This document shows, piece by piece, positions 1 to 42,639 of a DNA stretch of 42,639 nucleotides. The stretch lies in contig JAISOY010000181.1 of NCBI GenBank assembly GCA_031275285.1, positions 1-42,639 on the forward strand. The letters are read 5' to 3'. The notes under the pieces are model-generated. The model searched no databases and was not told the origin of the DNA. It saw nothing but the letters and a program-made list of their open reading frames with translations. The stretch comes from Bacteroidales bacterium. Lineage in GTDB: Bacteria > Bacteroidota > Bacteroidia > Bacteroidales > UBA4181. Made by a program: the position numbers and the translations under genes. Numbering within the stretch: the first letter of the stretch is position 1; every line of letters begins with the position of its first letter.

Positions 1-898
1 AAAGGTTGAACAACAAACCCATTACGGCACCTCCGGCAAATACGGAGATCATAATGCGAAAACTGGCTATACCCGCTAATAAGAGGATCGCAGCTCCAAT
101 CAAAATGGCTAAAGTAGATGTTTCACCCACAGAACCGGGAATATAACCGATAAACATGTCAGAGATCGAAGGCATTTTATCTACCAAGGAACCGACAGTC
201 ATATTTTTTGCTTCCTCGCCGGTAGCCAGTGCTGCTTCAGCCAAAGGAGTCGCTCCACTGAAAGAGTCCGCCAGTTTTGCCCCCGCATCCTTGATTCCTG
301 ACACCCAGACCTTATCGCCCGACATTTCGGAAGGATAGGCGAAAAATAGGAAAGCACGCGCTACTAACGCAGGATTCCAGATATTCATCCCTGTTCCTCC
401 GAATATTTCTTTGGCAAAAATTACGGAAAATGCTGTGGCTAATGCTACCATCCATAATGGGATACCTACCGGCATTACCAAAGGTATCAGGATACCTGAT
501 ACCAGAAACCCTTCATTTACTTCATGCCCGCGGGCCTGGGCAACCCCAAATTCAATTCCCAAACCAACAACATAAGAAACGACAATAATGGGGAACACTT
601 TAAGAAACCCAAACCAGAAGTTTTGCATCAATGTCCTGGAAATACCGAATGCTTCCGAGTTCTGGTATCCGACATTCCACATTCCAAACAATATAACCGG
701 AACCAATGCAATAATCACCATTGACATGGTACGTTTTAGATCCACGGCGTCACGGATATGGGTCCCCTTTTTAGTGGTAGTATTGGGTACAAACAAAAAT
801 GTTTCGAATGCGTCAAAAGTAGAATGAAGTTTCTCAAACTTTCCACCCTTTTCGAAATTCGGTTTTATTTTGTCTAAAAATTTCCTTAACGGATTCAT
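1..898 (-). CDS. nqrB: Na+-translocating NADH:quinone reductase subunit B (partial, C-terminus off window)
   Basis: NqrB is a membrane subunit of the Na+-pumping NADH:ubiquinone oxidoreductase; it carries a covalently bound FMN. The frame reads without a stop from an ATG at 898 to the left edge, giving 299 codons; the C-terminal part is outside the window. Hydrophobic membrane segments appear from about residue 58 onward (MSMVIIALVPVILFGMW, then VFPIIVVSYVVGLGIEFG). The flavinylation motif SGAT is present with Thr217 as the expected FMN-bearing residue. The start lies 66 bases after the nqrA stop on the same strand, so the two are surely one operon, with nqrC-F expected beyond position 1. The MNPLRKFLDKIKPNFEKGGK start is typical of the family. 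Identification is firm. Confidence 0.95.
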   Translation of the reverse strand, partial: MNPLRKFLDKIKPNFEKGGKFEKLHSTFDAFETFLFVPNTTTKKGTHIRDAVDLKRTMSMVIIALVPVILFGMWNVGYQNSEAFGISRTLMQNFWFGFLKVFPIIVVSYVVGLGIEFGVAQARGHEVNEGFLVSGILIPLVMPVGIPLWMVALATAFSVIFAKEIFGGTGMNIWNPALVARAFLFFAYPSEMSGDKVWVSGIKDAGAKLADSFSGATPLAEAALATGEEAKNMTVGSLVDKMPSISDMFIGYIPGSVGETSTLAILIGAAILLLAGIASFRIMISVFAGGAVMGLLFNL

Positions 899-964
899 AT
901 TGGTTTATTATATATATAACTATGTATTGTTTCCTTATCAAAAAAATATCGTCCGTCAAGATGA

Positions 965-2314
965 TCAGCTCATCTCCTGAATCATCAGTTCTATTCCGTT
1001 GCGAATGATCGATTGAACATCTGTTTTGGAAGTACACACGAATTCGCACAAGGCAAAATCCTCTTCTGCCACTTCATATATCCCCAACTGTTCCATTTTT
1101 TCGACATCTTCTGCAAGGATCGCCTTCACCAGATGCTCCGGATAGATATCCATAGGAAATACTTTTTCATATTGTCCGGTTACTACCAATGAACGATGAC
1201 CGCCATTAAGGTTCGTATCCAAATCATATTCTTTATTGGGGGTCAACCATGAGAAATAAGTGCGTCCGGCACTATATTTTTTAAATCCGGGCATGGCCCA
1301 CCCGAGCAGTTCATAATGGTCACCTTCAGGAATCACGGTCACCTGGCTATCATAAAACCCGAGATATCCTTCGGATGTCACTTTGGTTCCTGTCAACACA
1401 TTTCCACTGATATAACGGACATTTCCATCTTTAATATTGTCGGCAAAAGTGGTCATGCTGCATCCGCCGATCACCTTGTAGTAACGTGGTGTCTTTACTT
1501 CCGATCCGCTCAACACAATGGTTTTGGATATATCATATACTGCTTTGTTCATCAACCTGCCAATGACTAATACATCCTGCGGATTCACGTACCAAACCGC
1601 TTCGCCTTTATTGACAGGATCTATATGATGTATCTGGACCCCTACATTACTTGATGGATGCGGCCCTGAAAATTCATGTAGTTCCACATTTTTAGCCTTG
1701 GTAAATGTAGCTGCCGGAGGGAAGTCCGAGTGAACGCTGAGATGTACCTTTCCGGAAGTCAACCTGGCTAATGCATCTATCCCGGCCTGGAAGTCGGGTT
1801 CCATATTCTGAAAAATGTAGTCATAATCAGGACCAAGCGGGGCTGTATCAAAGCAAGAAATAAATATCGCTTTAGGGGTATCCTGTGGATTGGCGACAAT
1901 AGCATAAGGACGCTGCCTGATGAAAGGCCAGACACCACTCTGTAGCAAATACTCCGTAATGGACTCCTTTTTCAGCTCTGAAGGCTTGGTTTTTGAAAAA
2001 TCTTCGGACTCTCCTTTTCCATCACTTTTTACGATTACCTCAAGAATACGCCTCTTCTCACCACGTACCACCGCTTCAACCGTTCCACTGACAGGAGAAA
2101 CAAATAAAACCTCAGGGCAATTTTTATCCATAAATAAAGGCGTCCCTGCTTTTACTGTTTCGCCTTCTTTAACGATCATTTTGGGGATCAATCCCGGAAA
2201 GTCAACGGGTTTTACTGCATATTTTTCGGAAGCGTCAGCCTTTACGAGTATCTTTTCTGCTTTTCCTTTTAGTCTAATATTCAGACCTTTCCGGATTTTA
2301 ATGACTTTTGACAT
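965..2314 (-). CDS. nqrA: Na+-translocating NADH:quinone reductase subunit A
   Basis: NqrA is the soluble, cytoplasm-facing quinone-associated subunit of Na+-NQR, the respiratory complex that couples NADH oxidation to Na+ export. The protein is 449 residues, the usual NqrA length, and begins MSKVIKIRKGLNIRLKGKAE, a recognisable family N-terminus. It has no membrane segments. A longer frame opens at 2371, but its extra 19 residues are low-complexity hydrophobic, and the promoter -7 element at 2348-2355 lies inside that extension, so transcription would start after the upstream ATG; 2314 is therefore preferred. It is the first gene of the nqr operon, followed by nqrB. Confidence 0.95.
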   Translation of the reverse strand: MSKVIKIRKGLNIRLKGKAEKILVKADASEKYAVKPVDFPGLIPKMIVKEGETVKAGTPLFMDKNCPEVLFVSPVSGTVEAVVRGEKRRILEVIVKSDGKGESEDFSKTKPSELKKESITEYLLQSGVWPFIRQRPYAIVANPQDTPKAIFISCFDTAPLGPDYDYIFQNMEPDFQAGIDALARLTSGKVHLSVHSDFPPAATFTKAKNVELHEFSGPHPSSNVGVQIHHIDPVNKGEAVWYVNPQDVLVIGRLMNKAVYDISKTIVLSGSEVKTPRYYKVIGGCSMTTFADNIKDGNVRYISGNVLTGTKVTSEGYLGFYDSQVTVIPEGDHYELLGWAMPGFKKYSAGRTYFSWLTPNKEYDLDTNLNGGHRSLVVTGQYEKVFPMDIYPEHLVKAILAEDVEKMEQLGIYEVAEEDFALCEFVCTSKTDVQSIIRNGIELMIQEMS

Positions 2315-2347
2315 AAACCACAGAATTGTTGTTTTTTTAAGAAAGCA

Positions 2348-2379
2348 CAAAAGTAGTATTGTAATTCTCAAAAATCAAA
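2348..2379 (-). promoter_or_regulatory. Promoter of the nqr operon (Bacteroidetes -33/-7 type)
   Basis: On the minus strand TTTG (2376-2379) is followed after 20 bases by TACTTTTG (2348-2355), a full match to the Bacteroidetes consensus TTTG-N19-21-TAnnTTTG. Transcription would begin near 2341, leaving a leader of about 27 bases before the nqrA ATG at 2314. Confidence 0.7.
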
Positions 2380-2620
2380 TAAATACCCAAAAACATTCCT
2401 GTTTTTTTTCAGCCCAGTAAAACCTAAATATTTATTTAATCGTTTACCCCTGTTTGCTTTGATTATTTACAAAAAAACAAGGCGCGAAATAATTTTTTTT
2501 CAATGTATATTTTTTCTCATACAAGAATAATCGAGGATTTTAAAAATTGTACTCAAAAAAAAATTACTGAGGTACCTGTGGTTCAAAAAAAATAATTAAC
2601 TTTAGTATTGAAATTAAACG

Positions 2621-2653
2621 TTTGTTCACACACGAAACAATGATTTATGCTTG
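2621..2653 (+). promoter_or_regulatory. Candidate promoter of the XRE-type regulator gene
   Basis: TTTG at 2621-2624, a 21-base spacer, then TATGCTTG at 2646-2653, one base off the TAnnTTTG consensus. The expected leader would be about 17 bases before the ATG at 2676. In sequence this AT-rich a chance match is possible. Confidence 0.35.
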
Positions 2654-2675
2654 TAATAAATAAACATTAACAATT

Positions 2676-3011
2676 ATGGACTATAGTCGAATAAAAACCG
2701 AATTAGAACGGAAAAAAATGTCTATCAGGGATTTGTGTTATAAAATTGATATTACGGAACAGGGATTACATCAAATGATCCGGAATAAATCCATGAAAGT
2801 AGAAATATTGGAGCGAATATCCGCTGTACTGGGAAAACCTGTTTCATATTGGTTCAGCGATGAGCCCAGTAATGAATTCACAAGTACAAATAATGTAGTA
2901 AATAAGGTCGCTGAAATAGGAAGGAATGTGACTCCAAAAATCACTTACCAGAAAATCGATTCATTGACTAAGGATTTAAATGAGATGCTTAAAGAAATAA
3001 TCTCAAAATAA
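2676..3011 (+). CDS. Small XRE-type helix-turn-helix DNA-binding protein
   Basis: A 111-residue protein. Residues about 4-58 form a Cro/CI-type helix-turn-helix: MSIRDLCYKIDITEQGLHQM is followed by a typical helix set ending LERISAVLGKPVSYWF. The C-terminal half (60-111) is polar with a helical tail and no recognisable domain. Proteins of this shape are common in Bacteroidetes and normally act as transcriptional regulators; the target is unknown. It stands alone between the divergent nqr operon and tsaB, with its own candidate promoter. It could regulate its own gene or the neighbouring nqr promoter, but nothing in the sequence proves this. The fold call is firm, the role open. Confidence 0.8.
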   Translation: MDYSRIKTELERKKMSIRDLCYKIDITEQGLHQMIRNKSMKVEILERISAVLGKPVSYWFSDEPSNEFTSTNNVVNKVAEIGRNVTPKITYQKIDSLTKDLNEMLKEIISK

Positions 3012-3063
3012 TCTGAGATTGATAAATATAATGTGAAAAGAATCCGGATTAAACATTCCATGT

Positions 3064-3071
3064 TATCTTTG
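3064..3071 (+). promoter_or_regulatory. Candidate -7 element for tsaB
   Basis: TATCTTTG matches the TAnnTTTG consensus exactly and lies 17 bases before the tsaB ATG. No TTTG is present at the -33 distance, so the site is only half supported. Confidence 0.4.
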
Positions 3072-3088
3072 CACATTATATATATTGT

Positions 3089-3784
3089 ATGCATCCTTTT
3101 ATTCTCCACATTGAAACATCAACAGAACTATGTTCTGTAGCATTGTCACGTGGGAAGCAATGTGTTGCTGTAAAGGAAAATTCCGAGGGTCGCAACCATG
3201 CTACTGTATTGACATCTTTTATTGAAGAGTTACTAGCACAGCAAGCAATGCATGCGCATCAGCTTGCTGCTGTTTCTTTTAGTTCAGGACCGGGATCTTA
3301 TACGGGACTACGGATAGGTTTATCTGTTGCCAAAGGATTATGTTATGGTGGTGACATTCCGCTTATAGCTGTTTCTACCTTACATGCTATGTGTCATGGA
3401 TTATTACACCAATGTCCCGAAATTGAAGAAAATGCTTTGCTCTGTCCCATGATCGATGCTCGCCGGATGGAAGTTTATACGGCATTATTTGATATAAAAG
3501 GAAACATGGTGAAAGAAATCTCAGCTGAAATAATTACCGGTCAATCATTTGAAAATTGGCTCAATGGACAAAAGATTTATTTTTTCGGGAATGGTGCTGC
3601 CAAATGTTCCGATATCATAGAACACCATCATGCACAATTTGTTGATAACTTCCATCATTCTTCCGAATATTTAATCCCTGACGCATTAAATGCATATCTG
3701 ACAAAGGATTTTGAGGATGTTGCCTACTTCGAACCATTTTACCTGAAGGATTTTATTGCCGGAAAACCAAAACAAATGTTGTGA
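3089..3784 (+). CDS. tsaB: tRNA threonylcarbamoyladenosine biosynthesis protein TsaB
   Basis: TsaB is the non-catalytic partner of TsaD in making the t6A modification at position 37 of ANN-decoding tRNAs. It has the ASKHA-fold N-terminus (ILHIETSTELCSVALS) and the strongly conserved stretch SSGPGSYTGLRIGLSVAKGL near residues 67-86, which is diagnostic for TsaB. At 231 residues it has the usual length. It starts 77 bases after the XRE-type gene stop and is followed after 81 bases by recJ. With miaB further on, this is a small cluster of tRNA-modification and DNA-repair genes on one strand. No anomaly was seen. TsaD itself is not in the window. Confidence 0.93.
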   Translation: MHPFILHIETSTELCSVALSRGKQCVAVKENSEGRNHATVLTSFIEELLAQQAMHAHQLAAVSFSSGPGSYTGLRIGLSVAKGLCYGGDIPLIAVSTLHAMCHGLLHQCPEIEENALLCPMIDARRMEVYTALFDIKGNMVKEISAEIITGQSFENWLNGQKIYFFGNGAAKCSDIIEHHHAQFVDNFHHSSEYLIPDALNAYLTKDFEDVAYFEPFYLKDFIAGKPKQML

Positions 3785-3865
3785 AACAATGTCCGGCAAA
3801 ACAGTATATTTAGGATTACCCATCTGCATTAAGGAATAAACAGATAGTTTTTGTACTTTTGTAGC

Positions 3866-5614
3866 ATGTATAGCAAGAACTGGATTATAAAGACAATACC
3901 TGATGAATCTGTTGTACAACATCTTGTAGATGTTTTGGGCATTGATCACACATTGGCGATTCTTTTGGCACAAAGAGGCATTACAGATTATGAAAATGCC
4001 AAAGCTTTTTTCAGGCCATCCTATGATCAGTTGCATTCGCCTTTCCTGATGAAGGATATGCAACGTGCAGTGGACCGGATCAATCATGCTATACGCAATA
4101 GGGAACGAATCATGGTATACGGGGATTATGATGTGGATGGAACCACTTCGGTAGCCATGGTATACTCATTCCTCAAAAAACAATATCCCTATGTTGACTA
4201 TTACATCCCAGATCGTTATAACGAAGGGTATGGAATATCTTATCAGGGTATCGACACTGCAGATACTAACAGGTGTAAATTAATCATTAGCCTGGATTGT
4301 GGGATTAAAGCTGTAGATAAAATTAACTATGCCAGCAATAAGGGGATTGATTTTATCATATGCGACCACCACTATCCTGATTCGGTCTTACCATCAGCTT
4401 TTGCTATTCTCAATCCTAAACGTGCCGGATGTGAATATCCATACAAAGAATTGTCCGGATGTGGAGTCGGATTTAAAATGTTGCAGGCTTACGCCCAGGT
4501 AAATAAAATACCTGTAGAGGAAGTTTACGAATACATTGACCTGGTGGCTGTCAGCATTGCATCCGATATTGTTCCTATGGACGGGGAGAATCGTGTTTTA
4601 GCTGCCTTAGGTATCCAGAAACTGAATGAAAATCCGACATTGGGGCTGAAATCAATCGTTAAAATCTCCGGATTGGACGGTTCTCCAAGACAGGTGGACG
4701 ATATTGTTTTCAAAATCGGACCGCGGATCAATGCTGCCGGAAGAATGGAATCGGGAAATAGTGCGGTACAGTTGCTGATATCGGATGATGAGAAAGCAGC
4801 GCGGGAATTCGGAAATGAAATAGACAAATTCAACGATGACAGAAGAAATGTCGATTCAGATATTACCCGTCAGGCACTCAGGATGTTATCTATTGACCCT
4901 GAGCAGGAGTACCGGAAATCAACCGTATTGTATAATCCTTCCTGGCATAAAGGAGTGGTGGGCATAGTCGCTTCCCGTCTGATAGAAACCTATTACCGGC
5001 CAACGGTTATTCTCACAAAATCCAATGATTTTGCCACCGGATCGGCACGTTCGGTAGATGGTTTTGACCTGTATTCGGCCATTGATGCCTGTAGCGATCT
5101 ACTGGAAAACTTTGGCGGACACATGTATGCAGCAGGAATAACCCTTAAAATTGAAAATGTCCCGGAGTTCAGCCGCCGCTTTGAGGAAATAGTAGCCTCA
5201 ACCATTACAGACAACCAATTAGTCCCGAATGTAGATATAGATGCGGAAATTAACCTTACGGATATTACCCCGAAATTTATCCGTATCCTTAAACAATTCA
5301 AACCGTTTGGTCCCAAAAATATGACCCCGGTTTTTCTTACGCGCAATATATCAGATCTTGGGAATGGAAAAATTGTCGGGAAATGTGGAGAACATCTAAG
5401 ACTTGATGTGTTACAAAAAGATATGTCTGATATTTGCTTTCCTGCTATTGGCTTTCAAATGGCCGAACATTATAATACTGTCCGGTCGGGTATACCTTTT
5501 GATATTTGTTATACTGTTGAAGAAAATACGTTCAAAGGGAAAACCACTATTCAACTGCATATCAAAGATATCAGGCCTTCAAGTGTCAAAAACAGCGACT
5601 TATCAGATAGTTAA
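3866..5614 (+). CDS. recJ: Single-stranded-DNA-specific 5'-3' exonuclease RecJ
   Basis: RecJ degrades single-stranded DNA 5'-3' in recombination and mismatch repair. Counting from the ATG at 3866 the protein has 582 residues. The DHH-family motifs are all visible: YGDYDVDG (Asp87, Asp89, Asp91), SLDCG (Asp144) and CDHH (Asp167, His168, His169), followed by the DHHA1 part with GSARSVDGFDL and GGHMYAAG, then the RecJ OB region. A TTG codon at 3851 would add five residues, but it lies within a perfect -7-like element (TACTTTTG, 3854-3861), so the ATG is preferred. That element ends only four bases before the ATG; if it is used, the transcript would be almost leaderless. miaB follows after three bases, implying co-transcription. 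Confidence 0.95.
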   Translation: MYSKNWIIKTIPDESVVQHLVDVLGIDHTLAILLAQRGITDYENAKAFFRPSYDQLHSPFLMKDMQRAVDRINHAIRNRERIMVYGDYDVDGTTSVAMVYSFLKKQYPYVDYYIPDRYNEGYGISYQGIDTADTNRCKLIISLDCGIKAVDKINYASNKGIDFIICDHHYPDSVLPSAFAILNPKRAGCEYPYKELSGCGVGFKMLQAYAQVNKIPVEEVYEYIDLVAVSIASDIVPMDGENRVLAALGIQKLNENPTLGLKSIVKISGLDGSPRQVDDIVFKIGPRINAAGRMESGNSAVQLLISDDEKAAREFGNEIDKFNDDRRNVDSDITRQALRMLSIDPEQEYRKSTVLYNPSWHKGVVGIVASRLIETYYRPTVILTKSNDFATGSARSVDGFDLYSAIDACSDLLENFGGHMYAAGITLKIENVPEFSRRFEEIVASTITDNQLVPNVDIDAEINLTDITPKFIRILKQFKPFGPKNMTPVFLTRNISDLGNGKIVGKCGEHLRLDVLQKDMSDICFPAIGFQMAEHYNTVRSGIPFDICYTVEENTFKGKTTIQLHIKDIRPSSVKNSDLSDS

Positions 5615-5617
5615 GGG

Positions 5618-7006
5618 ATGAAAAAGAAAGAAGATCTTCAGGTGGATGTGAACAATCTTCATATAAGAGATTCATCGAGTCATCTTTTGAAGGTATATAT
5701 CGAAACATATGGTTGTCAGATGAATGTTAATGACAGCGAAGTAGTAGCATCTATTCTTGCCGGTGAAGGATACCGGGTTACACAGGATATCGCGGATGCC
5801 GATTTAATTTTAATCAATACCTGTTCTGTTCGTGAAAATGCAGAACAACGTGTCCGTGGTCGTTTGGATGTTTTTCGTTTAGAAAAGAAAAAACGTCCGG
5901 AACTATTGATCGGAGTAATTGGATGCATGGCCGAACGTTTAAAACACCAGCTACTGGAAGAAGAAAAATCAGTAGACCTCGTTGTAGGTCCGGATGCATA
6001 CCGTGATCTGCCCAATCTGGTCCGTAGCGCAGGTACAGGCCTGAAGGCCATTAATGTTTTGCTTTCACGTGAAGAAACATATTCCGATATCAGCCCGGTA
6101 CGAATGGATAAAAATCGTGTCTCATCCTTTGTATCAATCATGCGGGGGTGTAATAACCGGTGCGCATTCTGTATTGTCCCATATACTCGCGGGATTGAGC
6201 GAAGCAGGAGTCAGGATACCATTCTACGGGAAGTGCGGGAATTAGTCGAACTGGGATATAAAGAAGTTACATTGCTGGGACAAAATGTGGATTCATACCG
6301 TTGGGGAGAAACAGGTAAAAACATCTCTTTTGCACAGCTTTTAACTTCGGTTGCAGCTGTTTCGCCGGATTTACGTGTCCGGTTTTCTACTTCCCATCCT
6401 AAAGACATGACTGATGAAGTTTTACATGTAATGGCATCACATCATAATATATGTAAAAGTATCCATCTGCCTGCCCAGTCGGGAAGCACAAGGATACTTG
6501 AGTTAATGCGCAGGAGATATACTAGGGAATGGTACCTGGACCGCATTGAAGCCATTAAACGTATCATGCCTGAATGCAGCATCTCCACAGATATTATCGC
6601 CGGTTTTTGCACCGAAACTGAAGCAGACCATCAGGATACATTATCATTAATGAAACAGGTTCATTTCGATTATGCCTTTATGTTTAAGTATTCTGTCCGT
6701 CCCAATACCCTGGCAGCAAAAAAGATGGATGATGATGTTCCTGAAGATATTAAATCAAGAAGATTACAGGAAATCATCAATCTGCAAGGGGAACTATCTG
6801 CAGAAAGTAAACAATGTTGTATAGGAAAAACTTATGAAGTACTGTCTGAAAGTATTTCTAAAAAATCCCCGGATCAGTTATCCGGACGAAATACCCAAAA
6901 TATGGTAGTCGTATTTCCTAAAGGAAATTACCACCCCGGAGACTATGTCCAAGTCCGGATCACAGGTTGTACCCCTGCTACATTATTAGGAGAGTTAATA
7001 TCATAA
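5618..7006 (+). CDS. miaB: tRNA-2-methylthio-N6-dimethylallyladenosine synthase MiaB
   Basis: MiaB is a radical-SAM methylthiotransferase that adds the 2-methylthio group to i6A37 of tRNAs reading codons that begin with U. The 462-residue protein shows the UPF0004 domain with its three cluster cysteines (Cys33 in YGCQMN, Cys69 in NTCSV, Cys103 in IGCMAER) and the radical-SAM cluster motif CNNRCAFC (Cys178, Cys182, Cys185). A TRAM RNA-binding domain closes the protein (about 395-462). It is three bases downstream of recJ and 19 bases upstream of the Cpn10-like gene, so it is probably within one operon. Everything needed for activity is present. Confidence 0.96.
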
Positions 7007-7025
7007 CCCATAAATTATAGGAAAG

Positions 7026-7409
7026 ATGTCGTTACAGTTAGACAATACCGATTTAACAAAATTTATCGTCGTAGGAGACCGCGTATTGATCAAACCCAAA
7101 TCACCATTGGAAAAGACAAAAGGCGGATTATTGCTCCCACCTGGTGTTCAGGAAAATGAACGTATACAAAGCGGATATGTTGTAAAAGTGGGTCCAGGTT
7201 ATCCGATTCCGGCTATTGCCGAAATCGACGAACCGTGGAAAAATAAAACCGAAGAAGTCAAATATGTTCCCCTTCAGCCACATGAAGGAGATCTTGCGGT
7301 TTATTTACAAAATAGCGCTTATGAAATAGAATTCAATAATGAAAAGTACATCATTGTTTCCCAATCTTCTATTTTATTGCTTATCAGGGATGAGAGTTTA
7401 TTTGAATAA
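7026..7409 (+). CDS. Stand-alone Cpn10/GroES-like protein
   Basis: A 127-residue protein with the GroES fold signature: VVGDRVLIKPKSPLEKTKGG, then LLLPPGVQE in the position of the mobile loop, GYVVKVGPG, and a closing beta part KYIIVSQSSILLLI. Genuine GroES is about 90-97 residues and sits beside groEL; here no groEL is adjacent and the protein is about 30 residues longer, with an insert around residues 60-85 (GYPIPAIAEIDEPWKN...). GroES paralogues like this occur in Bacteroidetes and their function is not established. It is 19 bases after miaB and so may share its transcript. Fold call is good; a co-chaperonin role with the cell's GroEL is only inference. Confidence 0.8.
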   Translation: MSLQLDNTDLTKFIVVGDRVLIKPKSPLEKTKGGLLLPPGVQENERIQSGYVVKVGPGYPIPAIAEIDEPWKNKTEEVKYVPLQPHEGDLAVYLQNSAYEIEFNNEKYIIVSQSSILLLIRDESLFE

Positions 7410-7560
7410 ATAACCAATAATTGATTCTTATTCATACTTCTGAATTTCAACTATTTATGCAATAATATTCGATTCTAAATGATCGCTGAATTCATGAAAA
7501 TTTTCCGGATAACCCATTTTAAGGGGGAAAAATTGAAAATTTTTAAAATAAAAATGAAAC

Positions 7561-7597
7561 CTTATACCTATGATGCCGTATACATAGGGTAAATAAG
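7561..7597. repeat. Imperfect hairpin downstream of the Cpn10-like gene
   Basis: CTTATACCTATG (7561-7572) pairs with CATAGGGTAAATAAG (7583-7597) with small bulges; the inner six pairs CCTATG/CATAGG are perfect. No U-run follows, so it is a weak terminator candidate at best. Confidence 0.3.
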
Positions 7598-7718
7598 CGG
7601 CAGGCAAAATTTGTTTTGAACATAAAGTTTATTTTATCTGTTTATAATAAATGATTGTTTCAATAGCGTAAAAAAGTAGTAAAATCCTGACAAGAAGTAT
7701 TATTTTTTTGATAAAAAG

Positions 7719-7750
7719 TTTGTTGCATTGTATAGAATATGTTATTTTTG
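7719..7750 (+). promoter_or_regulatory. Promoter of the HU gene
   Basis: TTTG at 7719-7722, a 20-base spacer and TATTTTTG at 7743-7750 match the Bacteroidetes consensus fully. The predicted start near 7756 gives a leader of about 40 bases before the ATG at 7797. Confidence 0.7.
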
Positions 7751-7796
7751 ATAAATTTTTAATATATATTATTTTCTAACCCTAATTTTTATTATC

Positions 7797-8069
7797 ATGA
7801 ACAAAGCCGAATTGATCGACGCAATTGCAAGCGAGGCTAAACTTACAAAAGCTGATTCAAAGAAAGCATTAGATGCTTTTATGAAAGTAACAGGTAACGC
7901 TCTTAAAAAAGGAGATAGAGTAGCCTTAGTTGGATTTGGTTCTTTTTCTGTAGCTAAAAGAAGCGCAAGAACAGGCCGTAATCCTCAAACCGGGAAAGAA
8001 ATCAAAATTGCTGCTAAAAAAGTAGTTAAATTTTCTCCTGGTGCTGAATTGAAAGCTAAAGTACAATAA
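7797..8069 (+). CDS. HU-family DNA-binding protein
   Basis: A 90-residue nucleoid protein that bends and compacts DNA as a dimer. It has the whole family pattern: N-terminal helices (MNKAELIDAIASEAKLTKAD), the signature GFGSFSVAKRSARTGRNPQT with the DNA-intercalating arm, and the closing helix KKVVKFSPGAELKAKV. Length is exactly that of HU. It has its own promoter (7719-7750) and a strong terminator (8091-8115), so it is monocistronic. Bacteroidetes usually have several HU paralogues, so a specific symbol (hupA/hupB) cannot be given. Confidence 0.95.
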   Translation: MNKAELIDAIASEAKLTKADSKKALDAFMKVTGNALKKGDRVALVGFGSFSVAKRSARTGRNPQTGKEIKIAAKKVVKFSPGAELKAKVQ

Positions 8070-8090
8070 GACTTAAAGTTATTAAAGTCT

Positions 8091-8115
8091 GGGAGCTATA
8101 AGCTCCCTTTTTTTT
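8091..8115 (+). terminator. Rho-independent terminator of the HU gene
   Basis: A 7-bp GC-containing stem GGGAGCT (8091-8097) and AGCTCCC (8101-8107) with a 3-base loop is followed by eight T (8108-8115), 22 bases after the HU stop codon. Confidence 0.9.
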
Positions 8116-8188
8116 GTCCTAATAACAACCTTCCCTGAATCATTGAAAGGCTATTTCTACTTAAAATCCGTCAAGATTTAATTAAACA

Positions 8189-10189
8189 TCAGACGCCTAA
8201 CGACTTTAAAAATGCTTTTTGATCGGGCTCCCTCTGTAAAAATTCTTTTACCATTTCCAGTTCGTTTTCTGTCGCACCTTTTATCAAAATACAATCCCGG
8301 AAACGACGGCCGGTTGCTTCATCAAAAACGCCGTTTTTTTCAAATTCGGCAAAAATATCTTCTGCATATACTTTTGCCCATAAGTATCCATAATAGCCTG
8401 CTGCATATCCTGTCAAATGATCAAAACTATTGTACATATGTGTTCCTTCCACATACTTAAAAAGGGTAATATCTTCTTGTAATTGCCTGAATATTCCTGT
8501 CAAATCATGTTTATCAGGATCAAAAAATGTATGATAAGTCATATCCAGCATGCCGTAAAAAATTTGTTGCTGTGTTTGTATTCCCGACCCGACATTACGG
8601 GCAGCTATCATACGATCAAATAATCTCCGGGGTAATATTTCACCGGTTTGGTAGTGGCGGGCAAATAATTGTAACGCCGTATAGTTCCATGCCCAGTTTT
8701 CAAACATTTGCGAAGGCACCTCCACAAAGTCCCGTACATTAGAGATCCCCGACTGACCGGCCAGGTCGGCATGTGCCAACATCGCATGCATCAAGTGTCC
8801 GAACTCATGGAATAATGTTACCACATCATGATGGAGCAACAGCGACGGTTTATCCGCAGCCGGCGGTGGAAAATTACATACCAGGGCTGATGAAGTATAT
8901 TGATATCCTTGATCTGCCTGATGGCCGGATTGTATGGTAAAACATGCAGCATGGGTATATTTCCCTGTTCGCGGAAATAAATCAAAATAAACGTATCCGG
9001 CATGTTTTCCGTCTACCAGCATACGGTACATGTTTACTGAAGGATCCCAAACCGGAGCCTCAGGTACCTTTTCAAAATCTACTCCATATAATTTTGATGC
9101 AATTTCAAATAATCCGTCTAATACATGATCAACGGAAAAATATTGTTTCAATTCTTCATGGTCAATCCCGTATCTGGTATTCATCAATTGGTTGGTATAA
9201 AAACTACTTTCCCAATAATTTATTAATGCAACATCTGGTTGCTGCTTGTATTTTACTTCCAGCAATTCATCAAGGTCTTTCTGCGCTTTTATCCTTACCT
9301 TATCCCTAAGGTCATTTTCAAAATTAAAAACAACAGATGTGCTATGTGCCATATTTTCTTCTATCTGCCATTCGGCATAATTGGTATAGCCCAATAAACC
9401 TGCCATTTGCCTGCGTTTTGAGAGAATAGATTTTAAAACAGGCTCATTTTGTGGTGCCCGGTTAAGGTACTTCACCATCAACTGCTTACGTGCCGTCTCA
9501 GATTCCGAGTAACGCATAAACGGAACATACGAAGGTGTATCCAATGTAATTTTATAAGTTCCGTCGTCTTGCCGGCGCGCTTCTTTGTAATCATCAGGCA
9601 ACCCTTTTACCTGTTCTTCTGTGACAATCAAAGCATCTTCATATTCATTGACATTGGTAGAAAACTCCAGGCTAAGTTTTGCTATTTTGTCCAGTAATTC
9701 TTTTATATTTTTACGTTCATCGCCAGACAGAGCAAATCCGTTGCGCCGGTAAAAATCCATCCTGTCATCCAGATACTTTTTTGCAGCTCCGGAGAGTTGC
9801 TCCGCTTCCTTGCTTTCAGAGTATTCTTTAAAAGACTGATACAATTGCTCATCCAAATTGATCTGGTTGCTAAATTGATTCAGTGTATCCACTGCAAGAT
9901 GACAACTCTTCCGGATTTGTCCGTCGGGATGTACATATGCCAAGAGATAGATCATGGAAGCAACTTGCTGCAACGCATTCTGTATACGGTCAAAAACAAC
10001 GATGGTATTGTTGAAATTCCGACGAACCGATTCAACCTGATATATTTGTTCGAGTAATCCCCGGACTTCGGAAATTTTGACTGTTACAGCTTCAGAAATA
10101 TGCTCTTCCTGAATCTCCGTAAAATTAATCGCTTCATTCAGTAAATCATTCAATAATGGGTTAGGTATGTTTTTCAGAGACCGGTTCAT
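8189..10189 (-). CDS. M3-family zinc metallopeptidase (oligopeptidase, Dcp/thimet type)
   Basis: A 666-residue oligopeptidase that would cleave short peptides. The zinc motif HEFGH is at His461-His465 (catalytic Glu462), and the third ligand is Glu490 in DFVEVPSQMFENW, the usual M3 arrangement. The family C-terminal HLTGYAAGYYGYLWAKVYA is intact. The length fits Dcp (about 680). No signal peptide is visible at the start MNRSLKNIPNPLLNDLLNEA, so a cytoplasmic peptidase is likely, although many relatives in Bacteroidetes are exported. A -7-like element TAACTTTG (10217-10224, minus) sits 27 bases before the ATG. It is monocistronic and convergent with HU. Dipeptidyl carboxypeptidase and endopeptidase activities cannot be told apart from the sequence alone. 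Confidence 0.9.
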   Translation of the reverse strand: MNRSLKNIPNPLLNDLLNEAINFTEIQEEHISEAVTVKISEVRGLLEQIYQVESVRRNFNNTIVVFDRIQNALQQVASMIYLLAYVHPDGQIRKSCHLAVDTLNQFSNQINLDEQLYQSFKEYSESKEAEQLSGAAKKYLDDRMDFYRRNGFALSGDERKNIKELLDKIAKLSLEFSTNVNEYEDALIVTEEQVKGLPDDYKEARRQDDGTYKITLDTPSYVPFMRYSESETARKQLMVKYLNRAPQNEPVLKSILSKRRQMAGLLGYTNYAEWQIEENMAHSTSVVFNFENDLRDKVRIKAQKDLDELLEVKYKQQPDVALINYWESSFYTNQLMNTRYGIDHEELKQYFSVDHVLDGLFEIASKLYGVDFEKVPEAPVWDPSVNMYRMLVDGKHAGYVYFDLFPRTGKYTHAACFTIQSGHQADQGYQYTSSALVCNFPPPAADKPSLLLHHDVVTLFHEFGHLMHAMLAHADLAGQSGISNVRDFVEVPSQMFENWAWNYTALQLFARHYQTGEILPRRLFDRMIAARNVGSGIQTQQQIFYGMLDMTYHTFFDPDKHDLTGIFRQLQEDITLFKYVEGTHMYNSFDHLTGYAAGYYGYLWAKVYAEDIFAEFEKNGVFDEATGRRFRDCILIKGATENELEMVKEFLQREPDQKAFLKSLGV

Positions 10190-10216
10190 TTTATTTAGTA
10201 TAAAAAGTTATGCCTG

Positions 10217-10224
10217 CAAAGTTA
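10217..10224 (-). promoter_or_regulatory. Candidate -7 element of the M3 peptidase gene
   Basis: TAACTTTG on the minus strand matches TAnnTTTG exactly, 27 bases before the ATG at 10189. No TTTG at the -33 position was found. Confidence 0.4.
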
Positions 10225-10341
10225 TCAGCTTTAAGAATAAAAATAAAATGAACCATTTGTTTTTTATATTGTTTATGCGAAGAAGAATCAACGGCATTGT
10301 TTTTGTATGAAGGTATCGTACTATTATAAAGTAGTATTTGT

Positions 10342-10372
10342 TTTGTAAATTTAATAATAAAGCCTAATTTCG
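10342..10372 (+). promoter_or_regulatory. Promoter of the DksA/TraR-like gene
   Basis: TTTG at 10342-10345, a 19-base spacer, then TAATTTCG at 10365-10372 (one mismatch to TAnnTTTG). Transcription would start about 12 bases before the ATG at 10390, a short leader. Confidence 0.5.
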
Positions 10373-10389
10373 GCGAAAAATTTAAAGCC

Positions 10390-10770
10390 ATGAGTGAAAA
10401 GACAAGATATTCGGATGCTGAATTGGAAGAATTCAGGGAGCTTATTTTGGAAAAGCTAGACAAGGCTAAGAAAGATTATGATTTGTTGAAAGGTACCATT
10501 ACCAACAGTAATGGTAACGACACCGAAGATACATCTCCAACTTTCAAAGTATTAGAAGAAGGCGCCGCGACTTTATCAAAAGAAGAAGCAGGCCGTTTGG
10601 CACAACGTCAGTTGAAATTTATCCAACATTTGCAGGCAGCATTGGCCCGTATAGAAAACAAAACTTATGGTATCTGCCGGGAAACCGGACTATTGATACC
10701 AAAAGAAAGGCTCCGGGCTGTTCCGCATGCAACATTGAGCATCGAAGCAAAAAACGAAGAAAACAAGTAG
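10390..10770 (+). CDS. DksA/TraR-family protein lacking the zinc-finger cysteines
   Basis: A 126-residue protein with the DksA/TraR layout: a long N-terminal coiled coil (SDAELEEFRELILEKLDKAK...), an acidic tip region (NDTEDTSPT), and the C-terminal module YGICRETGLLIPKERLRAVP. In zinc-bearing DksA this module has four cysteines; here only one (GICRETG) remains and the last pair is replaced by ATLSIEAK. DksA binds the RNA polymerase secondary channel and works with ppGpp; Cys-poor forms are known to keep the fold. A role in transcription control is therefore inferred. It has its own promoter and a strong terminator behind it. Confidence 0.85.
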   Translation: MSEKTRYSDAELEEFRELILEKLDKAKKDYDLLKGTITNSNGNDTEDTSPTFKVLEEGAATLSKEEAGRLAQRQLKFIQHLQAALARIENKTYGICRETGLLIPKERLRAVPHATLSIEAKNEENK

Positions 10771-10789
10771 TTTTCTAAATACTTTAAAA

Positions 10790-10825
10790 TAAAGCGGTGC
10801 AAGATAATTGTACCGCTTTATTTTT
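10790..10825 (+). terminator. Terminator after the DksA/TraR-like gene
   Basis: Stem TAAAGCGGTGCA (10790-10801) pairs with TGTACCGCTTTA (10809-10820), 12 bp with one G-U pair and a 7-base loop, followed by five T. It lies only about 20 bases before murI, so murI needs its own promoter or depends on read-through. The A-run on the left makes it potentially bidirectional. Confidence 0.85.
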
Positions 10826-10846
10826 AGATGTCATAACTGATGTAAA

Positions 10847-11656
10847 ATGATTGGAGTTTTTGATTCAGGATATGGAGGACTTACCGTACTTAAAGAATTT
10901 GTACGGCAACTGCCACAGTATGATTATTGCTATTTAGGAGATAACGCCAAGACGCCATACGGGACACGTTCATTTGAGACAGTTTACCGTTATACGCTTG
11001 AATGTGTAAAACATTTGTTCGATCAGGGCTGTCAGTTGATCATCCTGGCGTGTAACACAGCATCAGCTAAAGCCTTGCGTAGCATACAACAACGTGACCT
11101 GCCACTGATGGGTGCGGAAAAACGGGTATTGGGAGTTATCAGGCCAAGCGCCGAAGCCATCAATAAGTATACCCGGACCGGTCATGTAGGCATACTTGGA
11201 ACTGTCGGCACAGTGCAATCTCTTTCTTATCCTATAGAAATCAATAAATTAGACCCACTTATTCGTGTTTTCCAGGAAGCCTGCCCTATGTGGGTACCTT
11301 TGGTGGAAAGTAATGAACACCAGAGTCCCGGAGCTGATTATTTCGTGAAACAATATATTGACCGGTTATTGCAGCAAAGCCAGGAAATTGATGTCATTAT
11401 GCTCGCCTGTACACACTATCCATTGTTGATCGATAAAATAAGGCAATATACTCCATCCCATATTCAGGTATTACCACAAGGAGATATAGTCGCAAAAAGC
11501 CTTGCTGACTATTTGTACCGTCATCCTGAAATGGATAGCCAACTTGGAAAAAACGGGAACCGGATTTTTCAGACCACGGATTCATCTGAGATTTTCGATC
11601 GTTATGCTTCTATTTTCTTTGAAAAAGAAATAAAGTCACAGAAAGTAATTGTTTAA
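10847..11656 (+). CDS. murI: Glutamate racemase
   Basis: MurI interconverts L- and D-glutamate, supplying D-Glu for peptidoglycan precursors in the cytoplasm. The 269-residue protein begins MIGVFDSGYGGLTVL, with the conserved Asp6-Ser7 pair. Both catalytic cysteines are in place: Cys69 in LACNTASA and Cys188 in LACTHYPLL, with the partner residues Thr189 and His190. The length is typical. It lies just behind the terminator of the DksA/TraR-like gene with no clear promoter motif in the 20-base gap, and 174 bases before speA. Nothing unusual in the protein. Confidence 0.96.
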   Translation: MIGVFDSGYGGLTVLKEFVRQLPQYDYCYLGDNAKTPYGTRSFETVYRYTLECVKHLFDQGCQLIILACNTASAKALRSIQQRDLPLMGAEKRVLGVIRPSAEAINKYTRTGHVGILGTVGTVQSLSYPIEINKLDPLIRVFQEACPMWVPLVESNEHQSPGADYFVKQYIDRLLQQSQEIDVIMLACTHYPLLIDKIRQYTPSHIQVLPQGDIVAKSLADYLYRHPEMDSQLGKNGNRIFQTTDSSEIFDRYASIFFEKEIKSQKVIV

Positions 11657-11742
11657 TTGTATCTGCTGCATCACTTTTTCCGTCATATACCTCAAGGGGG
11701 CAATGTATATTTTATCACTGATAAACAAAAAATTATCCCTTA

Positions 11743-11776
11743 TTTGATGTTTTATACATAACATTCTGTATTTTCG
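11743..11776 (+). promoter_or_regulatory. Candidate promoter of speA
   Basis: TTTG at 11743-11746, a 22-base spacer and TATTTTCG at 11769-11776 (one mismatch). It would give a leader of about 50 bases. The spacer is slightly long, so support is moderate. Confidence 0.35.
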
Positions 11777-11830
11777 CAACCTTTATAGGTCTGTTTTTTA
11801 GTATCAATTTCAAAATCATTAAAGCCGGAA

Positions 11831-13723
11831 ATGAGAAAATGGAGGACCGATGATTCGGTGGAGCTTTATAATATCGGAGGATGGGGATTAAGCTATTTCT
11901 CTGTCAACGAAAAAGGAAATGTGGTAGTAACTCCCAAAGCAGGAGGGGCAAGTGTTGATTTGAAAGAAGTGATCGATGAGCTACAGCTCCGGGATGTTTC
12001 AACACCAGTATTAATAAGATTCCCGGATATCCTGGACAACCGCATTGAAAAAATATTCAAAAGTTTTAAACAGGCTTCGGAAGAGTACGGCTATCAGGCA
12101 CAGAATTTCATCATATATCCGATCAAAGTTAATCAGATGCGTCCGGTAGTTGAAGAGATCGTCAGTCATGGGAAGAAATTTAATATCGGGCTGGAAGCCG
12201 GTTCAAAACCGGAACTTCATGCTGTTTTAGCGATCAATACCGATACTGATTCCATGATCATCTGTAATGGTTATAAGGATGAAGATTATATAGAATTGGC
12301 TTTATTGGCCCAAAAGATGGGCAAACGAATTTTCATTGTCGTTGAAAAACTGAATGAACTAAAATTGGTTGTTTCTATTGCCAGGCGCCTTAAGGTAAAG
12401 CCCAATATTGGGATCCGTATTAAACTGGCAAGTATCGGAAGCGGCAAATGGGAGGAATCAGGAGGAGATGTCAGTAAATTCGGATTAAATTCCAGTGAGC
12501 TACTTGAAGCACTGGATATACTTGAAAAGAAAGACTTAAAAGATTGTCTTCGCCTGGTTCATTTTCATATTGGAAGCCAGGTGACCAAAATCCGACGGAT
12601 CAAGAATGCCTTACGCGAAGCCGCACAATTTTATGTGCAACTCCGTTTCATGGGATTCAACGTCGATTTTGTGGATATCGGCGGAGGGTTGGGAGTAGAT
12701 TATGACGGGACCCGGTCTGCAATTAGCGGAAGTAGTATCAATTACAGCATACAGGAATATGTAAATGACTCTATTTCGACGATTGTGGATGTGAGCAATA
12801 AAAATGAGATCCCACATCCTAACATTATTACTGAGTCAGGAAGATCACTCACCGCCCATCATTCTATCCTTATATTTGAGGTGTTGGAAACCACAACATT
12901 GCCTTCATGGGATGATGATGATACCGTGACGGAAGAAGATCATGAACTGGTCAGGGATATTTATTCCATCTGGGATACCTTGAATCAACCCCGTATATTG
13001 GAATCCTGGCATGATGCACAACAGATCAGGGAGGAAGCACTTGATTTGTTCAGCCTGGGGCTGATCGACCTGAAAACACGTGCACAGATAGAACGTTTGT
13101 ATTGGTCTATAGCCCGCGAAGCATATAATATTGCCAGTTCAGCCAAGCATGCGCCGGAAGAACTCAGGCAATTATCCAAATCCCTGTCTGACAAATATTT
13201 TTGCAATTTTTCATTGTTCCAATCATTACCCGACTCCTGGGCTATTGACCAGATATTCCCCATCATGCCTGTACATCGGCTGGATGAAAAGCCGGACAGA
13301 TATGCCACATTGCAAGACATCACCTGTGATTCGGATGGAAAAATTGATAACTTTATATCTACCCGTAATTTTTCGTATCACTTGCCTGTACATACATTAA
13401 AAAATAAGGATTCTTATTATATCGGCGTATTCCTGGTAGGCGCTTACCAGGAAATCCTGGGAGACCTGCATAATTTATTCGGTGACACCAATGCTGTGCA
13501 CATCTCTATGACAGCGGAGGGATATGAAATTGATAAACTGATTGACGGAGAAACCGTAGCCGAAGTATTGGAATATGCGCAGTATAACCCGAAAAAACTA
13601 GTTCGGACTGTCGAAGGCTGGGTGTCCGGATCCGTAAAAGCAGGATTAATTTCCGCCGAAGAAGGAAAAGAATTTTTATCCAACTACCGTTCAGGATTAT
13701 ATGGTTATACTTATCTCGAATAG
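11831..13723 (+). CDS. speA: Biosynthetic arginine decarboxylase
   Basis: SpeA converts arginine to agmatine, the first step of the agmatine route to putrescine and other polyamines. The 630-residue protein is of the fold III PLP type: the PLP lysine is Lys99 in IIYPIKVNQMRPV, the glycine-rich cofactor region VDIGGGLGVDYDGTRS follows, and later HPNIITESGRSLTAHHS. The length compares with 658 in E. coli. The N-terminus WRTDDSVELYNIGGWG is the family signature. It is transcribed alone; the next gene is convergent, 37 bases away, with no clear hairpin terminator between. No further polyamine genes are in the window. Confidence 0.96.
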   Translation: MRKWRTDDSVELYNIGGWGLSYFSVNEKGNVVVTPKAGGASVDLKEVIDELQLRDVSTPVLIRFPDILDNRIEKIFKSFKQASEEYGYQAQNFIIYPIKVNQMRPVVEEIVSHGKKFNIGLEAGSKPELHAVLAINTDTDSMIICNGYKDEDYIELALLAQKMGKRIFIVVEKLNELKLVVSIARRLKVKPNIGIRIKLASIGSGKWEESGGDVSKFGLNSSELLEALDILEKKDLKDCLRLVHFHIGSQVTKIRRIKNALREAAQFYVQLRFMGFNVDFVDIGGGLGVDYDGTRSAISGSSINYSIQEYVNDSISTIVDVSNKNEIPHPNIITESGRSLTAHHSILIFEVLETTTLPSWDDDDTVTEEDHELVRDIYSIWDTLNQPRILESWHDAQQIREEALDLFSLGLIDLKTRAQIERLYWSIAREAYNIASSAKHAPEELRQLSKSLSDKYFCNFSLFQSLPDSWAIDQIFPIMPVHRLDEKPDRYATLQDITCDSDGKIDNFISTRNFSYHLPVHTLKNKDSYYIGVFLVGAYQEILGDLHNLFGDTNAVHISMTAEGYEIDKLIDGETVAEVLEYAQYNPKKLVRTVEGWVSGSVKAGLISAEEGKEFLSNYRSGLYGYTYLE

Positions 13724-13760
13724 GTCGTTAAGCTATTCATTCCTATTTATCCGGACCTTT

Positions 13761-14282
13761 TCATAATAAGATAAATTGTTTGCCTTTGATCATACCTTTG
13801 ATTTTCTTTAAGGCGACGGATATATGCTTTTCTACCATTTTCTCAGAGATTCTTTCTTTTTGAGCAATTTCTTTATATGTTAGCTTGTCATACCTGCTTA
13901 ATAGGAATACATTCTTACACTTCACTGGTAGTTCATCAATGGCTTTTTCCAACTTTTGGGTAAATATTTCTTTATCCACACATTCATACGCCTCCTGAAG
14001 CTGTTTCTCTTCCAGCATATAAGTGGCCAAAATGGAGGAATGTAATTTTTCATCGCGTATATAATTAAGCATCTTATTCCGTGCAGAAGTGTACAAATAT
14101 GATCTCACATGTTTTATCTGCAAAAAATCCCTGTTTGTCCAAAGGTTACAAAAAACATCCTGGACAACATCCTCAATGACACTCTCATTTTTGGTATATA
14201 AATTCAGAAACCGGCATATTGGCCGGAAGTATGCTTCATATATATCCTGAAAATTATTTTCGCCTATATAATTGTCCATCAT
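13761..14282 (-). CDS. ECF-type RNA polymerase sigma factor
   Basis: A 173-residue sigma-70 family protein with only regions 2 and 4, as in extracytoplasmic-function sigma factors. Region 2 (about 15-80) holds FQDIYEAYFRPICRFLN, the DVVQDVFCNLW core-binding helix and RSYLYTSARNKMLNYIR; region 4 (about 112-165) holds ELPVKCKNVFLLSRYDKLTY followed by the helix-turn-helix KEIAQKERISEKMVEKHI. It is the last gene of the fecR-like / STN-DUF3575 / sigma run, 19 bases after the barrel gene; in most such systems the sigma gene comes first. The start could be the first or second Met (14282 or 14279). It would be held by the upstream anti-sigma factor. Its targets are unknown. Confidence 0.93.
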   Translation of the reverse strand: MMDNYIGENNFQDIYEAYFRPICRFLNLYTKNESVIEDVVQDVFCNLWTNRDFLQIKHVRSYLYTSARNKMLNYIRDEKLHSSILATYMLEEKQLQEAYECVDKEIFTQKLEKAIDELPVKCKNVFLLSRYDKLTYKEIAQKERISEKMVEKHISVALKKIKGMIKGKQFILL

Positions 14283-14301
14283 TAAAGTGTTAAACCAATA
14301 G

Positions 14302-15372
14302 TTATCTTATTTTCCAGACAAGAGCAGCATTTACTTTGACAGGTCCAAAAAAATGTTTTGTTTTAGTATCTTCTTTCACGTTTGTTCCTTCAATGTATTG
14401 ATAAGTATCATGTTCAAACCGGGTATACCCGAAAGCCAATCCCGTGTCAAGGCTGATACGTTTACCCAAACCTATAAGGTATCCGAATATGATCCCACCG
14501 CCTGCCATATTACCCTGACGCCCTGTTTTTCCCAATTTCAGATTTAACTTTCCCAGCTGAAAAACAGCTCCTGTATACAAGCGTTTATTTTTCAACCAAT
14601 GAAACCTGACTTCAGGAAGCACTGCCCAGGAACGGTATGTTTTTTTTCCATCATCCCAATCAATATGAGACCATAATGCATTAACAACAAAACCTATCCG
14701 TTTATTCGGATAATATTCAACCCCTATATTAGGAGTAAGGGCCAGATCGTAAAGGAGATTGGTATGTAATGCAAATCCATATTCCTTATTTTTTTTTGCC
14801 GGTTGTGGTTTTACCGGGGGCTTTTTCGGGGGTTTTTCCGGAACAGGATCAGCTGAGAGATCCGTTATCTCAGCTGGTTCCTGAACCGGCTCTCTAGTTA
14901 ATTCAAATTTCGCAGGAATAGTATCCGAGACTACCTCCTGTTTGATCGAGTCGTCCACAGGTCTCTGTTTTTTTCCGGTATCCGCTTCCACCACCTTCTG
15001 GATAGGTGTGAATTCCGGACGGATTGGTTTGGATATCGGTTTTTCGGATGTCTTTTTTTCCTGATCATCATCATTTTCCTGGGTCTTGCGCTCAGTATGT
15101 TTTAATACCACTTGTTTATTTTTGATTTCAAAGGAAACATGTACTGATCCGGAAATATTTTCCATGACGGATCCGATATCCGAATCCTTTACGTCAATAG
15201 ATAATTCCTGCCGGTCATCGACATCATCATTGCTGTACATAAACCGATAACCGTATTTATCCTGCAACAATACCAGCAAGCCTTTTAAGGAACCGCTATA
15301 TTTTATGTGTATCTGCGCTTCTAAGGATAACATTATAAAGAGGCTTAATAATAAAATCAGGATTCTCTTCAT
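14302..15372 (-). CDS. STN domain fused through a Pro/Lys-rich linker to a DUF3575-like outer-membrane barrel
   Basis: A 356-residue protein. Residues 1-19 are a signal peptide (MKRILILLLSLFIMLSLEA). Residues about 22-92 are an STN (secretin/TonB N-terminal) domain: a FecCD-type pattern with IKYSGSLKGLLVLLQDKYGY and LSIDVKDSDIGSVMENISG. Residues 95-195 are a low-complexity Lys/Glu/Pro linker (PEKPPKKPPVKPQPAKKNKE). Residues 197-356 match DUF3575-type barrels (GFALHTNLLYDLALTPNIGV ... FHWLKNKRLYTGAVFQLGKL), ending in an aromatic-poor strand ALVWKIR. STN normally belongs to TonB-dependent transducers and contacts FecR in the periplasm. Here no plug or TonB barrel follows. It lies 8 bases after fecR and 19 before the sigma gene, so it is inferred to be the signal transducer of that pair. 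The domain calls are by eye. Confidence 0.75.
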   Translation of the reverse strand: MKRILILLLSLFIMLSLEAQIHIKYSGSLKGLLVLLQDKYGYRFMYSNDDVDDRQELSIDVKDSDIGSVMENISGSVHVSFEIKNKQVVLKHTERKTQENDDDQEKKTSEKPISKPIRPEFTPIQKVVEADTGKKQRPVDDSIKQEVVSDTIPAKFELTREPVQEPAEITDLSADPVPEKPPKKPPVKPQPAKKNKEYGFALHTNLLYDLALTPNIGVEYYPNKRIGFVVNALWSHIDWDDGKKTYRSWAVLPEVRFHWLKNKRLYTGAVFQLGKLNLKLGKTGRQGNMAGGGIIFGYLIGLGKRISLDTGLAFGYTRFEHDTYQYIEGTNVKEDTKTKHFFGPVKVNAALVWKIR

Positions 15373-15380
15373 ATTGACTG

Positions 15381-16364
15381 CTATTTCTTTGCTTCAATAT
15401 TCACTTTCTTTCCATCAATGGAGTAATCTATGGGAGTGATGGTTGAGAAAAGATCCAGAAAATCAAGTAATGATTCACCTTGTATATAAAATGTATATCG
15501 CTTATCCATTTCTAATCCGGTACAAGTGATCTCAATTCCATACCACTTTTCCAACTTCTCTATGATATGGACTAACGGTTCATTATACATGGCTAGATTT
15601 TCCTCGGTCCAGATATTGGAAATAGAAGTGTCCTGTTCGTGTAGAGAATAGGCCAGATCTGTTTTATTGACAGAAGCATATTGGGATGAATCCATCACAA
15701 AAAGCTGACGACCGGTATCAATACCAAAAACAGCTATTTTACCCGTTTTTAATGAAATTTCGACCTGGTCGTTGATTCCGGATGTTTTCAAATTAAAAGA
15801 AGTTCCCATCACTTCTATCTTTACTTTTCCCGCATGGATAATAAATTTCTTGTCAGACTTCATCACATCAAAAAATAACTCACCACTTACCGTAACTTCC
15901 CTGTTTTTCGTATTATACTGATTACTGAAAGTTAAATGGGAATTCACATTGAGCCATACCTGCGTTCCGTCAGCCAGTTTTATTTCAGATTTTTCTTTTG
16001 ACCTGGTACTAAAGGTTGTATATTGTTCCGGTTCGACGATTTCGCGGGATGTCCCCATATAATATAAAACAGTGGATATGGCCAAAATGACTGCAATGGA
16101 TGCTGTGGCAATGATCCCCGAATATTTCAATTTTCTGACTTTCCTTTTTTTCCGGAGACCCGTTTTTGCTTGAATCCCCCACCAAACAAGCGATTTGTCG
16201 GGAACGACCATGGAAGGATCATCAATATAGCGCCATTCCTTCCTCAAATCCAGAAACAATGCGAGGTTATCATCTTCCGAAAGCCATTGTTCAATATACT
16301 GATTCTCCTCCTGCGATGTTTGTTTCCGGCAATAACTGATCAATAACTCATAAGGCGTCTCCAT
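15381..16364 (-). CDS. FecR-family anti-sigma factor
   Basis: A 327-residue inner-membrane anti-sigma regulator. The cytoplasmic N-terminus (1-80, YELLISYCRKQTSQEENQYI) would hold the sigma factor; a single membrane helix follows at about 81-102 (SGIIATASIAVILAISTVLYY); the periplasmic part has the FecR domain (FSTRSKEKSEIKLADGTQVW, then LNVNSHLTFSNQYN and VTVSGELFFDV) and a DUF4974-type tail (EPLVHIIEKLEKWYGIEITC). This is the usual Bacteroidetes FecR build. It is first in a tight run with the STN-barrel and sigma genes. The MITE ends 87 bases upstream of its start, so its promoter must lie between the element and the ATG, inside the MITE, or further upstream by read-through. Confidence 0.93.
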   Translation of the reverse strand: METPYELLISYCRKQTSQEENQYIEQWLSEDDNLALFLDLRKEWRYIDDPSMVVPDKSLVWWGIQAKTGLRKKRKVRKLKYSGIIATASIAVILAISTVLYYMGTSREIVEPEQYTTFSTRSKEKSEIKLADGTQVWLNVNSHLTFSNQYNTKNREVTVSGELFFDVMKSDKKFIIHAGKVKIEVMGTSFNLKTSGINDQVEISLKTGKIAVFGIDTGRQLFVMDSSQYASVNKTDLAYSLHEQDTSISNIWTEENLAMYNEPLVHIIEKLEKWYGIEITCTGLEMDKRYTFYIQGESLLDFLDLFSTITPIDYSIDGKKVNIEAKK

Positions 16365-16654
16365 GATGTATCTATTCTTTTTATTTCAACACAATATATC
16401 TATTTTTTCCGATCCAGCAAATATTCATCTCTTCATCCGGATGTTTTTCTATGAGGCTGTCCAAAAAGTCCAAAACAACGGCTTAACCTTTAGCTCGAAG
16501 AAGTCAACTTAGCGCAGCATTCTCAACGAAGTTAATTACAAATTAAGCCGAACGCTAGTCCTTGTAAAATAAGCAGAATTTGTAATTACTTGTGTGAGGG
16601 CTTCGCCGTTCCGATCTAAAAATAACTTTTGGGACAGCCTCATGAACACTTTTT
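16365..16654. other. Gap between the fimbrillin-like gene and fecR
   Basis: 290 bases, of which 193 are the MITE. The remaining 86 bases before fecR (16365-16450) are AT-rich; AATATTTG at 16418-16425 (minus) is one base off the -7 consensus and is the only promoter-like word seen. No RNA gene was recognised. Confidence 0.5.
16451..16643. mobile_element. MITE-like element, 193 bp, with 19-bp terminal inverted repeats
   Basis: The left end ATGAGGCTGTCCAAAAAGT (16451-16469) and the inverted right end (16625-16643) match at 18 of 19 positions. Inside, further inverted segments are nested: AACGGC (16477-16482) with GCCGTT (16605-16610), CGAAG/CTTCG, and AATTACAAATT (16534-16544) with AATTTGTAATT (16577-16587), so the whole unit can fold on itself. 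It is too short to code for a transposase. Ends of the GAGGCTGTCC type are found on insertion sequences of Bacteroidetes, so a parent element probably mobilised it. It sits 11 bases beyond the stop of the fimbrillin-like gene and 86 bases before fecR. A two-base AT duplication at the borders is possible but cannot be distinguished from the repeat. Confidence 0.85.
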
Positions 16655-17545
16655 TTAGAATGTGACTACTTCATTGACCCATTTTTCCTGCAGAAAAAGG
16701 TTTATATCCTGATCTTCCTGCAATGCATTCCCCAGATTCCCCTTTATTGTTGTCCTTACGTCTTTTTTTACAGGAACGGATGTCAACAGAATTGATTTCG
16801 TTGGTGTTCCGTCATTATAGGTTATGACCAGATGTACCTTTACCCGGTTATCCTGGGTAGGATACGAAGTAAGGCTATTGAATGCAGTTTCCCGACGGAA
16901 ATCCGAAACTGTTTTGGAAGTGAGGGTATTGACAAAACTGAAGAAATGCCCTTCCTTGCTTCCCATAAAAAATGTTGGAGAAACACCATCTGTCTTTATG
17001 CCGATAGATTGAACCGAAGAAGGGATATAACAGGTCGCCCTGTCCAATATCTCTACATCGATCTCTCCCCACATTCTTTCCAACAAGACATTTTTAACCG
17101 TATCTGTATCATTTGAGGGCCGGACAGATAAATTAAAAGCTTGATAAAATGCTTTGGGATAAATAACCGTATCTGTAGAGAAATTCCTGGCTACGACATC
17201 ATACCTTCCATTGTTCAGATCTGAATCGGGCGAACCGATTATAGCAATCTGGTACAATCCGGAAGGAAGCATATCTTTGATCTCTTTTCCGTATCCTTTC
17301 TTTTGCTTTACAGGTATTCCGGAAGAAGTATACACAAAGTACTGGTAATGGACTGAATCCCTGGAAGGATATACAGTATCGGACAAAGCATTGCTTTTGA
17401 TCAAAGGTTGATCTTCAGCAGTAAAGTCCAAGTTCGTTGAAAATGTAACCGGATAAAGTTCTTCCGGGGTGTTCATCAATTCCTGTTTTTCGGAACACGC
17501 CATCAGAAAGATGACCATAATTACGAATAAATTACATTTTTTCAT
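16655..17545 (-). CDS. Fimbrillin-like (FimB/Mfa2 family) surface lipoprotein
   Basis: A 296-residue lipoprotein. It opens with a lipoprotein signal, MKKCNLFVIMVIFLMAC, with the modified Cys at 17 followed by SEK. The start at 17545 is chosen over 17599 because the lipobox sits correctly only from this Met. The rest is beta-rich with the pattern of fimbrial anchor/minor subunits: a first domain with YQYFVYTSSGIPV and LPSGLYQIAIIGSP, and a second ending VPVKKDVRTTIKGNLGN, which resembles the end of FimB/Mfa2-type proteins. These proteins anchor or cap Bacteroidales fimbriae; no other fimbrial subunit is in the window. Its position upstream of the sigma/FecR module, with DUF3575 barrels often found near fimbrial genes, suggests a link. 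The family call is moderately sure. Confidence 0.65.
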   Translation of the reverse strand: MKKCNLFVIMVIFLMACSEKQELMNTPEELYPVTFSTNLDFTAEDQPLIKSNALSDTVYPSRDSVHYQYFVYTSSGIPVKQKKGYGKEIKDMLPSGLYQIAIIGSPDSDLNNGRYDVVARNFSTDTVIYPKAFYQAFNLSVRPSNDTDTVKNVLLERMWGEIDVEILDRATCYIPSSVQSIGIKTDGVSPTFFMGSKEGHFFSFVNTLTSKTVSDFRRETAFNSLTSYPTQDNRVKVHLVITYNDGTPTKSILLTSVPVKKDVRTTIKGNLGNALQEDQDINLFLQEKWVNEVVTF

Positions 17546-17647
17546 GATTCCATTCTTTTTTGGTGAATAATAAGGGTTATTGTATCCATGAGACACCAAT
17601 CAATAAAAATACCCTACCCTCCTCAAAAAATAAATATGGAAAAATAT

Positions 17648-18526
17648 TCAGGCCTTTTCTGCATACTCCCTGATCCGTTCTTCACATAGCCGTTTTACCA
17701 GTTCAAAAAAACGGTCTATCGTCGGTATCAAAGCCTCGATGTCTTTTTTTGTTGCTTGAAATTCAGGAATATATCGTGCCTCGACATATGCCGATTTGAT
17801 CAAATCAAAAAGTCGTTTTTCTTCAGCTGTCTGGCGCGGAAATACTTGGACAAACTCATTGGAGTAGCTTTTTACTGAAGCCAGTAATTTGGATAAATTA
17901 TGCTGCTTACTGTTCTCCAAAGTAAAAACCAGACGAACGGCATAAAACAAGTTTTCACAAGTCTGATGTAAGTTAAAAGCCGTTTTTTTATACCAACCTT
18001 TGGAGTAAGTAAAATCTGCTATTTCCAAAAACTCTTCCGCGCTCCGGTATTTATCGACAAAATATTCTTCCGCCTGTTTTTTTATTTCATCATAACGAAG
18101 TTTCCGCCTGCGGGCGAGTTTAAATCTACCGTTGTTATATAATAGTATCCCTTCCTTTTTGATCTGTGTGTAGAAATACCTTCCTTCAGACAAGTCTTTA
18201 TTCAACTTCTTGATATCATCATTGATAAATTGTACCGGCGTCTGTAAATCAGGATCAGTATAATAATTCTGCTCCACAACGTCCAGTTTTTGCCCGGCAA
18301 TCTTATCTTTGATCCCATGTGTAACAATCAGAATATCATAATCACTCATATAGGAAATACGCCTGCCGGATTCTATACGTTCATCACGTTCTACATATTT
18401 GCCTGTCGCATAGCTCCCGTATAAAATGATCATCTGGGTCTCAGGAATCAATTCCAATACGGATTTTACCAGGAAAAGAAGATCATCCTGTTTACGCTTG
18501 GGTAAATGTGCTATTGATTGTTTCAT
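17648..18526 (-). CDS. Nucleotidyltransferase-HEPN fusion protein
   Basis: A 292-residue protein joining two domains. Residues about 15-130 are a minimal nucleotidyltransferase (pol beta fold): YGSYATGKYVE (Gly37-Ser38) followed by MSDYDILIV with Asp62 and Asp64, the metal ligands. Residues about 150-285 are a HEPN helical domain with SAEEFLEIADFTYSKGWYKK, AFNLHQTCENLFYAVRLVF and YVEARY. The RNase motif R-x4-6-H of toxic HEPN proteins is not evident. Two-gene MNT/HEPN pairs act as toxin-antitoxin systems; in this fused form the role is unknown and it could modify a nucleotide or protein substrate. Start 18526 is preferred over 18565 because a -7 element (18554-18561) falls between them. Two palindromes lie further upstream. 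Confidence 0.8.
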   Translation of the reverse strand: MKQSIAHLPKRKQDDLLFLVKSVLELIPETQMIILYGSYATGKYVERDERIESGRRISYMSDYDILIVTHGIKDKIAGQKLDVVEQNYYTDPDLQTPVQFINDDIKKLNKDLSEGRYFYTQIKKEGILLYNNGRFKLARRRKLRYDEIKKQAEEYFVDKYRSAEEFLEIADFTYSKGWYKKTAFNLHQTCENLFYAVRLVFTLENSKQHNLSKLLASVKSYSNEFVQVFPRQTAEEKRLFDLIKSAYVEARYIPEFQATKKDIEALIPTIDRFFELVKRLCEERIREYAEKA

Positions 18527-18553
18527 GATGCAAGGGTTGGAATATCCGATGCA

Positions 18554-18561
18554 CAAAGTTA
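18554..18561 (-). promoter_or_regulatory. Candidate -7 element of the nucleotidyltransferase-HEPN gene
   Basis: TAACTTTG on the minus strand is a full match to TAnnTTTG, 27 bases before the ATG at 18526. No TTTG at -33 was found, which would fit a promoter that needs an activator. Confidence 0.4.
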
Positions 18562-18601
18562 ACAATCTTACAGATTGACACCATCTTTTTAAGAAAAAAG
18601 T

Positions 18602-18653
18602 AATTCGTATAATTACGAATTTTCAAAAAACGTTCATAAAACTATGAACGTTT
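18602..18653. promoter_or_regulatory. Two neighbouring palindromes between divergent genes (possible operators)
   Basis: First palindrome: AATTCGT (18602-18608) and ACGAATT (18615-18621), 7 bp arms with a 6-base centre. Second: AAACGTTCAT (18628-18637) and ATGAACGTTT (18644-18653), 10 bp arms with a 6-base centre. Both are perfect. They lie upstream of the promoter of the nucleotidyltransferase-HEPN gene and about 200 bases upstream of the MATE gene. There is no U-run, and neither neighbouring gene ends here, so terminators are unlikely. Confidence 0.5.
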
Positions 18654-18818
18654 ACTAATCAAAACTGGAGTAGCTATTATTTCAAATGGATTTTATAATT
18701 TAAGAAACCGACAGAGTATTTTTGGAGAAGTATAGACCCTACAATAATTACTTTTGTGTAAAAATTCACATTATTTTTCAAGTACATTATTTTATATTTT
18801 TTATGAGTGTAATTTTTC

Positions 18819-18826
18819 TACCTTTG
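18819..18826 (+). promoter_or_regulatory. Candidate -7 element of the MATE gene
   Basis: TACCTTTG matches the consensus fully, 23 bases before the ATG at 18850. Another perfect -7 word, TACTTTTG, lies at 18749-18756 with TTTG 24 bases upstream of it. Which one is used cannot be decided. Confidence 0.4.
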
Positions 18827-18849
18827 CGCCCTTTCATAAAGTAACCGGA

Positions 18850-20205
18850 ATGATCCAGATACAAAACTATAAATCCCAGTACATTAAAACCCTGCGACTA
18901 GCCGCTCCGGTAATGTTGTCACAGGTGGGTGTCGTGTCGGTACAGCTTTTTGACAACGCCATGGTAGGTAAACTAGGTGCATTACCTTTAGCTGCTGTAG
19001 CATTTGGGGGAACAGTATTTTTCATGGTTTTTATTTTTGTAACAGGAATCACGATGGCCCTTACTCCCCTGGCCGGACAGCAACACGCACAGGGAAGATA
19101 TACGGTAGTAACCTCTTATTTCCAGAATTCGTTATTGCTTTTTACGGTAATCGGTATTCTTGCATTTATTCTTCAATACGGGCTTATCCCGTCGATGTTT
19201 TACCTCGGACAACCACTTGAGGTGGTCGAAATGGCTATTCCTTATTATACTTACCTTGTCTGGTCAATTATCCCGTATATGATTTTCGGAGCCTTCAAAC
19301 AATTTCTTGAAGGTGTAGGAAATACCACCATCAATATGGTCATTATTATCGCATCCAACCTGATCAATATTCTTTTTAACTGGTTATTGATCTACGGTAA
19401 CTGGGGATTTCCACGGATGGAAGCAGCAGGCGCCGGATTGGCCACATTGATCTCCCGTATATGCATGCCTGTCTTTGCGCTGGTATATTTCATCTGTAAA
19501 CCGAAACTGAATGAGTATTTCCGGAATTTTAAACGGGAGTACTTTAGCTGGGATCGTATCAGGACCCTTCTTTCTGTCGGGTTTCCTATTTCCCTGCAGA
19601 TGTTTATGGAAGGTGCTGCATTTGCGCTTACTACTATTATGATGGGATGGATAGGAACCATTGAAATAGCATCTAATCAAATAGCATTGACCATATCCAA
19701 TTTCGCTTTCATGATCGTCATCGGCCTCGGAGCAGCAGCGACCATCCGTATCAGCCATGAATATGGACGTGGTGATTACCGGGAACTTAAAAAAGCTGCA
19801 AATGCTTCCTATCATATGGCCCTGCTTTGGAATACCTTTACCGCATTTATGTTTATTACTTTCCGGGAACAGATCGCAGGCATTTTTACCGATGATCCGG
19901 AAGTAATCCGGGGAGCTGCACATCTCCTGATCTTTGTAGCTGCCTTTCAGTTTTCCGACGGATTACAGTCGATATCTATCGGTATATTACGCGGTATTCA
20001 GGATGTAAAGAAGATAATGGTGATTGCCTTTTTCTCCTATATTGTGATCAATCTTCCCGTAGGATACCTTTGTGCCTTTGTTTTCGGATGGGGTGCCAGC
20101 GGATTATGGATCGGATTCATTTTCGGATTATCCATTGCTGCTATATTGTTGATTTCAAGATTCAGAAGCCAATATAAATATCTAACCAGAAAGCAGGATA
20201 AATGA
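18850..20205 (+). CDS. MATE-family multidrug/cation exporter
   Basis: A 451-residue inner-membrane transporter with about twelve hydrophobic segments in two similar halves, as in NorM/DinF-type MATE proteins, which export drugs or metabolites in exchange for Na+ or H+. The first membrane segment holds the typical LAAPVMLSQVGVVSVQLFDN followed by AMVGKLGALPLAAVAFG; the second half starts around SVGFPISLQMFMEGAAFALT. The ATG at 18850 is preferred because upstream residues are not family-like and a -7 element falls between the two possible starts. It is 257 bases before the TPR sensor gene on the same strand. The substrate is not predictable. Confidence 0.9.
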   Translation: MIQIQNYKSQYIKTLRLAAPVMLSQVGVVSVQLFDNAMVGKLGALPLAAVAFGGTVFFMVFIFVTGITMALTPLAGQQHAQGRYTVVTSYFQNSLLLFTVIGILAFILQYGLIPSMFYLGQPLEVVEMAIPYYTYLVWSIIPYMIFGAFKQFLEGVGNTTINMVIIIASNLINILFNWLLIYGNWGFPRMEAAGAGLATLISRICMPVFALVYFICKPKLNEYFRNFKREYFSWDRIRTLLSVGFPISLQMFMEGAAFALTTIMMGWIGTIEIASNQIALTISNFAFMIVIGLGAAATIRISHEYGRGDYRELKKAANASYHMALLWNTFTAFMFITFREQIAGIFTDDPEVIRGAAHLLIFVAAFQFSDGLQSISIGILRGIQDVKKIMVIAFFSYIVINLPVGYLCAFVFGWGASGLWIGFIFGLSIAAILLISRFRSQYKYLTRKQDK

Positions 20206-20462
20206 CCGTTTTCTCATGTTAGGTCGAGACAAAGTCGCTATAGCAATTTTTACAGGTTTTGTCCCGGATGATAAAAAATCAACCGGTCATCTCAAAGAGT
20301 TATTTCTCATCTGGAGCAATTATGAAAGACATATGAATTTTTATTGTTGATCAATAAATTTTATATATTTATCAAATATTTATTGATTTCTTGTAAACAT
20401 TTTTTAAACTTATCGTATCTATAATTTAGAATAATAGATCACCTAATTTGTAGATCCTTTCG
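20206..20462. other. Intergenic region between MATE and TPR pseudokinase genes
   Basis: 257 bases. No ORF, RNA gene or clear terminator was seen; the last 120 bases are very AT-rich and presumably hold the promoter, but no good match to the -33/-7 consensus was found. Confidence 0.4.
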
Positions 20463-22463
20463 ATGGAAAACAAAAAAATAATAATAATATATATATACAG
20501 CATATTTCTCCTATGTGTTATTTCTGCAGTGAATTGTCACGCACGTAATAATTCTATAGAGGAATTACAAAAAAAGCTGATACAACATCCGGAAAATGAT
20601 ACTGCCCGGGCACAGGTAATATTCCGTCTGGCAGAAGCTTATAGGTGGGTTGACACGGATAGTATGTTTTATTACACAACGATGTTGTATAACGAAGCCC
20701 AACAAAGCCGGGATTCGCTCCAATTAGCCATGGGAAACCTGGCTATGGGAACATTCTGGATAGAAATATTTCCTGACAATGCATTGATATATCTTGATGA
20801 AGCACATCGTTTATATCAAAAATTAAAGATAACAGATGGTATTGTTTCCGTATGTAATCAATTGGCCGGAGCATATTTTTACATGGGCAACACAGAAATG
20901 CAATTATATTATTCGAAAAAGACATTACAGGGTGCCATTGAGACCAATAACAAACAAAAAGAAATCACCTCCCTTTATAATTTATCGATCTCTTACTTTG
21001 CACAAAAAAAATATGATCTGGCTGAAGAATATGCGTTAATTGCTGTCAAGGAATCACGTAGCAACGGTAATTACGGATTAGGAATGGCTTTATCTGCAAA
21101 AGCAGATGCAGAATTCGAGAAAGGGAACTATGACGGCTTTTTAGAATCAAGTAAAGAAATGCTTAAATGGGGATTTGAACATGGACAGAAAAAAATAACC
21201 ATACATGCACAAAATAACCTTGTCAGATACTATATCCAGAAAAAGGAATATACCAAAGCCCGCGAACAGATCAGACAAATTCTTTCCGAGGCAAAATCGG
21301 AAATATATACCGAAAAATTTTATCAGCATACACTGAAATTATCCATCGCCGTTGATACTTTATCCAACAATTTTGAACGGGCTTTCCAGACACAAAAAGT
21401 AATTAATCAACTGGAGACTTCAAAAGTATCTTTGGAAAGGTATCAAAAAAATCTACATCATGTTTTTAATTATGAATCCGGCAGGATGGACCTGCAAATT
21501 TCCAGCTCTGAAAAAATCCAAAAATCCCAGCAGTCCCAATTAGCAAAAATCAACTTAGTTATAGTGTTATTGGTACTGTTCATTCTATCTGGAGGTATTT
21601 ACCTGATCTGGATAAAACGAAACCTGAAAAGAAATAAGCTTAAAAACGAAGGATTATTGACAGAACGCCAATCAGTTTTACAGCGTAAAGAAAAGATGAA
21701 TGAAAATTGCCAAAATATAACCGGAGAAATCCTGAAATTAGAAAAAGAATTTGAACGGTTAAAACAATCGGATCATGCTAAAACCCAATTATTCGAAACC
21801 ATATCGAATGATTTGCAAAATCCAATAAATCAATTAAAAGAAAAACTGGGGAACTTAATCGATTTAGATGTCGATGAAGAAATATTCAAAAAAGCAACAT
21901 TGGAATTAACCGATAGGGTTGGCGATGTTTCTCTGTTACTTGAAAATCTGTTGCAATGGTCAAAGCATCAATCACAAAAACGGCAGGCAAAACCGCAATA
22001 TATTGACCTTATGGCATTGGTGAATGATAGTATTCATCAGCAAAAATTCAGTGCCGGGGAAAAAAGTATACAACTGACCAATGTGCTGAAACATAATCTG
22101 TATGTGTATGCAGATGAAGAAATGATCAAATCTTTATTGAAAACCATTTTACAAAACACTATAAAATTATCTGACAAATATTCAACAGTACAAATTTCCG
22201 GATATAAAAATGAATCTGAAGGACAAATACGGATATTTTTTCACGGACATATGCCTCTACGAAATATATACCTGCAACTGTTTTATGAAAAAGATTATAC
22301 TTCCGATCTTTCCGAAGTAGGCAAATTCATTAGTTTCGGATGGCTGTTCTGTCATTCTTTGATCAGGAATAACAAAGGAAACATCAGGATTGAAGAAACT
22401 TCACCGGAGGATTTTTCCGTCATTATCGGGCTACCCTTAGAAGAAGAGGTAACGGGAAAGTAA
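20463..22463 (+). CDS. TPR sensor protein with a degenerate histidine-kinase region (pseudokinase)
   Basis: A 666-residue membrane protein. A signal peptide (about 1-27) precedes TPR-like helical repeats (about 30-330: ALIYLDEAHRLYQKL, SLYNLSISYFAQKKYDLAEE, NNLVRYYIQKKEYTKAREQI). A membrane helix lies at about 363-383 (LVIVLLVLFILSGGIYLIWI), then a coiled coil to 435. Next comes a HisKA-like stretch, LFETISNDLQNPINQLK: the phospho-accepting His is Asn449. The ATPase-like part keeps Asn565 of the N box (LQNTIKLS) but lacks the DxGxG motif (IRIFFHGHMPL instead) and the glycine lid (VGKFISFGWLFCHSLI). Active relatives are TPR hybrid kinases of Bacteroidetes. This one probably senses without phosphotransfer. 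It ends 9 bases from the end of convergent dnaE. No response regulator gene is nearby. Confidence 0.8.
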   Translation: MENKKIIIIYIYSIFLLCVISAVNCHARNNSIEELQKKLIQHPENDTARAQVIFRLAEAYRWVDTDSMFYYTTMLYNEAQQSRDSLQLAMGNLAMGTFWIEIFPDNALIYLDEAHRLYQKLKITDGIVSVCNQLAGAYFYMGNTEMQLYYSKKTLQGAIETNNKQKEITSLYNLSISYFAQKKYDLAEEYALIAVKESRSNGNYGLGMALSAKADAEFEKGNYDGFLESSKEMLKWGFEHGQKKITIHAQNNLVRYYIQKKEYTKAREQIRQILSEAKSEIYTEKFYQHTLKLSIAVDTLSNNFERAFQTQKVINQLETSKVSLERYQKNLHHVFNYESGRMDLQISSSEKIQKSQQSQLAKINLVIVLLVLFILSGGIYLIWIKRNLKRNKLKNEGLLTERQSVLQRKEKMNENCQNITGEILKLEKEFERLKQSDHAKTQLFETISNDLQNPINQLKEKLGNLIDLDVDEEIFKKATLELTDRVGDVSLLLENLLQWSKHQSQKRQAKPQYIDLMALVNDSIHQQKFSAGEKSIQLTNVLKHNLYVYADEEMIKSLLKTILQNTIKLSDKYSTVQISGYKNESEGQIRIFFHGHMPLRNIYLQLFYEKDYTSDLSEVGKFISFGWLFCHSLIRNNKGNIRIEETSPEDFSVIIGLPLEEEVTGK

Positions 22464-22472
22464 AAAAAATCC

Positions 22473-25400
22473 TCAATTCAATCTGAATCCCAGATCCCGG
22501 CTCCTTAAATATTCTATAAAATCATTATCCAAACTGATCTTTTGCTTGCGGGAAAACATATCTACAATTTGATTTTCTTCGGCATCAATAATCTTAAATT
22601 TAACCAGGGTATTCCCTTTATGTGCATCCATCTGGTTATTCAATTCATCCATCCATTCTTCTGTAATCAATTGTAAGGGAAGAGTGAGTGATATGCTTTT
22701 CAACATGTCTTCTTTGACATTGTTGAGCATGGTAATGGTTTTTATCTTCGGTTCCAACTCATTACGGAAATTCATCTGGACGCTTCCCCTGATAAACAAA
22801 GGAAATCCTTCACAGATGTAATTCCTGAAATTTTCATAATCTTTTCCAAAAAACCGGAATTCATAGGATCCTGTAAAATCTTCCAAAACAAAAGATCCCC
22901 ATGGCCTGCCATTCTTACTGATGGCATTGCGTGCTGAAGTGACCAAACCCGCAATAGAAAATTCTTTTCCGTCCATTCTGCCAATATTCTGGAAATCTTC
23001 CAGCCGTGTATTGGTCAGGTGTTCCATTTCCAATCGGAAAGTATCCAACGGATGTGCCGAAAGGTACATACCTATCAGGTCTTTTTCCCGGTTCAGCTTT
23101 TCAAGAATACTCCATTCTTCTGCCTGTGGCATTTCGGGACGAGTAATAGCAATCGCCTCATTTCCGCCAAAAAGGGAATTTTGTGTCATCATTTTGTCTG
23201 CCTGCATTTTGTTTCCGAAACGCAGCAATATTTCCGTGAAAGTTTCCCCGTTTATATTTTCAGTAAAAAAATGTTCCCGCTTAATTCCCGGAAAATTATC
23301 AAAAGCTCCTGCCTGGGATAACGCTTCGATGTTTTTCTTATTACAAGCACTTAAGTTCACACGTTCTACAAAGTCAAAAATATCTTTAAACGGACCATTT
23401 TTCACCCGTTCTTCCATGATACTGGCCACGGCATTTGTCCCCACCCCTTTTATAGCGCCTAAACCAAAACGGATGTTTCCTTGTTTGTTCACCGTAAAAG
23501 TCAGGTTACTTTCATTAACATCCGGTCCAAGTACTTCAATATCCATGTACCGGCATTCATCCATGAATTTGGTGATTTCCGTAATGTTAGAAATATTCCG
23601 GCTCAAAACGGCAGCCATATATTCCGAAGGATAATTCGCTTTTAGATAGGCTGTCTGGTAAGCTACCCAAGAATAACAGGTTGCATGGGATTTATTAAAT
23701 GCATAAGAAGCAAAGCTTTCCCAGTCGGTCCAGATTTTTTCTACCACTTTCTCATCATGTCCGTTTTTCCTGCATCCTTCTATGAACTTATCTTTCAGCT
23801 CATTCATTTTAGCAATGATCTTTTTGCCCATGGCTTTACGTAGTTCATCACTTTGTCCACGGGTAAAGTCTGCAAGATCCCGGCTTAAAAGCATCACCTG
23901 TTCCTGGTACACGGTAATACCATAGGTATCCCTCAGGCGTTCTTCCATGATAGGAATATCGTACTCTATTTTCTTTTTCCCGTGTTTCCGGGCAATAAAA
24001 TCAGGTATATAATCCATCGGACCCGGTCGGTATAAAGCATTCATAGCGATCAGGTCTTCAAATTTTGAAGGCTTTAATTCCCGGAGGTATTTTTTCATTC
24101 CGTCAGATTCGAATTGGAATGTTCCGGTTGTATCACCGTTGCAGTATAACTCATAAGTAGCTTTATCCTCCAGTGATATCGCGTCAATATCCAGGTCTTC
24201 TCCTCGCGTCTGCTTGATATTGGATAATGCTTCCTTAATGATGGACAAGGTTTTCAATCCGAGAAAATCCATCTTCATCATTCCTACATCTTCTATCAGG
24301 GAACCTTCATACTGGGTGACCAGGATCTCGGAATTGGTTTCCTTGTCAAATGTCGTACTGATGGGTACATAATTAGTCAGGTCGTCCCGCCCGATAACCA
24401 CTCCACAAGCATGTACACCTGTCTGACGCACTGTTCCTTCCAGCATTCGCGCATACTTGATGGTATCGGCGATAAGCGGATCATCAGAGTTAAGCGCTTC
24501 CTTCATTGCAGGCACATAATTCACTGCATTCTTGATATTTACTTTCTGGTCCCTGGGAATTTCATCAATCAATTTACTCAACCGCTCTGCTTCACTTAAA
24601 GGAACATTTTGTACCCGGGCTACATCCTTAATGGCTGATTTAGCTGCCATCGTCCCAAAAGTAACAATATGTGCGACTCTTTCCCTGCCATATTTTTCAG
24701 TCACCCATTGAAGCACTTGACCACGGCCATCATCATCAAAATCAATATCAATATCAGGCATAGAAATACGGTCGGGATTCAGGAAACGCTCGAACAGCAG
24801 ATCATATTTGATCGGATCGATATCAGTTATCCGCAAACAGTATGCAACTGCCGAACCTGCTGCCGAACCACGGCCAGGACCCACTGAAACGCCCATTTCC
24901 CTTGCCGCAGCAATAAAATCCTGAACAATCAGGAAGTATCCCGGATAACCCATATTTTTAATGGTTTCCAGCTCAAAATCGATCCGTTCCTTTACTTTAT
25001 CATCGATGGTTGCATATCGTTTTTTTGCACCCTCATATGTCAGATGTTTCAGATATTCATCGGCATCGGAAAATCCTTCCGGCAAAGGAAAATCAGGCAT
25101 GATGGGCGCATTATTGATATCATAGAACTCTACTTTGTCCGTGATTTCAATGGTATTTTCCAATGCTTCCGGAAAATCGGGAAAAACTGCGCTCATTTCT
25201 TCCCGGGTCTTGAACCATTCCTGTTGGGTATACCGGAGCCGGTTCACTTCGTTTACGTCCGCTGCCGTGCTGATACATAATAACCGGTCATGTGCTTCGG
25301 CTTCATCCTCATTGACAAAATGAACATCGTTAGTCGCAATGTATTTTAACCCGTGTTTATTAGCCAGTTCTACCAGTACCGGATTGATTTGTTCCTGACG

Positions 25401-26099
25401 TGGATATACATCCTGGGCTGTCCCCGGTTTGTTGGTTTTATGACGTTGTAATTCCAGATAAAAATCACTTCCAAAACGTTCTTTAAACCACAATAAAGAT
25501 TCTTCCGCTGCAGCCATGTCGCTGTTGGCAATATGACGTGGTATCTCACCTGCAATACACGCAGAAGTAACTATCAGCCCTTCCCTGTACTTATCCAGGA
25601 TTTCCCTGTCGATTCGCGGTTTTCCATAAAATCCCTCTATAAATCCCAGGGAAACAAGTTTTACCAGATTATGGTATCCGGTCTTGTTTTTGGCTAACAA
25701 TATCAGATGATATCTGCTCGGCTTCTCTGTTTTTGTTTTTTCAAAACGGCTCCCTGGAGCCATATATACCTCACAACCAATGATCGGTTTGAAAAGTTTT
25801 TTCTCAGCTTCTTTTAACTGTTCATTCAGACCGGTTATTTTTTCTTCAATATCCGGTGTATTTTCTTCCGATAATTTCCTGATTTCAGCTTTCAGGCTCT
25901 TTATTTCTCCATTAACTCCACTATTTTTTTTACCGATGTAATTAAAAAATTCCTTGACACCGTACATATTCCCGTGATCGGTAATGGCCACGGCTTTCAT
26001 CCCGTTTGCTATGGCTTTATCTACCAAAGCAGGGATTTGTGAAGCTCCGTCAAGTGTGGAGTACTGGGTATGTACATGCAGGTGTGTGAAATTAGTCAT
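22473..26099 (-). CDS. dnaE: DNA polymerase III subunit alpha
   Basis: DnaE is the replicative polymerase catalytic subunit. The 1208-residue protein starts with the PHP domain (FTHLHVHTQYSTLDGAS, ITDHGNMYGV), continues with the polymerase domain carrying the catalytic aspartates Asp449 and Asp451 in MPDIDIDFDDDGR and the preceding GPGRGSAAGS, then FNKSHATCYSWVAYQTAYLK, the helix-hairpin-helix region, and an OB-fold near the end (FSIAGLVTSARNAIS). The length agrees with DnaE1 of Bacteroidetes. There is an Asn/Glu/Lys-rich insert around residues 64-100 inside the PHP region. It is transcribed alone or with upstream marR; 303 bases of non-coding repeat-like DNA precede it. No frameshift was seen. 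Confidence 0.97.
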   Translation of the reverse strand: MTNFTHLHVHTQYSTLDGASQIPALVDKAIANGMKAVAITDHGNMYGVKEFFNYIGKKNSGVNGEIKSLKAEIRKLSEENTPDIEEKITGLNEQLKEAEKKLFKPIIGCEVYMAPGSRFEKTKTEKPSRYHLILLAKNKTGYHNLVKLVSLGFIEGFYGKPRIDREILDKYREGLIVTSACIAGEIPRHIANSDMAAAEESLLWFKERFGSDFYLELQRHKTNKPGTAQDVYPRQEQINPVLVELANKHGLKYIATNDVHFVNEDEAEAHDRLLCISTAADVNEVNRLRYTQQEWFKTREEMSAVFPDFPEALENTIEITDKVEFYDINNAPIMPDFPLPEGFSDADEYLKHLTYEGAKKRYATIDDKVKERIDFELETIKNMGYPGYFLIVQDFIAAAREMGVSVGPGRGSAAGSAVAYCLRITDIDPIKYDLLFERFLNPDRISMPDIDIDFDDDGRGQVLQWVTEKYGRERVAHIVTFGTMAAKSAIKDVARVQNVPLSEAERLSKLIDEIPRDQKVNIKNAVNYVPAMKEALNSDDPLIADTIKYARMLEGTVRQTGVHACGVVIGRDDLTNYVPISTTFDKETNSEILVTQYEGSLIEDVGMMKMDFLGLKTLSIIKEALSNIKQTRGEDLDIDAISLEDKATYELYCNGDTTGTFQFESDGMKKYLRELKPSKFEDLIAMNALYRPGPMDYIPDFIARKHGKKKIEYDIPIMEERLRDTYGITVYQEQVMLLSRDLADFTRGQSDELRKAMGKKIIAKMNELKDKFIEGCRKNGHDEKVVEKIWTDWESFASYAFNKSHATCYSWVAYQTAYLKANYPSEYMAAVLSRNISNITEITKFMDECRYMDIEVLGPDVNESNLTFTVNKQGNIRFGLGAIKGVGTNAVASIMEERVKNGPFKDIFDFVERVNLSACNKKNIEALSQAGAFDNFPGIKREHFFTENINGETFTEILLRFGNKMQADKMMTQNSLFGGNEAIAITRPEMPQAEEWSILEKLNREKDLIGMYLSAHPLDTFRLEMEHLTNTRLEDFQNIGRMDGKEFSIAGLVTSARNAISKNGRPWGSFVLEDFTGSYEFRFFGKDYENFRNYICEGFPLFIRGSVQMNFRNELEPKIKTITMLNNVKEDMLKSISLTLPLQLITEEWMDELNNQMDAHKGNTLVKFKIIDAEENQIVDMFSRKQKISLDNDFIEYLRSRDLGFRLN

Positions 26100-26402
26100 G
26101 ATACTGATAACTAGAATAAATAAAAAACCTGGAAGAAACTCTTTCAGGATGCTAATTTAGTACATTTCGGGGAGCGAAAAAATGACTGTTGATAAGTAAG
26201 CACTCAGTACTATTTATATTTATTATAGAATTTGAATTTAAAATTAACTTCGTTGAGCCCTGCGGGGTTCAATATTCGCAAAACTTTGAATATAGGCAGA
26301 CTAAAATAACGATTTGTGTAATTATATTTTTATAATCCATATAAGTTGCATTGATCAAGTCAATTACATTCATTAAAAATGTTATTATTTAAAAGCTAAA
26401 AG
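26100..26402. other. Non-coding region between marR and dnaE with repeat-like hairpins
   Basis: 303 bases without a gene. It holds the left 24-bp inverted repeat (26194-26217); a 16-base exact match (26242-26257) to an internal part of the MITE at 16522-16537, in inverted orientation; an 8-bp stem TTGAGCCC/GGGTTCAA (26253-26260 with 26265-26272); and a 6-bp stem ATATTC/GAATAT (26272-26277 with 26288-26293). No promoter consensus for dnaE was found. Confidence 0.6.
26194..26217 (+). repeat. 24-bp inverted repeat, left copy
   Basis: The reverse complement of this stretch matches 26911-26934 at 23 of 24 positions. It lies 95 bases upstream of the dnaE start. The core AGTACTGAGTGCT is itself nearly palindromic. 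Confidence 0.8.
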
Positions 26403-26771
26403 TTACCTGATTAATGGCTGTAGAAGGTCAGGAACCTTAACAGTGTTACATGTTATGGAAGAAAGTAATTCTTTTCCTTTGGGTGTAAGGGAAAAATACA
26501 TCTGTCGTTTGTCCTCCTTCCCGATCACACGTTCAACCAACCCTTTTTCTTCAACCGACTTAATGACTTTGGAAGCATTTGATGCCGTAAGTTCCAAAAG
26601 CATGGCTATTTGTCCCGAAGACAACATCACTTCTTTTGATATACTGCATAATAACATTCCTTCATTGAGGCATAAACGGTATTTTTTTTCAAACCGTCTT
26701 TCAAACTCTGCTATCGCACGGTAAATATCCCTGATTTTACATAAAGTTTCCATCGTTTTTATTGAGGACAT
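26403..26771 (-). CDS. MarR-family transcriptional regulator
   Basis: A 122-residue winged-helix DNA-binding protein. Helix-turn-helix: VMLSSGQIAMLLELTASNAS followed by KVIKSVEEKGLVERV, with the wing GKEDKRQMYFSLTPKGKELL, which is the MarR signature. MarR proteins act as dimers on palindromic operators and often respond to small ligands. A 19-bp perfect palindrome lies 6 bases upstream of the ATG, suggesting autoregulation. The start could also be Met7 (26753). The gene lies alone between thioredoxin and dnaE, all on the minus strand, within a segment bounded by inverted repeats. The ligand and other targets are unknown. Confidence 0.9.
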   Translation of the reverse strand: MSSIKTMETLCKIRDIYRAIAEFERRFEKKYRLCLNEGMLLCSISKEVMLSSGQIAMLLELTASNASKVIKSVEEKGLVERVIGKEDKRQMYFSLTPKGKELLSSITCNTVKVPDLLQPLIR

Positions 26772-26777
26772 AGGTTA

Positions 26778-26826
26778 ATAAATTGGAGATGTTGGACTTT
26801 CAAAAAATCCAACATCTCCAATTTAT
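26778..26826. promoter_or_regulatory. 19-bp perfect palindrome directly upstream of marR
   Basis: The left arm 26778-26796 and right arm 26808-26826 are perfect reverse complements over 19 bp (core TTGGAGATGTTGGA), with an 11-base centre CTTTCAAAAAA. It ends 6 bases before the marR ATG at 26771. It may be the operator of MarR or a hairpin in its leader that covers the ribosome-binding region. Confidence 0.7.
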
Positions 26827-26910
26827 CAATTAAGTTATTAAGTAATACTTATAAAATAATAACATATTTTATAATCGTAATCAATTTGATCAATGAGATT
26901 TAAGAAAACA

Positions 26911-26934
26911 ATAAATAGCACTGAGTGCTTACTT
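26911..26934 (+). repeat. 24-bp inverted repeat, right copy
   Basis: Partner of 26194-26217. It overlaps the last codon and stop of the thioredoxin gene. Its core AGCACTGAGTGCT is a 13-base palindrome. The pair bounds a 741-bp segment containing marR. Confidence 0.8.
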
Positions 26935-27402
26935 TTTCTTCTTTAACAATACTTCATCGATTACATTCTTAAATGAGGATTTGGGCATAGCACCCTGTGC
27001 CAACTGTGGTTGTTCATCCATCGGAATGAACAATAATGTCGGAATACTACGGACATCAAATGCCGCAGCCAATTCCCGCTCTTTTTCCGTATCTATCTTA
27101 TAGATATAGATCTGCCCGTCATATTCAGCGGCCAGTTCTTCCAATACAGGCGCAATTGTTTTACATGGACCACACCACGATGCATAAAAATCAATGATCG
27201 CCGGCTTATCTCCTAAATATTTCCACTCAGTCGGATTGGCTTCATAATTCATCACCTTGCTTAAAAAATCCGCTTTTGTCAATTCTATTGTTTTCACTTT
27301 ATTGTTTGTTTTTGAGTTTTTATTATTCTGTTTATTTGTCTGGCTGGTACACATTGAATATGTCATCCCTGTCATGATTAATATTAACAATACTTTCTTC
27401 AT
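26929..27402 (-). CDS. Exported thioredoxin-fold protein
   Basis: A 157-residue thioredoxin with a hydrophobic leader (MKKVLLILIMTGMTYSM) and an Asn/Lys-rich spacer (about 21-37), so it acts in the periplasm; Cys18 could be lipidated, though the residues before it are a poor lipobox. The active site is WCGPC (Cys77, Cys80) and the cis-proline is Pro121 in RSIPTLLF. It would reduce or exchange disulfides in exported proteins. It starts 3 bases after the DUF6132-like gene, so the two are translated together, and a redox link between them is likely. Its last codon and stop lie within the 24-bp inverted repeat. Confidence 0.9.
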   Translation of the reverse strand: MKKVLLILIMTGMTYSMCTSQTNKQNNKNSKTNNKVKTIELTKADFLSKVMNYEANPTEWKYLGDKPAIIDFYASWCGPCKTIAPVLEELAAEYDGQIYIYKIDTEKERELAAAFDVRSIPTLLFIPMDEQPQLAQGAMPKSSFKNVIDEVLLKKKK

Positions 27403-27405
27403 ACT

Positions 27406-27636
27406 TTACTGTTTTGATTTGCTTTCTTTTTTTGTGAACATATCAAAAAATAACCCGCCTATTATAGCCCCCGCTATCGTACTGTACAAGGGAGAAGCTG
27501 TAATAGGGCAGGTACCCGAAAAACACCCTATTTGCATCCAGTAGATATAACCACCCACTGCTCCGCAAATTATCCCTAAAAAAATCAACCATTTGCTTTT
27601 AAAAAGATTCTTTGCTGTTTTTAAATATTTCACCAT
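27406..27636 (-). CDS. Small membrane protein with a Cys-x4-Cys motif (DUF6132-like)
   Basis: A 76-residue protein with two membrane helices (about 15-35 and 50-68). Between them is IGCFSGTCPITASPLYST, with Cys38 and Cys43. The same pattern is found in small Bacteroidetes proteins of the DUF6132 type and at the end of some rhodanese-like membrane proteins; their function is not established. It is immediately upstream of the exported thioredoxin (3-base gap), which suggests that the cysteine pair may be its redox partner. The family name is from memory. Confidence 0.7.
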   Translation of the reverse strand: MVKYLKTAKNLFKSKWLIFLGIICGAVGGYIYWMQIGCFSGTCPITASPLYSTIAGAIIGGLFFDMFTKKESKSKQ

Positions 27637-27683
27637 CTAAACATATTTTGATACAAGAGTATTTGTACAATAAACATGCCAAG

Positions 27684-27698
27684 TTTTCCAATGGAAAA
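27684..27698. promoter_or_regulatory. Short palindrome upstream of the DUF6132-thioredoxin pair
   Basis: TTTTCCA, a single A, then TGGAAAA: 7-bp perfect arms, 47 bases before the ATG at 27636. It may be an operator; nothing else supports it. Confidence 0.3.
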
Positions 27699-27758
27699 TA
27701 ATTCCACAGGAAATAAAACGCTTACATATTTATATGCTGACCACACCGGTAGCTATAC

Positions 27759-28736
27759 TCACATCATTATCAATGAATCGCCTGAAAGGTATCGTTTGTC
27801 TTTATTCCCCAATAATTTTACGATCCAGACAACAGCGACTGCCATCATAATCCGGGGTAAGGTTATCCAACCAATACCAACCCCAATAGCCAAAAAAAGA
27901 ATAGTATCTTCAAGCAATGAATGGGAAAAGCTGATATGGTAATTGAATAAACCAACATCCCTTTCCGATATTTTATCATCTTTCCGGTATTCAAGCAATG
28001 CTGAAATGCCTGCAGTCAAACCCGAAATATTGGCAATTGTCCATGGAAAAGCCATATTACGGGACAATCCCATGGGAAAAAACAGAGGAGTGATCCAGCG
28101 GGAAAAAGTCTTCATGATCCCATACTCATCAAGGATATACCGTAATATATTTAATGCCAAAGTGATACAAATTAGCTTAAATGTCAGCATCAGGGTCCCT
28201 GTCAGCCAATGCTGCATTACGTCTATAAAAGGTAAATGATTAGCTTCTATTCCATGAATAATGATAGTATCACTTTCAGGAAGCACCTGGTTAAGAAGCA
28301 AACCGCCAATAATAGCGCCTCCGACCCTCAGGCAGATTATCCGGAAAGCGGATAATCCGGCTTTTACCTGTATTGTCGTCTCAATGATCAGGTCATGTGC
28401 CAGAAGTACCATTAATGCCATAATGGTTATTTCCTTGGCTGTAAAAGGAATGGATTGTATAACGGCAATTCCGGCATATATATTTCCTAAAGCCGAAGTA
28501 ATCAGAACCAGAACCGTTTCTCCGCGTAATCCGAATATCCGGCATACAGGTTCTGCCATATATGCTATATCATTGAGGATCCCCCAATGCTGCAATAATA
28601 CGACACAATAGGAAACCGGGATCATGATGCTGATTAGCCGGAATATCGTTTTAAGGGTTGACCTAAACATCCTACGAACAGGATTGGACATCATCGGCCG
28701 CAACGTCCTATGGGAATCTTTCCGGTAAACGGTCAT
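27759..28736 (-). CDS. Nucleoside-recognition (Gate) domain membrane protein
   Basis: A 325-residue inner-membrane protein with about eight hydrophobic segments in two halves. Both halves have the Gate/nucleoside-recognition layout seen in spore-maturation proteins and in FeoB and nucleoside transporters: LGNIYAGIAVIQS and MALMVLLAHDLIIETTIQVK in the first, and WTIANISGLTAGISALLEY with YHISFSHSLLEDTILFLAIG in the second. The repeated H-(D/S)-LxE(D)T element supports an internal duplication. The substrate is not known. The start may be Met1 or the Met at 28694. It is transcribed on the same strand as, and 122 bases upstream of, the DUF6132-thioredoxin pair and 34 bases downstream of the last glycosyltransferase. 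Confidence 0.8.
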   Translation of the reverse strand: MTVYRKDSHRTLRPMMSNPVRRMFRSTLKTIFRLISIMIPVSYCVVLLQHWGILNDIAYMAEPVCRIFGLRGETVLVLITSALGNIYAGIAVIQSIPFTAKEITIMALMVLLAHDLIIETTIQVKAGLSAFRIICLRVGGAIIGGLLLNQVLPESDTIIIHGIEANHLPFIDVMQHWLTGTLMLTFKLICITLALNILRYILDEYGIMKTFSRWITPLFFPMGLSRNMAFPWTIANISGLTAGISALLEYRKDDKISERDVGLFNYHISFSHSLLEDTILFLAIGVGIGWITLPRIMMAVAVVWIVKLLGNKDKRYLSGDSLIMM

Positions 28737-28770
28737 TGTTCTTTAAAAAATAAAACATTGTCCGTACAGA

Positions 28771-29538
28771 TTAGTGGGTCCATTTCATCTTCCGGAAAAG
28801 TTTTAATTGTGATAATTTTGAAAAATTTTTCCAGATCAACGCCCGCAGTCCACCAATATTGTTGAATTTCATAGACTTATAATCTTCCTGACTCTTACGG
28901 AATAAATTTCCGATATTCTTGTTACTCATCCCACCCATTCTCATTCGTACAATAATATGGGGTAAATATTCACTTTTAAAATCCGGTTGACTGAAAAAAC
29001 GCAAAATAAGATCATAATCTGCAGCTATGCGAAGATTCGTATTGAAATTCCCATATTTTTCATACATCTTTTTTAAAACAAAAAGTGTAGGATGAGGAGG
29101 CATCCACCCTTGTTTCAATAACTGAGGAGTAAAATCATTACTTTTCCAAAACCGCACAATATTATGTACATCATTACGCGCTACGTACACCAGATCTCCA
29201 TAGACAGCATCCACCTGCTTCTTTTCAAAAATGTCTATAATTTTACTGACCGTAGAGTAATCACATAATACATCATCCGCATGCAGGAACCCGATAACGT
29301 CACCGGTTGCCATATCCAGACCTCTATTTAAGGCATAATAAATCCCTTCGTCCGGTTCACTGATCCATTTCGCAATAAAATGCTGGTATTCTTTAATAAT
29401 ATCTACAGTTCCGTCTGCTGATCCTCCATCTACCACAATATACTCGATATCCGGATAGGTTTGTGACAACACCGATTCTATGGTAGACCGGATGGTGTCA
29501 ACATTATTGTATGAAGCGGTAATAATAGATACTTTCAT
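28771..29538 (-). CDS. Family 2 glycosyltransferase
   Basis: A 255-residue GT-A enzyme of the WcaA/colanic-acid-like GT2 group. MKVSIITASYNNVDTIRSTI is the standard N-terminus, VDGGSADGT the nucleotide site, FLHADDVL the DxD-like metal motif, and GWMPPHPTLFVLKKMYEKYG with RIAADYDLILRF the acceptor region. It would add one sugar to a lipid-linked glycan in the cytoplasm. It is the last gene of the polysaccharide locus, 78 bases behind the other GT2 gene; a perfect -7 word TACCTTTG (29586-29593, minus) in that gap hints at a secondary promoter. The sugar specificity is unknown. Confidence 0.9.
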   Translation of the reverse strand: MKVSIITASYNNVDTIRSTIESVLSQTYPDIEYIVVDGGSADGTVDIIKEYQHFIAKWISEPDEGIYYALNRGLDMATGDVIGFLHADDVLCDYSTVSKIIDIFEKKQVDAVYGDLVYVARNDVHNIVRFWKSNDFTPQLLKQGWMPPHPTLFVLKKMYEKYGNFNTNLRIAADYDLILRFFSQPDFKSEYLPHIIVRMRMGGMSNKNIGNLFRKSQEDYKSMKFNNIGGLRALIWKNFSKLSQLKLFRKMKWTH

Positions 29539-29616
29539 TAAAGCCTAATAGCCTGTAAAGACAGGGGATAATTGATTATCAGAAACAAAGGTAAAATATT
29601 TTTTTCAAAAAACACA

Positions 29617-30528
29617 CTAAAAATTCCGGCAGTCGATTCCATAATTCGTTTTTATATAATCTATGATCTTCTCTTTATCCTTACCACAATTTTTTTTTAT
29701 CTCAAAAATTTTGGCATCTACCAGGGTTCTATACCACCATCCCTGCAAAAAATGCCACAAAAAACCTTCTTTGCCTTCAATAAAACCTAATTTCAGGAAA
29801 TATCGGTATAAAAAATATGAAAAAGAACGCCAAAATAAAGGAGCTTTGGCATATTTTAATTTTTTCTTTCGTTTGGCTAAAGCCTGTTCCCCCATAATAG
29901 CCTCATTTATATTATCCCGATCAAACAATTCCAATTCTGTATCCAACAAATCTATTGCCTCACGGATCGAATACTGATTGTGCTTAGCTGTCCACCAGGT
30001 GAGGTTATTTAAATTATCATCTGCAAATTCATTTTCAAAAACTATGGTCTTCCCTGAATTCAGCTGAATATGTTCATCCATCCAACGGGATTCACACCTG
30101 CCGATATGATGTTTGAATACTCTAAGTAACAACACTTTTCCAGCAGCTCTTCTTAGATGTCGTCCCATAAATACGCGGCGTAAAGGGAATACGATTCCGG
30201 AAACATCACTATCCAAACCTGGTAATTTTCGTTTTAATTCCTCTTTTAATTCCTCTGTAAGGTATTCATCTGCATCCAGACGCATCACCCACTTTGTTTG
30301 TATAGGTATATGATCCAACGCCCAGTTAAACTGTTTGGCGTGGTTATTTTGCCATTTATTTTGAAAAACCCCTGCGCCCAGTTCTTCAGCCATGGAAACC
30401 GTATGATCTGTAGAAAATGAGTCTACCACAAAAATCTGTTTTACAATGGGCTTCACATTTTCAATACAACGACGGATGTGGATCTCTTCATTGTAGGTAA
30501 GAATGATGACTGAAATATCCAAGCTCAT
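29617..30528 (-). CDS. Family 2 glycosyltransferase, WaaE/KdtX-like
   Basis: A 303-residue GT2 enzyme. It opens DISVIILTYNEEIHIRRCIE and has VVDSFSTDHT and MRLDADEYLTEEL (DxD metal site), followed by the FPLRRVFMGRHLRRA and HIQLNSGKTIVFENEF stretches found in WaaE-type core glucosyltransferases. The C-terminal part has amphipathic helices (RSFSYFLYRYFLKLGFIEGK) that suggest membrane association. It begins one base after the acetyltransferase gene stop and belongs to the same operon. Substrate unknown. Confidence 0.9.
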   Translation of the reverse strand: MSLDISVIILTYNEEIHIRRCIENVKPIVKQIFVVDSFSTDHTVSMAEELGAGVFQNKWQNNHAKQFNWALDHIPIQTKWVMRLDADEYLTEELKEELKRKLPGLDSDVSGIVFPLRRVFMGRHLRRAAGKVLLLRVFKHHIGRCESRWMDEHIQLNSGKTIVFENEFADDNLNNLTWWTAKHNQYSIREAIDLLDTELELFDRDNINEAIMGEQALAKRKKKLKYAKAPLFWRSFSYFLYRYFLKLGFIEGKEGFLWHFLQGWWYRTLVDAKIFEIKKNCGKDKEKIIDYIKTNYGIDCRNF

Positions 30529-30529
30529 A

Positions 30530-31087
30530 TTAACTCTTTATTTCTCGCTTTTTAATAAATTTTGCAGGATTTCCACCGACTATGGTCCACGGGTCAACAT
30601 CCTTATAAACCGACGCTGTCGCCCCAACCACTGCACCCTGTTTTATTATCACACCCATTCCGATATAAGCAGCTGTTCCTATCCATACCTGATCTTCAAT
30701 AATAATTTCATCTGTTACCAGGGGATGATCACATTTCGAAATATTATGGGATGCAGCACATAAATATGTTTTCTGGGATACTGTAGAATGTGCTCCGATT
30801 TTTATCCTGGCCGGATTGTAACAATCCACTTCAGGAGCCAAACAACTATATTCTTCCATTACCAGGTTCCAGGGCATATATACTTTGACATTAGAATAAA
30901 CTATTGCTGTTTTATGTATTTTAGCCCCAAATAAACGAAGCAGAAAACGTTTCCATCCGCTTAATAAACTACGTGGTATAGGACGCGCAAAAATGGTCCA
31001 GATAATGGTCCAAAAGAACCGGGTAATCTGATTCCTTCTGCTTAACGCATTTTTATACTGTGACAGATCAACTTTTGTCTCTTTCAT
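30530..31087 (-). CDS. WcaF-like sugar O-acetyltransferase (hexapeptide repeat)
   Basis: A 185-residue left-handed beta-helix acyltransferase. Hexapeptide repeats run through the C-terminal half (IKIGAHSTVSQKTYLC, VWIGTAAYIGMGVIIKQGAV, VGATASVYKDVDPWTIVGGN) with the acceptor His in AASHNISKCDHPL, as in colanic acid WcaF. It would acetylate a sugar of the glycan built by this locus. Gaps to its neighbours are 1-2 bases, so it is translationally linked to the flanking glycosyltransferases. Confidence 0.9.
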   Translation of the reverse strand: MKETKVDLSQYKNALSRRNQITRFFWTIIWTIFARPIPRSLLSGWKRFLLRLFGAKIHKTAIVYSNVKVYMPWNLVMEEYSCLAPEVDCYNPARIKIGAHSTVSQKTYLCAASHNISKCDHPLVTDEIIIEDQVWIGTAAYIGMGVIIKQGAVVGATASVYKDVDPWTIVGGNPAKFIKKREIKS

Positions 31088-31089
31088 TG

Positions 31090-32217
31090 TTACAAATATA
31101 CAAAATCAGGTTTTTCGCCACCATATAAAATCCACTCATATAATTGTTTCATCTTCTTTGCAACCACCTCTGTGGAATAATTTTCTATTACTAATTTTCT
31201 TCCGTTTTCACCCATTTTTACCCTTTCCGTTTCCGGAGTATTTATGGCTACCTCAATTGTTTGAGCTAATGTATTCATATCATTACTCACCCACCAGCCA
31301 CAATGATATGTATCCAATTCCTCCCAAGGTGTACCTTTTGATGCAATAACCGGTATTCCTAATGAAAGAGCTTCCGGAACCACCATCCCAAAATTTTCCG
31401 AATGGCTGGGTAACACTAAATATGATAATGAACCCAGTATCTTCTTCATATCATCACCCTGTAAAAAACCTGTAAATCGGATCCTTGAATCATCACCTGC
31501 TATTTTTTTTAAACTATTTTCATAATCAATATCTCCCGAACCAATTAATACTAAATTACAATCTTTAGGGTTTATTTTTTTAAATGCTTCTATCAATGCT
31601 TCTATATTTTTTATAGGATGGAATCGACCCATAAAACCAAGAGTTACACTTGTCTCTTTTTGATTAAACTTTTCTCTTCCTGATACATTCCTGATCGAAT
31701 TAGGTATGATTGCTACCGGATTTTTTAACCCGAAAGTCCGGAAATGTTCCAATTCTTTACTTGAAGTTGCCTGCAAGCATGTTGCCATTTCCAAATCTTT
31801 TCGTTGAAACAAAATAGATGCTATTTTTTTCTTCCATTTTGAAACTTGTAATGCCTGAGGGAATAACATTCCATGAGGCGCAATTAAGCATGCCTTATGC
31901 TTCTTTACAGCCATCCGTAATGTAATATGACTGGGATAAGTCCATAGTGCATTGGCATGATACAAATCATACTCATTATGGTTTATAAGATATTCCTTAA
32001 AATTGTGGCTAAAGAGGAATGATGTAGATGTATCATCAGGTAATGCCTTAATAAAAGCATCTTCGGCAATTATTTTATTTCCCGGATTTTTTGAGAAAAA
32101 AGTCAAAACATCCACATCAACATTCATCTGTCTTAACCCATTTACCAAATTATAGGTACAAGTAGTCGGTCCGCCACTGTTTACACTTAATCCTGGTATA
32201 GTATGAAGAATTTTCAT
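31090..32217 (-). CDS. Family 4 glycosyltransferase
   Basis: A 375-residue GT-B enzyme. The N-terminal domain starts MKILHTIPGLSVNSGGPTTC, and the C-terminal domain has the donor-binding region VTLGFMGRFHPIKNIEALIE and the ExFxxxxxE motif in SENFGMVVPEALSLGIPVIA. It transfers a sugar from a nucleotide donor in the cytoplasm. Its ATG overlaps the previous gene's stop by one base (TAATG), a sign of translational coupling. Substrate unknown. Confidence 0.9.
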   Translation of the reverse strand: MKILHTIPGLSVNSGGPTTCTYNLVNGLRQMNVDVDVLTFFSKNPGNKIIAEDAFIKALPDDTSTSFLFSHNFKEYLINHNEYDLYHANALWTYPSHITLRMAVKKHKACLIAPHGMLFPQALQVSKWKKKIASILFQRKDLEMATCLQATSSKELEHFRTFGLKNPVAIIPNSIRNVSGREKFNQKETSVTLGFMGRFHPIKNIEALIEAFKKINPKDCNLVLIGSGDIDYENSLKKIAGDDSRIRFTGFLQGDDMKKILGSLSYLVLPSHSENFGMVVPEALSLGIPVIASKGTPWEELDTYHCGWWVSNDMNTLAQTIEVAINTPETERVKMGENGRKLVIENYSTEVVAKKMKQLYEWILYGGEKPDFVYL

Positions 32218-33308
32218 TAATCAGTATAATTTTTTAGCCATGGAGCTATAGGCTTCTCTTCGCTGGAGTAGATATGCCTCATGATAGATTCAAAATAATT
32301 TGCAGCTGATACTCCTGAAATATTATTTTCAGCCCATTCTCTTATTTTTAATTTTTCCTCTATGCAATAAGGCAAACTTTTCAGAAATCCTACAAATATT
32401 TCTTCCAAATTATTTTTTCTTACTGAAAAACATTTCCCCCGAAAGCCATTTAATAAAATAGAAGACCCGCAATAATCACTTGCAATGGCTGGGACTCCAG
32501 CCATTAGTGCCTCATTGACAACAGCTCCCCAGCCATCTTTATATCTGCTGGGTAACACTAATAAATCAGCTTCGTTTATCTTTTGTTGCACTTTATCATT
32601 GCTTAAGGTTCCCAAATAATCAAATTTTGTATTTTGTATCATTTCGATAACTTGTTCCTTCAATGGTCCATTCCCAATAATTTCTAGCTTGTTCAGCTTT
32701 TCTTCATATTTTCTACATATCGATATAAGCGATAATACGTTTTTGTTATCATCTAATCTACCTACAAAAATAACTGTAGGTAGGACTTTATGGCTAGTAG
32801 GAATCGGAAAAGATAATTTTTCAGTAAAATAAGCCCAGTCGAAAATTTTTTGTCGACTGAATCCCGTATGCTCATAACACCACCTTCCTTTTTCACCTAT
32901 TGCCAATAGAAACTCTATTGAGTTGTTATAAAGCATCTTAAGGATTCTATATTTTATCCCTCTCAGTTTTCCCTTCCAACCTAGCCAATCATATGGTTCT
33001 AAAATTACTCCTAATCGTTTCTTCTGCCTTACAGCTATTTTAAAAGCCCTGGAAGCCAAATCGAATGAATCTATTCCAGAAAAGACATGAATAGCTTCAG
33101 GGTTTTCTATCATTTGATGAAAGTGGACTTCATCAGGAGAAACAACAATATCTGTTTTTCCAAAATTAGGATCTATCCATCCTTCTTGTGTTCGTTCTTT
33201 ACCGATTGATTCCTCAACAACTAATGTTACCGGATATTTTTCCGCTAAATTACGAAGAAAAGCCGACTGATGAATACTTAATATATTTTGCCAGAAAACA
33301 AATTTCAT
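32217..33308 (-). CDS. Family 4 glycosyltransferase
   Basis: A 363-residue GT-B enzyme with the GT4 donor site (TVIFVGRLDDNKNVLSLISI) and DLLVLPSRYKDGWGAVVNEA carrying the glutamate motif. The N-terminal domain is divergent (MKFVFWQNILSIHQSAFLRN), a pattern of GT4 enzymes in variable glycan loci. It lies 126 bases downstream of the preceding glycosyltransferase gene and is coupled to the next by a one-base overlap. A perfect -7 word (33313-33320, minus) is 5 bases before the ATG and may be chance. Confidence 0.88.
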   Translation of the reverse strand: MKFVFWQNILSIHQSAFLRNLAEKYPVTLVVEESIGKERTQEGWIDPNFGKTDIVVSPDEVHFHQMIENPEAIHVFSGIDSFDLASRAFKIAVRQKKRLGVILEPYDWLGWKGKLRGIKYRILKMLYNNSIEFLLAIGEKGRWCYEHTGFSRQKIFDWAYFTEKLSFPIPTSHKVLPTVIFVGRLDDNKNVLSLISICRKYEEKLNKLEIIGNGPLKEQVIEMIQNTKFDYLGTLSNDKVQQKINEADLLVLPSRYKDGWGAVVNEALMAGVPAIASDYCGSSILLNGFRGKCFSVRKNNLEEIFVGFLKSLPYCIEEKLKIREWAENNISGVSAANYFESIMRHIYSSEEKPIAPWLKNYTD

Positions 33309-33434
33309 ATTTCAAAAATACTTACAAATAAAACAACGAAGGAGTAATTCATCATTAGTGACTTCTTCCAATACAAACTCATGCACTTTTCGTAAATTAT
33401 CTGCTTATCAAGCATAAAGTAAGGATATATTTCG

Positions 33435-34409
33435 CTAAGATAAAAAACTACAATAAAAATCCAAATACTCCCGGGCTATTTCAGATGGATTATACTTGTG
33501 AACATTATTTAGCCCTTCGCTAATCAGTTGTTCCCGATATTCGGGTTGTTCTATTATCTGAATTAACGCCATCTTAATCTCTTCCGGGGACCTGGGATCC
33601 ACAAAGGAAGCTCCTTTTCCAGCGACATCCGGCATCGGTGCCATGTTACTGGTAATAACCGGGCGCCCTACGGCCTGTGCCTCTATAATAGGCATACCGA
33701 ATCCTTCTGACCATGATGCAAAATATAAAATATCACATAAGATGTATTTTTCTATTACCTGATCGTTTGTCAGATTATTTTCTATAGAATATTCCATTCC
33801 GTACCGATCCATTTTTTCGATCAACTCTCTTGAGGGATCGCCGACGATCATAAGCTGACAATGAATATCCTTTGCAGCTTCAATCAAACCGATCAGGTTC
33901 TTATGAATACCTGTTCCGATTTGAAGTATAACCGGTTTCATTTCGTTAAATACTTTGGGTATATATGTTAATTTTAAGCTTAACGGATCATTGATTATTA
34001 TAATTTTTCGTGGATTTATTCTAAAATAATTTATCAAATCCATTTTAGTTAATTGGCTCACACATGTCATCTTCTTCATCTTCCAGGCAGGAAAAATAAA
34101 AAGAATAAGAGCAAGCATAAGGTTTTTGAAAGATCTTTTTTTATTTTTAAAATAACCGATATCATGAAACGTAAGGGTTGTTTTCTTTCGCGGAAGAAAT
34201 AAGGATATGTAGTATATATCTCCCGTTATATGGTATATATCTGCATTTATATTTCTTATATTAAAAATATCACTTATCCATGACCCAGAGCAGGTATATA
34301 ATACGGTAGTATGGGAAAGGTTCTCTATTTCTTCAGCAACAGTGTGAAAAACATTTTCCATGCTATGACCGCCTTTAAATTTCGGACGAAAAATATAACA
34401 AACTTTCAT
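33435..34409 (-). CDS. Family 4 glycosyltransferase
   Basis: A 324-residue GT-B enzyme, short for the family. It begins MKVCYIFRPKFKGGHSMENV, has TLTFHDIGYFKNK near residue 78, the donor site KPVILQIGTGIHKNLIGLIE and WSEGFGMPIIEAQAVGRPVI with the two glutamates. It is flanked by unusually large gaps for this locus (126 and 176 bases), both very AT-rich, so it may have its own promoter although no consensus was seen. Substrate unknown. Confidence 0.88.
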   Translation of the reverse strand: MKVCYIFRPKFKGGHSMENVFHTVAEEIENLSHTTVLYTCSGSWISDIFNIRNINADIYHITGDIYYISLFLPRKKTTLTFHDIGYFKNKKRSFKNLMLALILFIFPAWKMKKMTCVSQLTKMDLINYFRINPRKIIIINDPLSLKLTYIPKVFNEMKPVILQIGTGIHKNLIGLIEAAKDIHCQLMIVGDPSRELIEKMDRYGMEYSIENNLTNDQVIEKYILCDILYFASWSEGFGMPIIEAQAVGRPVITSNMAPMPDVAGKGASFVDPRSPEEIKMALIQIIEQPEYREQLISEGLNNVHKYNPSEIAREYLDFYCSFLS

Positions 34410-34585
34410 AAATCTTAATATTGTGATGCATTTTGCTTTTTTAATCTGTCATTACATAAAGAATGACATAGTAAATACCAACATTCTTCCTAAAAATCAA
34501 TGTATTCAAACAGCATTACCAGCAATCTATGCACTCATATTTCTTCTTCAGTAAGAATATTATTTGATATATAACAGAAAACATA

Positions 34586-35965
34586 CTACATAATTGCTTT
34601 ATATAATTTTATCGCCCCATAATATAATAATAAATATAAGATAGAATATAGCAATTGGGGTAATATTTCATCTACAGATTTTTCCACATAATAGCATAAA
34701 TTAATCGCCATTACGATAAAGTATGATTTTAAATAAATATCGTTAAATATTAATAATGTTCCTTTCATATATATATCCCATATACTCAACAGCATTAAAA
34801 ACAGCAATATACATACAAAAAAACCGATAAATCCGTAATCCATTTTAGCAAACAATAAATAAGAATCCGCAATATCCGTATATACGCCTAATTCTTCTTC
34901 AATAAGAATTTGAGAACCTTTATATGATTTATTTGGAAATAAAATTTTGGGTAAAGAAAATGAAATAGCTGCTTTTGAAAGTTCTCCGTCACCAATATAG
35001 TCGTTATCAAAAGACAGGATGAATACCTGTAAAACATTAACTGAACGAGCATTAATGTTATTATCGTCCATATCCAAGGAATAAGAACTGGCTGTCAGGC
35101 CAAATACCTCTTTCATGCTATTAAGAAAAGACAAATTTCCCTGATATTGGGCATGAACCTTCATCCTGGATGACCGATATAAATTTACAGCCGGAAATAC
35201 CAGGATGATAATCAATAAAATAACCGTCCCGAACGACAATAATCTTTTTATTGTTATTTTATCTCGGTAACAACTATAGTAGAAAAAAGCAGATAGAATG
35301 AAAGCGTTTAACATAACAGTACGGGAACCGACAAAAAGCAAAATGATAAATCCGCATAATGTTATCACATCAATAGCAGAGATAGGAATTTTTTTCCTTT
35401 TTTTAAAGAATAAATAGGATATAAATAATAAAATAACCGGAGATAATATTGTTTTAAAAAAACTATTTGTAAACATGGTCAAAATTGAAGCATTTGCCAT
35501 CAATTCTTCCCGTAAACTTTCTCTGGTCATCGCATAATTATCTGCTGAAGCCATGAATCGATAGGAAAGATTTACCCAGCACAATAAACAAATAATCAAG
35601 AAAAAATAGGATATCTTCTTATTGAAAAACAATTGTTTATTCCACTCTCGAATAAATAAAGATATATTGAACAAATTTAAGCGATTGGATACTTTGGAGT
35701 TTGTCCATATAATATTTACGAATAATAAGCCGAATGCAAATAAAATATAAAAAAGATAAGCTCCAGTTTGAATAACAGAGTCATTAACTACAATGTCGTA
35801 GGCATAATCGCTTTCATCGGATATCAATGGGATTAAAACAAAATACAAGGTATGAAAAAAAAGGATGAGATCGAAGCAATTCAAATCACGCTTTTTCAGC
35901 AATTTTATTACCGGATAAATCACCGGGACGCCTGCAATTAATATGAGAAGGGTTAAGCTATCCAT
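34586..35965 (-). CDS. Wzy-like polysaccharide polymerase (polytopic membrane protein)
   Basis: A 459-residue inner-membrane protein with about ten to twelve hydrophobic segments and a larger loop near residues 250-330 (SSRMKVHAQYQGNLSFLNSM ... FSLPKILFPNKSYKGSQILI). Layout and position among glycosyltransferases and a flippase are those of O-antigen/capsule polymerases of the oligosaccharide repeat unit (Wzy) type. Such proteins share little sequence, so the call relies on topology and context. The next gene upstream ends 9 bases before it. Confidence 0.75.
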   Translation of the reverse strand: MDSLTLLILIAGVPVIYPVIKLLKKRDLNCFDLILFFHTLYFVLIPLISDESDYAYDIVVNDSVIQTGAYLFYILFAFGLLFVNIIWTNSKVSNRLNLFNISLFIREWNKQLFFNKKISYFFLIICLLCWVNLSYRFMASADNYAMTRESLREELMANASILTMFTNSFFKTILSPVILLFISYLFFKKRKKIPISAIDVITLCGFIILLFVGSRTVMLNAFILSAFFYYSCYRDKITIKRLLSFGTVILLIIILVFPAVNLYRSSRMKVHAQYQGNLSFLNSMKEVFGLTASSYSLDMDDNNINARSVNVLQVFILSFDNDYIGDGELSKAAISFSLPKILFPNKSYKGSQILIEEELGVYTDIADSYLLFAKMDYGFIGFFVCILLFLMLLSIWDIYMKGTLLIFNDIYLKSYFIVMAINLCYYVEKSVDEILPQLLYSILYLLLYYGAIKLYKAIM

Positions 35966-35974
35966 TATAATTAT

Positions 35975-37114
35975 TTACATGAATACCTCTTTCCATTTTT
36001 TTTTAAAATGGTTATAATCTATTCCTAATAAAGATATAGACTTAAATGCATTACAGCCATGCTGGATATGAATCCCCGGATTATCCAGATAGTATTTCAT
36101 CCCGGATATTAGAGATTCAATCGTCCGAGAATCACAAATAAAACCATCCCTTTGGTGTGTAATTAATTCCGGCATACCGCCGGTTGGAAATATAATACAA
36201 GGTTTGGCATATTGTTTTGCCTCGACTATAACATTCCCAAGAGCCTCTTCATAAAGAGACGGAACAATCAATACATCAATATTTTCAAAAAACAATGAAA
36301 TATTGGTAATCTCTCTTAGAAAAATAATTCTGTTTTCATAATGATCTGGTATTCTTTCCTGTAGTTTTTGTGAAAATTCTTTATCGTATTCCAAACTGCC
36401 GGCTATGTAAAACAATAAATCATCATTGATTTTAAAAATTTCCAAAGCTGCTTCAATTAAAAAACCAACCCCTTTCGATTGTGTAATCTGACCTAAATAA
36501 GCAAATTTCATCGTTGCTTTTTCATTTGTATATTTCCAGGTTTCATCCGGACCACTCTCTAACCGGACTGGCGGATAATTGTAAATTACAACATCATGTT
36601 GGTTAATTCTTCCATTTTCTATCATTAGATTTTTGATATAATTTGAAATACATACACAAACGCTTACACGTTTACAAATGTAATATTTCCATACAAAAGC
36701 ATTATATCTACGAAAAGATAATCCATTAACCGCTGGGACGTCACCAACACGATATAGTATCTTCCTCCTGAAAAACAGTAATACCGGATATAAATTATAA
36801 AAATCTATTTCTGAATTCATCAGTAAAACATGAGGTTTCACTTTAAAAAGGATTCTTAACAAGGATATATTAGAAATGAGCATATCCAGAGCGAATCCAA
36901 GTAATCGGAAACGAGACCTATTTCTTTTTGGAAAATTCGATTGATACGTGCGAAAGGAAGAAGTATATTTTTTTAACTGCTCATCAGCTTTTTTATTGAT
37001 GATAATTGATAAAGAAATATCCTCATCATTCAATAAGTTGTAAACCTCTATGTTTGACCTTTCTTTTCCGTAAAATGCGACAGACGACAATATGGCTAAA
37101 ACCGATTTTTCCAT
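35975..37114 (-). CDS. Family 4 glycosyltransferase
   Basis: A 379-residue GT-B enzyme: MKFAYLGQITQSKGVGFLIE is the donor-domain start and IDVLIVPSLYEEALGNVIVE the glutamate motif, followed by PCIIFPTGGMPELI. The N-terminal domain holds VYNLLNDEDISLSIIINKKA and YRVGDVPAVNGLSFRRYNAF. It lies 9 bases before the Wzy-like gene and 42 bases after the pyruvyl transferase gene. Substrate unknown. Confidence 0.9.
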   Translation of the reverse strand: MEKSVLAILSSVAFYGKERSNIEVYNLLNDEDISLSIIINKKADEQLKKYTSSFRTYQSNFPKRNRSRFRLLGFALDMLISNISLLRILFKVKPHVLLMNSEIDFYNLYPVLLFFRRKILYRVGDVPAVNGLSFRRYNAFVWKYYICKRVSVCVCISNYIKNLMIENGRINQHDVVIYNYPPVRLESGPDETWKYTNEKATMKFAYLGQITQSKGVGFLIEAALEIFKINDDLLFYIAGSLEYDKEFSQKLQERIPDHYENRIIFLREITNISLFFENIDVLIVPSLYEEALGNVIVEAKQYAKPCIIFPTGGMPELITHQRDGFICDSRTIESLISGMKYYLDNPGIHIQHGCNAFKSISLLGIDYNHFKKKWKEVFM

Positions 37115-37156
37115 TTTTATTATGACTGATAGGTTTTTCCTACGCTAAATCTTGAT

Positions 37157-38314
37157 TTATTTTAAAGAGCAAAAATCCCATACAACATTCCACATCTTTT
37201 CATTTTTTTCTAAAATAATCGGTTTTATTGCCTTTAACTTTTCCGAAACATCATTATGTGTTTTTTCCGAAAGAAAGTTCTCTACTTTTTTTAACATAGT
37301 TTCGGGATGAATTAAATCTAATATACAGTCGGATTGATGATAATCTTTAAACAATTCTTCATATTTATGACTCCAACTTGTAGCCAGACAAGGTACTCCC
37401 GAGTTTAATGCGCTTGCTACCCCATGAAACCGGGAAGAAATTACCAAATAAGATTGAGAAATGACTCCTTTCACTTCTAATGCCGTGAGTTGATCAACAA
37501 TAGCTAAAGGTATTTTCAATTGTGTGTTTATAGCTTCACATAATCGGGTATCTTGTTGACCTTCATGATTCAAAAGAAACGGCGTTTTCCCGTTGTTTCT
37601 TATTATTCCTATCATTAAGCAGATTATAGAAAGGTAATCTTTTTGAGAAATAATTCCTTTATCGATCATTCTTTTATTCGGAATAATACAAACACCTCCT
37701 TTTAAAGATTCATATTGTTTTGGAAAAATCCCTTCAACCAATGCTGTAAAATCAGGATATGATTTAGTTTTATTTTTATCAACTCCTGTATTAATTAAAT
37801 ACTTATAGGATATTTTTTCACGTGCGAATATAATATCCGCATATGTGGAAATCATTTTTGCCATTTTTTTTCCGTAGATGGTTTCAAAAGGGCCGAAAGC
37901 CTGAGGTAGCAAAATGATTTTTGTCCCCTGTTCTTTTAATTTACGATAATACCTTTCCCATAAAAGTAAGTCAAAATCAGATCTTTTCCATTGATCGGAG
38001 AATTGAAATCCTCCCGCATCAAGAACGACATCAAGTCCTTTTACCGGATACTTGTTAGTAACCAAACTACAAGGAATGGATAACCGGTAAAGTATCCCAG
38101 GTATCTTTATTCGATTCAAAACAGGAAGCACTTTTTCCACAAAAGGACGTATCTTGAAATTTAACGATGTTTGAATATAAGACCTTTTTTCTCCTATACT
38201 ATTATACAATACTTCTGCATCAGGATATTTTCTTTCTATTTCCTGCAAAATGGCGTAAAGCATTAACTCTGCTCCTTTATTTACAGTACCTGTTCCATCG
38301 ATTTGTATTTTCAT
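37157..38314 (-). CDS. Polysaccharide pyruvyl transferase family protein
   Basis: A 385-residue enzyme of the WcaK/CsaB group, which puts pyruvate ketals on sugars using phosphoenolpyruvate. It starts MKIQIDGTGTVNKGAELMLY, with the N-terminal TVNKGAELM typical of the family; ILLPQAFGPFE and DIIFAREKISYKYL follow, and the diagnostic VISSRFHGVASALNSGVPCL with TSWSHKYEEL lies in the C-terminal domain. Some relatives act on other acceptors, so the exact product is open. It is 9 bases downstream of the FrhB-like gene; the two families are very often neighbours in such loci. Confidence 0.88.
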   Translation of the reverse strand: MKIQIDGTGTVNKGAELMLYAILQEIERKYPDAEVLYNSIGEKRSYIQTSLNFKIRPFVEKVLPVLNRIKIPGILYRLSIPCSLVTNKYPVKGLDVVLDAGGFQFSDQWKRSDFDLLLWERYYRKLKEQGTKIILLPQAFGPFETIYGKKMAKMISTYADIIFAREKISYKYLINTGVDKNKTKSYPDFTALVEGIFPKQYESLKGGVCIIPNKRMIDKGIISQKDYLSIICLMIGIIRNNGKTPFLLNHEGQQDTRLCEAINTQLKIPLAIVDQLTALEVKGVISQSYLVISSRFHGVASALNSGVPCLATSWSHKYEELFKDYHQSDCILDLIHPETMLKKVENFLSEKTHNDVSEKLKAIKPIILEKNEKMWNVVWDFCSLK

Positions 38315-38323
38315 ATGACTATT

Positions 38324-39619
38324 TTATTTCCGCCACAATTTGACCAATAAAACTGTTTTTATTATTTGTTTTACTCTTGATTTATACTTTTTTTTCTTTA
38401 CCTTCTTTTTCAGATATCGAATAATTGCTTCACGTGGTTTTTTTTCAAGAGATAAATAATCACATATTTCTTTTTGATTATATATTGCAGGTTTATCTGA
38501 AATAAAAAAATTCAATGTCCCGGTATAGGAAGGAGTAAGAAATCCTAATGTTTCATAAGCTTCTATTGCGCCTTTCGTTCTTTGTGCCCTTTTTTCTATT
38601 CCCTGTCCGGTTGTTGCATCCTGATAGGATACCTTTCTAAGTAACGCTCTTTCCGACAACATAACATCGTCAATAAGTCCCTGACCTTTTTTCGTGCGGG
38701 TAATTACAAGAGACTCTCCTTTTTCTTTGTCAATACCTTTAATACCCCAAGGGTCGCCAAATACAATATCTGCATGAATATTCATTTTATCAAAACAAAG
38801 AAGACAACGCGGTGGAGCAAGGTAAGATTTTAAAAAATGCCTTTCAGATGCAGTAATTATTTCATATTTAATGTCATTGATGGTTCTGATCGTTACATTG
38901 GCGTTTTTATAATCTGGAGAAAATTTATCTTTATATATTATCTTGCATTTATCTTTTATCGGGGCCATTCCCAGAAGGAATCCATTCAAACTTTCTGATA
39001 AGTTTTGATCACAAATAAGTCCAAGCAAAAATGAGATATTTGAATATTTCCTAGGATTCCTCCCTTGTAATGAAATAATCCCTTGAATATGGCATGGAAT
39101 TCCAATAACAGCAATACTTTTATAGTTTTGTGTAAACTTTAATGCACTTACTAAATTTACAGGAGTGTAAATTGATTTCTGACACATCCGGATTTCTTCT
39201 TTTGACCTGGCAATAAAATATAAAGCCGCAGGTTCGAAAGCATAATCCATTTTACATACAATGGCCGCGTCAATGTTTTCGTTATCAAACAAATATGATA
39301 ATACCTCTGTGGCCATTCCACCACTTTGTGCATTGTTGTATATTTCTTCGTTGAATGTTTTTCCTACATATGCTTCAAGATATTCACCATAAAACGGATT
39401 TATTTCTTTCTTAACAATGATGTTCTGAATATCTATGCCGGGACATACAGAAAAACATATTCCGCATAAATTACACGCCTTATTATCAATTTCAGGAAGT
39501 AGTCGTCCGATTGAGGTGTATGTAAATTTTATAGCATTACTAGGGCATGATGTATCACATGCTCCACAACCGAAACACAAATTATTTTCAATTACATCTG
39601 TTATATTTTTCTTTTCCAC
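38324..39619 (-). CDS. FrhB/F420-dehydrogenase beta-like protein with two [4Fe-4S] motifs
   Basis: A 431-residue protein. The N-terminus carries a bacterial two-cluster ferredoxin: Cys15, 18, 21, 25 (CFGCGACDTSC) and Cys49, 52, 55, 59 (CNLCGICFSVC). The rest matches the FrhB N- and C-terminal domains: AQSGGMATEVLSYLF, SIYTPVNLVSALKF, IPCHIQGIISLQG, and CLLCFDKMNIHADIVFGDPW. In methanogens this family oxidises F420; in Bacteroidetes glycan loci it is common but its electron donor and substrate are unknown, possibly a flavin-dependent reduction linked to sugar modification. It starts immediately after the flippase stop codon and precedes the pyruvyl transferase gene by 9 bases. Confidence 0.88.
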   Translation of the reverse strand: MEKKNITDVIENNLCFGCGACDTSCPSNAIKFTYTSIGRLLPEIDNKACNLCGICFSVCPGIDIQNIIVKKEINPFYGEYLEAYVGKTFNEEIYNNAQSGGMATEVLSYLFDNENIDAAIVCKMDYAFEPAALYFIARSKEEIRMCQKSIYTPVNLVSALKFTQNYKSIAVIGIPCHIQGIISLQGRNPRKYSNISFLLGLICDQNLSESLNGFLLGMAPIKDKCKIIYKDKFSPDYKNANVTIRTINDIKYEIITASERHFLKSYLAPPRCLLCFDKMNIHADIVFGDPWGIKGIDKEKGESLVITRTKKGQGLIDDVMLSERALLRKVSYQDATTGQGIEKRAQRTKGAIEAYETLGFLTPSYTGTLNFFISDKPAIYNQKEICDYLSLEKKPREAIIRYLKKKVKKKKYKSRVKQIIKTVLLVKLWRK

Positions 39620-41170
39620 TTATCTGTTAAAAAAACTAATTTTTTTCCGGATAGGTAATAACAATTTTTCTACAATAATTTTCTCATCATCGCATAAGCC
39701 TGTAAAATATGCAGTTACAATAAAAACAATAATTGAGACAGAAAAAGTTAATAAAAACCGAAGATTAAATTGAAATAAATATATAATTAATAAGCAAGAA
39801 CTGATAGATAAACAAACAGGGAGAAATTCTTTTTTAAAAACTCTGTTAAAATACTCTTTTAATGATAATCCTGCTATCATTTTTAATGAGAGTAAGCGAA
39901 AACTTCCAGCAAGTATCTCTAATGAAACATAAACGATCAATACAGTCATAATAGAATAATTCAATCGCAACAAAACATAAGCACTCGGCAATATTAGCAG
40001 TTTAATAGAACCGACAATAATCATATACGATTTTATTTTACCTGTTGCCTGTATAGCAGATGTCAATCCTATGGTCAATTGATCTGTCATAACCGAAATT
40101 AACATAAAAGAACAAAAAATAACCGTATATTCCGGGATATTTCCCAGCCATAATTCTAGAACAGACGACATTTCAAAAATACACGGAATGGCTAATATTG
40201 CCAGGAGAAAGAATCCAAACTTACTTGCCATCATAGAAAGTCTGAGCATTCTCTGTCTATCATTGGCTCCCTCACTCTTCATAATTTGAGGATTCAATGC
40301 CCTAAGCATTGTTGCCGAAAAAAAATTCAATTGTCCGGATACTTGTTGCGCAATTCCATATGCCGCATTACCAATAGTCCCTAAAAACAGATTTAAAACT
40401 ATTGCAAATCCTTGATTTCGTCCTAATCCGGAGAATGTTCCAACCAAATTCCATCCGGCAAAAGAGCCTAATTCTCTCATCAAGGTTCGATCAATATGAT
40501 GTATTTTTATATCACACTCATCATATTTTTTTAAACAATAAAATGCATATAATAAGAAAGAAATCAAACTTATACATGCCATAAATAATCCGAAGAAAAT
40601 TAACCTTTCATATTGTACAAAACATATTAAAGATAGTGCTATCACTAGTCTTAAGACAGCTTCGACAATACTGACAATCGCTATCCATAACATATTTTCA
40701 TGAGCATTTAATGAAGCTGTAAATGGAACAGATAAGACGGTAAAAAAAACAGTTGCAGTCATAAAATGGTAAACCGCTTTAGCAGCCGAAATTCTCTCTT
40801 CCGGAATATTTAAAAACCCATTAAATAAAAAAAGTGCCGCTATCTGCAGTATTATTATGATGATAAATCCAATAATGATATGAAGTATCCAACTATTAGA
40901 AAATATCTTCTTTTGCATCGAAAAATTTTTAGTCCCTTGTTGATAAGAAAGATACCTTTGTGTCGCAGTTGACATTGCAACATTTAAGAAAGACAACATC
41001 ACAACTGCACTTGCGATCAAATTAAAAATACCATAATCAGAGGCTCCAAGAGCATTTAATATTACACGGGTCGAATATAAAGTAACGCCTGCTGTGATCA
41101 GCATTTTAGCATATAAAATTCCTGTGTTAAAAACTACTCTTTGAGACGTTGATATTGACTTTTTCATCAA
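39620..41170 (-). CDS. Wzx-like polysaccharide flippase
   Basis: A 516-residue membrane protein with about twelve to fourteen hydrophobic segments. Its start (VVFNTGILYAKMLITAGVTL, then YSTRVILNALGASDYGIFNL) is typical of the polysaccharide biosynthesis/MATE-like flippase family that moves lipid-linked repeat units across the inner membrane. It is the first gene of the polysaccharide run, with 542 bases of non-coding DNA upstream, and its stop codon abuts the start of the FrhB-like gene, so the locus probably starts here. Start is Met1 or Met2 (41170 or 41167). Confidence 0.92.
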   Translation of the reverse strand: MMKKSISTSQRVVFNTGILYAKMLITAGVTLYSTRVILNALGASDYGIFNLIASAVVMLSFLNVAMSTATQRYLSYQQGTKNFSMQKKIFSNSWILHIIIGFIIIIILQIAALFLFNGFLNIPEERISAAKAVYHFMTATVFFTVLSVPFTASLNAHENMLWIAIVSIVEAVLRLVIALSLICFVQYERLIFFGLFMACISLISFLLYAFYCLKKYDECDIKIHHIDRTLMRELGSFAGWNLVGTFSGLGRNQGFAIVLNLFLGTIGNAAYGIAQQVSGQLNFFSATMLRALNPQIMKSEGANDRQRMLRLSMMASKFGFFLLAILAIPCIFEMSSVLELWLGNIPEYTVIFCSFMLISVMTDQLTIGLTSAIQATGKIKSYMIIVGSIKLLILPSAYVLLRLNYSIMTVLIVYVSLEILAGSFRLLSLKMIAGLSLKEYFNRVFKKEFLPVCLSISSCLLIIYLFQFNLRFLLTFSVSIIVFIVTAYFTGLCDDEKIIVEKLLLPIRKKISFFNR

Positions 41171-41712
41171 ATTATCAATAGGTTAACTTTATCGTAATGA
41201 AGAATTATATGTTTTTAAGATTTTTCTTTTTTCAACTTAAGAAACCGAACAAATATATTTTACATATACTTCAGTCATACCGACTAATTTACAAATGTAA
41301 TTTATTATTTTTGAAATTGTGAACTATCTGATATTAAATTATTATCTCCATTGACAATAAATGTATAAACTATTTAGCTTATTCTCAAATAAAGTTTTTT
41401 ATTCTTAGATATTTCAAATATTTCTCCTATAACAACCATTTAAAGTACCGGATGTAATAATAATTTTACGAAGCATAGCATTTATTTTCTGATCAGAAAT
41501 ACTGTAGCTTTACCATTAGATAACAATAAGATGTAACACATATTTATTCGCGAAAAAAATAATTAAAATATAAATCGTGCTATTCGGATAAATATGATAA
41601 TTGATCTTATTTTTCAACTTATCTAAATATCACTTTCATCTCTTATCCTTCAGAAAATATTCGGTTTCATGATTTAGATTAAAACCTGTCTTGCTTTTAA
41701 CAAAAATAATCC
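41171..41712. other. Long AT-rich intergenic region upstream of the polysaccharide locus
   Basis: 542 bases without a recognisable gene. It should hold the promoter of the wzx-first operon. On the minus strand two full -7 words occur, TACATTTG (41292-41299) and TATATTTG (41250-41257), but neither has TTTG at the right distance. No inverted repeat pair typical of an invertible capsule promoter and no antiterminator gene were seen. The downstream end of the NIPSNAP gene borders it on the right. Confidence 0.55.
41292..41299 (-). promoter_or_regulatory. Candidate -7 element of the polysaccharide operon
   Basis: TACATTTG on the minus strand matches the consensus fully, 121 bases before the wzx ATG, giving a leader of about 115 bases. 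There is no -33 TTTG, and the surrounding AT-richness makes chance matches likely. Confidence 0.3.
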
Positions 41713-42480
41713 TCAAAACTGAGAATACGGCATCGGCAATAACAACCGGTTTTTATTATTGGTAGCTGTATGGGCGTATTCCGGCAAATCTTTGATCCGG
41801 ATCCAATCGGGATGCGAGCCAAATGCAGACCATGCTTTATCCCTGGTAGGTTTATCCTTATACCAGGTAAGGTAAACCAGTGCGGGCATACGCGGTCCGG
41901 CCAATACTTCGCCGTAACAAACAGAATTGATCCCCACCTGATCGAAAACGGCGATCTCATCTTTATTGAACATTTTTACCTTTCGTTGATTGGCTTCCTC
42001 ATTGGGACTGTGGTATATACGAATTTCAAATAAGGTCCGGTCCTTATCGGGCATTTTTATTTTAGGGATCCTGTCAAAAGCTTCACATAAAAAAGTTTCA
42101 AAATTAGAGTAAAGTGGGTGAGGCGCCGTAGCATCAAAAAAAGGCTGTGCTGCTTTTCTGAAAACCTGATCCTTCCAGATATCCTGTTTTACTTTCTGAA
42201 AAGTCTTCATATCAGGATACACCAACAATAAATACCGCAACTCCTGATCTTCCTTTTTATACAGGGTAAATGCGCCGACAGAAACACCCAGACGGTTATA
42301 TGCCGGGATCAGAGTGCTTTCAAAAAACCCGTCCAAACTCGTTCCGTCTCCGGTGAGTGTGTAGATGCGCCATTCATATATTTCCTTTTTAGGGGAAACC
42401 AGTGTTTCCGATGAAGATGCAAGAACATCGAACAATGCCACAAACAGGCATACCGTCATTAATACATATTTTCTATTCAT
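41713..42480 (-). CDS. Secreted NIPSNAP-family protein
   Basis: A 255-residue protein with a signal peptide (MNRKYVLMTVCLFVALFDVLAS). The mature part has two copies of the NIPSNAP dimeric alpha-beta barrel: YEWRIYTLTGDGTSLDGFFE (first) and FEIRIYHSPNEEANQRKVKM (second), each followed by a strand with LLLVYPDMKTFQKV or VYLTWYKDKPTRDKAW. Secreted NIPSNAP proteins are common in Bacteroidetes and their role is unknown. Start 42480 rather than 42543 is chosen because a perfect -7 element lies between them and the signal peptide begins there. It is a single gene, unrelated in theme to the polysaccharide locus. Confidence 0.88.
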   Translation of the reverse strand: MNRKYVLMTVCLFVALFDVLASSSETLVSPKKEIYEWRIYTLTGDGTSLDGFFESTLIPAYNRLGVSVGAFTLYKKEDQELRYLLLVYPDMKTFQKVKQDIWKDQVFRKAAQPFFDATAPHPLYSNFETFLCEAFDRIPKIKMPDKDRTLFEIRIYHSPNEEANQRKVKMFNKDEIAVFDQVGINSVCYGEVLAGPRMPALVYLTWYKDKPTRDKAWSAFGSHPDWIRIKDLPEYAHTATNNKNRLLLPMPYSQF

Positions 42481-42513
42481 TTTGGTGATCAATATTAAAG
42501 TTAAGTAATTATT

Positions 42514-42521
42514 CAAAATTA
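42514..42521 (-). promoter_or_regulatory. Candidate -7 element of the NIPSNAP gene
   Basis: TAATTTTG on the minus strand matches TAnnTTTG exactly, 33 bases before the ATG at 42480. No -33 element was seen. Confidence 0.4.
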
Positions 42522-42551
42522 TATCATACATATATGGAATCATTTTTTAAC

Positions 42552-42575
42552 CTTCTTTTTCTTGATAAAAAGAAG
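42552..42575. repeat. Repeat-like inverted sequence near the right edge
   Basis: CTTCTTTTT (42552-42560) and AAAAAGAAG (42567-42575) are perfect 9-bp arms around CTTGAT, followed by CAAAAATCAAGGC. Sequences of this kind recur in intergenic DNA of Bacteroidetes, from memory; the rest of the possible element is beyond the window. Confidence 0.4.
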
Positions 42576-42639
42576 CAAAAATCAAGGCTTGCCTCCTCAG
42601 CGACCAGCCACTACACGCTACGGGACGCCGGAAGAACTC

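Follow-up and report, generated by a model that had tools for sequence, protein, structure and literature searches.

The window, the whole stretch of 42,639 nucleotides that was analysed, carries on its minus strand a set of four genes with intact reading frames and operon-like spacing. A 296-aa lipoprotein with the lipobox LMAC (17545-16655), probably the first gene of an operon, is followed by a 327-aa FecR-type anti-sigma factor (16364-15381), by a 356-aa transducer with an N-terminal signal peptide, in which an STN-like domain is joined to DUF3575 (15372-14302), and by a 173-aa ECF sigma factor (14282-13761). In the ORF map, the FecR and transducer genes lie 8 bp apart and the transducer and sigma genes 19 bp apart; the gap between lipoprotein and FecR measures 290 bp, of which 193 bp belong to a MITE. 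These reading frames, strands and short gaps are as the initial annotation gave them. Its remark that no TonB-dependent receptor is present holds within the window by ORF size and identity: the ORF list of the window contains no receptor-sized frame with matching identity, and the only ORF above 700 aa encodes DNA polymerase III alpha. Upstream of the lipoprotein gene, positions 17648-18532 encode a nucleotidyltransferase-HEPN protein, which is weakly MntA-like.

The sigma factor is of the FecI-like Bacteroidota family TIGR02985 (5e-41, 140.7 bits against a cut-off of 126.4, NCBIfam) and stands beside an anti-sigma gene, as is characteristic of FecI/FecR/FecA signalling. The anti-sigma factor matches PF04773 (5e-16) and FecR_C, PF16344 (3e-14), in Pfam. 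It displays a single transmembrane helix at about residues 82-101, a periplasmic FecR domain and an STN-like FecR_C end, again the anatomy of the FecI/FecR/FecA type. As both proteins are full-length members of their families and orthologous to those of a second, independent locus, the arrangement is not due to chance.

Anatomy of the transducer

The C-terminal part of the transducer (residues 197-356, positions 14305-14784) passes the gathering score of DUF3575 (PF12099) over residues 200-354, with an E-value of 1e-27 and 96.9 bits against a cut-off of 21.1. The AlphaFold model, built on a 30-sequence barrel alignment, folds residues 199-354 into eight strands with a block pLDDT of about 84-97, and comparison with the barrels of OmpW, OprF, OmpA and NspA gave Z values of 13.9-14.7 (VIA-align), pointing at an eight-stranded outer-membrane barrel. 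Neither Plug nor TonB_dep_Rec matches the transducer in Pfam, which sets it apart from TonB-dependent receptors. The barrel is preceded by a tether of ~100 aa (residues 96-196, positions 14785-15087), 55% of which is P, K, R, E or D. This tether is mostly predicted to be disordered, with disorder in the model around residues 95-161, and both tether and barrel are complete.

The N-terminal domain (residues about 20-95, positions 15088-15315) stays below threshold with the Pfam STN model (PF07660). Its residues 30-89 match FecR_C at 22.4 bits (cut-off 24.4), and at 25.5 bits in another run; FecR_C and Pfam STN are sister models, both of which represent the STN fold. The best pairwise matches of the domain are STN domains of SusC receptors, with 38% identity and an E-value of about 1e-12 (pairwise) to the SusC STN of L283, one of the orthologous loci described below. 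The domain also retains the motif KYGY.F.YSN.D.DD.Q of its orthologues, and the model places an alpha-beta-beta-alpha-beta-beta order here at low confidence (pLDDT about 40-70). The FecR_C score, the 38% identity and the STN tree together indicate an N-terminal STN domain, as in FecI/FecR/FecA transducers. The STN-DUF3575 fusion proposed in the initial annotation is thus confirmed by PF12099 for its DUF3575 half and, for its STN half, by pairwise comparison and tree but not by the Pfam STN model.

Orthologous SusC operons and relatives of the barrel

Among about 390 genomes of the order, the closest FecR is found in G379 (44% identity, E-value 2e-79, with the next best at 9e-45) and, with an equal match, in G802, which carries a second, nearly identical locus. 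These two genomes share a family, which is another than that of the source genome. Both loci (L283 and L317) display the order FecR > STN-SusC > SusD > GH16 > sigma. Identities to the window amount to 53-55% for sigma (L283/L317), 43% for FecR (L283) and 38% for STN (L283). In three separately built trees, the window sequence groups with G379/G802, with SH-aLRT/UFBoot supports of 97.4/100 for sigma, 99.9/100 for FecR and 79.6/90 for STN. Sequences from the same genome or genus, considered as nearest kin of the window sigma or FecR, were rejected by the trees. The SusC-SusD-GH16 composition of the orthologues resembles the SigG/FecR set of Tannerella forsythia, where FecI/FecR/FecA-type signalling is encoded with susC-susD-glcA (GH16) (PMC13352502).

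The sister loci in the wider clade, where their sigma was seen, have the canonical order sigma > FecR > SusC with sigma factors 39-44% identical, which argues for the barrel version being the derived one. Most simply, the window operon would go back to a SusC-type set in which a DUF3575 barrel took the place of the TonB barrel: the SusC barrel, SusD and GH16 would have been lost or left out, and the DUF3575 barrel joined to the STN domain. The proposal of a small barrel in place of the TonB transducer is strengthened by the orthologous operons, which hold an STN on SusC in exactly that place. The gene order, earlier regarded as unusual, is a different matter. FecR followed by transducer is normal, and the sigma-last position is shared with the SusC-bearing orthologues, so it is no mark of the barrel system; most simply, it was already present before the window and G379/G802 operons diverged. 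Altogether, there is good evolutionary evidence, from one genome so far, for an exchange of the transducer barrel in FecI/FecR signalling.

We did not find the exact FecR/STN-DUF3575/sigma set, whose recurrence had been suggested as a check, in the genomes searched, an outcome that the initial annotation itself had listed as speaking against its interpretation. The full STN-DUF3575 chain was not found in about 770 other genomes (samples of relatives, family, order and class), with the best candidates per genome alone being scored in the two large samples. A single-protein scan of 84,980 species with the full protein as query returned no relative, and the barrel alignment was therefore used as query. 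None of the 80 nearest barrel loci from these species carries an STN-DUF3575 protein, in a ranking by barrel similarity that could miss fusions with remote DUF3575 types. The nearest barrel is 44% identical to that of the window. In the 80 nearest proteins, the barrel comes after a tether and an N-terminal region that is either OmpA-like or without assignment, and directly downstream of 68 of their genes lies a gene of about 270-310 aa, mostly for a lipoprotein; the few of these lipoproteins that were examined look like Mfa2-type fimbrial anchors, with PF08842 matches that range from weak to significant. The window set is thus akin to these loci (L130-L209) in barrel subfamily (up to 44%), tether and lipoprotein neighbour. 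Unlike in the window, their periplasmic domain is OmpA-like and not STN, and FecR and sigma are missing from the set. Long DUF3575 proteins of relatives (330-480 aa) were considered as further STN fusions, but the STN model matched none of them; in those inspected, the extra domain is OmpA-like or there is none that could be recognised. Likewise, the full-length-looking matches L135, L142 and L149 are without STN. The OmpA-DUF3575/lipoprotein loci come from gut Bacteroidales, and the role of the barrel there seems undescribed in the literature searched.

The window lipoprotein itself has no Pfam match, including PF08842 (Mfa2/FimB anchor), whose gathering score is not reached, and no solved relative. 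Profile comparison with the Mfa2-like family that accompanies DUF3575 barrels gave 93.7% with the signal peptide, against 23-38% for shuffles keeping the signal peptide, and 25.9% for the mature part, against 0-2% for shuffles. These values hint at kinship with this family and do not amount to membership. Of the "fimbrillin-like lipoprotein" of the initial annotation, the lipobox is therefore sound, and the fimbrillin-like character comes down to this weak match to an Mfa2-like anchor profile. Single-sequence structure prediction was uninformative (pLDDT 36).

A putative promoter and the extent of the operon

Comparison of the region upstream of the window lipoprotein with that upstream of FecR in L283 revealed one shared spaced motif, GGTAGGGT-N14-GTGTC; a shared motif as good was obtained for 2 of 400 shuffled pairs. 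In the window, this putative ECF promoter lies on the minus strand at 17592-17618, 46 bp before the lipoprotein ATG, and thus precedes the lipoprotein and not FecR. Among 328 loci, the exact motif occurs once in the window and otherwise only in L283 and L317, 20-odd bp before FecR. When the upstream regions of all sigma, FecR and STN genes were screened for the core TAGGGT-N14-GTGTC, it was found with at most two mismatches before FecR in 10 loci, always at 45-61 bp from motif start to ATG; 8 of the 10 had not been used in motif discovery, and about 2% of random 315-bp stretches contain the motif at any position. A motif-like element lies 45-61 bp upstream of the FecR start codon in L119, L284, L285, L289, L295, L323, L326 and L328. 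FecR genes of this group thus commonly have an ECF-promoter-like element in front of them. We regard the TAGGGT-N14-GTGTC-like element as a candidate ECF promoter class of FecR-linked sigma factors in the order Bacteroidales. A search of 1.5 Mb of the source genome gave no further exact copy, and the one informative relative of the motif there precedes another FecR (C124). Scans for sigma-70-type promoters and terminators gave no more hits than chance.

The MITE (16451-16643, assigned to no strand) has 19-bp inverted ends, ATGAGGCTGTCCAAAAAGT; its ends read ATGAGGCTGTCC, and it contains an inner inverted repeat. It belongs to a family with many copies in the genome, where 22 sequences match it fully or in part. 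It was inserted later between lipoprotein and FecR, and with 193 bp of the 290-bp gap taken up by it, the earlier spacing was about 97 bp. Because a FecR-type promoter-like motif precedes the lipoprotein here, the lipoprotein gene was likely placed between FecR and its promoter and would now head an operon of four genes that regulates itself. Read-through to FecR may have been changed by the MITE. A search for a promoter motif before the lipoprotein or the operon, called for at the outset, has thus yielded the ECF-promoter-like motif of related FecR loci, and its position before the lipoprotein makes the suggested control of this protein by the switch probable.

Proposed signalling route and its alternatives

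We consider it probable that the four genes form an operon for cell-surface signalling that regulates itself and arose from a FecI/FecR/SusC (PUL-type) set when the barrel of the transducer was exchanged. In the route that we infer, from barrel location and stimulus to STN-FecR contact and TonB independence, the DUF3575 barrel would sit in the outer membrane. The tether, in principle long enough to cross the periplasm, would let the STN domain reach the STN-like periplasmic C-terminus of FecR. An event at the cell surface would be sensed by the barrel, which the lipoprotein may assist, and would change this STN-FecR contact and free the sigma factor, which would then transcribe lipoprotein, FecR, transducer and sigma from the predicted promoter at 17592-17618. 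As the barrel has no plug domain, such signalling would not need TonB.

In known FecR/TonB systems, transducer and anti-sigma factor make contact through the STN of the former, which binds the STN-like end of the latter (PMC11637429). In the window, STN and FecR have been kept together as a pair. The window set shares with FecI/FecR/FecA signalling (PMC13352502) the ECF sigma, a FecR with periplasmic STN-like end and an outer-membrane transducer with N-terminal STN. Unlike these systems, its transducer is an eight-stranded DUF3575 barrel instead of a plug and TonB-type barrel, SusD and enzyme are missing, and sigma comes last and the lipoprotein first. A tethered barrel coupled with an ECF sigma and no TonB receptor recalls the Dma/Das system of Bacteroides, where control over an ECF21 sigma factor is exerted by a beta-barrel of the outer membrane that carries a long disordered tether; for the window, such control is part of the proposed route. 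Dma unites anti-sigma domain, transmembrane helix, tether and barrel in one polypeptide (PMC13088901). In the window, by contrast, the chain is split between two separate genes, for FecR (327 aa) and STN-DUF3575 (356 aa), whose products would meet via STN-type domains.

We give about an even chance to a broader reading, in which STN-FecR signalling is modular: an STN domain moved onto a tethered eight-stranded barrel would still control its ancestral FecR and sigma, as a TonB-independent, split Dma-like switch that governs, and perhaps senses, a Mfa2-like lipoprotein. Since a TonB-dependent receptor provides the STN signal in the known cell-surface systems, it is difficult to tell substrate binding, TonB energy and signalling apart. 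If the reading is true, an STN/FecR/sigma trio on a small plugless barrel, with the SusC-bearing orthologue as matched control, would offer a direct test of the need for TonB. It would also connect FecR signalling to the tethered-barrel principle of the Dma anti-sigma factors. DUF3575 barrels would then seem to be modules that can be combined with either OmpA-like or STN periplasmic domains.

The operon reading has to be weighed against one in which the lipoprotein is an unrelated neighbour and the three-gene set alone is the unit. The 290-bp gap would fit this view, as would the lipoprotein relatives in G103 and G195, which are not adjacent to FecR or transducer sets; with the MITE accounting for 193 bp of the gap and the FecR-type motif standing before the lipoprotein instead of FecR, we regard it as unlikely. 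Less likely still is that the set is a product of decay, i.e., that a former SusC-type locus lost its receptor, its STN was fused to a passing barrel without signalling, and FecR and sigma are now constitutive or silent. Such decay would account for a fusion seen in one genome only and for the long branches of the window sigma and FecR among same-genus sequences, but is hard to reconcile with four intact frames in operon-like spacing, the conserved STN motif, the complete tether and barrel and the exact promoter-like motif. An assembly chimera of an STN gene and a DUF3575 gene is barely credible: although the draft genome (5.5 Mb, 97% complete) is in 225 contigs, two exact joins would be needed, since orthologous FecR and STN lie upstream of the barrel and an orthologous sigma downstream.

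It is also very improbable that a conventional STN-TonB receptor encoded elsewhere drives the window FecR, with STN-DUF3575 as a modulator or partner of something else. STN domains can pair promiscuously, and at least 15 STN-SusC receptors are encoded in the genome; however, each one found lies beside its own FecR, leaving no spare receptor for that of the window, and C41, the one FecR for which no partner is seen, sits at a contig end. Moreover, the orthologue of the window FecR is partnered by an STN that is itself orthologous to the window STN. The search for a rival, unpaired STN-bearing receptor able to serve the window FecR thus came up empty in the source genome, and the preferred reading remains that STN-DUF3575 itself is the transducer.

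The genome contains 18 FecR genes. Of the 17 outside the window, ten follow the order sigma > FecR > STN-SusC and three have a divergent sigma; one locus (L121, G000:C195) reads SusC > sigma > FecR, another order in which sigma is not first. In one more no sigma is seen, a contig end truncates another, and the last is C1. C1 (G000:C1, L126:3365-6485) is a second TonB-less candidate, in which sigma and FecR (275 aa) are followed by an STN-CarboxypepD_reg protein of 504 aa, in which neither plug nor barrel was matched, and then by a UDP-glucose dehydrogenase gene. In the same genus, L127:643-1923 encodes a barrel-less 426-aa protein with two STN-CarboxypepD_reg units, followed by an ORF of more than 1200 aa.
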